Source: Citrobacter amalonaticus (GTDB lineage Bacteria > Pseudomonadota > Gammaproteobacteria > Enterobacterales > Enterobacteriaceae). From it: a DNA stretch of 64,000 bases. This document shows positions 1 to 64,000 of the stretch, one piece after another (position 1 is the stretch's first letter; each line of letters opens with the position of its first letter). The stretch covers positions 287,089 through 351,088 of the forward strand of contig NZ_PQMB01000005.1 in NCBI RefSeq assembly GCF_002918555.1, given 5' to 3'. Both the position numbers and the translations under genes were made by a program. The notes under the pieces were generated by a model that saw nothing but the letters and a program-made list of their open reading frames with translations, was not told where the DNA came from and searched no databases.

Positions 1-318
1 TCTACAAACGCGGGTAAGTAGACCACAGCAATACGGAAAAGTGTCTACAAAGAGTGTGATCGGAGCACAAATTTACAAAATTGCAAGTTTGAAAGCAGAC
101 GGTTTATAAGATGTTCTTATACTACTGACAAATCTCACGCCTGTTTTGCCGGATGGCTCGCCCGGGAGCTATCGCTATCTGAGAAGTACAGTATTTTCAG
201 TACATTATGCGGTTCAGCGTCGGCCCGCCATCGGCGGCTTTCAGGCTTTGCCATCACGCTCAGGCCCGCACAGATGCAGGCCTTTTGCTACAATTTATAC
301 ACAATTAATTTGAGCGAA
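1..318. other. Intergenic region left of yhjX
   Basis: No convincing coding sequence. A CRP-like half-palindrome TGTGATCGGAGCACA lies near position 56. A weak hairpin of the form GGCC...GGCC followed by TTTT occurs near 264-296 and could be a terminator read on the plus strand. In E. coli the neighbour on this side is eptB, so part of this could be its upstream region, but that gene is outside the window. Confidence 0.4.
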
Positions 319-1521
319 TCAGGCGTGAGCTTCTTTGTACACTTCACGCTTCGGCTGGCGAATGGTGGTAGAAAGCGCCAGTGAAAGAATCAGCAGTGCA
401 AAGATCACGCAGAAGGTGACATAGAAGCCGCCAAACAGCGAGGCGATAATAGAGCCGCAGATGCTGCCAATACCGAAGCCCAGATAAATGACACCATAGT
501 TTTTCGCCAGATTATTCAGGCCAAAGAACTCACTGACCAGCGACGGGAAGACCGTAATGGTTCCGCCAAAGTTAAAAGCAACACAGGCAATGGCGGCGAA
601 GAAGGTCATCGCATTCAGCGGCGCAAAGAGCAAAGCGGCCATCCCGACCAGCGACACCACCTGACCGATTGTGATCACGCGGATGCGGGCGATTTTGTCC
701 GACAGAATGCCAAGCACTAAACGACCGGACAAGTTCGCGATAGAGATAACCGTCACCGCGTTGGCCGCCGCGGCAACATCCATATGCGCCAGCCCCTGAG
801 CAATATCCTTCGCCACGCCAATCACATATAAACCGCTCATGCACGCCGTCAGGAACATCACCGCCAGCATCCAGTACTGCGGTTTACGCATAGACTGAGC
901 AAGCGTGTAGTCGGTTTCCACGACGCCATTTTGTGTTTCCACATCCTGATCCGGCGCATCTTTCATTAGCGTGGAACCGAAGACAATCATCACCAGCACA
1001 ATCGCCCCCCAAATCACGAAGGTCTTTTCCAGACCAACGGAGGCCAGAAGGTGGCTGTCGATAAATTTGAAACCCAAACTCCCCAGGCCATAAGAGCCAA
1101 TCGCAAAGGCAGAGATCAGCCCTTTACGTTCCGGGAACCACTTCACGCAGTTGGAGAGGGTTAAAAGGTAACCAGCCCCGTCAGCCAGACCAACCAGCAC
1201 GCCGGCGCTCAGCCACAGCATCATCAGATTACTGGCGTGCGCGGTGAGGAAGAAGCCCACGCCCAGCAGAATGCCCGACGCCATCGTGACGCGTTTAACG
1301 CCAAATCGTTCCTGCAACTTCCCGGCAACAGACGATGAAATAGCCAGTCCCAGGCTCAGCAAGCCAAAGGAGAAAGCCACCTGGCTTACCGGCTCATTCA
1401 GCTTCGCAGAAAGCACGCCATTAAACAGGCTCCAGGTGTAAACGGAACCGAGTGCAAACTGGGTAATAATGGTACCGATGAGGGTCAACCAACGAGTACG
1501 CTGATAATTTGAAGTTTTCAT
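319..1521 (-). CDS. yhjX: Pyruvate-inducible MFS transporter YhjX
   Basis: A 400-residue inner-membrane protein of the oxalate/formate antiporter branch of the major facilitator superfamily, nearly identical in sequence to E. coli YhjX as I remember it. About twelve hydrophobic segments are visible. The motif GKLQERFGVKR after the second segment is the usual MFS loop 2-3. In E. coli it is the main target of the YpdA/YpdB two-component system, which responds to extracellular pyruvate; its substrate is not firmly settled. I chose the start MKTSNYQRTRW at 1521 because it has an AGGAAAA ribosome site and matches the E. coli start; a longer in-frame extension of 28 residues has no support. Confidence 0.95.
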   Translation of the reverse strand: MKTSNYQRTRWLTLIGTIITQFALGSVYTWSLFNGVLSAKLNEPVSQVAFSFGLLSLGLAISSSVAGKLQERFGVKRVTMASGILLGVGFFLTAHASNLMMLWLSAGVLVGLADGAGYLLTLSNCVKWFPERKGLISAFAIGSYGLGSLGFKFIDSHLLASVGLEKTFVIWGAIVLVMIVFGSTLMKDAPDQDVETQNGVVETDYTLAQSMRKPQYWMLAVMFLTACMSGLYVIGVAKDIAQGLAHMDVAAAANAVTVISIANLSGRLVLGILSDKIARIRVITIGQVVSLVGMAALLFAPLNAMTFFAAIACVAFNFGGTITVFPSLVSEFFGLNNLAKNYGVIYLGFGIGSICGSIIASLFGGFYVTFCVIFALLILSLALSTTIRQPKREVYKEAHA

Positions 1522-1603
1522 GGCAGTTTTCCTGCATAGACAAAATGGGAAATTCTCTGCCGACAACAATAACGAAGTGCATTTTATGCCAGGGGAAAAC
1601 GGC

Positions 1604-1634
1604 ATGAAGTGCCACCAGAACGGAATGAAATGCC
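1604..1634 (-). promoter_or_regulatory. YpdB-type direct repeat upstream of yhjX
   Basis: On the minus strand two copies of a 10-mer, GGCATTTCAT and GGCACTTCAT, are separated by exactly 11 bases. This is the direct-repeat architecture known for the response regulator YpdB at the E. coli yhjX promoter. It sits about 83 bases upstream of the chosen start codon. Confidence 0.85.
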
Positions 1635-1751
1635 TGGATTTTGGAATGAATGACGAGACAAAACCGGAGGCGGCTGACGCCCAGATTGTAAGTTAGTACC
1701 CACTATCAACGAATTAACTGTTACTACTGCGTTTTAATTGTGAGCTATCTG

Positions 1752-2459
1752 TTAAAACCTGGCGCTAACCCCCATGGTGTACAAAAAATCGCTGTTGGTG
1801 GCGCTGTTTTCAGTTTGAGACAGCGCAGCATAAGCCGCCATGTTCTGATTAAGCAGCATATCCGCCCCAACGGTCACATCCAGCCAGTTCCCCTCCTGGC
1901 TCGCCGCCACCATCCGACTAAGGCCTGACTGCGCTTTCCAGATGTTCTCGCCAAACTGCTGGTTATAGCCAATTTGCGCCCACGGTCGCAGGTCGCCAAA
2001 TTGCGAATTGACACGCCACCCCAACGTGCTGACACTGGCATGCCAGAGTGGATCGGTCAGGGTCTGTGTCGTCACGCTATCGCCAAATTCGTTATAGATT
2101 GCCGCTGTGGAACCATCGTAATGCAGCGCAGCAACCGGCCCGGTGGAGATGCGCGTGGACAAGGGGAAATTCCAGCCTAAGCTCATATTGCCGGGCGCGT
2201 CAGGGGGCAATTCATCTGCCAGATTCAACACCAGACCGGGCGCATTTTGATGAGTCCGGATCCGCTCGGCCAGAATATCATCGTAACTTGGTTGGTGATC
2301 GCTATCCCATGTATAGCGTTCTGTCGTATGCCCCGATACGGTATCAGCGATATATTCTTGTTGCCAGGCATACGCGGTATTGATAGAGAACGAACAGGCC
2401 ACTACGCCCGCAAGGCAGCATAATGCCCGGCGACCTCTGCTTTCTTTCAAATTCATCAA
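1752..2459 (-). CDS. yhjY: Outer-membrane autotransporter-like protein YhjY
   Basis: A 235-residue protein with an N-terminal signal sequence (basic MMNLKESRGRR, then a hydrophobic core, predicted cut after AYA near residue 31). The C-terminus MGVSARF, ending in an aromatic residue, and the alternating polar/hydrophobic strands in the second half are typical of an autotransporter beta-domain. It aligns with E. coli YhjY along its whole length. No passenger or lipase catalytic triad is evident, so its role is unknown. It lies upstream of yhjX on the same strand with a 230-base gap, and divergent from tag. Confidence 0.88.
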   Translation of the reverse strand: MMNLKESRGRRALCCLAGVVACSFSINTAYAWQQEYIADTVSGHTTERYTWDSDHQPSYDDILAERIRTHQNAPGLVLNLADELPPDAPGNMSLGWNFPLSTRISTGPVAALHYDGSTAAIYNEFGDSVTTQTLTDPLWHASVSTLGWRVNSQFGDLRPWAQIGYNQQFGENIWKAQSGLSRMVAASQEGNWLDVTVGADMLLNQNMAAYAALSQTENSATNSDFLYTMGVSARF

Positions 2460-2613
2460 CGCGACTCCAGGAAAGAGCCGAATTCGGCGATATTATTGTC
2501 ATTGTAGGAAGTGTGTCAGGCACAAGAGCCTGTATTAAATATTGTCTTTTTGGCGGGCGCGTCAAGGCCAGCCGAATGAAAATTTTACGTTATGGCAAAC
2601 AGCGAGGGAGAGT

Positions 2614-3195
2614 ATGGAACGTTGCGGCTGGGTCAGTCAGGATCCACTTTATATTGCCTACCACGATACGGAATGGGGCGTACCTGAAACCGATGGCAAA
2701 AAACTGTTTGAGATGATCTGCCTCGAGGGTCAGCAGGCCGGGCTCTCCTGGATTACCGTGCTCAAGAAGCGGGAAAACTATCGCGCCTGTTTTCATCAGT
2801 TTGATCCCGTTCGCGTGGCAGCGATGACTGAAGAAGATGTTGAACGCCTGGTATCAGATGCCGGTATCATTCGCCACCGCGGTAAAATTCAGGCCATCAT
2901 CGGCAACGCCCGCGCGTACCTTGCAATGGAACAGAACGGAGAACCGTTTTCTGAGTTCGTGTGGTCATTCGTGGGCAACCAAACGCAGGTCTCGCACGTG
3001 GCCACCCTGAGCGAAATCCCCACCTCAACACCGGCTTCTGACCTGCTTTCAAAGGCGCTAAAAAAACGCGGCTTCAAGTTTGTGGGCTCCACCATCTGTT
3101 ACTCCTTTATGCAGGCGTGCGGTCTGGTCAATGACCATGTCATAAGCTGTTTTTGCCACCCGGGAGAGCATCATGATCCGAGAATCCCACAGTAG
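2614..3195 (+). CDS. tag: 3-methyladenine DNA glycosylase I
   Basis: 193 residues. Removes 3-methyladenine (and 3-methylguanine) from alkylated DNA as the constitutive first step of base excision repair in the cytoplasm. The start MERCGWVSQDPLYIAYHD carries the zinc ligands Cys4 and His17; the distal ligands fall in the C-terminal segment NDHVISCFCHPG. The start is chosen for the GAGGGAG ribosome site and agreement with E. coli Tag; an upstream in-frame extension is ignored. The 3' end overlaps yiaC by 23 bases, so the two are probably co-transcribed and translationally coupled. Confidence 0.96.
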   Translation: MERCGWVSQDPLYIAYHDTEWGVPETDGKKLFEMICLEGQQAGLSWITVLKKRENYRACFHQFDPVRVAAMTEEDVERLVSDAGIIRHRGKIQAIIGNARAYLAMEQNGEPFSEFVWSFVGNQTQVSHVATLSEIPTSTPASDLLSKALKKRGFKFVGSTICYSFMQACGLVNDHVISCFCHPGEHHDPRIPQ

Positions 3196-3613
3196 CGATA
3201 TGGCGCCCATTCTGGCGCTATGGCTGGAAAGCACTATTCATGCGCACCCATTTATTCGCGAAGCGTACTGGCGTGAAAGCGAAGAGATTGTCCGCGACGT
3301 CTATCTGCCCGCTGCGCAAACCTGGGTGTGGGAAGAGAATGGTCAACTAAAAGGCTTCGCCAGCATCATGGAGGCACGTTTTTTAGGGGCGCTGTTTGTC
3401 GCGCCTGATGCGCTGAGGCGTGGGATAGGCAAAGCGCTGGTGCAGTACGTGCAGCAACGCTTCCCCATCCTCAGCCTGGAGGTCTACCAGAAAAACCAGA
3501 CCGCCGTGAGTTTCTACGATGCGCTGGGATTTCGCATTGAAGATAGTGCCTGGCAGGAAGATACCCGACATCCCACCTGGATTATGGGCTGGCAGGTGGA
3601 TCAAACGCGGTAA
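3173..3613 (+). CDS. yiaC: GNAT N-acetyltransferase YiaC
   Basis: 146 residues with the GNAT acetyl-CoA-binding loop around [10 protein letters not shown] (about residues 81-90) and the conserved [13 protein letters not shown] helix near residues 104-116. E. coli YiaC has been reported as a protein lysine acetyltransferase. It overlaps the end of tag by 23 bases and the 3' end of the convergent bisC by 32 bases, so both flanks are unusually compressed. Confidence 0.92.
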
Positions 3614-5912
3614 GCGCCAGCGCGGGCCCGCGGTATTTCTCCAGCCAGGCCAGCGCGGTATTGCCTGCACATCCGTTGCCCAGTCGTGAGCTGGGGAGAT
3701 CTTTGGTCAGGACGTTAACCGCGCCATTCTTACAAATTCCCCCCGCAGACGGCTCCAGATCCGGCCACGCTCCTTCATGAATGCAGATAACGCCAGGTCT
3801 GATGCCTTCGGTAACCACCGCCCCTGCAAGGATTTGCCCGCGATGGTTCCACACCCGAACCGTATCGCCATGGGAAATCCCCCGCGCCCGCGCATCGTCA
3901 GGATGGATAGTTACCGGCTCGCGATCCGCCACTGCATACTGCTCGCGAAGCGCGCTGTAATTGAGCTGGCTGTGCAAGCGATGCGCCGGGTGTGCGGAGA
4001 GTAGCTGTAGCTGGTCGGGTTTTGCATTACCGTGCCATTCATCCGGCTCCAGCCACGTCGGGTGCCCCGGACAATCAGCATAACCGTAGCTGGCAATCTT
4101 CTGTGACCAGATTTCAATTTTCCCGCTTTGCGTCTTCAACGGGTGCCGCTCAGGGTCACGGCAGAAATCCGCAAAACGAACAAATTGCGCGTTGAGCGGG
4201 CTCTCCGGCATCTCGATCAGTTGATTTGCTTCCCAGAACTGAGCAAACGGCGGTAACGTGACCTGCTGGCTGGCACCGCGCTGACCGGCAATCGCGTAGA
4301 ATGTCTCCAGCCACTCCAGCTCGCTTTTACCTTCGGTAAAGCGGGCATAGCCACCGGTTTCCCAACGCTCGCTGAGTTCGGCAAAGACGTCAAAATCATT
4401 GCGTGCTTCATCACGCGGGGTGACAACCTGCTTCATCGGCACCAGATGCTGGTTGCTGTAATCGCCGGTCATGGTGAGATCGTTGCGTTCAAAAGAGGTG
4501 GTCGCCGGGAGAACAATATCCGCGTGCTTCGCTGCCGCGGTCCAGAAACATTCGGAAATCACCACCAGCTCCGGCTTTTGCCAGGCACGAATCAAGCGGT
4601 TCGTATCCTGATGATGGGTAAAATTAGCGCCCCCCGCCCACCAGACGAAGCGGATATCCGGGAAGTGACGATTCATACCGTTGTGCTGATAAGGCGCACC
4701 GGGGTTTTCCAGCGCTTCGACAATGCGCGCCACCGGAATTTTTTCTACCGCGTCGGTGCCGCCCGGCAAGCTCCCCTGCATTGACGCCAGCACGGCGGAA
4801 CGGCGCGTTGGATTGCCGCCGTTAGCAAAGTGATATGACAGCCCAAACCCGCCGCCAGGCGTGCCGATTTGTCCCAGCATCGCGGCGAGAGTCACAATCA
4901 TCCAGTGCTTTTGCTCACCAAACTGCTGTCGCTGCATCCCCCATCCGGCCATCAGCATGGTGGTATTTTTATGGAATATTGTTGCCAGTTCGCGAATTTT
5001 CGCCGCAGAAATCCCGCAAATACTCGCGGCCCACTCCGCTGTTTTTGCCCTGCCGTCGCTCACGCCCAGCAGATAGTCGGCAAAGACGTCATAGCCCGTC
5101 GTGCAGCGTGCGAGAAACGCCTCGTCATGCCAGCCGTTTTCCACCAGCGTATGGGCAATTCCCAGCATCAGCGCCACATCCGTGCCCATATGCGGGGCAA
5201 TCCACTCCATTTGATCGCCAAAGAAATCCGCACTTTCCGATCGCATCGGATCGATACAGATCAGCGTCTTCCCGCTGTTACGCAAAGCATCAAAGTAAGG
5301 AATACCCTGCTCATCCGACGCATTCCAGGCGATTTTCAGCGTGTTAAGCGGATTGGCGCTCCACAACACCACGACATCACTGTGCTCCAGGATCAGCGGC
5401 CAGCTGGTCTGCTGCTGGTAGACCTCACTTCCCCCCACCACGTACGGCATGATGGCCTGTGCCGCCCCCGTGGAGTAGTCGCCAAGATGACCGGTATAGC
5501 CACCCGCCAGCGCCATATAACGCTGCAACAGGGTCGCCGATTTGTGCAGTACGCCGTTCGACCGCCAGCCGTACGAACCGGCAAAAATTGACGCCGGTCC
5601 ATACGTTTCACGAATACGTTTGTGCTGGGTGTGAATAAGCGCCAGCGCATCATCCCAGCTCACGCGTACAAATTCATCCTGCCCGCGTACGCCCTGTGGG
5701 TTCTCCGGTGAGTTGAGAAATCCTTTACGAACCATCGGAAAGCGCACCCGGGCTTTGCTATGAACCTGGTCACGAACCACCGTTTGCAGCGAATTGGGGT
5801 GTGAAGTGGGCAGTGCCCCGCGGGATGACAGAACACGCTCTCCGTCGGTCTCGACCAGAACAGGCCCCCAGTGGGCTGCCGTTAATACGGAATAAGATGA
5901 TTCATTAGACAA
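3582..5912 (-). CDS. bisC: Biotin sulfoxide reductase
   Basis: 776 residues, cytoplasmic molybdopterin (bis-MGD) oxidoreductase of the DMSO/TMAO reductase family. Reduces biotin d-sulfoxide to biotin and free methionine sulfoxide. There is no twin-arginine signal, as expected for BisC and unlike TorA or TorZ. The molybdenum-ligand serine lies in [11 protein letters not shown] (near residue 148), and the family motifs [14 protein letters not shown] and [16 protein letters not shown] are intact. The length matches the E. coli protein. Its 3' end overlaps the convergent yiaC. Confidence 0.95.
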
Positions 5913-6070
5913 AGTGAGCGCTCCTGCAGATGACGTCGTTTATTTATTGCGCCATTCAATGTTACTTACAAATTTCAGAGAGTTCCCTGGAATTTTCTTC
6001 ATGTTCACACGTCATAATCAGGCGCCACGGTCGCTGTGGCAAAAAATAAGAAAGTCATTAAGGAATTAAG

Positions 6071-6733
6071 ATGAAGAAACGTGTATTTGTGATTGCTGCC
6101 ATCGTGAGCGGCGCCCTGGCGGTATCAGGCTGCACAACCAACCCTTACACCGGCGAACGCGAAGCGGGTAAATCTGGCATTGGCGCAGGTGTCGGTTCGC
6201 TTGTTGGCGCAGGTATTGGCGCACTCTCCTCCTCGAAGAAAGATCGCGGCAAAGGCGCACTGATTGGCGCCGCCGCAGGTGCTGCACTGGGCGGAGGTGT
6301 GGGCTACTACATGGACGTACAGGAGGCGAAACTGCGCAATAAAATGCAGGGAACCGGTGTTAGCGTAACGCGCAGCGGCGATAATATTATCCTCAACATG
6401 CCGAATAACGTCACCTTCGACAGCAGCAGCGCCACCCTGAAACCAGCGGGTGCGAATACGCTGACCGGCGTGGCAATGGTGCTCAAAGAGTACAATAAAA
6501 CCGCGGTCAACGTGATGGGTTATACGGACAGTACCGGCGGACAGGATCTGAACATGCGTCTGTCGCAGCAACGTGCCGACAGCGTTGCCAGCTCGCTGAT
6601 TACTCATGGTGTGGAGGCAAACCGAATCCGCACCGGCGGGATGGGCCCGGCAAATCCTGTCGCCAGCAACAGCACCGAAGAAGGCAAAGCGCAAAACCGC
6701 CGCGTCGAAATCACCCTAAGCCCGATTCAGTAA
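6071..6733 (+). CDS. yiaD: OmpA-family outer-membrane lipoprotein YiaD
   Basis: 220 residues. Signal peptide with lipobox VSGC; the lipidated Cys is residue 21. Residues 35-80 form a glycine-zipper segment (repeated GAGVGSLVGAGIGAL and GAAAGAALGGGVGYY). The C-terminal third is an OmpA peptidoglycan-binding domain with TDSTGGQDLNMRLSQQRA. In E. coli overexpression of YiaD suppresses a bamD temperature-sensitive mutation, so an envelope role is likely. An AAGGAATT ribosome site precedes the start. Confidence 0.95.
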   Translation: MKKRVFVIAAIVSGALAVSGCTTNPYTGEREAGKSGIGAGVGSLVGAGIGALSSSKKDRGKGALIGAAAGAALGGGVGYYMDVQEAKLRNKMQGTGVSVTRSGDNIILNMPNNVTFDSSSATLKPAGANTLTGVAMVLKEYNKTAVNVMGYTDSTGGQDLNMRLSQQRADSVASSLITHGVEANRIRTGGMGPANPVASNSTEEGKAQNRRVEITLSPIQ

Positions 6734-6739
6734 TAAATT

Positions 6740-6768
6740 GCCGGATGGTGGTGGCTTCACCATCCGGC
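6740..6768. repeat. REP-like palindrome after yiaD
   Basis: GCCGGATGGT and ACCATCCGGC form a perfect 10-bp stem with a 9-base loop. The sequence is the standard enterobacterial REP half-unit (GCCGGATG/CATCCGGC). There is no T-run, so it is not a simple intrinsic terminator. Confidence 0.8.
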
Positions 6769-6835
6769 ATGAATCAACTTGCCATTGTTAATTTTCGCGC
6801 TAAGGTGTTCACACTTTCAGGCGAGAGAAATCCCC

Positions 6836-7852
6836 ATGGAAAAATCAGCACGCCCTACCATCAGTGATGTGGCAAAAACCGCGAAAACCGGTAAAACCAG
6901 TATTTCCCGCTATCTCAATGGCGAAAAACATCTGCTTTCTGATGCGCTGCTGGCTCGTATTGAAAAAGCCATTGCCGAACTCGACTATCGCCCAAGCCTG
7001 ATGGCCCGTAACCTGAAACGCGGCCGCACTCGCCTGATAGGTCTGATCATCGCTGATATCACGAACCCCTATTCCGTCAACGTATTAAGCGGTATTGAAG
7101 CGGCCTGTCGCGAGAAAGGTTTCACCCCTCTGGTCTGTAACACCAATAACGAAGTGGACCAGGAGTTACACTATCTTGATCTGCTGCGTAGCTATCAGGT
7201 GGAAGGCATTGTGGTCAACGCTGTTGGCATGCGTGAAGAGGGGCTGAATCGTCTGCAACAGTCGGCGCTGCCGATGGTACTTATCGATCGTAAGATCCCT
7301 GATTTCGCCTGTGATGTGGTGGGACTTGATAACACCCAGGCCGCCACAGCAGCCACTGAACACCTGATTGAACAAGGGTTCGAAGCATTGCTGTTTCTCA
7401 GTGAACCACTCGGCACCGTGAACACGCGCCGCGAGCGCCTGAGCGCCTTTCGTGCGACGCTTGCCCGCTACCCTGGAGTGGTGGCGGAAGACGCCGAAGT
7501 TCCGTTGACGGAGAATACATACCTGGATAACACTTTGCGCCAGTTTCACCAACAGCACCGGGGTATGCGCAAAGCGGTGATCTCCGCTAACGGCGCGCTC
7601 ACCCTGCAGATTGCCCGCTCGCTTAAACGCATTGGTCTGAACTGGGGCAGCGATATTGGCCTGCTGGGGTTCGATGAGCTGGAATGGGCTGAGCTGGCAG
7701 GCGTCGGAATTACCACACTCAAACAGCCCACCTGGCAGATTGGTTACGCTGCCGTCGAGCAGGTGGTGCGCCGGATCGAAGGTGCCGCAGAGCCTCTCCA
7801 TGAGCAGGTTTTTTCCGGCGAACTGATCGTCCGCGGTTCCACATCCCGTTAA
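6836..7852 (+). CDS. ptxS: LacI-family repressor, PtxS-like (2-ketogluconate regulon)
   Basis: 338 residues with an N-terminal LacI helix-turn-helix (TISDVAKTAKTGKTSISRYL, residues 8-27), a hinge helix at YRPSLMARNLK and a periplasmic-binding-protein effector domain beginning RTRLIGLIIADITNPY. The call to the PtxS group rests on the context (kguE-kguK-ghrB downstream) and on a PtxS-type palindrome in the promoter of the next gene. I take the start at MEKSARPTISD; a longer in-frame start 19 codons upstream would add residues before the HTH. The ribosome site (GAGAGA) is weak, as is common for repressors. Confidence 0.82.
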   Translation: MEKSARPTISDVAKTAKTGKTSISRYLNGEKHLLSDALLARIEKAIAELDYRPSLMARNLKRGRTRLIGLIIADITNPYSVNVLSGIEAACREKGFTPLVCNTNNEVDQELHYLDLLRSYQVEGIVVNAVGMREEGLNRLQQSALPMVLIDRKIPDFACDVVGLDNTQAATAATEHLIEQGFEALLFLSEPLGTVNTRRERLSAFRATLARYPGVVAEDAEVPLTENTYLDNTLRQFHQQHRGMRKAVISANGALTLQIARSLKRIGLNWGSDIGLLGFDELEWAELAGVGITTLKQPTWQIGYAAVEQVVRRIEGAAEPLHEQVFSGELIVRGSTSR

Positions 7853-7900
7853 TTTTCCTTCGTGATAGCGATCATAATTTCGACAAAGCGATCTTTTCTT

Positions 7901-7914
7901 TGGAACCGGTACCA
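7901..7914. promoter_or_regulatory. PtxS-type operator upstream of kguE
   Basis: TGGAACCGGTACCA is a near-perfect palindrome that matches the Pseudomonas PtxS operator TGAAACCGGTTTCA at 12 of 14 positions. It lies 38 bases before the kguE start, where bound repressor would block transcription. Confidence 0.72.
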
Positions 7915-7952
7915 TTTAGCGTATTAAAAAGAGCGTCCGACCAGGAGTTTCC

Positions 7953-8702
7953 ATGCAGAGAAAAATTATGGTGGTGACTGCCGCTTATGGCAACGATCTG
8001 GTCCGCGCAGCTGGCGGACAAAGCGCGATGCTGCCGGTCATTTCCGGAGCCGGTGCCGACGGCGTCGAGATCCGCCGTGAAATGTTCACACCCGCAGAGC
8101 TTAAGACGTTACCCACGCTGGCCCTCGCCATTGAATTATTCGGCTTGCTGACCTGCTATTCCGCGCCAGAACCGCTGTTTCTGACTGATGGCACCCTCAA
8201 TCCACAGCTCCCCGAATTGCTTCATGAAGCACAAACACTGCGCGCACTCTGGTTAAAAGTTTCGCTCGGGCATTTTACCCATACGGAGCAATTCAACACC
8301 CTGCATAACTGGCTGGAGAACAGCGGCATGGCGCTGGTGGTGGAAAACGATCAAACCGCATGCGGGCGGCTGCTCCCAATGCAGCGCTTCAGCACGGCCT
8401 GCCAGCAACAAAAGCTGCCTGTGCGACTGACGTTTGATATGGGTAACTGGCTGTGGGTCGGCAACTCGCCGGAAGCCGCAGCAGAGCTGCTTGCTCCTTC
8501 CGTGGGCTATGTCCACGTCAAAGCCGCAGTGGCGCATCGCGACAGCTATCGCGCCGTTCCACCAGACCAGGCCGATCCCCGCTGGCTGACATTGCTCAGC
8601 AAACTGCCCGCAGAGGTGCCACGCGGCATTGAGTTCCCGCTGGAAGGGGCCGACCTGACGGAAGTTACCCGTCGCTACGTCGATATGTTACGTAAGGAGT
8701 AA
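7953..8702 (+). CDS. kguE: KguE-like TIM-barrel protein (putative sugar epimerase/isomerase)
   Basis: 249 residues resembling the xylose-isomerase-like TIM-barrel family. Segments consistent with barrel strands include ADGVEIRREMF, RALWLKVSLGHF, MALVVENDQTACG and RLTFDMGNWLWVG, with acidic and histidine residues (GYVHVKAA) at strand ends where metal ligands normally lie. In Pseudomonas kguE is the first gene of the 2-ketogluconate operon and its exact reaction is not well established. The gene is separated from kguK by only three bases and its stop overlaps the Shine-Dalgarno AAGGAG of kguK. Confidence 0.78.
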   Translation: MQRKIMVVTAAYGNDLVRAAGGQSAMLPVISGAGADGVEIRREMFTPAELKTLPTLALAIELFGLLTCYSAPEPLFLTDGTLNPQLPELLHEAQTLRALWLKVSLGHFTHTEQFNTLHNWLENSGMALVVENDQTACGRLLPMQRFSTACQQQKLPVRLTFDMGNWLWVGNSPEAAAELLAPSVGYVHVKAAVAHRDSYRAVPPDQADPRWLTLLSKLPAEVPRGIEFPLEGADLTEVTRRYVDMLRKE

Positions 8703-8705
8703 GAG

Positions 8706-9644
8706 ATGAAGAATTCCCTGGATGTCATCACCATTGGCGAAGCGATGGCGATGTTTGTCGCCACTCAGACCGGCGATTTAGCAGAAGTCGATCAGTTTAT
8801 TAAGCGCGTGGCGGGTGCCGAACTCAACGTCGCAACAGGCCTGGCGCGCCTGGGGCTGAAGGTGGGTTGGGTGAGCCGCATCGGTAATGATAGCTTTGGC
8901 CGTTTTATTCTCCACTCGCTGAAAAAAGAGGGAATTGATGCTCATGGCGTGATCCTCGATGAACATCACGCCACCGGCTTTCAGCTCAAATCCAAAGTCG
9001 AAAATGGAACCGATCCCATTGTGGAATACTTCCGTAAAAATTCAGCCGCCAGCCATCTTTCCGTTGAAGATTACAACGACGCGTACTTCTCCGGCGCCCG
9101 CCATCTGCACTTAAGCGGCGTCGCGGCTGCGCTCTCCGCCAGCTCCTGTGAACTCCTGACACACGCCGCCCGCACAATGAAAGCGCAGGGTAAAACCTTC
9201 TCATTCGACCCAAACCTGCGGCCTGTACTGTGGAAGAGCGAAGCGGAGATGGTGGAGAAACTCAACCGCCTTGCGTTTCAGGCCGACTGGGTTCTGCCAG
9301 GTTTGAAAGAAGGGATGATATTAACCGGCCAACAAACCCCGGAAGGTATCGCCGATTTCTATCTGCATCATGGCGTGAAGGCGGTGGTGCTGAAAACCGG
9401 TGCCGACGGTGCCTGGTATAAAACCGCAGAGGGTGAACAAGGAAGCGTTGCCCCGGTAAAAGTGGACCATGTGGTGGATACGGTTGGCGCAGGCGATGGC
9501 TTTGCGGTAGGCGTGATAAGCGCTCTGCTGGAAGGGCGCACGCTGCGTCAGGCCATCATTCGTGGCAATAAAATCGGTGCGCTGGCCATTCAGGTACAGG
9601 GCGACAGCGAAGGATTACCGACACGTGAAGCGTTAGGTGAATAA
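8706..9644 (+). CDS. kguK: 2-ketogluconate kinase (PfkB family)
   Basis: 312 residues of the PfkB/ribokinase sugar kinase family. N-terminal signature GAELNVATGLARLGLKVGW (about residues 37-55) and C-terminal signature DTVGAGDGFAVGV (about residues 257-269) with the catalytic aspartate of GAGD. It is closely related to 2-keto-3-deoxygluconate kinases. The position after kguE and before a 2-ketoacid reductase argues for phosphorylation of 2-ketogluconate to 2-keto-6-phosphogluconate. KDG kinase remains an alternative. Confidence 0.8.
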   Translation: MKNSLDVITIGEAMAMFVATQTGDLAEVDQFIKRVAGAELNVATGLARLGLKVGWVSRIGNDSFGRFILHSLKKEGIDAHGVILDEHHATGFQLKSKVENGTDPIVEYFRKNSAASHLSVEDYNDAYFSGARHLHLSGVAAALSASSCELLTHAARTMKAQGKTFSFDPNLRPVLWKSEAEMVEKLNRLAFQADWVLPGLKEGMILTGQQTPEGIADFYLHHGVKAVVLKTGADGAWYKTAEGEQGSVAPVKVDHVVDTVGAGDGFAVGVISALLEGRTLRQAIIRGNKIGALAIQVQGDSEGLPTREALGE

Positions 9645-9715
9645 TGACACGTGATGCTAACCGCCTCCCTAACCCCGGTGGCAACGGCGGCGTGGCGACA
9701 GACAATGGAGAAACG

Positions 9716-9891
9716 ATGACGCTGGCTCATTCTTCGGCTCGTGATTTGTGGACTCTCTCCACGACGCCACTGGCAGTCCGTTCGCATCGTACATTTTCAG
9801 GGGGGTAGCGCTTTTTGCCTCAGTATGGCTAACTCTGATTGTTAAGCCTGCCAATAATCAACAGCGACCGGTTGGCGCACGCCACGCTTAA
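9716..9891 (+). pseudogene. Vestigial kguT (MFS 2-ketogluconate permease remnant)
   Basis: Between kguK and ghrB lies a collapsed transporter gene. A good ribosome site (GGAG) precedes an ATG at 9716 encoding about nine residues MTLAHSSAR. The frame then breaks. In another frame the downstream 150 bases encode a typical MFS C-terminus: DATGSPFASYIF, LFASVWLTLIVKPANNQ, ending in GARHA and stop at 9891. A normal permease would be about 430 residues, so roughly 85-90% of the gene has been deleted internally. The position is exactly where kguT lies in kguE-kguK-kguT-kguD operons. Confidence 0.78.
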
Positions 9892-9913
9892 ATTTTAACT
9901 TACGGAGATTTGC

Positions 9914-10888
9914 ATGAAGCCGTCCATTATTCTCTACAAAGCGTTACCCGACGATTTACTGCATCGCCTGGAAGCACATTTTGCCGTGACTCAGGTCCCC
10001 AACCTGCGCCCGGAGACGGTAAAACAGCACGCACACGCTTTCGCCAGTGCAGAAGGTTTATTAGGCTCCAGCGAAGCCGTCAATACCGCCCTGCTGGAGA
10101 AAATGCCGAAGCTGCGCGCAACATCAACCATTTCCGTGGGTTATGACAATTTTGATGTGGATGCCCTCAACGCACGTAAAGTACTGCTGATGCACACGCC
10201 AACGGTGCTGACGGAAACCGTGGCTGATACGGTGATGGCGCTGATCCTGAGCACCGCCCGTCGCGTGGTAGAAGTGGCAACACGAGTGAAAACCGGTGAA
10301 TGGACGAAAAGCATCGGTCCTGACTGGTTCGGTACCGATGTTCATCATAAAACGCTGGGGATTATCGGCATGGGGCGTATTGGTCTTGCCCTCGCGCAAC
10401 GCGCCCACTTCGGTTTTAACATGCCGATTCTTTACAACGCACGGCGGCATCATCAGGAAGCAGAAGAACGTTTCAATGCGCGCTATTGCGACCTCGATAC
10501 GCTGCTCCAGGAATCTGATTTTGTATGCCTGATTCTGCCACTCACGCAAGAGACACATCACCTGTTTGGTAAAGCGCAGTTTGCCAGAATGAAGTCCTCC
10601 GCCATTTTTATCAATGCCGGGCGCGGTCCGGTCGTGGACGAGAGCGCGCTGATTGCCGCATTGCAAAATGGTGAGATCCACGCAGCGGGACTGGATGTCT
10701 TTGAACAAGAACCGCTGCCGGTGGATTCACCACTGTTGTCGCTGCCAAACGTGGTGGCGCTGCCGCACATTGGTTCAGCCACCCATGAAACACGCTACAA
10801 CATGGCAGCCTGCGCTGTGGATAACTTAATCGATGCGCTACAGGGCAAGGTTGAGAAGAATTGCGTGAATCCGCAGGTGGCAGGATAA
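9914..10888 (+). CDS. ghrB: Glyoxylate/hydroxypyruvate/2-ketogluconate reductase GhrB
   Basis: 324 residues of the D-2-hydroxyacid dehydrogenase family. NAD(P)-binding motif [16 protein letters not shown] near residues 152-167, then family signature [19 protein letters not shown] with the catalytic Arg/Glu/His triad completed by [13 protein letters not shown]. coli GhrB (TkrA/YiaE) reduces glyoxylate, hydroxypyruvate and 2-keto-D-gluconate with NADPH. Here it occupies the kguD position of a 2-ketogluconate operon, so it may serve the phosphorylated or free ketogluconate. It has its own TACGGAG ribosome site. Confidence 0.94.
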
Positions 10889-10895
10889 AAAAGAA

Positions 10896-10923
10896 AAAGA
10901 GGCGAAAGATTCGCCTCTTTTTT
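10896..10923. terminator. Bidirectional terminator, ghrB/yiaF
   Basis: AAAGAGGCGA and TCGCCTCTTT form a 10-bp stem with a 5-base loop. It is flanked by T-runs in both directions and sits between the convergent ghrB and yiaF. Confidence 0.93.
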
Positions 10924-10926
10924 GTA

Positions 10927-11637
10927 TTACTGAATTGCGTTCACCGCAGCAGTCCAGGCCTGAGTAAATGCCTGATGCTGAGAGGCCAATGGACCAATCA
11001 GCGCGTTGTACTGACTTGCCTGCTGTGAGGTCGGAAACTGAATACCATTCGCCACAAAGCTGACCTGCGTATCCTGCTGGGCCATAAAATCGCCCACCTG
11101 TACCAGCTGCTGCGTGAAGATTTGCGCAGCCGGGATCAACGGTTGCAGCGCATCCGCAGGAACCGTCACGACTTTATTGTAAACCTGATCGAAGACCGGC
11201 TTCAGATCGTCAGCTTGCTTTAGCGTGCTACGCGCGGCATCAGCCTGCAGTTTTGCATTCTGCAACTGCTGGCTTAACACGCCAAGAGAGCCATTCAGAT
11301 CGCGCAGGGGACCACGCTGGGTCATATAATCCTGCGGCACGCGAATCGCGTTAACGCTGTCCACAACCGGACGCAGACCGGAATCCATCGCCTGATTAAC
11401 CTGCTGCGAGTAGCCATACAGAACCGCGTAGTCGGATACAAACGGACCAAACTGTTTTTTCTGATCGGCAGTCAGAGTTGGCAGACGCTCACCGCTACGC
11501 ATCACCGTATTCTGCAGAAAATCGACAAACGCTTTGCGCTGATCGCCTTCTTTATCAAAACACCCACTCAGGCTAACTACCATTAATAACGCCGCAAGAG
11601 GCGCAAACCAGCGAGAGCAGGACTTACCTGTCGCCAT
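10927..11637 (-). CDS. yiaF: DUF3053 lipoprotein YiaF
   Basis: 236 residues, matching E. coli YiaF. Signal peptide with lipobox SLSGC; the lipidated Cys is about residue 26 and is followed by FDKEGDQRK. The rest is helical and rich in Gln and Ala. Function unknown. I chose MATGKSCSRWF at 11637, preceded by AAAGGAG; a 20-residue upstream extension has no ribosome site and would spoil the signal peptide. Confidence 0.92.
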   Translation of the reverse strand: MATGKSCSRWFAPLAALLMVVSLSGCFDKEGDQRKAFVDFLQNTVMRSGERLPTLTADQKKQFGPFVSDYAVLYGYSQQVNQAMDSGLRPVVDSVNAIRVPQDYMTQRGPLRDLNGSLGVLSQQLQNAKLQADAARSTLKQADDLKPVFDQVYNKVVTVPADALQPLIPAAQIFTQQLVQVGDFMAQQDTQVSFVANGIQFPTSQQASQYNALIGPLASQHQAFTQAWTAAVNAIQ

Positions 11638-11901
11638 TTCAATACTCCTTTCACACAAAAAAGCGCACACCAACACACGCGTGCCTGACGCTGACAAGGA
11701 TAGTCCAGGTCAGGCTCGCAGGATACCCTTTCCGCATAATCTTGTAGTGGAAAATGATGTCTCAAAACAGGAAATTTTAGTTTGTTATTTTATTGTTAAT
11801 TTCATCACATTTAACCTCTCTCCTGCAATGGCGCGCACGAATAACAACACCATGATTTTTATCATATTTCAAACCATGCACGCTCCATACGCAGCCAAAT
11901 C

Positions 11902-12003
11902 GTACGATTATCGCACGTTAATGAAACAGGAGAGATTGCCCGGGCGTGACTTCGGTGTTTTGATTAAATGAACGATTAACGAATAAACGTTCGATAATCG
12001 CAC
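11902..12003. promoter_or_regulatory. Pair of PcaR/IclR-type boxes upstream of the permease gene
   Basis: Two 15-mers, GTACGATTATCGCAC (11902-11916) and GTTCGATAATCGCAC (11989-12003), differ at two positions and lie 87 bases apart on the same strand. The second is, as far as I recall, identical to the PcaR box of Pseudomonas putida pca promoters. Between them GAACG and CGTTC form a further dyad (11970-11992). The rest of this 380-base intergenic region shows no gene. Confidence 0.6.
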
Positions 12004-12079
12004 AAAAACCATCAACGCCTGCGGTGGAGAAAACCATAATTACCTCTGTCCCCCGCCTTTATTCAGCAGGAACGATCGC

Positions 12080-13450
12080 ATGACAAACAGAACGACGGAT
12101 ATTCAAGCGTTTATAAATGATCATCCCTTTTCAAAGTATCAGTGGATGATCCTCGTGCTGTGCTTTGTGACCGTCGCGATGGACGGTTTCGACACAGCCA
12201 TTATTGGTTTTATTGCCTCTGACCTGGTACAGGAGTGGGGGGTTGAGAAATCAGCGCTCGGCCCGGTAATGAGCGCCGCGCTGGTTGGGTTGGCTGTGGG
12301 CGCGCTAACGGCGGGTCCGATGGCTGACCGTATCGGGCGCAAGAAAGTCCTGATCATGTCGATTATTGTCTTTGGCGGATTTAGTCTGCTGACCGCCTTT
12401 GCCAGCACGCTTAATCAACTTACCGTCCTGCGCTTTTTAACGGGTCTGGGGCTCGGTGCAGCCATGCCCAATGCCGCTACGCTGATGAGTGAATACGCCC
12501 CCGAACGCCGTCGCGCTCTGATGGTGAATCTGATGTTTGTAGGGTTCCCAATCGGATCGTCAATGGGTGGATTTATTTCCGCATGGCTCATTCCCCATTA
12601 TGGCTGGCAGAGCGTGCTGGTTCTCGGTGGGGTGATGCCACTGATGCTGGCGCTGGTGCTCATCTTCCTGCTGCCGGAGTCGGCGCGCTATCTGGTGGTC
12701 AAAAACAAGTCCCAGCAGCAGATTGGCAAAATCCTGCGTCGTATCGCGCCACTACCTGATGCCACTCATTTTGTCCTGCGCGAAACGGGCCAGGTGAAAG
12801 AGAAATCCGCGCTCGGCGTCATTTTTTCACCGCGTTACGCACTCGGTACCGTGATGCTCTGCCTGACCTATTTTATGGGACTGCTGATTTTCTACCTGCT
12901 GACCAGTTGGCTGCCACTGCTTATCCGTGAAACGGGCGCAACATTGAGCCAGGCATCAATTATTACGGCCCTGTTCCCACTGGGCGGCGGCATCGGCGTG
13001 CTGGTGCTGGGCGCGCTGATGGACAAAATGAATCCGAATAAAGTGGTCGCGGCAGGCTGGTTGCTGACCGGCATCTTTGTCTGTCTGGTCGGTTTTTCTA
13101 CCAGCAATCTGGTGTTGATGGGCGTGATGGTATTTATTGCCGGAACGATTATGAACGGCGCGCAATCGTCGATGCCCGCTCTGGCCGCCGGTTTTTATCC
13201 CACCCAGGGCCGTGCCACCGGCGTGGCATGGATGCTGGGTCTGGGGCGCTTTGGCGGTATTCTCGGCGCCTTCAGCGGTGCATTTCTGATGCAGGCACAG
13301 CTCTCATTCGAAACCATATTTACCCTTCTCGCATTCCCGGCGCTCGTTTCCGCCTTCGCGCTGATGGTGAAATACTGGGCCGGAAAACGACAGCCGGCCA
13401 TGGTTAGCGCTTCTTCTGAAAACCTGAACAGTGCAACGCAAAAAGCCTGA
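12080..13450 (+). CDS. pcaK: AAHS-family aromatic acid:H+ symporter, PcaK-like
   Basis: 456 residues with about 12 membrane segments. The first carries DGFDTAIIGFIA, the conserved acidic motif of aromatic acid:H+ symporters. The loop GPMADRIGRKKVL is the MFS signature, and the C-terminal GFYPTQGRATGVAWMLGLGRFGGI is very close to Pseudomonas PcaK, which imports 4-hydroxybenzoate and protocatechuate. The PcaR-like boxes upstream agree with that call. No ring-cleavage genes are in the window, so the substrate is inferred. A GC-rich hairpin (CCGGCGGG/CCCGCCGG, 13458-13478) follows the stop. Confidence 0.78.
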   Translation: MTNRTTDIQAFINDHPFSKYQWMILVLCFVTVAMDGFDTAIIGFIASDLVQEWGVEKSALGPVMSAALVGLAVGALTAGPMADRIGRKKVLIMSIIVFGGFSLLTAFASTLNQLTVLRFLTGLGLGAAMPNAATLMSEYAPERRRALMVNLMFVGFPIGSSMGGFISAWLIPHYGWQSVLVLGGVMPLMLALVLIFLLPESARYLVVKNKSQQQIGKILRRIAPLPDATHFVLRETGQVKEKSALGVIFSPRYALGTVMLCLTYFMGLLIFYLLTSWLPLLIRETGATLSQASIITALFPLGGGIGVLVLGALMDKMNPNKVVAAGWLLTGIFVCLVGFSTSNLVLMGVMVFIAGTIMNGAQSSMPALAAGFYPTQGRATGVAWMLGLGRFGGILGAFSGAFLMQAQLSFETIFTLLAFPALVSAFALMVKYWAGKRQPAMVSASSENLNSATQKA

Positions 13451-13701
13451 TCCCTCCCCGGCGGGTTTTTCCCGCCGGAAATCGTCATATTTTCGTAATC
13501 TTTACACTTTCCTGAATGGACAGGATATCCCGACCGTTATCAGATCGTTAGCACGCTACAATTCTGCTTATCCTTTTTGCTGAAACGAATTTGCAGCGCC
13601 CTCCCATCGTCTTACGCCAGACGTCTTTGGCGTTTTGCAACTATTCTTAACTGGCTTCGATGAAATTCACGATCCCGCTGTGTGATTTAGAGGAGTTCTC
13701 A

Positions 13702-13992
13702 ATGGAATATAAAGATCCTATGTTTGAGCTGTTAAGCAGCCTGGAACAAATTGTTTTTAAAGATGAATCTTCACGAGTTACCCTGACGAGTAAGCCCAAC
13801 CCTTTTACTGAATTTGAACAGTTACGCAAAGAAAGCGGGCTAAAAACGGCTGACTTCGCCCGGGCGATGGGGGTAACCGTAGCGATGGTGCAGGAGTGGG
13901 AATCAAGACGCGAGAAGCCGTCCAGCACCGAGCTAAAACTGATGCGCCTGATACAGGCTAATCCGCAACTGAGTCATCAATTGCGGGAATAA
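13702..13992 (+). CDS. yiaG: HTH-type transcriptional regulator YiaG
   Basis: 96 residues. The C-terminal half is an XRE/HigA-like helix-turn-helix (KTADFARAMGVTVAMVQEWE, about residues 50-69), similar to antitoxin-type regulators although no toxin gene is adjacent. It matches E. coli YiaG in length. I start at MEYKDPMFEL because an AGGAG ribosome site precedes it; the 14 upstream codons are unlikely to be translated. Confidence 0.9.
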   Translation: MEYKDPMFELLSSLEQIVFKDESSRVTLTSKPNPFTEFEQLRKESGLKTADFARAMGVTVAMVQEWESRREKPSSTELKLMRLIQANPQLSHQLRE

Positions 13993-14072
13993 ATCTTTTA
14001 ACACTGCAATCTATCGCGGTCCTGCAAAGGACCGTTTTCCGACCAGTCAGAGAGTCATAATGAAAATAAAAG

Positions 14073-14101
14073 TTGCATCCACCAGCGTTACATGAGTTAA
14101 T
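14073..14101 (+). promoter_or_regulatory. cspA promoter
   Basis: TTGCAT (-35, 14073-14078) and GTTAAT (-10, 14096-14101) are 17 bases apart. A TG two bases upstream makes it an extended -10. The predicted start of transcription at about 14109 agrees with E. coli. Confidence 0.75.
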
Positions 14102-14108
14102 GCACTCA

Positions 14109-14269
14109 ACGGTTTGACGTACAGACCATTAAAGCAGTTTAGTAAGGTAGTCCCCTTCAAGAGTTATCGTTGATACCCCTCGTAGTGCGCATTTCCTTAA
14201 CGCTTAAAAAATCTGTAAAGCACGCCATATCGCCGAAAGGCACACTTATTTTTTAAAAGGTAATACACT
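14109..14269 (+). promoter_or_regulatory. cspA cold-shock leader RNA (thermosensor)
   Basis: A leader of about 160 bases, nearly identical to the E. coli cspA 5' UTR. It includes the cold box TGACGTACAGA at 14115-14125 and the conserved segment GCCATATCGCCGAAAGGCAC just before the ribosome site AAAGG. In E. coli this leader refolds on temperature downshift to expose the ribosome site and stabilise the mRNA. Confidence 0.92.
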
Positions 14270-14482
14270 ATGTCCGGTAAAATGACTGGTATCGTAAAAT
14301 GGTTCAACGCTGATAAAGGCTTCGGCTTCATCACTCCTGACGATGGCTCCAAAGACGTGTTCGTACACTTCTCTGCTATCCAGAACGAAGGTTACAAATC
14401 TCTGGATGAAGGTCAGAAAGTTTCCTTCACCATCGAAAGCGGCGCTAAAGGCCCGGCAGCTGGCAACGTAACCAGCCTGTAA
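14270..14482 (+). CDS. cspA: Major cold shock protein CspA
   Basis: 70 residues forming one cold-shock domain. RNP1 is KGFGFITP and RNP2 is [11 protein letters not shown] chaperone that melts mRNA secondary structure after cold shock. Both the protein and the long leader match E. coli cspA rather than other csp paralogues. Confidence 0.97.
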
Positions 14483-14508
14483 GCTTAAACAGCTCATCAG
14501 AATTCCAG

Positions 14509-14536
14509 ATCCCTGCCAGTCGGCGGGGATTTTTTT
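14509..14536 (+). terminator. cspA terminator
   Basis: ATCCCTGCC/GGCGGGGAT form a 9-bp stem with one G-U pair and a 4-base loop, followed by seven T residues. Confidence 0.93.
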
Positions 14537-14577
14537 ATGCATAATTCTGTCTTTGCATTACTTTACCTGCAATACCT

Positions 14578-14608
14578 TTGACCTTACCCTAAGGGCAAGC
14601 TTTAAAGT
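14578..14608 (+). promoter_or_regulatory. CueR-type promoter of cueP
   Basis: TTGACC and TAAAGT are separated by exactly 19 bases, the elongated spacer typical of MerR-family promoters. The spacer contains the dyad ACCTTACCCTAAGGGCAAGC, the layout of CueR operators at copA and cueO. Confidence 0.85.
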
Positions 14609-14640
14609 GAAAACCCTGTTTTTCACATGGAATTGAAGCG

Positions 14641-15180
14641 ATGTCGAAATCTTCATTATTGTTATTTCTGGGATTACTCACCAGCAGCGCCGCATTCGCC
14701 GCAGCACCTGAATCTGCGTTCCTGGCAAAGCATGGGCTTGCCGGAAAATCCGTGGAACAAATGGTCGAAACCATCGACCAGACAGCACAAAGTCGTCCGC
14801 TGCCTTTTTCAGCTTCCGTAACCAGCACCGATCTGAAGTTAAACGATGGAGAGCAGGTCCACACCCTGCCGCTGGGCGATAAATTCTATCTCTCCTTCGC
14901 CCCCTATCAGCAACAAACACACCCCTGCTTTAATCACAGCCTTTCCGGTTGTCAGGGAGAAATGCCGAATACCACGTTCAATGTAAAAGTGACGGATAAC
15001 AAAGGTGATGTCGTCATGCAAAAAGCGCTGAAGAGCTACCAGAACGGCTTTATCGGCGTCTGGCTCCCACGCAACATGGAAGGGTCGGTTGAGGTGAGCT
15101 ACAACGGTAAGAAGGCGATTCATCCCATTAAAACTATGAATGACAGCCAGACCTGTCTGACTGAATTGCAGCTGCTTTAA
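14641..15180 (+). CDS. cueP: Periplasmic copper-binding protein CueP
   Basis: 179 residues with a signal peptide (cut near SSAAFA, residue 20). The three conserved cysteines of CueP are present: Cys at about 98 and 105 (PCFNHSLSGCQGE) and one near 173 (QTCLTELQLL). In Salmonella CueP is the main periplasmic copper protein, supplies copper to SodCII and is controlled by CueR; the gene likewise follows cspA there. E. coli K-12 lacks it. The ribosome site is poor (GAAGCG), but the signal peptide supports this start. Confidence 0.9.
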   Translation: MSKSSLLLFLGLLTSSAAFAAAPESAFLAKHGLAGKSVEQMVETIDQTAQSRPLPFSASVTSTDLKLNDGEQVHTLPLGDKFYLSFAPYQQQTHPCFNHSLSGCQGEMPNTTFNVKVTDNKGDVVMQKALKSYQNGFIGVWLPRNMEGSVEVSYNGKKAIHPIKTMNDSQTCLTELQLL

Positions 15181-15207
15181 CTGACGAGAATTTGTCGGAT
15201 GATTACA

Positions 15208-15240
15208 GGCCTGATGCGCGCATCGCCATCAGGCCGTTTT
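15208..15240 (+). terminator. cueP terminator-like hairpin
   Basis: GGCCTGATG and CATCAGGCC form a 9-bp stem with a 10-base loop, followed by GTTTTG. Confidence 0.7.
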
Positions 15241-15320
15241 GTGTTGGTCAAAAATCCAGCCATATTCAGCAATATATTAAGCGCATCCAAAAGGGTATCT
15301 CATGGCGCAAGGGGACGATA

Positions 15321-16148
15321 TCAGGGCCGCAATTCGCCATATTTATAGGATGCAGTTGCTCCGCCATCTATCAGCAGGTCACTGCCTGTCACATACGTCC
15401 CATTTGGCCCGAAAAGAAATTCAGCAAGTGCGCCAATTTCATCCGGTGTACCGCCACGGCCCGCAGGAGATTTCTCCAGCATATTGCGATAGAACGCACC
15501 TCGCTCCACGCTGTTAAGTTCATCATAAGCCAAAGGCGTAAAGATAATACCGGCGCTAATGCAGTTAATACGAGCACCACGTTTGCCCCATTTTACAGCT
15601 TCAGACATAACGCGAAGTGCGTTACAGCGTTTAGAAATTTGGTAGGCATACAGGCTATCTTCAATTTCTTTTATCAGTGGTAATTCAAGCAATTCTTCTG
15701 GTGGTAGCGTAGCCAGTGCATCGGCCTGAGTTTGAGTCAGTTCATCAACAGGTAAACGATGGCTGGATTGTGAGCCAATCACCACGCCTGAGCCGCCATG
15801 CCCGATAACCTTACCAAACTCTTCAAACAGCACTGCGCTACCGTATAAATCGACTTTGATCAGATCCTGGGCTTTTGCCTGAGAAGGCGACAATCCGGCA
15901 GTATGAATGATGCCTTTAACCTCCCCCAAAGCGCAGGCTGTTTTTACTAACTGTTGTATTGATAACCGGGAGCGCACATCAACAACCGTCGTACTTACCG
16001 CAAACCCGGCACGTGACAAAGTGTTTTCCGCCATTTGCGCCTGTTCGATTTGAATATCGGCCAGAAGAATATGCTTTCCAACGCTAACACGACGCACAAT
16101 AGCCTGTGCAATAGAACCGCTGCCAATAACAACAATCACTTCTTTCAT
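15321..16148 (-). CDS. SDR-family oxidoreductase, substrate unknown
   Basis: 275 residues. N-terminal Rossmann motif VIGSGSIAQAIVRR (the GxGxxxA pattern), a YQISK active-site pair (Tyr and Lys, about residues 170-174) and a C-terminal TGSDLLIDGGATASY, all typical of classical short-chain dehydrogenases. The segment between the central strand and YQISK has an extra stretch of about 30 residues (LTQTQADALATLPPEELL) that is longer than in most SDRs. It is monocistronic, facing away from the neighbouring cueP. The second of two tandem ATGs has the better spacing from GAGGAAG. I do not recognise a specific enzyme. Confidence 0.8.
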   Translation of the reverse strand: MKEVIVVIGSGSIAQAIVRRVSVGKHILLADIQIEQAQMAENTLSRAGFAVSTTVVDVRSRLSIQQLVKTACALGEVKGIIHTAGLSPSQAKAQDLIKVDLYGSAVLFEEFGKVIGHGGSGVVIGSQSSHRLPVDELTQTQADALATLPPEELLELPLIKEIEDSLYAYQISKRCNALRVMSEAVKWGKRGARINCISAGIIFTPLAYDELNSVERGAFYRNMLEKSPAGRGGTPDEIGALAEFLFGPNGTYVTGSDLLIDGGATASYKYGELRP

Positions 16149-16286
16149 CATACTTCCTCACCACGCGATCATGATTTTGACTGTGGCCGGAGATTTCAAA
16201 GAAAATCTCTCGATAATAGATAATATCCCCCGCACAGTTAGCTTATGCAGAATAGACGTAAGTAAAGGATATCTGAAGAGGGGAAA

Positions 16287-16316
16287 GTAAGCTTACCCTT
16301 ATGAGTTTCACTCATA
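16287..16316. promoter_or_regulatory. Two adjacent palindromes upstream of the SDR gene
   Basis: GTAAGCTTAC (16287-16296) is a perfect 10-bp palindrome. TATGAGT...ACTCATA with a 3-base gap (16300-16316) is a perfect inverted repeat beside it. They lie about 140-170 bases upstream of the SDR start, where a regulator could bind. The regulator is unknown. Confidence 0.45.
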
Positions 16317-16337
16317 GATGATGTAGATTTAGTGCAT

Positions 16338-16364
16338 AAAAAAACCTGCCCGAAAGCAGGTTTT
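16338..16364 (-). terminator. glyS terminator
   Basis: On the minus strand AAAACCTGC/GCAGGTTTT with a 6-base loop is followed by a run of seven T, just beyond the glyS stop. Confidence 0.93.
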
Positions 16365-16381
16365 AATGATCAAGAATACGA

Positions 16382-18451
16382 CTACTGTAGCAGGGAAATA
16401 TCCGCTACCTGCAGGAACAGCTCGCGCAGTTTGGACAGTAACGTCAGGCGATTGATACGGATATCTTTCTCTTCCGCATTCACCATCACATTCTCGAAGA
16501 ACTCATCAACCGACTCACGCAGAGAAGCCAGTTCGATCAGCGCATCCTGGTAACGACCTTCGGCAAAGTAAGGTTGCAGCTTATCACGCAGAACCACCAG
16601 ATTGCCTGCCAGCTTGATTTCCGCCGCTTCTTTCAGCACGGATGCGTGAACGATGTCGTTCAGCGTCTCGTCGGATTTCGCCAGGATGTTGGATACACGC
16701 TTGTTGGCCGCAGCCAGCGCCGACGCTTCTTCCAGAGTACGGAAGTGGGACACGGCCTTCATACGGGCATTGAAGTCTGCCGGACGAGTCGGACGACGCG
16801 CCAGCACCGCCTGAATAGTATCGACGGTATAACCTTCGTCCTGATACCAGGCGCGGAAACGGCCCAGCATAAAGTCGATAACGTCATCCACCACTTTCGC
16901 GTTGGTCAGCTTGTCACCGTACAGGCGCACCGCTTCTTCGGTGAGGGTCTGCAAATCCAGCGACAGGTTCTTCTCGACGATGATACGCAGCACGCCCAGC
17001 GCGGCACGACGCAGCGCAAACGGATCTTTATCACCTTTAGGGTGCTGACCGATACCAAAGATGCCTGCCAGCGTATCCATTTTGTCAGCAATCGCCAGCG
17101 CGCAGGCTACCGGATTAGACGGCAGATCATCACCCGCAAAGCGCGGTTGATACTGTTCATTCAGTGCGACCGCAACATCTTCCGCTTCACCATCGTGACG
17201 CGCATAGTGCATGCCCATCACACCCTGAGTGTCGGTGAATTCGAAGACCATGTTGGTCATCAGGTCGCACTTGGACAGCAGGCCCGCACGGGTTGCGTGA
17301 TTCACGTCAGCGCCAGTCTGACCGGCAATCCAGCCGGCCAGGGCCTGGATACGGTCGGTTTTGTCGCGCAGCGTACCCAGTTGCTGTTGGAACAGCACGG
17401 TTTGCAGACGCGGCAGATGGTCTTCCAGACGTTTTTTACGGTCAGTATTGAAGAAGAACTCGGCATCAGCCAGACGCGGACGCACCACTTTCTCGTTACC
17501 AGAGATGATCTGCTGCGGGTCTTTCGACTCGATATTCGCCACGAAGATAAAGTTCGGCAGCAGCTTGCCCGCGTTGTCGTATACCGGGAAGTACTTCTGG
17601 TCGCCCTTCATGGTGTACACCAGCGCTTCAGCCGGCACCGCGAGGAATTTCTCTTCGAACTTCGCGGTCAGCACCACCGGCCACTCCACCAGGGAGGTGA
17701 CTTCTTCCAGCAGGCTTTCGCTCAGATCGGCGTTGCCGCCAATCTTGCGCGCCGCGTCTTCCGCGTCGGCTTTAATTTTGGCTTTACGCGCTTCGTAGTC
17801 AGCCACAACCATACCGCGTTCCAGCAGAATCTGCGGATACTGGTCGGCATTGTCGATGGTGAACTCCGGTTCGCCCATAAAGCGGTGACCGCGAATAATG
17901 CGGTCGGACTGCACGCCCAGGATGGTTGCAGGAATGACTTTATCACCCAGCAGCAGGGTCACGGTGTGAACCGGACGAACAAAGTGCACGTCGGACGCGC
18001 CCCAGCGCATGAGTTTTGGGATTGGCAGTTTCGCCAATGAGCTGGCTACCATGTTAGGCAGCAGCGCTTCGGTACTTTCACCTTTGACGTGTGCGCGATA
18101 CAGCAGCCACTCACCTTTGTCGGTGACCAGACGCTCGGCCTGCGCGACGCTAATACCGCATCCACGCGCCCAACCTTCAGCCGCTTTGCTCGGTTTACCT
18201 TCCGCGTCGAACGCCTGGGCAATCGCCGGACCGCGTTTTTCAACTTCGCGATCCGCTTGCGCAGCCGCCAGACTGGCGACCTTCAGCGCCAGACGGCGCG
18301 GTGCAGCAAACCACTCAACATTACCGTGCGCGAGGCCAGCGTTATCCAGCTCCGCGGTCACGTTCGCAGCAAAAGACTCCGCCAGGCTGCGCAGCGCTTT
18401 TGGTGGCAGCTCTTCAGTGCCGATTTCCACCAGGAAAGTATTTTCAGACAT
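16382..18451 (-). CDS. glyS: Glycyl-tRNA synthetase beta subunit
   Basis: 689 residues, the same length as the E. coli subunit. Forms the alpha2beta2 class II glycyl-tRNA synthetase with GlyQ; the beta chain recognises tRNA-Gly through its C-terminal anticodon-binding region. N-terminus [20 protein letters not shown] is conserved. It starts nine bases after the glyQ stop. A long open frame on the opposite strand is a codon-bias shadow. Confidence 0.98.
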
Positions 18452-18460
18452 GGCCGCCTC

Positions 18461-19372
18461 TTATTTATTCTTGTTGCACATCGGGAAGCCAAGGGCTTCA
18501 CGGGAAGCGTAGTACGCTTCTGCCACTGCTTTGGTCAGGGTGCGTATGCGCAGAATATAGCGCTGGCGCTCGGTGACGGAGATGGCTTTACGCGCATCCA
18601 GCAGGTTGAAGCTATGGGCAGCCTTAAGAATTCGCTCGTAGGCAGGCAGCGGCAGCGGATTTTCCAGCGCCAGCAACTGCTGGGCTTCTTTCTCATACTG
18701 CTCGAAGCAGGAGAACAGGAAGTCAACGTCCGCGTATTCGAAGTTATACGTGGATTGCTCCACTTCGTTCTGATGGAACACGTCGCCGTATGTGGTTTTA
18801 CCCAGCGGACCGTCACTCCAGACCAGATCGTAAACGCTGTCTACGCCCTGAATGTACATGGCCAGACGTTCCAGACCGTAGGTGATTTCACCGGTTACCG
18901 GTTTACACTCCAGGCCACCGACCTGCTGGAAGTAGGTGAACTGGGTCACTTCCATGCCGTTCAGCCACACTTCCCAGCCCAGACCCCAGGCGCCCAGCGT
19001 TGGGTTTTCCCAGTTGTCTTCCACGAAACGAATGTCGTGGATGGTCGGATCCATACCCAGCTCTTTCAGAGATCCGAGGTACAGCTCCTGGATGTTGTCC
19101 GGAGACGGTTTAATCACCACCTGAAACTGATAGTAGTGCTGTAAACGGTTCGGGTTTTCGCCATAGCGACCGTCGGTTGGACGACGGGATGGCTGCACGT
19201 AAGCAGTTGCCATCGGCTCTGGCCCCAGCGCGCGCAGGCAGGTCATTGGGTGAGAAGTTCCCGCGCCAACTTCCATGTCCAATGGTTGAACAATGGTGCA
19301 GCCCTGGCGAGCCCAGTAATCCTGTAAGGTCAGGATCAAGCCCTGGAAGGTCCTGGTATCAAACTTTTGCAT
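18461..19372 (-). CDS. glyQ: Glycyl-tRNA synthetase alpha subunit
   Basis: 303 residues, catalytic subunit that activates glycine. Class II motifs are visible, for example [18 protein letters not shown] and [19 protein letters not shown]. First gene of the glyQS pair; ysaB is 95 bases upstream on the same strand. Confidence 0.98.
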
Positions 19373-19467
19373 ATTATTTCGTGCTGGATACGTGTGGATT
19401 TAAAGGAAGGGATCAGTATACCCGCTGACTGCAAGATATACAGTACGTAACGGGAAAAAGGCGGGGG

Positions 19468-19770
19468 TTAACGCATGGAAAGATGCAAAAACTGCCCATC
19501 CGGGTCAAAAGAGCAGACAAAACTCTCTTTACGGAACGTATAACCGCGCATCTCATAGCTCCCCTGGAACTGTTCGAAGCCAGTCACATCGATTTTTTGT
19601 ATGCCCGTGTTATAGCGTCTGGCCGCCTGGTCTTTGCACATCTCTTCCATGTCAAGCGTTCGCGTTGGGCTGGGTTTCGCTTTCTGCGCCTTCTGCACGG
19701 GCGGTGGTGGCGTTGCGCATCCCGCCAGTGCGACGGAGAGCATCGCTGGAAAGAAATACTTCATCATCAT
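19468..19770 (-). CDS. ysaB: Lipoprotein YsaB
   Basis: 100 residues. Signal peptide with lipobox ALAGC (Cys at about residue 18), followed by a proline-rich linker TPPPPVQKAQKAKPSP. The C-terminal half, RYNTGIQKIDVTGFEQFQGS to the end, matches E. coli YsaB almost exactly. Function unknown. Upstream of glyQ on the same strand. Confidence 0.9.
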   Translation of the reverse strand: MMMKYFFPAMLSVALAGCATPPPPVQKAQKAKPSPTRTLDMEEMCKDQAARRYNTGIQKIDVTGFEQFQGSYEMRGYTFRKESFVCSFDPDGQFLHLSMR

Positions 19771-19946
19771 TTTATTCCCGCCCGATTTGCTGGTCAGTCT
19801 TATTATTAATGTCTGGATATGTCAGGTACATTTTGCGAATCTCTTCGAGCCATCTCAAGATTTAGCCTGAAAAGTCAGATTATTCCAGCGAGATATGCCG
19901 GAAAAACGACAGTCAGACCCTTTTTAAAACGGAAATCGAGAAACTG

Positions 19947-20942
19947 ATGCAGCCCAAAATTTACTGGATTGATAACCTGCGAGGGATAGCCTGTTTAATG
20001 GTAGTGATGATTCATACCACAACCTGGTATATCACAAATGCGCACAGTGTCAGTCCGCTGAACTGGGAGTTTGCAAACGTACTGAATTCTGCCTCACGCG
20101 TCAGCGTACCGCTGTTTTTTATGATCTCGGGCTATCTCTTTTTTGGCGAACGCAGCGCTCAGCCGCGCCATTTCTTACGAATTGGCCTGTGTTTGTTGTT
20201 CTACAGCGTCGTGGCTCTGATTTATATCACCCTGTTTACCTCCATCAATGCAGAACTCACGCTAAAAAATCTGCTGCAAAAACCGGTGTTCTATCATCTG
20301 TGGTTTTTCTTTGCGATTACGGTTATCTACCTGGTGTCACCGCTTATCCAGGTTAAAAACATCGGCGGTAAAATGTTGCTCATACTGATGATAGTTATGG
20401 GCATTATCGCCAATCCCAATACCGTCACGCAGAAGATCGGGGGTTTTGAGTGGCTACCGGTCAATTTATATATCAATGGTGATACGTTTTATTACATCCT
20501 GTACGGTATGCTGGGCCGGGCTATTGGCATGATGGAGACGCAAAAAGCCTCGCTATCCATGCTTTGCGCCGTACTTTTCATCGCGGCGGTATTTATTATC
20601 TCGCGCGGAACATGGCATGAATTGCAATGGCGAGGAAATTTCGCCGATACCTGGTACGTCTATTGCGGGCCAATGGTATTTATTTGCGCGGCATCCCTGC
20701 TAACGCTGGTCAAGAACACGCTCAATACGCGTACAGTCCCAGGTCTTGGGATTATTTCGCGCCACTCATTAGGCATTTACGGATTTCATGCGCTGATTAT
20801 TCACGCTTTGCGCACCCGTGGTTTTGAGTTAAAAAGCTGGCCGCCGCTGGATATGTTCTGGATTTTTAGCGCTACGCTGGCAATAAGTGTGCTGCTTTCG
20901 ATGATGTTACAGCGTATTGATACGCGCAGGCTGGTCAGTTGA
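19947..20942 (+). CDS. wecH: O-acetyltransferase WecH
   Basis: 331 residues with about ten membrane segments, acyltransferase-3 family. The hallmark [20 protein letters not shown] (about residues 8-27) contains the catalytic histidine. E. coli WecH (YiaH) adds O-acetyl groups to enterobacterial common antigen. Length and sequence match along the whole protein. Confidence 0.93.
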
Positions 20943-20950
20943 GACAAAAA

Positions 20951-20976
20951 ACGCCCGACAAGGGTAAGCCGGGCGT
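20951..20976. terminator. Bidirectional terminator, wecH/yiaA
   Basis: ACGCCCG/CGGGCGT, a 7-bp stem with a 12-base loop. It is preceded by an A-run and followed by CTTTG, between convergent genes. Confidence 0.85.
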
Positions 20977-20982
20977 CTTTGT

Positions 20983-21420
20983 TTATTCAGTAAAATCGTC
21001 CGGGACAGTCGCGGGATCTTTTAATCGCTCCAGGTCGCCATCACGGATATTTTTCTGTACGGCTACCGCGCCGAACAAACTTAAAAAGAAGGCCAGGCCG
21101 TAAAATCCTTTTTCACTTAACAGCAGTGTGGCATTCCACAACCCCACCACCAGCAATGCGACGGCAATGATAAAAGCGGTAAGACAGGTCACATAATAAA
21201 TCGCCGTGGTCGGGATACCTTCGTATTTGTCCCGAACCGTCTTTTGATACGATGCCGCTGAGAACAGGCCAAGCACCAGGACAGCAAAATAATATCCCTT
21301 TTCATTTAGCTGCATATCCGCATTCCACAACCCCAGCAGGTAAGTCACAATACCACCAATCAGCGCAACCCATGACACAATACTGAATGCGGGAGAATAT
21401 GTTGATGTCTTACTATCCAT
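20983..21420 (-). CDS. yiaA: Inner-membrane protein YiaA
   Basis: 145 residues with four hydrophobic segments arranged as two YiaA/YiaB (YiaAB) repeats: [20 protein letters not shown] and [19 protein letters not shown] align with each other. Function unknown. I choose [12 protein letters not shown] at 21420, matching E. coli; the upstream extension of 29 residues has no support. Confidence 0.92.
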
Positions 21421-21519
21421 ATAACGTCCTTCCATTGCAAAAAGGGGTGCAGTCGATGTGAAGTCCCAATGACTATCCACCAACAGAATAAATTGCCACA
21501 TAGACAAGTTTTCAAAATC

Positions 21520-21885
21520 TTATTTTTCAATAAGATCAAACTTCCCGTTTTTTGATGACCGCATCAGCAGGAACTGCCCCAGCAAACAGACGAAGAATGC
21601 CGCGGGGTAAAGTCCTCTTTCAACCAGCGACAGCGGAGCATTCAACACCCCGACCAGCAATAATCCAACGGTAATCAGCGCCACAATCTGACACACAGAA
21701 GCAAAGTGCTCATCTAACTGCCCATCCACCCGCAGCCAGGCATAGAGGACAAACATCCCCGTTATCAGCACTCCCAGAAAATATCCTTTTCCGTTCAGTT
21801 GCGGACAGGCACGCCATAGCCCGACAACATAAATCAATGCGCCAACAATGAGTAACAGCCATGAAATAAACGCTGATTTATTCAT
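21520..21885 (-). CDS. yiaB: Inner-membrane protein YiaB
   Basis: 121 residues, YiaAB family, four hydrophobic segments; the motifs CPQLNGKGYFLGVLITG and LVERGLYPAAFFVCLLGQ mirror those in YiaA, so the pair is an ancient duplication. A strong AAGGAGG ribosome site fixes the start at 21885. It lies upstream of yiaA on the same strand with a 99-base gap. It diverges more from E. coli YiaB than its neighbours do. Confidence 0.88.
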   Translation of the reverse strand: MNKSAFISWLLLIVGALIYVVGLWRACPQLNGKGYFLGVLITGMFVLYAWLRVDGQLDEHFASVCQIVALITVGLLLVGVLNAPLSLVERGLYPAAFFVCLLGQFLLMRSSKNGKFDLIEK

Positions 21886-22052
21886 TGAGACCTCCTTATC
21901 CATGATGAAGCACATTATGGATAACCGGAGAAATTCGACACAGGTAAATAACGTAAAGAGGATAATTCAGAATAAATCCATACTATTTTTTAATGATTTA
22001 TTCGGTTGTATTTTTAAAACAAATCTCTCCTGTAACCAGGAGAGATTTACGC

Positions 22053-23507
22053 TCAGGACATCAGCGGCAACAGTTGCTGATAGAGCCGACGGAACGTCTC
22101 CCGACGCTGTTGGTAAACCGCATGGCGTTGCGCATCCGGATAATGTGCCTGCTCCAGAGGAAGCTGCGGCAGTAAATCAGGCAATAACTTATTCGGATTA
22201 ACCGCGATTTGCGCCAGACGAGCCGCTCCCAGAGCCGGACCGACATCCCCCCCAGTGCGATAATCAAGCTGTAGCCCGCTGATATCAGCCAGCATTTGCC
22301 GCCACCACGCACTGCGCGCACCGCCGCCAATCAGCGTAATACTCTGCGGTTTAACGCCACAGGCATGCACCACATCCATGCCGTCCGCCAGCGCATAGCC
22401 AACCCCCTCCAGCACCGAACGCGCAAGCTCTGCGGGCCCATGCTGATGGGTCAAACCAAAAAACACGCCCTTGGCCTGCGGATTATTATGCGGCGTGCGC
22501 TCACCAGAAAGATACGGCAGAAACCAGACGGGTTCGATGTCGTCATTCGCCTGCTGCGCGGCAGCAATCAACGCAGGTACCGTCTCCAGGCCGGTTAATT
22601 TCGCCGCCCAATCCAGACAAGATGCCGCACTCAGCATCACAGACATCAGATGCCAGCGTTCAGGAAGCGCATGACAGAAACTGTGCACCGCGCTTTCCGG
22701 CTTGCTAAGAAAGCCTTCACTGACGGCAAAGTAAACGCCTGATGTTCCCAGAGATAACATGGCCTGATCGGCATTCATCATCCCTACGCCAACCGCCCCG
22801 GCAGCATTGTCACCACCGCCCGCCACCACGGGAACGACAGGCATGTTCCACGCCATCGCCACCTCCGGTAAAAGCGTACCGGTAATCTCACTCCCTTCAA
22901 ACAGTGCAGGCATATGGTCGCGCGTCAGGCCGCAGGCATTCAGCATCACATCACTCCAGTCGCGCTTTTCCACATCCAGCCACAGGGTTCCCGCCGCGTC
23001 GGACATGTCGCTGGCAAAGTCCCCCGTCATCCGTAAACGCAGATAATCTTTCGGCAACAGGACTTTTGCGACCTGGCGAAAAACTTCCGGCTCATGACGT
23101 TGAACCCATAACAGTTTCGGCGCAGTAAAACCGGGCATCATCAGGTTACCCGTGATGGCACGAGACTGCGGAACCTGTTTCTCCAGCAACGCGCACTCTT
23201 CAGCGCAGCGTCCGTCGTTCCACAGGATGGCTGGACGCAAAATGCGCTGCTGTTCATCAAGCAATGTTGCGCCGTGCATCTGCCCGGCAATGCCTAATGC
23301 TTTTACTGCTTTCAGCGAATGCTGCTGACCCAGCGCTTTGATGGCGCGATCTGTCGCCTGCCACCACTGTTCAGGATCCTGTTCCGACCACAATGGATGA
23401 GGACGTGAAACCGCGAGTTTCTCTGTTTGCGAGGCGACCACATCACCCTGCTCATTGAGCAGAATGGCCTTCACGCCGGACGTTCCCAAATCAATCCCGA
23501 TATACAT
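22053..23507 (-). CDS. xylB: Xylulokinase
   Basis: 484 residues, FGGY sugar kinase family. Phosphorylates D-xylulose to D-xylulose 5-phosphate. The N-terminal phosphate-binding loop is IDLGTSGVKAILLN, with the ATP-binding segment TLIGGGARSAWWRQMLADI near residues 392-410. Second gene of the xylAB operon, 105 bases after xylA. Confidence 0.97.
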   Translation of the reverse strand: MYIGIDLGTSGVKAILLNEQGDVVASQTEKLAVSRPHPLWSEQDPEQWWQATDRAIKALGQQHSLKAVKALGIAGQMHGATLLDEQQRILRPAILWNDGRCAEECALLEKQVPQSRAITGNLMMPGFTAPKLLWVQRHEPEVFRQVAKVLLPKDYLRLRMTGDFASDMSDAAGTLWLDVEKRDWSDVMLNACGLTRDHMPALFEGSEITGTLLPEVAMAWNMPVVPVVAGGGDNAAGAVGVGMMNADQAMLSLGTSGVYFAVSEGFLSKPESAVHSFCHALPERWHLMSVMLSAASCLDWAAKLTGLETVPALIAAAQQANDDIEPVWFLPYLSGERTPHNNPQAKGVFFGLTHQHGPAELARSVLEGVGYALADGMDVVHACGVKPQSITLIGGGARSAWWRQMLADISGLQLDYRTGGDVGPALGAARLAQIAVNPNKLLPDLLPQLPLEQAHYPDAQRHAVYQQRRETFRRLYQQLLPLMS

Positions 23508-23531
23508 AGCGATGACTCCTTAAACAGAAAT

Positions 23532-23596
23532 GCCCGGTATCGTCGCGCTTACCGGGCTCAGGATTCTCTGGCCGGGCGAATGCAGCGCGACCCGGC
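23532..23596 (-). repeat. Two hairpins in the xylA-xylB spacer
   Basis: GCCCGGTA/TACCGGGC (23532-23539 with 23550-23557) is a perfect 8-bp stem. GCCGGG/CCCGGC (23571-23576 with 23591-23596) is a second stem. Together they look like a BIME/REP-type element that may protect the xylA 3' end. Confidence 0.65.
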
Positions 23597-23612
23597 ACAC
23601 TATCGCCGTCCG

Positions 23613-24935
23613 TTACTTATCGAACAGGTAGTGGTTTACCAGATTTTCCAGCTGTTCCTGGTGACCGCTTTGATGAACCGGCGCAAGGTTATGCTGCTGC
23701 GCATACTGCGCCAGCTCGCTCAGGGATAACTGGCCTTTCAGGATCTGCTGACCCAGTTCGCTATTCCAGCCTGAATAACGTTTTGCCACACGTTTATCCA
23801 GCTCGCCGTCCTCAATCATGCGAGCCGCCACTTTCAGCGACAGCGCCATCGTATCCATAGCGCCAATATGTCCATAGAACAGATCGTATTTATCGGTGCT
23901 CTGACGGCGCACTTTGGCGTCAAAATTCAGTCCCCCGGTAGTGAAACCGCCAGCTTTGAGGATTTCGTACATCACCAGCGCATTCTCTTCAACGCTAATC
24001 GGGAACTGGTCGGTATCCCAACCCAACTGCGCATCGCCGCGGTTGGCATCGACGGAACCAAACAGACCCAATGCAATTGCGGTGGCGATTTCATGATGGA
24101 AGGAGTGACCCGCCAGCGTCGCGTGGTTGGCCTCAATGTTCAGCTTGACCTCTTTCTCCAGACCGAACTGTTTCAGGAAGCCGTAGACAGTTGCCGCATC
24201 GTAGTCATACTGGTGCTTGGTCGGCTCCTGGGGTTTAGGTTCAATCAGCAGAGTCCCCTGGAAACCGATTTTATGTTTATGCTCGACCACCATCTGCATG
24301 AAGCGGCCAATTTGCTCGCGTTCCTGGCGCAGATCGGTATTCAGCAAAGTTTCGTACCCTTCACGACCGCCCCAAAGCACATAGTTTTCACCGCCCAGTT
24401 TGTGCGTGGCGTCCATCGCGGTCACCACCTGGGTGGCCGCCCAGCTGAACACTTCAGGATCCGGGTTCGTGGCCGCACCGGCGCCGTAGCGCGGGTTGGT
24501 AAAGCAGTTCGCCGTCCCCCACAGCAGTTTCACGCCGCTCTGCTCCTGCTTCGCCGCCAGAACATCAACCATCTGCGCGAAATTATTTTTGTACTCTTTC
24601 AGCGATGCACCTTCCGGTGAGACATCCACATCGTGAAAACAGTAGAAAGGCACATTCAGCTTGTGGAAGAACTCAAACGCAACGTCAGCCTTACGTTTTG
24701 CCAGCGCCAGCGCCTCACCCGGCTGCTGCCAGGGACGGTCAAAGGCCCCTACGCCAAACATATCCGCACCGTTCCAGCAGAAGGTGTGCCAGTAGCAGGC
24801 CGCAAAACGTAAATGCTCCTCCATACGTTTGCCCAGCACAAGCTCATCTGGATTGTAGTGACGGAACGCAAATGGATTAGTGGATTTAGGGCCTTCATAA
24901 CGAACACGATCGAGTTGGTCAAAATAAGCTTGCAT
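23613..24935 (-). CDS. xylA: Xylose isomerase
   Basis: 440 residues. Converts D-xylose to D-xylulose with two divalent metal ions. Catalytic histidine in [12 protein letters not shown] (about residues 99-110), metal-site residues in [16 protein letters not shown] and SVDANRGD. Start [15 protein letters not shown] agrees with E. coli XylA; four upstream codons are excluded. Confidence 0.98.
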
Positions 24936-25010
24936 AATAAACTCCATAATCAGGTAATACGGCGAGTAAACTGCGATACCTAATACTGGAATTTCCTGAT
25001 TTATTGCTCA

Positions 25011-25026
25011 ATTACGTTATTTCACA
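25011..25026 (-). promoter_or_regulatory. CRP site in the xylA promoter
   Basis: On the minus strand TGTGA-AATAAC-GTAAT, a good half-site with a degenerate partner, 76 bases before xylA. The same sequence occurs at E. coli xylA. The 319-base xylA-xylR region (24936-25254) holds no gene; XylR sites are expected between the two promoters but I could not delimit them. Confidence 0.65.
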
Positions 25027-25254
25027 CCGCTATTAAGAGAATACCCAAATGTGCACTGGCTCCCAAAAAAACGCCTGAATCCGGGGAATAAAAAGTCGAT
25101 CGCGATCGAAGGTTAGTAATTAAACAAAAAACCATAACTCACAGATAAGAAATGAGAATTGCCTTCGCAGTTTTGGTGTGGTGAATTTCTCCTGGCATTA
25201 ACACGAGTGATAATATCGGCACGCCAACGTTCACATTTTTCAGGATCTGTTCTT

Positions 25255-26433
25255 ATGTTTGATAAACGTCACCGTATCACCCTGTTATTTAATGCGAATA
25301 AAGCCTACGACCGGCAGGTAGTAGAAGGTGTTGGTGAATATTTACAAGCATCGCAGTCAGAATGGGACATCTTCATCGAAGAGGACTTTCGCGCCCGAAT
25401 TGATAACATCAAAGACTGGCTGGGCGACGGCGTGATTGCCGATTATGATGACGATGATATCGTTCAACTGCTTGCCGATGTGGACGTCCCCATCGTGGGC
25501 GTTGGCGGCTCGTATCACCTTGCAAAAAACTATCCCCCTGTACATTACATCGCGACCGATAACCATGCGCTGGTCGAAAGCGCATTCCTGCATTTGAAAG
25601 AGAAAGGGGTTAACCGCTTTGCGTTTTACGGCCTTCCGGCGTCCAGCGGCAAACGCTGGGCAGCAGAACGTGAACACGCTTTTAGTCAGATAGTCGCCCA
25701 GGAGCGGTATCGCGGTGTGGTGTATCAGGGGCTGGAAACCGCGCCTGAAAACTGGCAGCACGCACAAAACCGGCTGGCAGACTGGCTGCAAACCCTGCCG
25801 CCGCAAACCGGCATCATCGCGGTCACTGACGCCCGCGCTCGTCACGTATTGCAGGTCTGCGAGCATCTGCATATTCCGGTTCCGGAAAAGCTCTGCGTGA
25901 TTGGCATTGATAACGAGGAACTGACCCGTTATCTGTCACGGGTCGCCCTGTCATCTGTCGCTCAGGGCGCACGACAAATGGGTTACCAGGCGGCAAAGCT
26001 GCTGCATCGGCTGCTCGATAACGAAGAGATGCCGCTCCAGCGGATTCTGGTACCGCCTGTACGCGTTATTGAGCGTCGTTCCACGGACTATCGCTCCCTC
26101 ACCGACCCGGCGGTAATTCAGGCAATGCACTTTATTCGTAACCATGCCTGTAAGGGCATCAAGGTGGATCAGGTACTGGATTCCGTTGGGATTTCCCGCT
26201 CAAATCTGGAGAAGCGATTTAAGGAAGAGGTTGGCGAGACCATTCATGCAGTGATCCATGCCGAAAAGCTGGAAAAAGCGCGTAGCCTGCTGATTTCCAC
26301 CACGCTATCAATTAATGAAATCTCGCAGATGTGCGGCTATCCCTCTTTGCAGTATTTTTATTCTGTATTTAAAAAAGAGTACGACACGACGCCCAAAGAG
26401 TATCGCGATCGACACAGTGAAGTATTGTTGTAA
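25255..26433 (+). CDS. xylR: Xylose operon activator XylR
   Basis: 392 residues. A periplasmic-binding-protein-like xylose-sensing domain (about 1-280) is followed by an AraC-type DNA-binding domain with two helix-turn-helices (VDQVLDSVGISRSNLEKRF and INEISQMCGYPSLQYFYSVF). Activates xylA and, in E. coli, xylF. It is next to and divergent from xylA; in E. coli xylFGH lies between them and is absent here. Start MFDKRHRITLL chosen by homology. Confidence 0.97.
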   Translation: MFDKRHRITLLFNANKAYDRQVVEGVGEYLQASQSEWDIFIEEDFRARIDNIKDWLGDGVIADYDDDDIVQLLADVDVPIVGVGGSYHLAKNYPPVHYIATDNHALVESAFLHLKEKGVNRFAFYGLPASSGKRWAAEREHAFSQIVAQERYRGVVYQGLETAPENWQHAQNRLADWLQTLPPQTGIIAVTDARARHVLQVCEHLHIPVPEKLCVIGIDNEELTRYLSRVALSSVAQGARQMGYQAAKLLHRLLDNEEMPLQRILVPPVRVIERRSTDYRSLTDPAVIQAMHFIRNHACKGIKVDQVLDSVGISRSNLEKRFKEEVGETIHAVIHAEKLEKARSLLISTTLSINEISQMCGYPSLQYFYSVFKKEYDTTPKEYRDRHSEVLL

Positions 26434-26450
26434 TGTTTTCAGACGGGAAG

Positions 26451-26477
26451 AAAAACGCCTTCTGAAAAGAAGGCGTT
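26451..26477 (-). terminator. xylR/bax terminator
   Basis: AACGCCTTC/GAAGGCGTT with a 6-base loop forms a 9-bp stem. The T-run is on the minus strand (bax side), so it mainly ends bax and may also help end xylR. Confidence 0.88.
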
Positions 26478-26483
26478 CGGAGA

Positions 26484-27308
26484 TTACATATGTGCGGCAA
26501 TTAAGCGCTGGTTATCCTGGTACATAGCGAACAGATAGTTGTTGTAGCTCTGTCCTTTGGTGGAATACCCCTTCAGCTTATGGATCATCGCTGTTGCGGT
26601 CACTTCCTGATCCGCCTTGCGCAGTTGAGCGCGAGATTTACGGAACGAAGAGTAAGCCGGATGGGTATTCAGGTTAGTGACGTACGCGCTCACTGACTCC
26701 TTCACGGAATCGAACTGAGAGTATCCCTTCACCTTACCAGGCGCATTGACACAACGCCCTTTCCCACACTTCATGCCGAAAAGGTTGTTATTGCTACGCG
26801 CGAGCTTCGAGGTTCCCCAGCCGCTCTCCGCCGCCGCCATTGTCGCCACCATGCTGGTTGGAATAATGTCTACGCGTTCCAGCAGTGTATTCCACGGAAT
26901 TTTACGCGTATTGCCAGACCAGCTCACCTTATAGCGCTTAGCGATATCTTTCATACGCGTGCGCTCAGAAGGCGACCAGCGATTCTGGTACTGCTTTGAA
27001 ATCAGCCAGTTACGATCTGCCGTAATGGCAGCATTTTGACTGGTAATATAAGGCATAACCGTCCGGAGAAACGCTTTTTTCCTTGGTGTTCCGGAAGGGT
27101 ATTTTCGCAAATCAGGAAGTGAACTGCTCTTTGCACTATTGCGAGAATACTCTTGTTTACTGCTAACCTGTGTATTACTTGTCTTGATTATGTGGGACGT
27201 GTGACTCGTTGCTGTCGTGTGCGTCTTAGCCAGCACCTCACTCGAAAAAACACAAGTGAGTAACATGAGAATCATTGCCCCATATCGTCGAATGGGAGTC
27301 AATATCAT
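26484..27308 (-). CDS. bax: Bax, glucosaminidase-domain protein
   Basis: 274 residues, same length as E. coli Bax. Signal sequence, then a Ser/Thr/Lys-rich linker, then a mannosyl-glycoprotein endo-beta-N-acetylglucosaminidase (FlgJ-like) domain with the catalytic glutamate in AAAESGWGTSKLARSNNNLF. Probably exported and acts on peptidoglycan; the name is historical and is not related to apoptosis. Divergent from malS. Confidence 0.94.
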   Translation of the reverse strand: MILTPIRRYGAMILMLLTCVFSSEVLAKTHTTATSHTSHIIKTSNTQVSSKQEYSRNSAKSSSLPDLRKYPSGTPRKKAFLRTVMPYITSQNAAITADRNWLISKQYQNRWSPSERTRMKDIAKRYKVSWSGNTRKIPWNTLLERVDIIPTSMVATMAAAESGWGTSKLARSNNNLFGMKCGKGRCVNAPGKVKGYSQFDSVKESVSAYVTNLNTHPAYSSFRKSRAQLRKADQEVTATAMIHKLKGYSTKGQSYNNYLFAMYQDNQRLIAAHM

Positions 27309-27522
27309 TAGGTCTCCTGGTCGGATTTATACATTCCAACACCTTATTTTTTTCACAATTTTGAGATTTGAATCCCAAATCATAGCAAAAATAGCCGTCA
27401 AGAGCACCCCTGGAAATAGTACGAATCCGAAACTATGTCACGTACTAATCATTCTGAAGAACATTAATCCGAAGAAAATGTGGTGCTTATCGCAAAATAT
27501 GGCTAATTTTTGCGCGCATACG

Positions 27523-27567
27523 TTCATCCTCGCGCCTCATCCGGGCAGAATACGCCAGCAGGAGGAG
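27523..27567. promoter_or_regulatory. Putative MalT boxes upstream of malS
   Basis: Reverse-strand AGGATGAA (27523-27530) and GGATGAGG (27535-27542) plus forward GGAGGAG (27561-27567) resemble the MalT core GGGGA(T/G)GAGG. They lie 58-102 bases before malS. The rest of the 316-base bax-malS region holds no gene. Confidence 0.5.
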
Positions 27568-27624
27568 TTACCTGGCTCATTTCGCTGGCAGACTGGCTAA
27601 AATCGCAGCAACAAGGACAGCGTT

Positions 27625-29655
27625 ATGAAACTTGCCGCCATCGCACTGACATTTTTACCCGGTATCGCGATCGCCTCGTCATGGACTTCCCAGGGCTTCC
27701 CCGTCTTCACTGAGGAGAGGACCGGAAGGTTTGTCAGCCATGCGGAGCTGACGAAGGGTACTCGTCCTTTGACCCTCAATTTTGACCAACAGTGCTGGCA
27801 GCCTGCCGATGCCATAAAACTCAATCAGATGCTGTCGCTGAAACCTTGCGAAAACACGCCGCCGCAGTGGCGATTATTTAAAGCGGGTGACTACACGCTG
27901 GAGATCGACACGCGTTCCGGCACGCCCACGTTGATGTTATCGGTAAAAACACAGACAGTGCCGGTCAGCGATCGGGTACGCCAGTGCCCGAAATGGGAGG
28001 GTTCGCCGCTGACGATCAACGTGAGCCAGACCTTCCCCGAAGGGGCGGTCATACGCGATTTTTACAGTAAACAGATCGTCACCGTCAAAAATGGGCAGAT
28101 TACGCTGCGACCCGACCCCGCCAGCAATGGATTGCTGTTGCTTGAGCGTGCGGAGACTGACGCGCCGGCCCCCTTCGACTGGCACAACGCCACGGTTTAC
28201 TTTGTACTCACGGATCGCTTTGAGAATGGCGATCCCACCAATGACCAAAGCTATGGCCGACATAAAGACGGTATGCAGGAGATTGGCACCTTTCACGGCG
28301 GGGACTTACGCGGGCTGGCAGATAAACTGGATTACCTGCAACAGCTGGGCGTGAATGCGTTGTGGATAAGTGCCCCATTTGAACAAATTCACGGCTGGGT
28401 TGGTGGAGGTACCAAAGGTGATTTTCCCCATTATGCTTATCACGGTTATTACACTCAGGACTGGACCACTCTTGATGCCAACATGGGAAGTGAAGCCGAT
28501 CTGCGTGCGCTGGTTGACGGCGCGCACCAGCGTGGTATCCGCATTCTGTTTGACGTCGTGATGAATCACACGGGCTACGCGACGCTTGCAGACATGCAGG
28601 AATTCCAGTTTGGCGCTCTTTATCTCTCTGCCGATGAACTGAAAAAAACGCTCGGCGAACGCTGGACGGACTGGAAGCCTGCTGCCGGTCAAAGCTGGCA
28701 CAGTTTTAATGACTACATCAATTTCAGTGATAACGCCGCCTGGGAGAAGTGGTGGGGGAAAACGTGGATCCGAACCGATATCGGCGACTACGACAATCCA
28801 GGCTTTGACGATCTAACGATGTCACTGGCCTTTTTGCCGGATCTTAAAACTGAATCCACTCTCCCTTCGGGCCTGCCGGTATTTTACAAAAACAAACCCG
28901 ACACCCACGCCAAAGCCGTTGACGGCTACACGCCGCGGGATTACCTGACCCACTGGCTGAGCCAATGGGTACGCGATTACGGTATCGACGGATTCCGGGT
29001 CGATACCGCCAAACATGTTGAGCTCCCCGCCTGGCAGCAGTTAAAAACCCAGGCCAGCGCGGCATTGACCGAATGGAAAAAGGCCAATCCGGATAAAGCG
29101 CTCGACGATAAACCGTTCTGGATGACGGGCGAAGCATGGGGCCACGGGGTCATGCAGAGCGACTATTATCGGCACGGTTTCGACGCGATGATTAATTTTG
29201 ATTATCAGGAGCAGGCCGCTAAAGCCGCTGATTGTCTGGCTGATATGGACCTCACCTGGCAACAAATGGCCGACAAACTGCAAGATTTCAACGTGCTGAG
29301 CTATCTTTCTTCGCACGATACCCGCCTGTTCCGTGAAGGTGGCGACAAAGCCGCAGAGCTTTTGCTGCTGGCCCCTGGTGCGGTGCAGATTTTTTACGGC
29401 GATGAATCTGTGCGTCCTTTCGGCCCCACGGGTTCAGATCCACTTCAGGGCACGCGTTCAGATATGAACTGGCAGGATGTTAGCGGCAAATATGCCGCTA
29501 ACGTCGCCCACTGGCAGCGTCTGGGACAGTTCAGAGCCAGACACCCCGCCATCGGCGCGGGCAGACAGACGACGCTTTCGCTGAAGGAGGGATACGGATT
29601 TGTGCGCGAACACGGCGACGATAAAGTGATGGTCGTCTGGGCAGGTCAACCCTGA
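27625..29655 (+). CDS. malS: Periplasmic alpha-amylase MalS
   Basis: 676 residues, equal to E. coli MalS. Signal peptide cut near AIAS (about residue 18). A GH13 catalytic domain carries the nucleophile Asp in DGFRVDTAKH, the acid Glu in WMTGEAWGH and the third Asp in LSSHDTR. Degrades maltodextrins in the periplasm, releasing mainly maltohexaose. The cysteine-containing N-terminal region (about 1-190) is the MalS-specific extension. A 11-bp hairpin CGTCCCGTACT/AGTGCGGGACG follows the stop. Confidence 0.97.
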   Translation: MKLAAIALTFLPGIAIASSWTSQGFPVFTEERTGRFVSHAELTKGTRPLTLNFDQQCWQPADAIKLNQMLSLKPCENTPPQWRLFKAGDYTLEIDTRSGTPTLMLSVKTQTVPVSDRVRQCPKWEGSPLTINVSQTFPEGAVIRDFYSKQIVTVKNGQITLRPDPASNGLLLLERAETDAPAPFDWHNATVYFVLTDRFENGDPTNDQSYGRHKDGMQEIGTFHGGDLRGLADKLDYLQQLGVNALWISAPFEQIHGWVGGGTKGDFPHYAYHGYYTQDWTTLDANMGSEADLRALVDGAHQRGIRILFDVVMNHTGYATLADMQEFQFGALYLSADELKKTLGERWTDWKPAAGQSWHSFNDYINFSDNAAWEKWWGKTWIRTDIGDYDNPGFDDLTMSLAFLPDLKTESTLPSGLPVFYKNKPDTHAKAVDGYTPRDYLTHWLSQWVRDYGIDGFRVDTAKHVELPAWQQLKTQASAALTEWKKANPDKALDDKPFWMTGEAWGHGVMQSDYYRHGFDAMINFDYQEQAAKAADCLADMDLTWQQMADKLQDFNVLSYLSSHDTRLFREGGDKAAELLLLAPGAVQIFYGDESVRPFGPTGSDPLQGTRSDMNWQDVSGKYAANVAHWQRLGQFRARHPAIGAGRQTTLSLKEGYGFVREHGDDKVMVVWAGQP

Positions 29656-29830
29656 CAGCGTCGACGTCCCGTACTGCTGCAGTGCGGGACGCCATCAACC
29701 AGATAAAATTCCACCCAGAAGAAAATTACCAGCACAAAGCATCAACCGCACGACGGAGACCCGATTTGCACCCCGCCAGAGGTAGCGTTATGGTTACCCC
29801 TTTGATACACAGTCCGACAGACCATCCGCG

Positions 29831-31087
29831 ATGACATTTTCACTTTTTGGCGACAAATTTACCCGCCACTCAGGCATTACCCGCCTGATGGAGGACCTCA
29901 ACGACGGCTTACGCACGCCCGGCGCAATTATGCTCGGCGGCGGTAATCCGGCGAAAATCCCGGCGATGCAGGATTACTTCCACACGCTACTCGCAGAGAT
30001 GCTGGAAAACGGCAAAGCCACTGATGCGCTTTGTAATTATGACGGTCCGCAGGGAAAAACTGAGCTGCTGACCGCCCTCGCGTCGCTGCTACGTGAGAAC
30101 CTGGGTTGGGATATTGAAGCACAGAATATTGCGCTAACCAATGGCAGTCAGAGCGCGTTTTTCTACTTGTTTAATCTCTTTGCCGGACGCGGCGCCGACG
30201 GGACAACCAAAAAGGTGCTGTTCCCCCTTGCACCAGAGTACATCGGTTACGCAGACTCAGGACTGGAAGAGGATCTGTTTGTCGCCGCGCGCCCCAATAT
30301 CGAACTGCTGCCAGAAGGTCAGTTTAAATATCACGTTGATTTTGAACACCTGCATATAGGTGAAGAGACGGGGATGATCTGCGTTTCGCGTCCAACCAAC
30401 CCGACAGGTAACGTGATCACCGATGAAGAGTTAATGAAGCTCGACACGCTCGCCCATCAACACGGGATCCCACTGGTGATTGATAACGCCTACGGCGTGC
30501 CGTTCCCGGGCATTATCTTTAGCGATGCGCGTCCGTTATGGAATCCTAACATCGTACTGTGCATGAGTTTGTCCAAGCTGGGGCTTCCAGGTTCTCGTTG
30601 CGGCATCATTATTGCCAATGAAAAAATCATCACCGCCATCGCGAATATGAACGGTATTATCAGCCTCGCACCTGGAGGAATGGGTCCGGCCATGATGTGC
30701 GAAATGATTAAGCGTAACGATCTGCTGCGCCTGTCAGAGACGGTGATTAAACCTTTTTATTATCAGCGTGTTCAGGAGACGATAGCGATCATTCGCCGTT
30801 ACTTACCGGAAGATCGCTGCCTGATTCATAAACCTGAAGGGGCTATCTTCCTCTGGCTGTGGTTTAAGGATTTGCCCATCACCACCGAACTTTTGTATCA
30901 GCGTCTGAAGGCGCGTGGCGTACTGATGGTGCCTGGCCACTACTTCTTCCCCGGACTGGATAAACCCTGGCCGCATACGCACCAGTGCATGCGAATGAAC
31001 TACGTTCCCGATCCGGAGAAAATCGAAGCTGGGGTGAAAATTCTGGCTGAGGAGATTGAGCGCGCCTGGAGAGAGGGCAGCAACTGA
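29831..31087 (+). CDS. avtA: Valine-pyruvate aminotransferase
   Basis: 418 residues, PLP-dependent fold type I aminotransferase. Interconverts valine plus pyruvate with 2-ketoisovalerate plus alanine (transaminase C). The Schiff-base lysine lies in SLSKLGLPGSRCG, and NPTGNVITDEEL and the C-terminal arginine region CMRMNYVP are conserved. It stands alone with 175 bases before it. Confidence 0.97.
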   Translation: MTFSLFGDKFTRHSGITRLMEDLNDGLRTPGAIMLGGGNPAKIPAMQDYFHTLLAEMLENGKATDALCNYDGPQGKTELLTALASLLRENLGWDIEAQNIALTNGSQSAFFYLFNLFAGRGADGTTKKVLFPLAPEYIGYADSGLEEDLFVAARPNIELLPEGQFKYHVDFEHLHIGEETGMICVSRPTNPTGNVITDEELMKLDTLAHQHGIPLVIDNAYGVPFPGIIFSDARPLWNPNIVLCMSLSKLGLPGSRCGIIIANEKIITAIANMNGIISLAPGGMGPAMMCEMIKRNDLLRLSETVIKPFYYQRVQETIAIIRRYLPEDRCLIHKPEGAIFLWLWFKDLPITTELLYQRLKARGVLMVPGHYFFPGLDKPWPHTHQCMRMNYVPDPEKIEAGVKILAEEIERAWREGSN

Positions 31088-31240
31088 TCCTGTCGCCCGC
31101 TGCAATTCAGGCATCGGGCGACGCCTGTTCAACGATATTATCCGGGTTCAGATGATAAATGCGCCAGTCGCTGAGCAGGTTAAGCGGCTGCGAGATACGC
31201 TTGCCTGTTCGATGTCATACCCTGCCTCCCTGCCTGATGT

Positions 31241-31732
31241 TCAAAGGGGAGCGAAAGCCGTACGGCTTCGTCTTTCACGACTTTGCTGCGCGATCTGTTC
31301 CTCACTCACGCAGCTCAGCGCACGTGTCGGGCAGCCTTCCACGCAGGCAGGGCCTGTTTCACGGTGCCAGCAAAGATCGCATTTAATCGCCTTTGCGCGT
31401 GAGGCCTGCGCGACGACGTTCATTGCGCCAAACGGACATGCCAGCATACAGCTTTTACAGCCAATACATCGCGCCTGTTCGACGAAGATATGCCCACGCT
31501 CTCGGCGAATCGCCTGAGTTGGGCAGACGTTGGCGCACGGCGCATCCTCACACTGATGGCAGGCAACAGCGGTAGTAAAATCAGCGTCTTTAATCACCCG
31601 AATGCGTGAGACAAACTCTCCCGACGACACCGCCGCACAGTCCTGATTTTCCTGATGTGAAACCACACATGCGACTTCACAGGTACGGCAACCGATACAC
31701 TTTGTCGCATCCGCCATGATAAACCGGTTCAT
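31241..31732 (-). CDS. ysaA: 4Fe-4S ferredoxin-type protein YsaA
   Basis: 163 residues with cysteine clusters typical of four [4Fe-4S] centres: CIGCRTCEVAC, CHQCEDAPCANVCP, CIGCKSCMLACPFGA and CDLCWHRETGPACVEGCP. This is the HycB/DmsB-type electron-transfer subunit pattern. No partner oxidoreductase is adjacent, so its electron donor and acceptor are unknown. Convergent with avtA. Confidence 0.93.
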   Translation of the reverse strand: MNRFIMADATKCIGCRTCEVACVVSHQENQDCAAVSSGEFVSRIRVIKDADFTTAVACHQCEDAPCANVCPTQAIRRERGHIFVEQARCIGCKSCMLACPFGAMNVVAQASRAKAIKCDLCWHRETGPACVEGCPTRALSCVSEEQIAQQSRERRSRTAFAPL

Positions 31733-31973
31733 TTTCTACTCCGCCCGCCATAAAACGCCAGAGTGCCAGAGTGCAAGCCGTTGTTGCCTTGATCACACAG
31801 GGGAAACGGTTAAATTTTGGCACTTGCCCATGAGGTTGCGGAACTTCGCCTAAGGCGATCCCCCCTCTTTTTACGTTAGTTGCACAATATGCGTTCCTGG
31901 CCAGATAAGTCGCTTGCGACGCTCTCCGGCAAAACCGGCGTGACGTTTGTCAGCCGTTTTAAAATGACAGGCT

Positions 31974-32789
31974 TTAAGAATTAATATGTTCCTTACAGTA
32001 GCGTCGCTTCCAGACGGCTGGCGTCAGCCCCGTGTGTTTACGAAAGATCTGACGGAAATAGCCGACATCATTAAAACCACACAGCTCCGCCACCTCCTTC
32101 AATGAACGCGCATCGCTGATCAGCAATTTTTCTGCTTCTCGTACACGCTGGCGATGAATTGCCTCAGTTAAGGTCAGATGAAAGACTCGCCGATAGACAC
32201 GACCAAGATAATCCACATTACAGTGCAGCTCTTTGGCCAGAAGCCCGGTCGATAGCGGCAGATGATACTGCGTACGGATAAGCTGTTGCGCCTTCCATGC
32301 CAGCGATCCCCCTGGATCCTCGGCGTTTTCATTCTGCGGATCAGTACAGGTTAACTGTTGCAGGATTAACAGGACGATAAATTCCAGCGCCGGACTGCGC
32401 TGCAGCTTCTCCTGTTCGCTCATAAACTGGCGAAAAAGCGCAATCAGCGCCTGCGGGTCCGCTACCCGCGTGTGCTGTGGTACAGAGAGATGCGTCAGCC
32501 AACGCGGATCGCTATCGGGCGCTTTTACCTCAAAGTGCAGCCAGTAAAACCTGAGGTCGGAAGGGAAATCTTCCACGCCAATATGCCGACGACGCGGCCA
32601 TAGCAGCAGGCTTTCTCCTGCCTCCACGCAAAAAACATGATCTTCTTCCTGAATCGTCAGCCGACCTTTTTCCACAAAAATGATTTCCCACGATTCCAGA
32701 CGCCTTGCAGGATGACGACCCACCCCGCGAGAAATGAAGAGTCCCCCGTTTTGCACTTTAATCGGAAGCGTCATGGATAATTCGAGCAT
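31974..32789 (-). CDS. AraC-family regulator of the adjacent sugar locus
   Basis: 271 residues. N-terminal cupin-like sensing domain (RLESWEIIFVEKGRLTIQEE... ESLLLWPRRRHIG), C-terminal AraC DNA-binding domain with STGLLAKELHCNVDYLGRVY and LKEVAELCGFNDVGYFRQIF. Divergent from the GPH symporter gene across a 235-base AT-rich gap, so it probably activates symporter-glycosidase expression in response to the imported sugar. The exact start is uncertain; a second ATG lies five codons in. Confidence 0.85.
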   Translation of the reverse strand: MLELSMTLPIKVQNGGLFISRGVGRHPARRLESWEIIFVEKGRLTIQEEDHVFCVEAGESLLLWPRRRHIGVEDFPSDLRFYWLHFEVKAPDSDPRWLTHLSVPQHTRVADPQALIALFRQFMSEQEKLQRSPALEFIVLLILQQLTCTDPQNENAEDPGGSLAWKAQQLIRTQYHLPLSTGLLAKELHCNVDYLGRVYRRVFHLTLTEAIHRQRVREAEKLLISDARSLKEVAELCGFNDVGYFRQIFRKHTGLTPAVWKRRYCKEHINS

Positions 32790-32836
32790 AGATATGTAAT
32801 TTCCCGCTTAATTCATACCAAATAAATGGATTACCT

Positions 32837-32855
32837 TTTGATTATTAATCAAAAA
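32837..32855. promoter_or_regulatory. Perfect palindrome between AraC and symporter genes
   Basis: TTTTGATT-ATT-AATCAAAA is a perfect inverted repeat 48 bases upstream of the AraC-type regulator. It may be an operator or may form part of the regulator promoter. Confidence 0.4.
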
Positions 32856-33024
32856 TCTAAACTTCCCTCGATCCATCTCACATTTTTTATCACAGGTCGG
32901 AATTGTCACCTTTTTTTACTCTTTCGTCGCCTTGTTGAGCGTCTGATTCCAGGCAGAATTAATCAGGTCATTCTCATAAAACAATAATCACTGAAAGAAA
33001 CCTCTCCATTAGCGAGGAACCTCT

Positions 33025-34425
33025 ATGACCTCTACACCGATAACTACCCGCGATATCGCCAAAGGCCAGGCCGATGATGCGCTGTCCGTGCGTGAGAAAA
33101 TTGGCTACGGTCTGGGCGATGCCGGCGGCACCGTCATTACCTGTCTGATCATGAACTTTCTCACCTTTTTCTACACCGATGTGTTTGGCTTAACCCCCGC
33201 GTTGGTGGGGACCCTGTTCATTGCCCTGCGCGTCTTCGATGCGATTTCCGACCCCATCATGGGGGTGATTGCCGATCGCACGCAAAGTCGCTGGGGACGT
33301 TTTCGTCCGTGGCAGTTATGGATTGCGATTCCCATCGGCATTATCGGCGTGCTGACCTTTACCGTCCCGGACGCCAGCATGGGGGTCAAAATCGCCTGGG
33401 CGTTCGGCACCTATCTGCTGCTCTCCGTCGGATATACCGCCATCAACGTGCCTTACTGTGCGTTGATCAACACCATGACCACCCGCCACAGCGAGGTTAT
33501 CTCCTGCCAGTCCTGGCGTTTTGTACTGTGTGGTGTCGCGGGCTTTCTCGTCTCCGTTGGCCTCCCCTGGATGGTGGACGTATTTGGTCAAGGCAATGCC
33601 GCTCAGGGTTATCAACTGGGTGTGGGTGTGCTCTGTAGCGTTGCGGTGGTGATGTTCCTGTGCTGCTTCTTCTGGGTTCGCGAGCGCGTACCGCTGTCGA
33701 TGATGGGAAAATTTACCCTGCGCGAGCACCTTGCCGGGCTGCGTAAAAATGACCAGTTGTTGCTGATGCTGGTCATGTCCTTCCTGCTGATTAACGTCTT
33801 TAATATTCGCGGCGGTGGGTATATGTATTTTATTACCTACGTGCTGGAAGGCAGCACCGCGTACACTTCGCTGTTTTTCACAATGGTGACCTTCGCCTCT
33901 ATTATCGGTTCGGTGATCGTCAACCCGCTTACGCGTCGATTCGATACCGTCAGACTCTATTACTACACCAACCTGGTGCTGGCGGCTCTGGCGGTGCTGA
34001 TGTGGTTCCTGCCCTCCGGCCCGGCTTACCAGACGCTGTGGCTGGCAGCGATCCTCGGTAACGGTATTATTCTGGGCTTCACCCTGCCGCTGCACTTCTC
34101 GTTGATGGCTTTTGCCGACGATTACGGTGAATGGAAAACCGGCGTGCGTTCGTCCGGGATGAACTTCGCCTTCAATCTGTTCTTCATCAAACTGGCCTGG
34201 GCCTCCAGCGCCGGGATCATCAGCTTATTGTTTATTTTCGTCGCCTATCAGCCTGGCGCGGGCAATCAGACCGCCAGTTCGCTGAGCGGAATTACCGCCA
34301 TGGAGACGCTGCTGCCTGCCCTGTTCCATCTGCTGCTGGCACTGTCTGTCCGTATCTGCAAACTCAATAATCCAATGATGTCGCGCATTGCCACCGATCT
34401 GCGCCAGCGTCATGTACAACCTTAA
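33025..34425 (+). CDS. GPH-family sugar:cation symporter
   Basis: 466 residues, about 12 membrane segments. N-terminal [17 protein letters not shown] and the [25 protein letters not shown] block are signatures of glycoside-pentoside-hexuronide symporters such as YicJ, MelB and XylP. It stands immediately upstream of the GH127 gene (10-base gap), so it likely imports an arabinose-containing oligosaccharide or glycoside. The E. coli K-12 segment I know lacks it. Confidence 0.87.
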
Positions 34426-34435
34426 GGAGCACGAA

Positions 34436-36391
34436 ATGAACGTACTGGAAGTCGACCTGCATAAGCTTACGGTCAGCGATCCGTTCCTCGGACAATACCA
34501 ACAGCTGGTCCGCGATATCGTGATCCCCTACCAATGGGATGCTTTAAATGACCGGATTCCGGAAGCCGATCCCAGCCACGCGATCGAAAACTTCCGCATT
34601 GCGGCAGGTCAGCAATCGGGAGAGTTTTACGGAATGGTTTTTCAGGACAGCGATGTCGCCAAATGGCTGGAAGCCGTCGCCTGGTCGCTGTGCCAGAAGC
34701 CCGATCCAGTGCTTGAAAAAACCGCCGATGAGGTGATTGAACTGGTGGAAGCCGCCCAGTGTGATGACGGCTATCTCAATACCTACTTTACGGTAAAAGC
34801 CCCGGAAGAACGCTGGACCAACCTGGCGGAATGCCATGAGCTGTACTGCGCCGGACACATGATTGAAGCGGGCGTTGCCTTCTTCCAGGCCACCGGCAAA
34901 CGCCGCCTGCTGGAGGTGGTATGCCGTCTGGCAGACCACATCGACAGCGTTTTTGGACCCGGAGAAAATCAGCTCCACGGCTACCCAGGACACCCGGAAA
35001 TTGAGCTGGCGCTGATGCGGCTGTATGAGGTCACGGAACAGCCACGCTACCTGGCGCTGGTGAACTATTTTGTTGAGCAGCGCGGCACCGAACCGCACTT
35101 CTACGATGAAGAGTATGAAAAGCGCGGGCAGACGTCTTACTGGCACACCTATGGTCCGGCGTGGATGGTAAAAGACAAAGCCTATAGCCAGGCACACCAG
35201 CCGGTTTCAGAGCAGAACACCGCAATTGGCCATGCGGTACGATTCGTGTATCTGATGGCTGGCGTTGCGCATCTGGCGCGCCTCAGCAACGATGAAAACA
35301 AACGTCAGGACTGCCTGCGCCTGTGGAACAACATGGCGCAGCGCCAGCTGTACATCACTGGCGGAATCGGCTCGCAGAGCAGCGGCGAAGCCTTCACCTG
35401 CGATTACGATCTCCCCAATGATTCTGTCTATGCGGAAAGCTGCGCATCAATCGGTCTGATGATGTTTGCCCGCCGGATGGTGGAAATGGAGGCGGACAGC
35501 CAGTACGCCGACGTGATGGAACGTGCGCTGTACAATACCGTGCTGGGCGGAATGGCGCTGGACGGTAAGCACTTCTTCTACGTGAATCCACTGGAAGTGC
35601 ATCCGAAGTCCTTAAAATTTAACCATATCTACGATCACGTGAAGCCCGTACGCCAGCGCTGGTTCGGCTGTGCCTGCTGCCCGCCGAATATCGCCCGCGT
35701 ACTTACCTCCATCGGTCACTACATCTACACGCCGCGCAAAGAGGCGTTATATATCAACCTCTACGTTGGCAACAGTATGGAAATACCGGTGGAAAGCGGC
35801 ACGCTCAGGCTACGTATCAGCGGTGATTATCCCTGGCATGAGCAGGTCAACATCGCCATTGAATCTTCACAACCGGTCCATCACACCCTGGCGCTACGTC
35901 TTCCGGACTGGTGCCCGAATGCGAAGGTGACGCTGAACGGGCAGGAGGTCGCACAGGAGATACGCAAGGGCTATCTGCACATCACCCGGATCTGGCAGGA
36001 AGGCGACACGATCGGTCTGACGCTGCCAATGCCTGTACGCCGCGTATACGGCAACCCGCTGGTGCGACACGTGGCGGGTAAGGTTGCCATTCAGCGCGGA
36101 CCGCTGGTCTATTGCCTTGAGCAGGCAGATAACGGGGAGGAATTACACAATCTGTGGCTACCCAAAGAGAGCCATTTCCGGGTCTTTGAAGGCAAAGGTC
36201 TGTTTGCGCATAAGATGCTGATTCAGGCAGAAGGTGTGAAGCAGAGTGTCACAAATGCGCAGCAGCAGGCGTTGTGGCACTACGACCACGCTCCCGCGTC
36301 CAGCCAGCCGCAGACGCTGACGTTTATCCCGTGGTTTAGCTGGGCTAACCGGGGTGAAGGGGAAATGCGCATCTGGATTAACCAGGCGTAA
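34436..36391 (+). CDS. GH127 family glycosidase (probable beta-L-arabinofuranosidase)
   Basis: 651 residues, close to the 658 of Bifidobacterium HypBA1. The zinc/cysteine active site of GH127 is visible: Glu in GSQSSGEAFTCDYD, Glu and Cys in YAESCAS, and the Cys-Cys pair in CACCPPNIAR, where the first Cys of the pair is the nucleophile in HypBA1. No signal peptide, so it is cytoplasmic and acts on imported substrate. A TTAAGGAG ribosome site fixes the start; the in-frame upstream codons overlap the symporter. The substrate (beta-L-arabinofuranosides) is inferred from the family. Confidence 0.88.
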   Translation: MNVLEVDLHKLTVSDPFLGQYQQLVRDIVIPYQWDALNDRIPEADPSHAIENFRIAAGQQSGEFYGMVFQDSDVAKWLEAVAWSLCQKPDPVLEKTADEVIELVEAAQCDDGYLNTYFTVKAPEERWTNLAECHELYCAGHMIEAGVAFFQATGKRRLLEVVCRLADHIDSVFGPGENQLHGYPGHPEIELALMRLYEVTEQPRYLALVNYFVEQRGTEPHFYDEEYEKRGQTSYWHTYGPAWMVKDKAYSQAHQPVSEQNTAIGHAVRFVYLMAGVAHLARLSNDENKRQDCLRLWNNMAQRQLYITGGIGSQSSGEAFTCDYDLPNDSVYAESCASIGLMMFARRMVEMEADSQYADVMERALYNTVLGGMALDGKHFFYVNPLEVHPKSLKFNHIYDHVKPVRQRWFGCACCPPNIARVLTSIGHYIYTPRKEALYINLYVGNSMEIPVESGTLRLRISGDYPWHEQVNIAIESSQPVHHTLALRLPDWCPNAKVTLNGQEVAQEIRKGYLHITRIWQEGDTIGLTLPMPVRRVYGNPLVRHVAGKVAIQRGPLVYCLEQADNGEELHNLWLPKESHFRVFEGKGLFAHKMLIQAEGVKQSVTNAQQQALWHYDHAPASSQPQTLTFIPWFSWANRGEGEMRIWINQA

Positions 36392-36397
36392 TTAACG

Positions 36398-36478
36398 TGC
36401 CGGATGACGATGCGAAAGCGCCTTATCCGGGCTGGGAGTTATCCCTCCAGCCCGGATAAGCGAAGCGCCGTCTGGCAT
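36398..36478. repeat. BIME-type paired REP element
   Basis: Two inverted REP units, the first beginning TGCCGGATGACG and the second ending in CCGTCTGGCAT, with inner arms CTTATCCGGGCT/AGCCCGGATAAG. Lies between the converging glycosidase gene and yiaT. Confidence 0.85.
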
Positions 36479-36486
36479 TTCAAAAC

Positions 36487-37227
36487 TCAGAAGCGCCAGC
36501 TCACCCCAGACAGGAAGGTGAAGCTGTCGTCGCGATCGACCATCGGACTCTTTTTGATATCATCCGGCAGAACGCTATACGTGGCGCTCGCCAGCAGAAC
36601 CAGATTGTCAGTCAACGGATATTTTGCGGCGAGGCCCACGTACGGCGTCCAGCTGTCATCTGGCGAGTAGCCCGCTAAACCGCTGCGGCGGGATTCGCTA
36701 CCGGATACGCCGTAGTAATACTGGTTAAAATTCTCGTCATAGTAGAGAACGCCCATGGACGGCGTAAGGGTGAATTTCCCCATCAGCATCGGGCGGAAAT
36801 ATGAAATCTCACCGACCCAGCCGTTGCTGTTATTCAGTATATCGGCAGCGGCGGAGACTTTCAGACTGCCCCATTTCTCATGGTGATACCATGCCGCCCC
36901 GGCCATCGCGGTACTGTCGCGCTTATCGAGTTGACGCATGGCGCGATCGTCATTGTCTGACGGATCAAACTCCAGCGGCATCCAGGAAGCCGTGACGCTA
37001 AATTCATTTGTCTCACTCTTTGAGAGAATGTAGCCCAGCGTAGTTTGTCGGAAATAAAAAGAGTTGCTTTCATAGCTGGCAAGGGGGACTGCATGCGTAT
37101 TTTTATTATACCCGTGATAAGGTGATTCATTATATACCGCACCCGCACCAAGCGATAAATCTGCGGCCGTGGCATTCGCCATAAAAGAAACAGCAACCAG
37201 CGCCACGATATTGCGTGTCGTTAACAT
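36487..37227 (-). CDS. yiaT: MipA/OmpV-family outer membrane protein YiaT
   Basis: 246 residues, same length as E. coli YiaT. Signal peptide cut near NATA (about residue 21), then alternating beta strands and a C-terminal SGVSWRF with a terminal aromatic, typical of an outer-membrane barrel. About two-thirds of residues match E. coli YiaT as I recall it, less than the neighbouring housekeeping genes. It is divergent from a LysR-type gene. Confidence 0.88.
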   Translation of the reverse strand: MLTTRNIVALVAVSFMANATAADLSLGAGAVYNESPYHGYNKNTHAVPLASYESNSFYFRQTTLGYILSKSETNEFSVTASWMPLEFDPSDNDDRAMRQLDKRDSTAMAGAAWYHHEKWGSLKVSAAADILNNSNGWVGEISYFRPMLMGKFTLTPSMGVLYYDENFNQYYYGVSGSESRRSGLAGYSPDDSWTPYVGLAAKYPLTDNLVLLASATYSVLPDDIKKSPMVDRDDSFTFLSGVSWRF

Positions 37228-37348
37228 TTCCGATAATCCATTTTAAATAAGCAACAAGGCGCGGGAATAATAATGCTTACAATTTCATCGATGCAACGGC
37301 CATATTTATATAGTAATATATAAATTCATATATATATTGGACTTCGCG

Positions 37349-38284
37349 ATGAATAAATTACAACTCAAACCCCGGGAACTGAAGATTATCTCGGTTATCG
37401 CTGCCAGTAACAATATCAGCCACGCCGCAACCGTTCTCGGTATCGCTCAGGCTAACGTCAGCAAATATCTTGCTGATTTTGAATCAAAAATCGGTTTAAA
37501 AGTTTTCGACAGAACCACCCGACACCTCACCCTGACCCCTTTTGGCACCGCACTGCTGCCTTACATTAATGACGTTCTGGACAGAGATAACCAGCTGAAT
37601 AACTTCATTGCTGATTATAAGCATGAAAAACGGGGGCGGGTGACAGTATATGCACCAACGGGAATCATCGCATATTTATCAAAATACGTTATCGCAAAAA
37701 TTCAGGATATTGGTGATATTACGCTGTCGTTGAAGACCAGCAACCTTGAGCCAAGGGCATTTTATGAAGGCGTCGAGTTTCCGGACGACTGCGATATCTT
37801 AATCACCTACACACAGCCCAAAGATGAATCTCTGGTCGCCAGCTTTATTACCAAATATGCTGTCACGGCGTTTGCCAGTCGAAACTATCTCGCCCAACAC
37901 CCTATCAGTCGCCCTGACGAACTGGAAAAGCACTCATGCATTCTGATTGACTCGATGATGATTGATGATGCCAATATCTGGCGCTTTAATGCCGCTGGCA
38001 GCAAAGAGATGCGCGATTACCGCGTAAGGGGAAACTACATTTGTGACAATACGCAGTCGGCACTTGAGATGGCGCGTAACGATCTGGGGATTGTATTTGC
38101 CCCCAAAGAGTACGTGAAAAACGAGGTCCACTCCGGAGTACTGGTTCCCTGTTTTTCCGAACAACATGAATGGTGGCTGGATTTGGTGGTGATATTCCGC
38201 AAGCGTGAGTATCAGCCCAGGCGCGTCCAGTTTATCCTTGATGAAATACTCAATGAGATCCGTCGGCAGGTTCTGAACCGTTAG
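37349..38284 (+). CDS. LysR-family transcriptional regulator
   Basis: 311 residues with an N-terminal LysR winged HTH (NISHAATVLGIAQANVSKYLADFE, about residues 23-46, then FDRTTRHLTLTPFG) and a periplasmic-binding-type effector domain. It occupies the position of E. coli yiaU, divergent from yiaT, but its sequence does not resemble YiaU as I remember it. The 121-base divergent promoter is extremely AT-rich (long TATATA tracts near 37305-37337). It may regulate yiaT. Confidence 0.82.
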   Translation: MNKLQLKPRELKIISVIAASNNISHAATVLGIAQANVSKYLADFESKIGLKVFDRTTRHLTLTPFGTALLPYINDVLDRDNQLNNFIADYKHEKRGRVTVYAPTGIIAYLSKYVIAKIQDIGDITLSLKTSNLEPRAFYEGVEFPDDCDILITYTQPKDESLVASFITKYAVTAFASRNYLAQHPISRPDELEKHSCILIDSMMIDDANIWRFNAAGSKEMRDYRVRGNYICDNTQSALEMARNDLGIVFAPKEYVKNEVHSGVLVPCFSEQHEWWLDLVVIFRKREYQPRRVQFILDEILNEIRRQVLNR

Positions 38285-38369
38285 TCGGTCACATGCTCGT
38301 ATTTTATTAAATGTCAGAATACAGGTAATGTATTCACTTCGTGATTACTTTCCCAATACAGAGGCGAAT

Positions 38370-38687
38370 ATGGACGGCAAAAAGGATGTTTCCCCAGAAG
38401 TTAACGTTAAGCGAGTGAAAGCATCCATCATCTACCGGTTAATGCTGATTGGCTTTGGGATCCCGATGCTCGGCTTTAGTTTTATTTGCGGTTTAATGGG
38501 TGTGTTTGGCTATGACATGGTGAAATGGAACAATCAAACGATTCACGGCTTGCTCGCCCTGCCCACAGCGCTGCTCAGCGGCATTCTTCTCAGCCTGCTG
38601 TTTACCGTGTTTCTGGGTTCGGTCACCTGTTTAGGTTTATGGATCTACAGCCGTTTTCGCCCTTTGCAGGTTAAGGTGCTTGATTAA
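38370..38687 (+). CDS. Small inner-membrane protein, unknown function
   Basis: 105 residues from MDGKKDVSPEVN, preceded by GAGGCG. Two or three hydrophobic segments (LMLIGFGIPMLGFSFICGLM, LLALPTALLSGILLSLLFTV and FLGSVTCLGLWIY) with a positively charged N-terminal tail, so probably a bitopic or hairpin membrane protein. I do not recognise the family. A longer in-frame start 14 codons upstream is possible. It is 85 bases after the LysR gene on the same strand. Confidence 0.65.
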   Translation: MDGKKDVSPEVNVKRVKASIIYRLMLIGFGIPMLGFSFICGLMGVFGYDMVKWNNQTIHGLLALPTALLSGILLSLLFTVFLGSVTCLGLWIYSRFRPLQVKVLD

Positions 38688-38691
38688 ATTC

Positions 38692-38721
38692 ATCCTGCCG
38701 GACACATCTGTCCGGCAGGAT
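38692..38721. terminator. Strong hairpin between the small membrane gene and aldB
   Basis: ATCCTGCCGGACA/TGTCCGGCAGGAT is a perfect 13-bp stem with a 4-base loop between convergent genes. T-runs are short, so it may be partly a REP-derived element. Confidence 0.75.
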
Positions 38722-38729
38722 CTGCATCA

Positions 38730-40268
38730 TTAAAAAAGCCCCAGCGGTTTATCGGAATAGCTCACCAGCAGGCATTTGGTTTGCTGGTAGTGCTCCAGCA
38801 TCATCTTATGCGTCTCACGACCTATCCCCGACTGCTTGTAGCCACCAAACGCGGCATGTGCCGGATAGGCGTGATAGCAGTTCGTCCATACGCGTCCGGC
38901 CTGGATCCCGCGCCCCATTTTATAAGCCAGACTGCCGTTTCGACTCCAGATCCCGGCACCGAGGCCATACTGAGTATCGTTGGCGATCTCCAGCGCCTCT
39001 TCCATCGTTTTGAACGTGGTTACCGCCAGCACCGGGCCAAAAATCTCCTCCTGGAAAACTCGCATATTGTTCTTACCAGACAGGATCGTGGGTTCGAGGT
39101 AATACCCCTCTTTCAGCTCTCCTTCCAGTTCCTTACGCCGCCCACCGGTCAGCACGTCCGCCCCCTCTTTTTTACCGATATCAATGTAATTGAGGATAGT
39201 TTCCAGCTGGCCGTGGGAAACCTGCGCCCCCATCTGCGTCACACTGTCGAGAGGGTTACCGCTGCGAATGCTCTCCACGCGGCGAATTGCGCGTTCCATA
39301 AAACGTTCGTAAATCGATTCCTGTACCAGTGCGCGACTCGGGCAAGTACAGACTTCCCCCTGGTTAAAGGCGAATAATGCAAAGCCTTCCAGCGCCTTGT
39401 CGAAGAACGAATCCTCTTCATCCATCACATCGGCAAAGAAGATATTCGGCGATTTTCCGCCCAGCTCGAGCGTGACCGGAATAATATTTTGCGTGGCGTA
39501 CTGCATAATCTGCTGCCCGACTTCCGTCGAGCCGGTAAAGGCGACTTTCGCAATGCGCTTCGAGGTTGCCAGATACTCACCGATCTCACCGCCTGCCCCG
39601 TTGACCACGTTCACAACGCCCGGCGGCAGCAGATCGCCAATGACCTCCATCAATAGCAGGACGGAAAGCGGTGTCAGGCGCGCCGGTTTGAGCACCACAC
39701 AGTTGCCTGCCGCCAGCGCTGGCGCCATCTTCCAGCTCGCCATCAGCAGGGGGAAGTTCCACGGAATAATTTGCCCGACCACGCCAAGCGGTTCGTGGAA
39801 ATGGTAGGCCACCGTTTCACTATCCACCTCGCTAATTCCCCCCTCCTGGGCGCGAATACAGGAGGCAAAATAACGGAAATGGTCAATTGCCAACGGCACA
39901 TCCGCAGCGCTGGTTTCACGGATTGGCTTACCGTTATCCCAGGTTTCGGCCGTCGCCAGCAGTTCTAAATTTTGCTCCATACGATCGGCAATCTTGAACA
40001 GAATGGCCGCGCGATCCTGCACGGAGGTATGCGCCCATTTATCTTTCACTTTGTGCGCGGCGTCGAGCGCCAGGTCAATGTCCCTTTTGCCTGAAGAGGC
40101 GACTTCGCACAGCAGCTGCCCGGTAACTGGCGTCAGGTTCTGATAATACTCACCGTCGGCAGGTGCCACCCACTCCCCACCAATGAAGTTGTCATAGCGG
40201 GCCTTTAATTTCAGGGGAAATCCATATTCGCCGGGCTGAATACGCGTTGAAGGGGGATTATTGGTCAT
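38730..40268 (-). CDS. aldB: Aldehyde dehydrogenase B
   Basis: 512 residues, same as E. coli AldB. NADP-dependent oxidation of acetaldehyde and related aldehydes in stationary phase. Catalytic Cys in [11 protein letters not shown], general-base Glu in [10 protein letters not shown], and the cofactor motif [10 protein letters not shown]. Start [17 protein letters not shown] at 40268 by homology and a GGAG site; ten upstream codons excluded. Confidence 0.97.
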
Positions 40269-40398
40269 GACCGTCTCCTTGCAGTAGAGGTATAACAAGG
40301 GTAGACGGCGCTGGCGAAATATTCGGCAACGGATCCCAGCTTTACGACTGTGGTCACGTTATACGAAGTGGCCGAGGCAGATGTGCCGGATGGCGGTT

Positions 40399-40540
40399 AT
40401 GCTCGTCATGCTTCAAGTTGCAGATGGGGCGGCTTTGTTACCCGACCCATCCCTGGGACTCGCCCCTGCGGGGCCAGCGCAAGCGCTGTTCAAAACGATG
40501 ACGCCGTTTTGTCCTGCAACTCGAATTATTGAGAGTATAT
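40399..40540. repeat. Palindromic interspersed repeat, copy 1
   Basis: About 142 bases with imperfect terminal inverted repeats: left CTCGTCATGCTTCAAGTTGC, right end CTGCAACTCGAATTATTGAG then AGTATAT. The interior has the arm pair GACTCGCCCCTGCGGGGCCA and AGCGCAAGCGCT. It resembles the YPAL-type palindromic repeats seen across Enterobacterales (ends of the form ATACTCGT...CTTCAAGTTGCA). A related copy lies beyond the other end of yiaY. A half REP (GTGCCGGATGGCGG) stands just before it. Confidence 0.75.
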
Positions 40541-40596
40541 ATCTTATCCGGTCTGGGCAATTACGCGCTTCACAGGCCCCGCCATCCGCCAGTGTA

Positions 40597-41748
40597 TTAC
40601 ATCGCGCTACGGTAGATTGCGACGATCTCGTCGTGGGTCGCCTGAATTGGGTTAGTCAGGCCGCAGGCGTCTTTCAGTGCGTTAGTCGCCAGAACCGGGA
40701 TATCCTCTTCCTTCACGCCAAGATCGCGCAGCCCCGCCGGAATATTCACCTGCTGTGCCAGTTGACGGATCGTATCAATGCACGCTTTCGCACCGTCGGC
40801 TCCGGTCATACCGGCGACGTTCACGCCCATTGCGGCTGCGCAGTCACGCAGACGATCGGCAGCGACCTGGCTGTTGAATACCTGCACGTGTGGCAGCAGC
40901 ACCGCATTGCACACTCCGTGCGGCAGATCGTAGAAGCCGCCTAACTGGTGCGCCATCGCGTGCACATAGCCCAGAGAGGCGTTATTAAATGCCATCCCCG
41001 CCAGGAACTGCGCATACGCCATCGCTTCACGCGCCTGCGCATTGCTACCCTCGTCCACGGCGACGCTCAGGTTCCCGGCGATCATGGCAATCGCTTTCAG
41101 CGCGCAGGCGTCGGTAATGGGCGTAGCGGCAATGGAAACATACGCTTCAATCGCGTGGGTCAGTGCATCCATCCCGGTCGCCGCGGTCAGTGATTTCGGC
41201 ATCCCCATCATCAGGGAAGAGTCATTCACCGAGAGCAGGGGTGTAACGTGCTTATCGACAATCGCCATTTTAATGTGGCGCTCAACGTCGGTAATAATGC
41301 AAAAACGGGTCATTTCGGAGGCCGTGCCTGCCGTGGTGTTAATCGCGATCATCGGCAACTGCGGTTTTGCAGAGCGATCAACGCCTTCATAGTCACGAAT
41401 ATCGCCACCGTTCGCCGCCACCAGCGCAATACCTTTCGCGCAGTCGTGCGGAGAACCACCACCTAACGAGATAACGCTGTCGCAGCCGTGCTCTTTGAGA
41501 ATTTTTAGCCCGGCAGCCACGTTTAACGTGGTCGGATTAGGCTGCGTGCCGTCATAAATCACGCTAAAAATATTGCGTTCCTGCAACGCGTTTTGAATAT
41601 CACCCGCCATGCCTAATTTCGTCAGCATACTATCCGTGACAATTAATGTGCGGCGAAATCCAAACTCCGCCATTGTATTCATTGCCTCCTTTAATGAATC
41701 AGCGCCAATTATATTCACGGAAGGAATGAAAAACGTTGAAGCAGCCAT
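40597..41748 (-). CDS. yiaY: Iron-containing alcohol dehydrogenase YiaY
   Basis: 383 residues, same length as E. coli YiaY. Group III Fe-dependent alcohol dehydrogenase: NAD-binding [15 protein letters not shown] (about residues 94-108), metal ligands in [16 protein letters not shown]. Probable alcohol/aldehyde interconversion, perhaps linked to L-threonine or short diols, but the physiological substrate is unknown. It is bounded on both sides by copies of the same palindromic repeat. Confidence 0.93.
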
Positions 41749-41880
41749 TGTACTATCCTTAATTATTTAAATAAGGCGGGCAGCATACGAATGAATGTCC
41801 TGCAAAAATATGATCATTGTTGTTATTTAATGTTCGGAAAATTTAAATAGCACATTAGGTTCATCTTCTAATGTGCTATT

Positions 41881-42031
41881 TATACTCGCTATACTTCAAT
41901 TTAAATCAATATACTCGTTATACTTCAGGTTGCAGATGCGTTGGCTTTATTACCCGGCCCATCCGTGGGCCTCGCCCTTTCAGGGCCGCTGCAAGCAGCG
42001 TTCCTGAAAATAAAATTATTTAGAGTATATA
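41881..42031. repeat. Palindromic interspersed repeat, copy 2 plus a terminal fragment
   Basis: The main copy (41911-42031) runs from ATACTCGTTATACTTCAGG to TTATTTAGAGTATAT, in the same orientation as copy 1, and shares the interior GGCTTTATTACCCGGCCCAT and CTCGCCCTTTCAGGGCC. Directly before it a 20-base fragment, TATACTCGCTATACTTCAAT (41881-41900), repeats the left end alone. Its right inverted repeat has lost the GCAACTCG core. Confidence 0.75.
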
Positions 42032-42074
42032 TTTTTTGTATTAATATATTTCTCTCTTAAATTAATCGTTTCAT

Positions 42075-43922
42075 TCATTCCTTTGCCGGAAATAATAGCG
42101 CATCGCGTAATAAATGATCGTTCCCCCGGCGACGGGTAAACCCGATGCGGTCAAAATATTCCAGGATCTGAATAGCGAGTTTTCGCCCGACGCCCAGCCG
42201 ATCGCGGAAATCCGCCGCGCAGGTTGAACCCCGCGCCTGATCCAGTTCGCGTATCAGGTTTGCAAACGCCACAATGCGATCGTTACGATAATAGCGATCC
42301 TTCACGATCGCGGTAATCATCCCCTGCTGCGCAGCCTGACGGAGCACCAGCCGCATGGTTTGTTCTTCGGTTCCTGTCTCGCGCGCCAGATCGCGCACCC
42401 ACCAGGGTTCGTCATTAAATAACGGTTCGGCCTTTTGCCAGACCGCCAGCTGCTCTTCGCTGAAACCGGCTTTGTGCTCCGGCAGGTGCAGCCAGCCGTG
42501 ATGGCTGTGAATCTCGCCACTGTCGCGCATCCGCTCAATCAACAGCAGCACCAGCGCTTCGTCTTCCATCGGCAGCGCCATCCGCCGCAGACGCTCCCGT
42601 CCCGGCCCTGGCTCATCGCGATGCTGTTCGTGATAGGTCGCCAGCGTATCGAGAATTTTTCTCTGCCAGCGGGCAGCCACCGGCGCATTCAGCAAACTGT
42701 ATCCCGCCTGGATAAAGCCAGACTGCTGAATCAGTCCCCGCAGGCCGTCGCCGTTAAGCTGACGCGCCCACGCAAAGTCTGGCAGGTTGACTGCCCCACG
42801 CGCCAGATGCACCGCCAGCGCGGCTGCGTCATCCTGAGCCGCCGCCAGCGAGGTCAGCCATTGCAAATATTCTGGTTTGCGTTTACCACGACGTGGCGGA
42901 TTGAGCGCAACCACACGCGCTCCGGCAAGCGTGCTACGTGCGGAGATATCACGCAGCACCAGGCGGTCGTTGTCGGCCACCCACAGCGGAGTGTCGAATA
43001 CCAGCTCCGCCAGATTGCCCTCCAGCAATGAGACACGTCCGGTCACATGGCTGGCGGCATGGTGAATATGCAGCGGCTGCCACTGCGTAAGTGGAACATG
43101 GCTCTCCAGCGCAACGATAATTCGCGAGAATGGTTCAGGCGGCGCATCAGAGAGCAGCCAGTCGCCGCGATTTAGCTCATCTTTTTCGGCATCACCCGCA
43201 ATATTCAGCGCAATGCGCTGCCCGGCATGTGCGCATTCTGTCGCCTGGTTTTGCGCGTGCAGACCACGTACGCGCATCGTTTTGTTAACGCCGGTGAGCC
43301 ACAGCGTATCACCCACGTTCACTTCACCGCTGAGCGCCGTACCGGTCACCACCAGTCCGGCGCCCTTTACGGTAAATGCACGATCGATCGCCAGACGGAA
43401 ACTCTGATTACCGGCATGCGCACGGGCAGGCAGTTGCTGCAAATGTTCACGCAGCGCCTCAATGCCGCGCCCTTCAGTGGCGGCTGTTACAAACAGCGGA
43501 GCCGCAGCAAAACCGTATTCACGCAGTACCTCAGGAACCTGTTGCGCCACCTCCGCGATCCGCGCCTCATCCACACGGTCAGCTTTGGTCAACGCCACCG
43601 TCAGCGTCGGGTTGCCGGTTAACTGCAAAATAGCCAGATGCTCTCGCGTCTGTGCCATCACGCCGTCATCACAAGCCACCACCAGCAGGGCGTGATCGAT
43701 ACCCCCCACGCCGGCCAGCATGTTGGAGAGAAACTTCTCGTGGCCTGGGACGTCGATAAATCCCAGCACGCGACCATCCGGCTGCGGCCAGTAGGCATAA
43801 CCGAGATCGATAGTCATGCCACGCTTTTTCTCTTCCGGTAAGCGGTCGGCATTGACGCCCGTGATCGCCTGTAGCAGCGTCGTCTTACCGTGGTCAACGT
43901 GTCCGGCAGTAGCAATAATCAT
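42075..43922 (-). CDS. selB: Selenocysteine-specific elongation factor SelB
   Basis: 615 residues. GTPase domain with G1 [10 protein letters not shown] at residues 7-16 and an EF-Tu-like domain II, followed by four C-terminal winged-helix domains that bind the SECIS hairpin. Delivers selenocysteyl-tRNA to UGA codons in formate dehydrogenase mRNAs. Overlaps the end of selA by four bases (ATGA), so the two are translationally coupled. Confidence 0.97.
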
Positions 43923-45310
43923 TTCAACAACATCTCCATAAACCGGGTCTCATCTTCAAGGCAGCGTAAGTCCAGCCACAGACGACCATCGTAAATCCGT
44001 CCAGTCACCGGTACGGGTAGCGCGCGCCAACGTGCAGCCAGCGCGTCAAGACGGCTTCCGCGTCCGTCATGCGGCGTGAAGGTCAATGCCGCGCTGGGTA
44101 GCCTGTCCACGGGCAGCGAACCGCTGCCAATCTGCGACAGGCACGGCATGACGTTTACCGAGAATTCGTTTTCGTAATGCGCGACGAGCGCCGTTTGCAG
44201 TCGCTGCGCCTGTGCCTGAATGACCTCTGCGCTGCGGGTTAGCAGACGTAACGTCGGTAATTTTTCTGCCAGCGCTTCCGGATGCAGATAGAGACGTAAC
44301 GTCGCTTCCAGCGCCGCCAGGGTCATTTTATCTGCCCGGAGCGCTCGTTTAAGCGGATGACTCTGCAACTGCGCGATCATCTCTTTCTTGCCGACGATAA
44401 TCCCGGCCTGCGGCCCCCCCAGCAGCTTGTCGCCAGAGAAGCTGACCAGGCTGACGCCAGCGGCAATAAGCTGCTGCGGCATAGGCTCTTTCGGCAAGCC
44501 ATACTGACTGAGGTCAATCAGTGAACCGCTGCCCAGATCCGCCACAACCGGAATATCCAGCTCTTGTCCGATAGCCGCCAGCTCTGTTTCATCAACTGTT
44601 TTGGTGAAACCTTCAATGCTGTAATTACTGGTATGCACTTTCATCAGCAGAGCCGTATTTTCGTTCACTGCCTGGCGATAATCCCTGGCGTGCGTCCGGT
44701 TGGTCGTCCCCACCTCATGCAGAGTACACCCCGCCTGGCGCATCACATCCGGAATGCGAAACGCACCGCCAATCTCCACCAGCTCGCCGCGGGAAACGAT
44801 CGCTTCTTTCCCATTCGCCGTGGCTGCCAGCATCAGCAGTACCGCCGCCGCATTATTGTTGACGATGCAGGCATCTTCCGCGCCGGTGATACGACACAGT
44901 AAATCTGCCAGCGCACGATCGCGATGCCCGCGTCCTGCGCCATCCAGATCGTACTCCAGCGTCACCGGCGAACGCATCGCCTCAGCCACGGCGTCGATAG
45001 CCTCTTGTGCCTGTAGCGCGCGTCCGAGGTTGGTATGCAGCACTGTCCCCGTCAGGTTAATCACCGGTCGCAGCGCGCTTTGCGCCTCTTTTTCCAGCCG
45101 GACATCCGCTTCTTGCGCCCAGTTGTCGCACCACGCTGGCAGAGCCTGCGTACTGAGTATCACCTCTCTTGCTTCATCCAGCATCTGGCGCAGCAGATCG
45201 ACCACGCGAGTATGACCATACATGTCACGCAGGGGGAGAAAGGCGCGGTCACGCAATAAGCGATCAATGGCAGGAAGCTGACTGTAGAGCGAATGCGTTT
45301 CGGTTGTCAT
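43919..45310 (-). CDS. selA: L-seryl-tRNA(Sec) selenium transferase
   Basis: 463 residues, PLP enzyme forming a decamer. Converts seryl-tRNA(Sec) to selenocysteyl-tRNA with selenophosphate. The PLP lysine lies in [15 protein letters not shown] (near residue 295). [14 protein letters not shown] is also conserved. Upstream gene of the selAB operon. Confidence 0.97.
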
Positions 45311-45493
45311 GAAAAAGCCCGGCTGTTGGTGACCCTCCCCACGACGGAGAGGAATGTCGACATGAGGGGGATTGTAACGTGAGTTTGCTCAGGCGGACAC
45401 ATACCCTAAATAATTCGCGTCGCAGGAAGGCGGCATGTGATTCGGGTCAGTGAATGCAGCAGCAGCCTGAAGGATAACGGATATTAATGCGTA

Positions 45494-46102
45494 TCAGGCC
45501 TTTGGCGGTTCCGTGCGGGCAAAGCTTTCACGCTGGAAGAGCGTTTCCACCAGTTTGACCAGATGGGGTCTGTCCACACACCAGCCTGGCGCCACACGAC
45601 GGAAATTGAGATAGCCTACGGCGCAGGCAATGGCGATGGTTGCCAGATTCACCGTATCGGTCCTTATCGTCCCGTCCACCAGATACCCCTCCAGCGCATC
45701 CAGGCTACGGTTAATTTTCTCACGTTGGCGCAATAGCTCAGTTTCAGACTGTTGTGCTGCGGGCCGCGCCTGTTCACGTACCGAAACCAGCCCGGCATCC
45801 ATGATGCCGTCAGCCAACGCTTCAAGCTGCCGTACCTTTAGCGACGCCAGGGATTCGCGCGGCAGCATGGCCGGGGCGATATCCAGCAGTTCGATGTATT
45901 GCGCGATAATCGGCGAATCGTACCAGAACTCCCCATCATCGGTGACCAGCGCCGGGACTTTACCCAGAGGGTTATAGTGCGCCACGCCGTTTTCCGCGTT
46001 ATAGGGCAGTTCATTAACAAATTCGAAAGTGATGCCCTTTTCCAGCAACAGAATGGAAATTTTGCGTACAAACGGGCTGGTGTAGCTGCCGATGAGTTTC
46101 AT
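45494..46102 (-). CDS. yibF: Glutathione S-transferase-like protein YibF
   Basis: 202 residues, same as E. coli YibF. N-terminal thioredoxin-like domain with [24 protein letters not shown], where a Ser follows the first strand as in GSTs, and an all-helical C-terminal domain. Substrate unknown. It is directly followed on the other strand by the mtlA promoter; E. coli K-12 carries rhsA and yib genes here, which are absent. Confidence 0.93.
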
Positions 46103-46345
46103 GTTCAGTCCTTTTTGCCAACAAAAATATCAGTATGGCTCAGGCCAGGGCAAAAGACAGGTGATGGCCCTCTCAATAATCCCATCAGCCATGACATTGA
46201 CGTCAATATTTGGATTCAAATCTATCAGCGCCGGCAGTCGGGTTATCATTTTCACGGCGAGAGGTTGCTCAATTACACCGCCGATTGTTACCAGGGAGAA
46301 AAGGTGCTCAGGATCGCGTCTGTGAATTGACCATTGAAAATATCT

Positions 46346-46522
46346 TGTGACTGATATCACAAAAACCCAACAAACAATCAAAATATAAACGTGATAACAG
46401 TCACATATTAATGCCATTTATCGTCAATAAATCCAGTTTGTTGTTTTTTTACACACCAATTTTGTGATCAAAATCACATCATTTACCTCTCTACCCCCTA
46501 TATTTATGTGACTCAAATCACA
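46346..46522 (+). promoter_or_regulatory. Array of four CRP sites upstream of mtlA
   Basis: Four matches to TGTGA-N6-TCACA: 46346-46361 (spacer CTGATA), 46390-46405 (CGTGA-TAACAG-TCACA), 46463-46478 (TCAAAA) and 46507-46522 (CTCAAA). Three are perfect in both half-sites. A weaker fifth, TGTGA-ATTGAC-CATTG, lies at 46321. E. coli mtlA also has a multi-site CRP control region. The rest of the 561-base yibF-mtlA gap shows no gene. Confidence 0.88.
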
Positions 46523-46663
46523 TATAAGGTTCCCGACTGGACAGTTAAACGATTCAGTGCCAGATTTCGCAGTATCTACAGGGTCCGGCTACCTCTGCCG
46601 CTACATTAACAAAACCTCGGGCTAACAGCCTGCGCGTCAGCAAACATAAGAAGGGGTGTTTTT

Positions 46664-48571
46664 ATGTCATCCGATATTAAGATCAAAGTGCAAAGCTTTG
46701 GTCGATTCCTCAGCAATATGGTGATGCCAAATATCGGCGCGTTTATCGCGTGGGGTATTATCACCGCATTATTTATTCCAACAGGGTGGTTGCCGAACGA
46801 AACGCTGGCGAAGCTGGTCGGTCCAATGATCACCTATCTCCTGCCGCTGCTGATCGGTTACACCGGTGGTAAGTTGGTGGGCGGTGACCGTGGCGGCGTG
46901 GTGGGTGCTATCACCACCATGGGCGTTATCGTCGGTGCCGATATGCCGATGTTCCTCGGTTCAATGATTGCCGGTCCGCTGGGCGGCTACTGCATCAAGA
47001 AATTCGATAACTGGGTAGACGGTAAGATCAAATCCGGTTTTGAAATGCTGGTGAATAACTTCTCCGCTGGCATCATCGGTATGATCCTCGCTATCCTGGC
47101 ATTCCTCGGCATTGGTCCGCTGGTTGAAGGTCTGTCTAAAATTCTGGCCGCTGGCGTTAACTTCATGGTTGTCCATGACATGCTGCCGCTGGCGTCTATC
47201 TTCGTTGAACCGGCGAAAATCCTGTTCCTCAACAACGCCATCAACCACGGTATCTTCTCGCCGCTGGGCATTCAGCAGTCCCATGAGATGGGCAAATCCA
47301 TCTTCTTCCTGATTGAAGCCAACCCGGGTCCGGGGATGGGCGTTCTGCTGGCGTACATGTTCTTTGGTCGCGGCAGCGCGAAACAGTCTGCGGGTGGCGC
47401 GGCCATCATCCACTTCCTGGGTGGTATCCACGAAATTTACTTCCCGTATGTGCTGATGAACCCGCGTCTCATCCTGGCGGTTATCCTCGGCGGTATGACC
47501 GGCGTCTTTACGCTGACTATCCTGAACGGTGGTCTGGTTTCTCCGGCTTCTCCGGGTTCAATCCTGGCCGTACTGGCGATGACGCCAAAAGGTGCCTACT
47601 TCGCTAACATCGCGGCGATCTGCGCAGCAATGGCGGTTTCCTTTGTTGTCTCCGCTATCCTGCTGAAAACCAGCAAAGTGAAAGAAGACGACGACATTGA
47701 AGCGGCAACCCGTCGTATGCAGGACATGAAAGCAGAATCTAAAGGCGACTCTGCGCTGTCTGCCGGCGACGTCACTAACGACCTGAGCCACGTTCGTAAA
47801 ATCATCGTGGCCTGTGACGCCGGTATGGGTTCCAGCGCAATGGGTGCGGGTGTGCTGCGTAAGAAAGTCCAGGATGCCGGGCTGACGAACATCTCGGTGA
47901 CCAACAGCGCAATCAACAACCTGCCGCCGGATGTTGACCTGGTCATCACCCACCGCGATCTGACAGAACGCGCAATGCGTCAGGTGCCACAGGCGCAACA
48001 TATTTCGCTGACCAACTTCCTGGATAGCGGCCTGTACACCAGCCTGACCGAGCGTCTGGTGACTGCCCAGCGTCATACCGACAACGAAGTGAAGGTACGC
48101 GACAGCCTGAAAGACAGCTTTGATGAAGGCAACAACAACCTGTTCAGGCTGGGTGCGGAGAATATCTTCCTTGGCCGTAAAGCCGCGACCAAAGAAGAAG
48201 CGATTCGCTTTGCCGGTGAGCAGCTGGTAAAAGGCGGCTACGTTGAGCCAGAGTATGTCGATGCGATGCTGGAACGTGAAAAGCTCACCCCGACCTATCT
48301 GGGCGAATCCATCGCGGTACCACACGGCACCGTTGAGGCGAAAGATCGCGTGCTCAAAACCGGCGTGGTGTTCTGCCAGTACCCGGAAGGCGTGCGCTTC
48401 GGTGAAGAAGAAGATGACATTGCCCGTCTGGTGATTGGTATCGCGGCCCGTAACAACGAGCACATCCAGGTGATTACCAGCCTGACCAACGCACTGGATG
48501 ATGAATCCGTGATCGAGCGTCTGGCGCATACCTCCAGCGTGGAAGAAGTGCTGGAACTGCTGAATAAATAA
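46664..48571 (+). CDS. mtlA: Mannitol-specific PTS enzyme IICBA
   Basis: 635 residues. Membrane EIIC domain (about 1-340), EIIB with phospho-cysteine in IVACDAGMGSSAMG (about residue 384), EIIA with phospho-histidine in IAVPHGT (about residue 552). Imports D-mannitol as mannitol 1-phosphate. First gene of mtlADR, under the CRP array. Confidence 0.98.
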   Translation: MSSDIKIKVQSFGRFLSNMVMPNIGAFIAWGIITALFIPTGWLPNETLAKLVGPMITYLLPLLIGYTGGKLVGGDRGGVVGAITTMGVIVGADMPMFLGSMIAGPLGGYCIKKFDNWVDGKIKSGFEMLVNNFSAGIIGMILAILAFLGIGPLVEGLSKILAAGVNFMVVHDMLPLASIFVEPAKILFLNNAINHGIFSPLGIQQSHEMGKSIFFLIEANPGPGMGVLLAYMFFGRGSAKQSAGGAAIIHFLGGIHEIYFPYVLMNPRLILAVILGGMTGVFTLTILNGGLVSPASPGSILAVLAMTPKGAYFANIAAICAAMAVSFVVSAILLKTSKVKEDDDIEAATRRMQDMKAESKGDSALSAGDVTNDLSHVRKIIVACDAGMGSSAMGAGVLRKKVQDAGLTNISVTNSAINNLPPDVDLVITHRDLTERAMRQVPQAQHISLTNFLDSGLYTSLTERLVTAQRHTDNEVKVRDSLKDSFDEGNNNLFRLGAENIFLGRKAATKEEAIRFAGEQLVKGGYVEPEYVDAMLEREKLTPTYLGESIAVPHGTVEAKDRVLKTGVVFCQYPEGVRFGEEEDDIARLVIGIAARNNEHIQVITSLTNALDDESVIERLAHTSSVEEVLELLNK

Positions 48572-48583
48572 TCTCACTCTCTT

Positions 48584-48642
48584 CCCTCTCCCCAACGGGG
48601 AGAGGGTTTGGGTGAGGGGGAAAGTTATGCAGTCCCTCACCC
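48584..48642. repeat. Double hairpin repeat between mtlA and mtlD
   Basis: CCCTCTCCCC/GGGGAGAGGG is a perfect 10-bp stem with an AAC loop (48584-48606). GGGTGAGGG/CCCTCACCC (48610-48618 with 48634-48642) forms a second stem. The units CCCTCTCCCCAACGGGGAGA and CCCTCACCCCAGCCCTCTC are a common interspersed repeat in enterobacteria. It may stabilise the mtlA message or attenuate transcription into mtlD. Confidence 0.8.
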
Positions 48643-48681
48643 CAGCCCTCTCGGGTAAAAACATTAATGAAGGTTAACACT

Positions 48682-49830
48682 ATGAAAGCATTACATTTTG
48701 GCGCAGGTAATATCGGTCGTGGCTTTATCGGCAAACTGCTGGCGGACGCGGGGATACAACTGACGTTTGCGGATGTAAACCAGGTCGTGCTCGATGCCCT
48801 GAATGCCCGTCATAGCTACCAGGTTCATGTCGTGGGTGAAAATGAGCAGGTCGATACCGTCTCCGGCGTCAACGCGGTTAGCAGCATCGGTGATGACGTC
48901 GTTGAGCTGATTGCCCATGTTGATTTAGTCACGACCGCAGTGGGTCCCGTTGTTCTTGAGCGTATCGCCCCGGCTATTGCTAAAGGATTGCTCAAACGTA
49001 AAGCGCAGGGCATTGCCACACCGCTGAACATCATTGCCTGTGAAAACATGGTGCGTGGTACCACGCAGCTGAAAGGCCACGTGATGAATGCCCTGGCCGG
49101 GGAAGACAAAGCCTGGGTCGATGAGCATGTCGGTTTCGTTGATTCCGCTGTCGATCGCATCGTTCCGCCTTCGGCCTCCGCCACTCACGATCCGCTGGAA
49201 GTGACCGTTGAGACCTTCAGCGAGTGGATTGTCGACAAAACGCAGTTCAAAGGCGAGCTGCCAGACATTCCGGGGATGGAATTAACTGATAACCTGATGG
49301 CATTTGTCGAACGTAAACTCTTCACGCTGAACACCGGGCATGCTATAACCGCGTACCTCGGAAAATTGACCGGTCACCAGACCATCCGTGACGCGATTCT
49401 CGATGAGAAAATTCGTGCCGTGGTAAAAGGGGCAATGGAAGAGAGCGGCGCGGTGCTGATCAAACGCTACGGTTTTGATGCTGATAAACATGCGGCATAT
49501 ATCCAGAAAATCCTCGGTCGTTTTGAAAACCCGTATCTGAAAGATGACGTTGAGCGCGTTGGCCGCCAGCCGCTGCGTAAACTGAGCGCGGGCGACCGTC
49601 TGATCAAACCGCTGCTCGGTACGCTGGAATACGGCCTGCCGCACATCAATCTGGTCAAAGGTATCGCCGCGGCTATGCATTTCCGCAGCGAAGAAGACCC
49701 GCAGGCGCAGGAGCTGGCGACTCTGATTGCAGAGCAAGGGCCGCAGGCCGCGCTGGCGCAAGTCTCCGGACTGGATGCAAACAGCGGAGTGGTAGCGGAG
49801 GCGGTTAACGCATATAACGCGACCAAATGA
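48682..49830 (+). CDS. mtlD: Mannitol-1-phosphate 5-dehydrogenase
   Basis: 382 residues, same as E. coli MtlD. Oxidises mannitol 1-phosphate to fructose 6-phosphate with NAD. N-terminal [16 protein letters not shown] is the NAD-binding motif. The start MKALHFGAG is favoured over an in-frame ATG five codons upstream because it matches E. coli. Stop overlaps the mtlR start. Confidence 0.96.
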
Positions 49831-50417
49831 TACCAACTGCGGCGCAGGTCAGCCTGCGCCCGAATAACAGATTGTCAGATATGCAGGCAATAATGGAACA
49901 AACCCAGGCCTTTGAAAATCGTGTGCTTGAGCGTCTGAATGCTGGCAAAACCGTACGGAGCTTCCTGATCAACGCCGTCGAGTTACTCACCGAGGCGGTG
50001 AACATTCTGGTGCTTCAGGTCTTCCGCAAAGACGACTACGCGGTGAAATACGCTGTGGAACCGTTGCTCGATGGCGATGGTCCGCTGGGCGATCTCTCGG
50101 TGCGTCTGAAACTTATTTATGGTCTGGGCGTGCTCAACCGCCCTGAGTATGAAGATGCAGAACTGCTGATGGCGCTGCGTGAGGAGCTCAATCATGACGG
50201 CAATGAGTACGCCTTCACCGACGATGAAATTCTTGGGCCGTTCGGCGAACTGCACTGCGTGACGGCGCTTCCGCCTCCCCCGCAGTTTGACCCATCAGAT
50301 CCCAGTTTGTACGCCATGCAAATTCAGCGCTACCAGCAAGCAGTGCGCTCAACGATGGTACTTTCTCTGACCGAGCTGATTTCGACAATCAGCTTAAAAA
50401 AAGCCTTTCAAAAATAG
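49827..50417 (+). CDS. mtlR: Mannitol operon repressor MtlR
   Basis: 196 residues, MtlR/FumE family, all-helical. It lacks a classical HTH, as the E. coli protein does. From [11 protein letters not shown] on it matches E. coli; the first few residues (MIPTAAQVS) differ. The ATG overlaps the mtlD stop (ATGA), so expression is coupled. Confidence 0.93.
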
Positions 50418-50429
50418 AGCCATACCGGC

Positions 50430-50639
50430 TTATCGCTTCTCTTCCTGCCGTGGCTGATAAAGTTGTCGATAATATTCCAGCCGTTGCAGATACATCTGCG
50501 CATTTTCTTTGGGTATCTCTCTGGGGACGATATTACGCGGGGGCGTTCTGTTCAGATATTCACGAAACGCCTGACTCGAAGCCATGAAATCGACAGCTTT
50601 ATCAATAAGAAGCGGAACGTTCTCACCTATTTTCGCCAT
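50430..50639 (-). CDS. yibT: Small conserved protein YibT
   Basis: 69 residues from [20 protein letters not shown], matching E. coli YibT. Soluble, basic, with a C-terminal [18 protein letters not shown] helix. Function unknown. Start set by a GGAGAG ribosome site; convergent with mtlR. Confidence 0.88.
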
Positions 50640-50927
50640 GATGATCTCTCCGTGTTTTCTCCGCGTCGGGGATGCGCGGCCGCTCATTTGAGTTTAGGAT
50701 CGTATACCTAATAATATTAAGGAAAACGTGCTTAATCCGCGAGCAGCAAACCAGGACTTACATGATCCGGTTATTGTCTTAAATCCTATTTCGATCAAGT
50801 GATTACAAAAAATAATTAGCAGCTTAATACTCGCTGTATTGGATTATTTTTATCCCATTAGTTGTTAATAATCCTGCTCTGCGCGCATAATATGGGACAT
50901 CCACCTTATTCCTGCAGAAGCTATCCC

Positions 50928-51290
50928 ATGAAAGAAGTTGAAAAAAACGAAATTAAACGTCTGAGCGATCGTCTGGACGCGATTCGCCACCAGCAGGCAG
51001 AGCTGTCGCTGGTTGAAGCCGCCGATAAATACGCGGAGCTTGAAAAAGAGAAAGCGACGCTGGAAACCGAAATTGCCCGCCTGCGCGAAGTCCACAGCCA
51101 GAAGCTGAGCAAAGAGGCGCAAAAGCTGATGAACCTGCCGTTCCGCCGCGCAATTACTAAAAAAGAGCAAGCGGATATGGGCAAACTGAAGAAAAGCGTC
51201 CGTGGTCTGGTCGTTGTCCATCCGATGACGGCATTAGGCCGCGAGATGGATCTCAAAGAAATGACTGGTTTCGCAAAAACCGAGTTCTGA
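50928..51290 (+). CDS. yibL: Ribosome-associated protein YibL
   Basis: 120 residues from [20 protein letters not shown], matching E. coli YibL. The first 60 residues form a strongly predicted coiled coil. E. coli YibL has been found bound to ribosomes. The upstream in-frame extension (22 codons) lacks support. The 288-base gap between yibT and yibL holds only promoter-like AT-rich sequence. Confidence 0.9.
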
Positions 51291-51332
51291 AATCCCACCG
51301 GGCGGCACTCACGCTGTCCGGTCCCCCTCCTG

Positions 51333-51475
51333 AATTGGCCCTACCAATCTCCGCGCAATACGACCATTGGTTCACAATTCATTAAAATCGCACTACACTA
51401 TCGTTGCCAATAAATAACATTTAATTAACTATTCGTTGTCGCTATCCCTACACAACAATATTGGCAGGGCCACTT
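51333..51475. promoter_or_regulatory. LldR operators O1 and O2
   Basis: O1 AATTGGCCCTACCAATC (51333-51349) is a near-perfect palindrome. O2 TATTGGCAGGGCCACTT (51459-51475) is a related half-palindrome. The spacing of about 126 bases flanks the lldP promoter as in E. coli, where LldR bound to both sites is thought to loop the DNA and lactate converts it to an activator. Confidence 0.82.
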
Positions 51476-51547
51476 TTACACAGAGTGTGACGAAAAGATG
51501 AGCACAGACTCATTACACTCCGTGCGCTGGCCCTCAGGAGACCTGCA

Positions 51548-53203
51548 ATGAATCTCTGGCAACAAAACTACGATCCAGCCGGGAATATCTGGCTTTCCAG
51601 CCTGATCGCATCGCTCCCGATTCTGTTTTTCTTTTTCGCGCTGATTAAGCTCAAGCTGAAAGGCTACATCGCCGCCTCGTGGACCGTGGTTATCGCACTG
51701 GCCGTGGCGCTACTGTTCTATAAAATGCCGGTCGATCATGCGCTGGCCTCTGTCGTGTACGGCTTCTTTTACGGCCTTTGGCCGATTGCCTGGATTATCA
51801 TTGCTGCGGTGTTTGTCTATAAAATCTCGGTGAAAACCGGGCAATTCGACATTATCCGCTCTTCGATTCTCTCAATTACGCCTGACCAACGCCTGCAAAT
51901 GCTGATCGTCGGTTTCTCGTTCGGGGCATTCCTCGAAGGTGCCGCAGGCTTTGGCGCACCGGTGGCGATCACCGCCGCCCTGCTGGTTGGGCTTGGTTTT
52001 AATCCACTGTACGCGGCAGGCTTGTGCCTGATTGTGAATACCGCCCCGGTAGCATTTGGCGCGATGGGTATCCCCATTCTTGTCGCCGGACAGGTCACCG
52101 GACTGGATAGTTTTGAAATCGGCCAGATGGTTGGTCGTCAGTTGCCGTTCCTGACGATTATCGTGCTGTTCTGGATCATGGCAATTATGGATGGCTGGCG
52201 CGGCGTAAAAGAGACCTGGCCTGCGGTTATGGTGGCGGGAGGTTCATTTGCTATCGCTCAGTATCTGAGTTCTAACTTTATTGGGCCAGAACTCCCGGAT
52301 ATTATCTCATCGTTAGTCTCACTGGTCTGCCTGACGCTGTTCCTGAAACGCTGGCAGCCGGTACGTATCTTCCGCTTTGGCGATATGGGCGCTTCACAGG
52401 TTGATCTGACCCTGGCGCGCACAAATTATACCTTTGGGCAGGTCGTTCGCGCCTGGACGCCATTCCTGTTCCTGACGGCCACCGTCACTCTCTGGAGCGT
52501 CCCGCCGTTTAAAGCCCTGTTCGCACCGGGTGGCGCGCTGTATAACTGGGTGATCAACATTCCGGTTCCGTTTCTTGATAAGCTGGTCGCCCGTATGCCT
52601 CCTGTGGTGCACGAAGCAACGGCCTACGCCGCCGTGTACAAATTCGACTGGTTCTCCGCAACCGGCACCGCCATTCTGTTCGCCGCTATCCTGTCCGTTA
52701 TCTGGCTGAAGATGAAGCCATCTGCGGCGATCCAGACCTTTGGCAGTACGCTGAAAGAACTGGCGTTACCGATTTACTCCATCGGGATGGTGCTGGCCTT
52801 TGCGTTTATCTCCAACTATTCCGGGCTCTCCTCTACGCTGGCATTAGCGCTGGCGCACACGGGCAGCGCCTTCACCTTCTTCTCGCCGTTCCTCGGCTGG
52901 CTGGGCGTATTTCTGACGGGATCGGATACCTCGTCAAACGCGCTGTTCGCCGCCCTGCAGGCCACTGCCGCACAGCAAATTGGCGTTTCTGACGTGCTGA
53001 TGGTGGCGGCCAATACCACCGGTGGTGTAACCGGCAAGATGATCTCGCCGCAGTCTATCGCTATTGCCTGCGCCGCAGTGGGGCTGGTCGGGAAAGAGTC
53101 GGATCTGTTCCGTTTTACCGTCAAACACAGCCTGATTTTCACCTGTATGGTGGGCGTAATAACCACGCTTCAGGCCTACGTCTTAACCTGGATGATTCCA
53201 TGA
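51548..53203 (+). CDS. lldP: L-lactate permease
   Basis: 551 residues, same as E. coli LldP. LctP family with about 13-14 membrane segments; conserved [21 protein letters not shown]. Imports L- and D-lactate and glycolate with protons. The stop overlaps the lldR start by four bases. Confidence 0.97.
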
Positions 53204-53976
53204 TAGTTATGCCCAGACGCCTGTCAGACGAGGTTGCCTCCCGTGTGCGGGCGCTGATTGAAGAACAACAGCTGGAGGCGGGTATGAAACTACCCGCTGA
53301 GCGCCAGCTTGCCGTACAGCTGGGCGTGTCGCGCAATTCCCTGCGCGAGGCGCTGGCAAAACTGGTGAGCGAAGGGGTGCTGCTCAGCCGTCGCGGCGGC
53401 GGGACGTTTGTCCGCTGGCAGCATGAGGACTGGTCTGAACATAACATCGTTCAGCCACTGAAAACCCTGATGGCAGACGACCCGGATTACAGTTTCGATA
53501 TTCTGGAAGCGCGTCATGCCATCGAAGCCAGCACCGCCTGGCACGCCGCGCTGCGCGCCACTGAGATCGATAAAGAGAAAATTAAGCTCTGCTTCGAAGC
53601 CACGCTCAGCGAAGACCCGGACCTCGCCTCCCAGGCCGACGTCCGTTTTCATCTGGCTATCGCTGAAGCTTCCCACAACGTCGTGTTGTTGCAAACCATG
53701 CGTGGTTTCTTTGATGTGCTGCACTCCTCTGTAAAACAGAGCCGTCAGCGTATGTATCTCGTTCCGCCAGTCTTTTCACAGCTAACGGAACAGCACCAGG
53801 CGGTGATGGACGCCATTCTTGCCGGTGATGCTGATGGCGCGCGCAAAGCGATGATGGCGCACCTCAGCTTCGTCCACACCACCATCAAACGATTTGACGA
53901 AGACCAGGCCCGCCAGGCGCGAATCACCCGCCTGCCCGGTGACCACAATGATATTTCCAGGGAGAATAGATCATGA
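53200..53976 (+). CDS. lldR: Lactate-responsive regulator LldR
   Basis: 258 residues, GntR family, FadR subgroup. N-terminal winged HTH ([23 protein letters not shown]) and C-terminal all-helical FCD ligand domain with metal-binding Asp/His residues ([16 protein letters not shown]). Overlaps both neighbours by four bases. Confidence 0.95.
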
Positions 53977-55163
53977 TTATTTCAGCAGCCAGCGATTATC
54001 GCGCCGCAGCCCAGCGCATTCTGCCCCCTTTCCTGTTCCACTACATCGACGGTGGAGCGTATGCGGAGTACACCCTGCGCCGCAATGTGGAAGATTTGTC
54101 TCAGGTGGCGCTGCGCCAGCGTGTGTTGAAGAACATGTCTGACTTAAGCCTGGAAACGACGCTGTTTAGTGAAAAACTCTCCATGCCGGTCGCGCTGGGG
54201 CCAGTCGGCCTGTGCGGAATGTATGCCCGCCGTGGTGAAGTTCAGGCCGCCGCAGCAGCGGATGCGAAAGGGATCCCGTTCACCCTTTCCACCGTTTCCG
54301 TTTGCCCGATTGAGGAAGTTGCCCCAACCATTAACCGCCCGATGTGGTTCCAGCTGTACGTCCTGCGCGATCGTGGCTTTATGCGCAACGCCCTGGAGCG
54401 CGCTAAGGCGGCAGGCTGTTCCACGCTGGTTTTTACCGTTGATATGCCAACACCTGGCGCACGCTACCGTGATGCCCATTCCGGAATGAGCGGCCCGAAT
54501 GCGGCAATGCGTCGCTACTGGCAGGCGGTGACCCATCCGCAGTGGGCGTGGGACGTCGGCCTGAACGGTCGCCCGCACGATCTGGGCAATATCTCTGCCT
54601 ATCTGGGTAAACCGACCGGACTGGAGGATTACATCGGCTGGCTGGCGAATAACTTCGATCCTTCCATTTCATGGAAAGACCTCGAATGGATCCGTGAATT
54701 CTGGGATGGTCCAATGGTGATCAAAGGGATCCTCGATCCGGAAGATGCCCGCGACGCGGTACGATTCGGCGCGGACGGCATTATAGTTTCCAACCACGGC
54801 GGCCGTCAGCTTGATGGCGTACTTTCTTCCGCGCGTGCGTTGCCGGCCATTGCCGACGCGGTGAAAGGTGATATCGCAATTCTGGCAGACAGCGGGATCC
54901 GCAATGGTCTGGACGTGGTACGCATGATTGCGTTGGGGGCTGATACCGTACTGTTGGGGCGTGCTTATCTGTACGCACTGGCAACGGCGGGACAAGCAGG
55001 CGTCGCCAATTTACTGGATCTCATCGAGAAAGAGATGAAAGTCGCCATGACGCTAACCGGTGCGAAATCTATCAGTGAAATCAGCCGCGACTCACTGGTG
55101 CAGGAACTCGGGAAGTCGGTTCCGGCCGCGCTGGCGCCGCTCGCCCGGGGTGATGCCGCGTGA
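53973..55163 (+). CDS. lldD: L-lactate dehydrogenase (quinone-linked)
   Basis: 396 residues, same as E. coli LldD. FMN-dependent, membrane-associated, oxidises L-lactate to pyruvate into the quinone pool. Catalytic histidine in [17 protein letters not shown] (about residue 275), FMN contacts in [20 protein letters not shown]. Confidence 0.98.
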
Positions 55164-55216
55164 GGGGGAATTAAATATCTGTTATTCTGCCCCCCGCACT
55201 TAAGGGGGCAGCAAAC

Positions 55217-55690
55217 ATGCTTAACATCGTATTATTCGAACCAGAAATCCCGCCAAACACTGGCAATATCATCCGTCTTTGCGCCAACACCGGCTTTCGT
55301 TTGCATATCATTGAGCCGATGGGCTTCACCTGGGATGATAAGCGTCTGCGCCGTGCGGGACTGGATTACCACGAGTTTGCCGCCGTACAGCGCCATCACG
55401 ATTATGCCGCCTTTGTCGCCGCAGAAAACCCGCAGCGCCTGTTTGCCCTGACCACGAAAGGAACGCCTGCGCACAGCGCGGTGAGCTACCAGGATGGCGA
55501 TTATCTGATGTTTGGCCCCGAAACGCGTGGTCTACCGGTCAGTATTCTCGATGCGCTGCCCGCAGATCAAAAAATCCGCATACCGATGATGCCGGACAGT
55601 CGCAGCATGAATCTGTCAAATGCGGTGTCGGTGGTGGTGTATGAGGCCTGGCGCCAGTTGGGATATCCTGGCGCGGTATTGCGTAGTTAA
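55217..55690 (+). CDS. trmL: tRNA (cytidine/uridine-2'-O-)-methyltransferase TrmL
   Basis: 157 residues, SPOUT methyltransferase. Methylates the wobble ribose at position 34 of two tRNA-Leu isoacceptors. Trefoil-knot motifs: [25 protein letters not shown] and [19 protein letters not shown]. It is the last core gene before the accessory island. Confidence 0.96.
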
Positions 55691-55726
55691 TTATTGTCGG
55701 ATGGCGGCTGACGCCTGGGATGGCGT

Positions 55727-55978
55727 GTGAACGGTAACGCATTGATGACGCCAACATTCGGTGTGTTAGCCAGTTCAGAAACATACGGTCATACTGGATG
55801 GACCGGAACGCTGACGTCAATCGATCCAGTTAACCATATGGCTATTGTGATTTTCGGTAACAGGCCACACTCGCCAGTTGCAGATCCTAAAGTGAATCCA
55901 AATGTATTTGTGAGTGGGTTGCTACCTGCTGCAACATATGGTTGGATTGTTGATCAGATATATGGTGCATTGAAATAA
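55727..55978 (+). pseudogene. 3' fragment of a serine beta-lactamase-family hydrolase gene
   Basis: An 83-residue open frame starting at GTG that looks like the C-terminal end of a class C beta-lactamase/esterase family protein such as E. coli YfeW (PBP4B). The segment ETYGHTGWTGTLTSIDP corresponds to the third active-site motif (K/H-T-G), and HSPVADPKVNPNVF with TYGWIVDQIYGALK is the conserved tail. The Ser-X-X-Lys and Tyr motifs, which would need about 300 upstream residues, are missing; the preceding DNA is the trmL flank. It is therefore a remnant that cannot be an active hydrolase. Confidence 0.72.
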
Positions 55979-55982
55979 AACT

Positions 55983-56013
55983 AATAAAGGGACTCCAACG
56001 GAGTCCCTTTATT
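55983..56013. terminator. Bidirectional terminator at the island's left end
   Basis: AATAAAGGGACTCC/GGAGTCCCTTTATT is a perfect 14-bp stem with an AAC loop, with A/T tracts on both sides. It ends both the hydrolase remnant and the convergent effector operon. Confidence 0.95.
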
Positions 56014-56417
56014 CAAAAGACAATAAACACACTTATCCATACAGGAATGCATAATATCCACAGCATTGCTTCAATTTTAAATCCTAGTGTCAATTTGCAA
56101 GGTAAACTTCTTATTAAATTATAACCATCTATGCTCATATCATAATTTGAGATTTTATTATATTTGAAAATTAAAGTTTCCATAATAAACGCAACTTTAG
56201 TGAGATATAATCCAGGTGTGGCAAATAGACTCGCATTTTTGCATATTATTGCTGTAACAGGCAACGCTCCGATTTCCTTTTCATAGATTTCAACTATTTT
56301 TTTATATGCTATCTTATTGTAAAAGTAAAATACTATTATTAATAACATATTAAATGCAAGAACAAAGCTTATGATAACTTTTATAAGTTCCTCATTTTGA
56401 ATAAAAAGAGTTTTCAT
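56013..56417 (-). CDS. Membrane protein, probable immunity to the PAAR effector
   Basis: 134 residues, AT-rich coding. Hydrophobic segments at about residues 12-33 (VIISFVLAFNMLLIIVFYFY) and 115-134 (MLWILCIPVWISVFIVF), with a shorter one near 53-75. No signal peptide. The gene starts inside the last codons of the PAAR gene (26-base overlap), so synthesis is coupled to the effector. A small membrane protein immediately after a hydrophobic toxin is the usual arrangement for an immunity factor against a membrane-acting effector. I do not recognise its family; the role is inferred from position and topology. Confidence 0.65.
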   Translation of the reverse strand: MKTLFIQNEELIKVIISFVLAFNMLLIIVFYFYNKIAYKKIVEIYEKEIGALPVTAIICKNASLFATPGLYLTKVAFIMETLIFKYNKISNYDMSIDGYNLIRSLPCKLTLGFKIEAMLWILCIPVWISVFIVF

Positions 56418-57867
56418 ATATAATATGATCTCCTACATAATTACCTGATTTTTCACCAACGTCTTCGCCATATTTTTCTGCAATTTTACCTGATGCAATA
56501 GTAACACCGACTCCTGTAACAAAACACAGAGTAGCACCGACACCGCCAGCTTCTATAGTGGAAAGTCCTAATACCCACGTACAAAGCGCAGTCGCGGCAC
56601 GTCCGGCAGCGGCTCCGATCACCATACCACTTACCTGTTTAAATCCAAATTTACTATACTCTGTTATCGCCACTTTTTTGCAAGCACTTTCACGGCCTTT
56701 TGCACAGGCATCATAAATATTTGATGTGTATCCGGCAAAATCTAAAGCTATCCCAACAAAACCAACGGTTTTCATCAGTTTAATTAATTTAGCTGAATTT
56801 TCAATATATGTAGCATAGCCCTCAATATTATCCACTCCGGTTTTATCCCATTTGTGCATAATTGATCCTGTTGATAAACCTAAAGCTTTTTTTATGTTAT
56901 TATATTCTTCTAAGTTAAGATGGGTTTTAGAATATTTGTTTAATAGAGAATTTAGTTTTTTAAATAGTCTTGCACGTTGACCGAAAAATTCCTCCCCCGA
57001 TATAATTCCTTTATTATGGGCATATGTGTTTTTGTATAACTCCTGAATTTCAATTAATATTTTGTTTATTTCTTCATAATAACTGTTACCTGCCTCACTA
57101 ATATAGCCAAAGCCGTCCCCAGCATTTCCTAAATAATTGCCAAAGAGTTGATATGAAAATGCATCCACGGCCCCTCTGTTGTCATGCAGTAATTTTGCTT
57201 CCTCTAAAGAAAGCGGTGCAAGAGCTTTATCTATTCTGTCACGCGCTTTTTGCAATGTCTGAATTTGTTCCTGATCTTGTTTTTCAGGATCAACAACAAT
57301 CAAAATCGAACCTGGTTGTTTTTTCATATCAGGATTCAGTTTGTGGTATAGCTCACGTGTACCATCGGGAGGATTATTGAAAAACCACGATTCATACGAC
57401 GATGGTGTGGCTTCGTATGGCAGTACACAAAATCCCGCATCTACAGGTTCACGGGGCGGTTTTTCGTCTTCAACCAGGTCAGATGGCTCTGGAGCTATTG
57501 TAAGCGGTTTCGGTGCGTGCTGTGGTGTTTCAGATACCATTTTGTTTGTTACCGGCCTGGCGGAATGGACTTTACTTTTACTCTCACATTCATAGCCATA
57601 CGTTACATTATAAATTGAATTAATAAATTTGCACTTACACGGACATGTACCGGTGCTATGTGCTGTTCCGGCAGCCTGTACACCCTGTATATAATAATTA
57701 GGCTGTCCCCCTGCTATAGAATAAATATTTTTATCTCTACCACATATATATTTATCACCATTACGGGCAGTACACTGTCCATGAATTGTATGATTAGACG
57801 CACCCGTTATGATTCTCCCGCCACATGTTGTTTTATCGCCAACTCTTAAAAAACATGCAATACCCAT
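56392..57867 (-). CDS. PAAR-domain protein with hydrophobic C-terminus, putative T6SS effector
   Basis: 491 residues. Residues 1 to about 95 form a PAAR domain with GDKTTCGGRIITGAS, HGQCTARNGDKYICG and the terminal AGTAHSTGTCPCKC, the tip of a type VI secretion spike. Residues about 95-160 are a proline-rich linker. Residues about 160-370 are helical and charged. The end (about 385-475) is rich in Gly and Ala, with hydrophobic stretches VSGMVIGAAAGRAATALC and GVGATLCFVTGVGVTIASG, resembling pore-forming or membrane-targeting toxins. No N-terminal membrane segments precede the PAAR, so a DUF1795-type chaperone is not expected. Eight bases after the 228-residue gene; overlaps the immunity gene. 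The toxin activity is inferred. Confidence 0.78.
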   Translation of the reverse strand: MGIACFLRVGDKTTCGGRIITGASNHTIHGQCTARNGDKYICGRDKNIYSIAGGQPNYYIQGVQAAGTAHSTGTCPCKCKFINSIYNVTYGYECESKSKVHSARPVTNKMVSETPQHAPKPLTIAPEPSDLVEDEKPPREPVDAGFCVLPYEATPSSYESWFFNNPPDGTRELYHKLNPDMKKQPGSILIVVDPEKQDQEQIQTLQKARDRIDKALAPLSLEEAKLLHDNRGAVDAFSYQLFGNYLGNAGDGFGYISEAGNSYYEEINKILIEIQELYKNTYAHNKGIISGEEFFGQRARLFKKLNSLLNKYSKTHLNLEEYNNIKKALGLSTGSIMHKWDKTGVDNIEGYATYIENSAKLIKLMKTVGFVGIALDFAGYTSNIYDACAKGRESACKKVAITEYSKFGFKQVSGMVIGAAAGRAATALCTWVLGLSTIEAGGVGATLCFVTGVGVTIASGKIAEKYGEDVGEKSGNYVGDHIIYENSFYSK

Positions 57868-57874
57868 AAAACCC

Positions 57875-58561
57875 TCACTTTATTAAATCATCTGGATTAC
57901 AAAAAATCCAGTCATTGTCCCATGTCGCTAAGTAAACACAGTCAGATATTTCATCAAATTCTTTAATTTTAATATTTTTGAATGCTATTAAACTTTGCTC
58001 TTTTAAATAGTCACTATGATAATTACACTGTGATTTGGTATGGCTAATGAAGTTAGCATATCTTCTTTTCCACATTTTATTAAATTTTTCCGTCACATTT
58101 TCTGGTATTTCTAATATCGGGTATTCGCTGTCTTTTGTTATAGCACCAGAATTATACGTGATGGGGATGGTGGCCTGAACCAAATGGCAATTACATCTAA
58201 TAATTTTATTGTCCTTATTGGCCCAGAAACCTGCGCTCAATAATAAATTATATGCGTGAGTTTTTTTGGTGGAATAATTATGCATCATCATTTCTTTGAT
58301 GTTGAAATCATCCAGAGGATATACATCCCATTTTTCATTAAAATTTTCTTCTAAATAAGTTGAATAAAACGCTGCTTCCATCTTTGAACAAAATAAAGAA
58401 ATTCCTTCTATGTCACTATCGTATTTCCTCCATAAAGGTTCTAACATTTCCTCATTTTTGTGGGTAATCTGATTATATATTCCAATAACGCGACCTAAAA
58501 CCCATATTTGATGTTCGCAAATATATTGATATCTTTTTTTATTACCTTGATAAAAATACAT
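57875..58561 (-). CDS. Unrecognised soluble protein heading the effector operon
   Basis: 228 residues, no signal peptide and no membrane segment, rich in Asn, Lys, Tyr and Trp. It ends in CVYLATWDNDWIFCNPDDLIK. I do not recognise the family and see no DUF4123, DUF2169 or DUF1795 signature. It lies immediately upstream of the PAAR gene with an 8-base gap, the place where adaptor or chaperone genes for T6SS effectors usually sit. Alternatives are a second immunity protein or an unrelated passenger. Its AT-rich codon use matches the rest of the island. Confidence 0.7.
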   Translation of the reverse strand: MYFYQGNKKRYQYICEHQIWVLGRVIGIYNQITHKNEEMLEPLWRKYDSDIEGISLFCSKMEAAFYSTYLEENFNEKWDVYPLDDFNIKEMMMHNYSTKKTHAYNLLLSAGFWANKDNKIIRCNCHLVQATIPITYNSGAITKDSEYPILEIPENVTEKFNKMWKRRYANFISHTKSQCNYHSDYLKEQSLIAFKNIKIKEFDEISDCVYLATWDNDWIFCNPDDLIK

Positions 58562-58718
58562 TTTTAAATTTACTCATCTGCTAAAAATACAATAAAAGAC
58601 GATTTTCACAATAAAATTTGTGTCTTTTGTCACATATTGTAAAAAAAATACTGAATAAAATTCTGGACGATTCAGGCTAAAAATAATTAATATATGACTA
58701 ATTTGAAAAATGAATTGA

Positions 58719-59512
58719 TCATAATGTTTTCACCTTTCCTATAATCAAATTTATCTCATTTAGCCCATTTTTTGATAGTAGAATGTGTAACGCTTTTTCC
58801 CATTTCAACGTTGTCTCTCTTTTTTCAATAATATAGTCGTATCTTTCGTAGTGTTTTTTACCAATACTACTATTATCGTGTTGATTTATTATGTCTTTTT
58901 CATTTTCTGTGAAATGCAGCATCCCAGATAGTGTTTTAAACGTTCGCCTGGTTTACTCGCGTTAATTTTTTGAATATTAGTTGTTGGGTTATGGGGCAGA
59001 TGAAACTCTATACTATTTGAAACTGAGTTACCTGGCGGGTCGTTATCCACCACCATGCCGTATGCAAAAACCGCATGTGATTTTTTCCTGATTTTATCAG
59101 CTTGAGCCAGAAAACCTTTTTTAGCCCAACTCTGGAGCCACAGAGTTACCTGGGCTGGTGTGATCTCATTAGCGGTTTCATTGCCAGTAATTAGTCCCCG
59201 TTTGATAAGTTGATCTGGCAATATTTTATATTCGTTAACTGTACTTCTATATCCTTGTCGTACTTTGTGTGTCATTCCTGCCAGTTCAACTTAGCGCTGG
59301 TTAGCCTGCTCCAAAGAGTAGTAGGGCCAGTCTCCCAACGTCTTAAACTTACGTTTTCCGTCCAACTGGAATCTATAGACGAAACATTTTCGACCTGAAG
59401 GAAAAATTTTGATCCCAAGTAGCCCTGTTCCACGAGTACCATCGTTCCTGAAAACAGAGTACGATTCGTTTCTTGTCTTGAGATTTTTTATCACACTATC
59501 GTTTAACCGCAT
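58719..59512 (-). pseudogene. Decayed tyrosine recombinase (P4-type integrase) remnant
   Basis: Three blocks of one integrase are recognisable on the minus strand. Block 1 (59512-59291): MRLNDSVIKNLKTRNESYSV... LGDWPYYSLEQANQR, the arm-binding domain, ending at a stop. Block 2 (59275-58935, other frame): EITPAQVTLWLQSWAKKGF and HAVFAYGMVVDNDPPGN, the core-binding domain. Block 3 (to 58719): RRTFKTLSGM followed by GKKHYERYDYIIEKRETTL, the C-terminal box with its Arg and the catalytic Tyr. Most of the catalytic domain between blocks 2 and 3 (I estimate 120-200 residues) is deleted, and the frame shifts twice. The enzyme cannot be active. Confidence 0.82.
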
Positions 59513-59750
59513 GTTGTTCTCCTTTGCATAACTATTGCATACAATCTGCATAACAGCGGGTGATGTTGTGGGTGCTGTTACTGTAAAATCGTATGCACGC
59601 ATTTGGGATTTCACAACTATTAAATAGACTGTAAAATCAGACTGTTACGATTGGTTTGCGATTAAATTATAGTCAGTGATTTTGAATGATGTGGGCCTTA
59701 TCCGACCTACTAACGCATTTGTCATTTATTTTTCGGGCGTTATCGGCGCA

Positions 59751-59825
59751 GTCAGACTGAACCTGGACTGCGCGCAGCCACCAGCGCGTACCCGCAGGGC
59801 GAGCACAGCCCTGGTTCAGTGTGAC
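59751..59825. repeat. 75-bp imperfect inverted repeat beside cysE
   Basis: GTCAGACTGAACCTGG at the left pairs with CCTGGTTCAGTGTGAC at the right; all but two positions of the arms pair. The interior is GC-rich (CTGCGCGCAGCC, CCCGCAGGGCGAGC). It sits at the junction between the AT-rich integrase remnant and cysE. It may be a mobile palindromic element, a terminator for cysE read-through, or part of an attachment site. Confidence 0.6.
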
Positions 59826-59844
59826 AAGTAAGATAGTCCGAAAA

Positions 59845-60666
59845 CTAAATGCCATCTCCATACTCAAACGTATGGTGGATCCCGTTGAAGTGCTGATCCA
59901 TGTCCATTGACGGTTTATCGCTGTCAGGCTTACCGACGATGCGTGCCGGAACGCCTGCGGCGGTGGTGTGCGGTGGTACCGGCTGTAACACAACGGAACC
60001 CGCGCCAATCTTCGCGCCACGCCCGACTTCGATATTGCCGAGAATTTTCGCCCCCGCGCCAATCATGACGCCTTCACGAATTTTTGGATGGCGATCGCCA
60101 CCAGCCTTTCCGGTACCGCCCAGGGTCACCGATTGCAGAATAGAGACATCATCTTCAATCACGGCCGTTTCACCCACCACAATGCCGGTTGCATGATCGA
60201 GCATGATCCCGCGCCCAATCTTCGCCGCCGGGTGAATATCCACCTGAAAGGTCACAGAAACCTGATTTTGCAGGAAGATTGCCAGCGCGCGACGGCCTTC
60301 GTTCCACAGCCAGTGGCCAATACGATATGCCTGTAGCGCGTGAAAGCCCTTCAGGTACAGAAGCGGAGTGGAATATTTATCGACCGCCGGGTCGCGGGTG
60401 CGTACCGCCTGAATATCGCAGGCAGCAGAAGCAATCATTTCCGGGTCGGCGGCGTATGCCTCCTCCACCACTTCGCGAATGGCAATAGCAGGCATAATCG
60501 GCGAAGCCAGCTTGTTCGCCAGCATATAGCTCAGTGCGCTGCCCAGATTCTCATGCTTGAGTAACGTTGCGTGGTAAAAACTGGCAAGCATAGGCTCGCA
60601 GTCGGCCAGAGCCCGGGCTTCGGCTTTAATATTGTTCCAGACGATATCCAGTTCTTCACACGGCAT
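59845..60666 (-). CDS. cysE: Serine acetyltransferase
   Basis: 273 residues, same as E. coli CysE. Forms O-acetylserine from serine and acetyl-CoA, the committed step of cysteine synthesis, feedback-inhibited by cysteine. N-terminal helical domain, then left-handed beta-helix of hexapeptide repeats (HPAAKIGRGIMLDHATGIVVG) with catalytic His and Asp, and a C-terminal tail that would bind CysK, ending FEYGDGI. Confidence 0.97.
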   Translation of the reverse strand: MPCEELDIVWNNIKAEARALADCEPMLASFYHATLLKHENLGSALSYMLANKLASPIMPAIAIREVVEEAYAADPEMIASAACDIQAVRTRDPAVDKYSTPLLYLKGFHALQAYRIGHWLWNEGRRALAIFLQNQVSVTFQVDIHPAAKIGRGIMLDHATGIVVGETAVIEDDVSILQSVTLGGTGKAGGDRHPKIREGVMIGAGAKILGNIEVGRGAKIGAGSVVLQPVPPHTTAAGVPARIVGKPDSDKPSMDMDQHFNGIHHTFEYGDGI

Positions 60667-60744
60667 TGCATACTCCAGACGATATGTTAATGACCGGCCA
60701 GTTCTTTGCTGGCCGGGTCACGTCGCTAACAAGGATCCCTGCGG

Positions 60745-61764
60745 CTAGTTGCTGCTGCGCTCATCCTTGCGTGCACGACCTAAGAGAGTCAATGCTGCCT
60801 CGCGCGCGTTTTTTCCGCAATATAATACTTGATAAATTTCCTCGGTTATTGGCATTTCGACACCAAAACGGTGTGCCAGGGCGCGAACTTCTTTTGTATT
60901 GCGGTAGCCTTCAACCACCTGACCAATCTTGTCCTGTGCGCCTTGTACATCCATGCCCTGACCGAGCATCATGCCAAAACGACGGTTACGCGACTGGTTG
61001 TCCGTGCAGGTCAGCACCAGATCGCCCAGCCCTGCCATCCCCATAAAGGTAGCAGGGTCGGCCCCCAGCGCCGCGCCCAGCCGCGACATTTCTGTCAGGC
61101 CACGCGTAATCAGCGCGGTGCGCGCATTTGCGCCAAAACCGATACCATCAGACATCCCGGCACCAATCGCAATCACGTTCTTCACCGCACCGCCAAGCTG
61201 CACGCCGATGAAATCCGGATTGCTGTAGACACGGAAGCTTTTGCCGCAGTGCAGCAGCTGCTGCAAATCTTCAGCAAAGGTGTCGTCAGTAGAGGCTAAA
61301 GAGATGGCCGTCGGCAATCCTGCCGCCAGCTCTTTAGCAAATGTCGGACCGGAAATGACCGCTAACGGAATTTGATCCCCCAGCGCCTCGCGGGCGACAT
61401 CCTGCAACAGGCGACCCGTTTCGGCTTCCAGACCTTTGGTTGCCCAGACCAGGCGCGCATCAGGACGCATCAGCGGTTTAATCTGTCGCAACACTTCACC
61501 AAAGACATGACTTGGCACGACCACCAGAATATTCCGGCTGGCCGCCAGCGCAATGGCTAAATCACGCTCCAGGTGAAGCGTATCGGGAAAAGGCACATCA
61601 GGGAGAAACGCGACGTTGCAACGATCGTGCTCAAGGGTCGCGATATGTTCAGGATCGTGGCCCCACAGGACAACCTGGTGGCCATTTCTTGCCAGAGTAA
61701 TAGCAAGAGCGGTGCCGTACGAGCCGGCACCAATCACAGTCATTGAAGCATTACTTTGGTTCAT
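60745..61764 (-). CDS. gpsA: Glycerol-3-phosphate dehydrogenase (NAD(P)+)
   Basis: 339 residues, same as E. coli GpsA. Reduces dihydroxyacetone phosphate to sn-glycerol 3-phosphate for phospholipid synthesis. NAD-binding [19 protein letters not shown] at residues 11-29; catalytic Lys in [17 protein letters not shown]. Its start overlaps the secB stop by one base, giving a secB-gpsA-cysE order of transcription. Confidence 0.97.
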
Positions 61765-62231
61765 CAGGCATCCTGATGTTCTTCAGTACCTTCGCCAGCC
61801 TGCTGCTGTAAATAGTTCATGAACAGCGCATCGAAGTTAACCGGCGCAAGGTTGAGTTGCGGGAACGTACCGCGTGAAACCAGGCTGGTGATGCCTTCAC
61901 GGGCATACGGGAACAGAATGTTCGGGCAGTATGCACCCAGGCAATGCGCCATCTGAGTTCCTTCGATACCGCTGATGGAGAAGATACCACCCTGCTGAAC
62001 TTCGCACAGGAATGCTATTTCTTCATCCAGGGAAGCCGTTACGGTAACACGCAGCACCACTTCGTATACGTCATCTGCCAGTTGAGTCGATGCCGTATCC
62101 AGATCAAGTTTAACCTCTGGTTGCCAGTCTTTCTGGAAAACTTGCGGCGCATTTGGCGCTTCGAAAGAGACATCTTTGGTATAAATGCGTTGGATCTGGA
62201 AAGCCATTTCGGTGTTGTTTTGTTCTGACAT
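61764..62231 (-). CDS. secB: Protein-export chaperone SecB
   Basis: 155 residues, same as E. coli SecB. Tetrameric chaperone that keeps preproteins unfolded and passes them to SecA. The start [20 protein letters not shown] and the acidic SecA-binding face are conserved. Confidence 0.98.
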
Positions 62232-62281
62232 GTGTAAAAACCCTTTAGTGTTGTCCTTAAATACCGCTTAGCGACGAAACG

Positions 62282-62533
62282 TTAGTTCAGCAGGGGATCC
62301 AGTCCACCACGCGCATCCAACGCATACAAGTCGTCGCAACCGCCAATGTGCTGTGCATCAATAAAAATCTGCGGAACCGTCGTGCGGCCACTGCGTTTGA
62401 TCATCTCTTCACGTTTGGCAGCATCACCATCAATCGGAAGCTCCTGGAAGCTCACACCCTTACTGGTTAACAGCGCTTTTGCGCGATGGCAAAACGGGCA
62501 GGTCGCTTTGGTGTAGATTTCAATGTTGGCCAT
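62282..62533 (-). CDS. grxC: Glutaredoxin 3
   Basis: 83 residues, same as E. coli Grx3. Thioredoxin fold with active site CPFC (residues 11-14); the E. coli enzyme has CPYC. The glutathione-binding TVPQIFIDAQHIGGCDD is conserved. Confidence 0.96.
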   Translation of the reverse strand: MANIEIYTKATCPFCHRAKALLTSKGVSFQELPIDGDAAKREEMIKRSGRTTVPQIFIDAQHIGGCDDLYALDARGGLDPLLN

Positions 62534-62546
62534 GACTTATCTCCGA

Positions 62547-62978
62547 CTATTTTCCACGAACCAGCGGCAAATTCTCACCGCTCCAGCCCGCTACGCCTTC
62601 TTTCAGCACAAAGACTTTTTCAAAGCCCGCTTTAATCAGTGCGTTTGCTGATTCCTGGCACTGCATGCCTGAACCATCAACGACGATTAGAGGCTTATCT
62701 TTGTGCTTTTCAAGCTCACCAACGTTGTTGGCCTTGATGTCACTCGGCAGCATATTGGTGGAACCTGCGATATGGCCTTTACGGAAGTCGTCACGCTGGC
62801 GTAAATCAACGACAACGGCGTCTTCTTTGTTAATAAGACGTGTCGCTTCGCCGCGGGTAATCACCTTCACTTTGGAGGTCAGACCTTTGAACGTGGTGAA
62901 CAATACCGCCACCAGTAACGCAATCCAGGCGATACTCAGTATGGGATGACGGCCAACAAATTGCATAATTTCTTGCAT
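62547..62978 (-). CDS. yibN: Membrane-anchored rhodanese-domain protein YibN
   Basis: 143 residues from [18 protein letters not shown]. One N-terminal membrane helix (about residues 10-29) followed by a rhodanese domain with [20 protein letters not shown] and the active-site cysteine in [12 protein letters not shown]. Four upstream in-frame codons are excluded by homology. First gene of yibN-grxC-secB-gpsA-cysE. E. coli YibN has been linked to the Sec translocon environment, but its reaction is unsettled. Confidence 0.92.
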
Positions 62979-63225
62979 GGGGGGTAACAACTCCCGACTT
63001 AGTGATTAAAAAACCAGGGAAGGAGTATACCTTCGCGTTGGAGCAAATACAGCCAGAGCGTGCAATGGATTGCATTTTTGCGGGCTGCTACGGAAAAAAA
63101 AACCTAAATCAGCGCCATCCTCGCTGCCCCCCGGCGCATTCTTTGATCTTCTGAGGCTATTTTATCGATTCAGCTGTAGTAAAATTACGCAATTATTTTT
63201 GTCTATTGAGTGTGAGGTTGTCGCA

Positions 63226-64000
63226 ATGTCGGTTTCTAAAAAACCTATGGTACTGGTGATTCTGGACGGTTATGGGTATCGCGAAGAGAGCCAGGATAAC
63301 GCCATTTTTAGTGCCAAAACCCCGGTAATGGATGCTCTGTGGGCAAAACGTCCGCATACACTGATCGATGCTTCCGGTCTGGAAGTGGGTCTGCCTGACC
63401 GTCAGATGGGTAACTCCGAAGTGGGTCACGTTAACCTGGGCGCGGGTCGTATCGTCTATCAGGACCTGACGCGTCTGGATGTGGAAATTAAAGATCGCGC
63501 GTTCTTCGCGAACCCGGTACTCACGGGCGTCGTGGATCAGGCGAAAGATGCCGGTAAAGCCGTGCATATTATGGGCCTGCTGTCTGCGGGCGGCGTACAC
63601 AGCCACGAAGATCACATCATCGCAATGGTGGAACTGGCAGCCGCGCGTGGTGCTGAAAAAATTTATCTGCACGCTTTCCTCGACGGGCGCGACACGCCGC
63701 CGCGCAGCGCTGAATCCTCACTGAAAAAGTTTGAAGAGAAATTTGCCGCACTGGGTAAAGGCCGCGTTGCTTCTATCGTGGGTCGTTACTACGCGATGGA
63801 CCGCGACAACCGCTGGGATCGCGTTGAAAAAGCATATGACCTGCTGACGCTGGCACAGGGCGAATTCCAGGCAGATACCGCTGTGGCTGGCCTGCAGGCT
63901 GCCTATGCACGTGACGAAAACGACGAATTCGTAAAAGCGACCGTTATCCGCGCTGAAGGCCAGGCCGATGCCGCAATGGAAGACGGCGATGCGTTGATTT
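63226..64000 (+). CDS. gpmI: 2,3-bisphosphoglycerate-independent phosphoglycerate mutase (5' part)
   Basis: The first 258 residues of an enzyme that is about 514 residues long in E. coli; the window ends inside the gene. Manganese-dependent interconversion of 3- and 2-phosphoglycerate. The metal site begins [12 protein letters not shown], and the phosphoserine nucleophile lies in [17 protein letters not shown] (near residue 64). Divergent from yibN with a 247-base gap. Confidence 0.96.

Follow-up and report, generated by a model that had tools for sequence, protein, structure and literature searches.

The window, the whole 64,000-nucleotide stretch of Citrobacter amalonaticus DNA analysed here, sits on a contig of 577 kb; the genome measures 5.53 Mb and is assembled in 16 contigs. 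The gene order in the region of interest is yiaD, a LacI-family regulator gene, kguE, kguK, a stretch of 269 bp, ghrB, yiaF (minus strand), a gene of the major facilitator superfamily (MFS), and a 110-aa frame that we take for yiaG. Small-gene names were assigned by comparison with E. coli K-12, and the kgu and ptxS names rest on synteny with Pseudomonas. The regulator gene (6836–7852, plus strand) is intact and has LacI and periplasmic-binding Pfam domains; from synteny, it is presumably ptxS-like. Downstream on the same strand lie an intact kguE-like TIM-barrel gene (7953–8702), an open frame of 249 aa whose product matched AP_endonuc_2 in Pfam with a score below the cut-off of that family, and an intact kguK (8706–9644), the PfkB-family 2-ketogluconate kinase gene, which has a PfkB domain and is 78–89% identical to the kguK of 80 comparison loci fetched by KguK match. 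The ghrB gene (9914–10888, plus strand), for a 2-ketoaldonate/glyoxylate reductase, is also intact, and GhrB alone among the operon genes reached an NCBIfam cut-off (GhrB equivalog, 670 bits; cut-off, 492). The operator that the earlier note, made from the window alone, had described as kept is present upstream of kguE as a kgu operator-like palindrome (7902–7913) with one change relative to the common core, GGAACCGGTTCC. This core was perfect upstream of kguE in six of the ten relatives checked, and ACCGGT was not found in the searched stretch of the other four.

From the kguK stop (9644) to the ghrB start (9914) the window has 269 bp. Across all 80 comparison loci, the distance between the last kguK codon and ghrB is 1351–1655 bp (273 bp in the window by the same measure), and the longest frame between the two genes reaches at least 416 codons in 79 loci and 291 codons in L045. 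Alignment with these relatives, the check that the earlier note had proposed, bears out its claim that a transporter gene is missing between kguK and ghrB, with the coordinates in agreement: an internal deletion took ~1.1 kb of kguT, from codon 2–3, just past the start codon, to about codon 370. What remains is the kguK–kguT spacer (9645–9718, plus strand), with a ribosome-site-like GGAG (9707–9710) 5 nt before an ATG (9716–9718), followed directly by kguT from about codon 371. The deletion junction falls at 9719–9720, a position good to a few bases and set by the size of the gap and the alignments. The tail (9721–9888) aligns to codons 371–426 of intact kguT with 80% protein identity and one TGA, its DNA is 78–89% identical to that of nine relatives, and in the old KguT frame it carries several missense changes besides the stop. 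As the earlier note had it, this is an MFS C-terminal tail that ends GARHA in a frame different from that of ATG 9716; a tail lacking KguT homology was looked for, and the tail proved homologous. By its position between kguK and ghrB and by its homology (80% over residues 371–426), the sequence corresponds to a KguT orthologue, and the full-length frame of ~426 aa is absent, with ~1.1 kb missing, the frame changed and one stop present. Evidently, kguT here is a remnant and no transporter.

The start region bears out the earlier note only in part, which had the ribosome site, the start codon and the first nine codons all surviving. The first two hold (GGAG and ATG 9716). The 74 bp through the ATG resemble the spacer of the Kluyvera locus L033 (score 21) and that of the genome G157 (L125; score 20), above 300 of 300 single-base shuffles in each case, and had no match to the kguK–kguT spacers of five other relatives tried. 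The nine codons do not hold. KguT of the relatives starts MNSSTNAAKR or a variant of it and the window reads MTLAHSSAR, and over the 32 bp that follow the ATG, alignment scores are 16–20 with the kguT tail and 6–9 with the kguT start in seven of seven relatives. These bases resemble the tail far more than the start, so what the earlier note took for the beginning of KguT is, by these alignments, frameshifted kguT tail. Should the ATG at 9644 have been meant instead, it overlaps the kguK stop and opens a 54-codon frame (9644–9808) through spacer and remnant, which is not KguT and is probably a chance frame. An assembly deletion in the source genome is extremely improbable as the origin of the gap: the assembly is in pieces (16 contigs) and the deletion is seen in the assembled sequence alone, but the remnant has a stop and missense changes at sites fixed in 20 relatives, which argues against an assembly gap, since lost reads would not cause them.

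Searches of 198 family genomes found KguK in 72 and a KguT-like match in 90 (both E ≤ 1e-60). From a comparison of the two lists by eye, the window genome was the sole KguK-positive genome of the 72 without a KguT match at this threshold. G028 (49% complete) had only KguT fragments with stops, and stops in KguK as well, and the KguT match of G203 was flagged with one TGA. G157, the nearest genome to the window among the 198 by KguK (92%), has a kguT that is frameshifted near codon 24 and otherwise open for 402 codons, and carries a second KguT-like gene elsewhere, a paralogue (72%). In a survey of disruptions across 83 other loci (for the window itself the kguT entry hit a different MFS gene and was uninformative), kguT was broken in L045, L046 and L125, ptxS in L046 and L094, and kguE and ghrB in L060; L046 looks error-prone, with other broken genes, and L127 seems to be a contig identical to L041. 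Such cases are too few to claim recurrent kguT loss as a trend. The L060 locus, from Trabulsiella odontotermitis, appears to have kguE and ghrB broken and kguK and kguT open. Five further genomes (G002, G035, G138, G164 and G196; loci L145–L149) have kguT and ghrB adjoining, with KguK on a separate contig in G002 and G164 and no KguK match at E ≤ 1e-60 in G035, G138 and G196. A regulator–kguE–kguK–kguT–ghrB set also occurs in E. coli NT1F34 (L122, 1917–7111), near an integrase gene and a tRNA-Phe, and 12 of 5426 E. coli genomes match the window kguK in a near-mode search.

The permease was deleted from mid-operon and the enzymes were left intact, as the earlier note described; kguE, kguK and ghrB are without stop or frameshift, and the 899 codons of ptxS, kguE and kguK hold neither. 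Under a two-ratio codon model (23 taxa; an in-house script that took all branch lengths but the window's from a nucleotide tree, with a single scale factor left free), ω on the window branch was 0.039 for ptxS, 0.185 for kguE, 0.067 for kguK and 0.054 for ghrB. A separate dN/dS for this branch was not supported (ptxS, p = 0.56; kguE, p = 0.20; kguK, p = 0.62; with ghrB, p = 0.20–0.79), and the codon models detected no relaxation in ptxS, kguE and kguK, singly or jointly (p = 0.20–0.67). All four genes are open and under purifying selection, and averaged over the window branch their constraint is not detectably below that of the relatives. A looser count, limited to sites invariant in 18 relatives, gave 16 nonsynonymous to 7 synonymous window-specific changes in ptxS, kguE and kguK together, compared to 6 to 10 in the flanking yiaD, ghrB and yiaF, with kguK alone at 8 to 2; for the three kgu genes, the comparison loci gave 2 to 5 (L125), 3 to 4 (L033) and 5 to 5 (L044). 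This count leans to mild relaxation in kguK and may be taken as a hint of it. That hint aside, kguE, kguK and the reductase gene are open and constrained, as they would be in an active kgu pathway.

The kguK count, the change in the kgu operator, and the frameshifts of kguT in G157, in L045 and in L046 would all be in keeping with a kgu pathway on its way out, with kguT lost first and the other genes affected too recently to show decay. We regard this course, one of the two that the earlier note had offered, as unlikely. It finds no support in the codon models, and the 899 codons hold no disruption where the remnant has one stop in 56 (p = 0.059; p = 0.003 with two disruptions, if the frame change is counted apart from the deletion). 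Neither G157, which keeps its KguT paralogue, nor L046, with its other broken genes, is a clean parallel.

The other course was that import had moved to another transporter, which fits the data, although no importer was identified among the proteins of the genome. A search for an intact KguT found no orthologue elsewhere in the genome, with the best other KguT-like protein at 29% identity. Other MFS proteins do exist. The MFS gene at 12080–13450 was rejected as a replacement importer because it is of the aromatic-acid symporter type; its counterpart also lies beside yiaF in Kluyvera L033, and it thus looks ancestral. Outside of the window, on contig C12 of the same genome (L143, 1315–8569), is a cassette of RpiB-, transaldolase- and transketolase-family genes with a TIM-barrel isomerase, an MFS transporter and a GhrB-like dehydrogenase. 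A search of 39 other genomes of the family and order gave no match to this transporter at E ≤ 1e-100, and it was set aside as a new importer, and treated as a lead only, because its cassette neighbours suggest a different sugar acid. The genome further encodes a membrane PQQ glucose dehydrogenase and a gluconate 2-dehydrogenase subunit 3 adjoining a GMC oxidoreductase, so periplasmic formation of 2-ketogluconate is plausible. 2-Keto-3-deoxygluconate and 2-ketogulonate are further substrates of one characterised 2-ketogluconate kinase (PMC6651773), so the enzymes kept in the window could in principle serve other ketoacids.

The remnant has decayed unevenly: the last 109 bp have hardly changed and the first 85 bp have decayed, an unusual conservation of the kept tail that the earlier note missed. 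With gaps counted, identity to Kluyvera L033 is 70–77% where the tail begins (its first three bins of 30 columns) but 97–100% per 30-bp bin from about 9805 to 9924. Bases private to the window amount to 8 of 85 in 9720–9804 and 2 of 109 in 9805–9913 when compared to 20 relatives (p = 0.023), and to 12 of 85 and 2 of 109 when compared to five Kluyvera (p = 0.0013). The contrast gives p = 0.057 (20 relatives) and p = 0.005 (Kluyvera) without the ghrB leader, and is weak for the 51-bp core alone (p = 0.15 and p = 0.03, respectively). Residue differences from L033 are distributed likewise, eight of nine falling within the decayed first part of the remnant (9721–9804, plus strand), which holds the in-frame stop and missense changes. 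The preserved part (9805–9913, plus strand) comprises the end of the kguT tail and the ghrB leader, and is the proposed cis element of ghrB.

The preserved block corresponds to a block of rare codons in relatives with an intact kguT. For this comparison, six loci (L045, L046, L048, L092, L108 and L111) were removed from the 80, and from the remaining 74 a non-redundant set of 35 species, <90% identical to each other in kguT, was kept. The lowest-scoring (rarest) run of 20 codons begins at codon 395–408 of kguT in 31 of the 35 species (all except L041, L091, L093 and L104), the modal codons at 397–419 across the set are mostly those that kguT otherwise uses rarely, and GC3 is 0.43 in the block compared to 0.69 over the whole gene. 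In the same species, the rarest run occurs at the 3′ end of ptxS in 2, of kguE in 2, of kguK in 2 and of ghrB in 4, and it does so in 0 of 12 KguT paralogues (69–74% identical), in whose fetched stretches ghrB was not found. The rare-codon statistic was chosen after a plain conservation statistic came out non-significant; synonymous-site conservation did not single out the kguT 3′ end across species (74 loci), and the part of kguT most conserved at synonymous sites across these loci (L032–L111) is the 5′ end, codons 4–30. Same-codon conservation at the 3′ block was raised in a 16-locus Citrobacter/Kluyvera subset. None of six further copies, the five distant kguT–ghrB pairs and the E. coli island copy, has its minimum at the 3′ end, indicating that adjacency to ghrB is insufficient, and in three of the six the 3′ end still scores low (z = −2.1 to −2.3). 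E. coli K-12 has no kgu genes at its ghrB site and a different ghrB leader; taken with the distant and island copies, this suggests that only part of the family has the element. The recurrence in 31 of 35 species, together with the controls and the retention of the block in the remnant, indicates constraint on the DNA beyond that on the protein.

Two other readings of the preserved block bear on these results. The private-change counts are small and identity to L033 over about 9805–9924 is higher than on either side, as might be seen if the preserved tail were functionless and due to chance or to recent recombination with a Kluyvera-like donor; this is improbable, given that rare codons recur at the same place in so many divergent species, and that the raised same-codon conservation across the 16 Citrobacter/Kluyvera loci goes beyond one transfer into the window genome. 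Somewhat less remote, though still doubtful, is that the rare codons act through translation, by slow termination or by coupling to ghrB, rather than as control sites in the DNA. Ribosomes can be slowed by rare codons, only a few bases separate the kguT stop from the ghrB start in relatives, and a promoter scan gave no forward site in the block, either in the window or in Kluyvera L033. In the window, however, translation from the kguT start no longer reads that frame, and still the block has outlasted the DNA just upstream; this speaks for a role of the DNA or RNA itself.

Of such functions, we infer a cis element for ghrB within the end of kguT, and the candidate we favour is a promoter for ghrB that a regulator site may overlap. 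A sigma-70-like site occurs in the block of K. pneumoniae L066 (9 of 12); the same rule gives none in the window or Kluyvera L033. An RNA hairpin or structured leader was rejected: stem pairing of the dyad was no better than in shuffles in an RNA covariation test, the fold of the block was unsupported (z = +1.27), the only Rfam match in the window was cspA (14108–14536), and a relaxed RNA-family search at the block gave one match, far below the cut-off of its family. RNAalifold gives an alternative stem made largely of hardly varying pairs. The imperfect dyad (9836–9860) was taken from alignment A2, which contains 29 of the 35 species and the window and omits L085, L091, L093, L097, L104 and L106, seemingly without the block; even with these omitted, the RNA test was negative. 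As a regulon motif, the dyad was rejected because a genome search at ≤2 mismatches matched no other site and a reversed control pattern also gave matches. The main text of a paper on K. pneumoniae start sites (PMC3415461) makes no mention of kgu, ghrB or yiaE. In its most specific form, to which we would give slightly less than an even chance, the proposal is that the final ~25 codons of kguT also serve as the ghrB control region in Citrobacter, Kluyvera, Klebsiella, Enterobacter and relatives, with a promoter and an overlapping dyad operator, and that the window represents a natural promoter-only allele.

The explanation preferred for the locus as a whole, with a probability of roughly 0.6, is that kguT was deleted and its tail was kept as a cis element of ghrB, with the other operon genes constrained. 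An internal deletion removed ~1.1 kb of kguT, and the permease with it, and what is left of the gene holds a stop and missense changes. Positions 9805–9913 would have been kept because a cis-acting element still required by ghrB overlaps the final ~25 codons of kguT; an internal promoter is its likeliest nature, either alone or overlapped by a regulator site. On this view the operon lost its permease but retained the DNA that controls ghrB, the last of its genes, and its enzymes may serve imported 2-ketogluconate or ketoacids arising inside the cell. A broken gene can reveal which of its bases served something besides its protein, and the uneven decay of the dead kguT points to a dual-use stretch ending an intact transporter gene in many enterobacteria. 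If so, GhrB could be made without the kgu operon, and knockout or deletion of kguT in relatives may also disturb ghrB. Apart from this, the genome offers a natural example of a bacterium that retains its 2-ketogluconate enzymes after losing the permease.

No paper with both ghrB and kguT was found in the literature searched, outside of which lie subscription journals and supplements. Among the matches listed, none was on the subject by title for 2-ketogluconate or kguK with Klebsiella or Citrobacter koseri, or for ghrB with promoter, and several top matches for kguT with 2-ketogluconate concern Pseudomonas. Pseudogene remnants in bacterial operons are a known kind, and the window resembles them in having a start region and a frameshifted tail after an internal deletion with the flanks intact; it differs in that the remnant decays unevenly, with the part next to ghrB kept. 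Promoters inside operons that overlap the 3′ end of the preceding coding gene are likewise known. The proposed element would share with them a synonymous-site signature where the upstream gene ends and a downstream gene that has separate functions, GhrB also being named glyoxylate/hydroxypyruvate reductase; unlike them, the block has a weak consensus, is limited to part of the family and is known from sequence alone. The closest counterpart of the whole locus is the kguEKTD/PtxS system of Pseudomonas (PMC11678583), which has the same order of LacI regulator, kguE, kguK, kguT and reductase gene, and an ACCGGT-centred palindrome before kguE, as the window does; Pseudomonas PtxS binds TGAAACCGGTTTCA, and the window differs in the deletion of kguT. 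In that paper, co-transcription of Pseudomonas kguT and kguD was inferred from a 9-bp gap too short for a promoter (PMC11678583). In the enterobacteria examined here, unlike in Pseudomonas as described there, control DNA may sit inside the coding end of kguT, where it would escape the short-gap argument; a short intergenic gap does not exclude a promoter.
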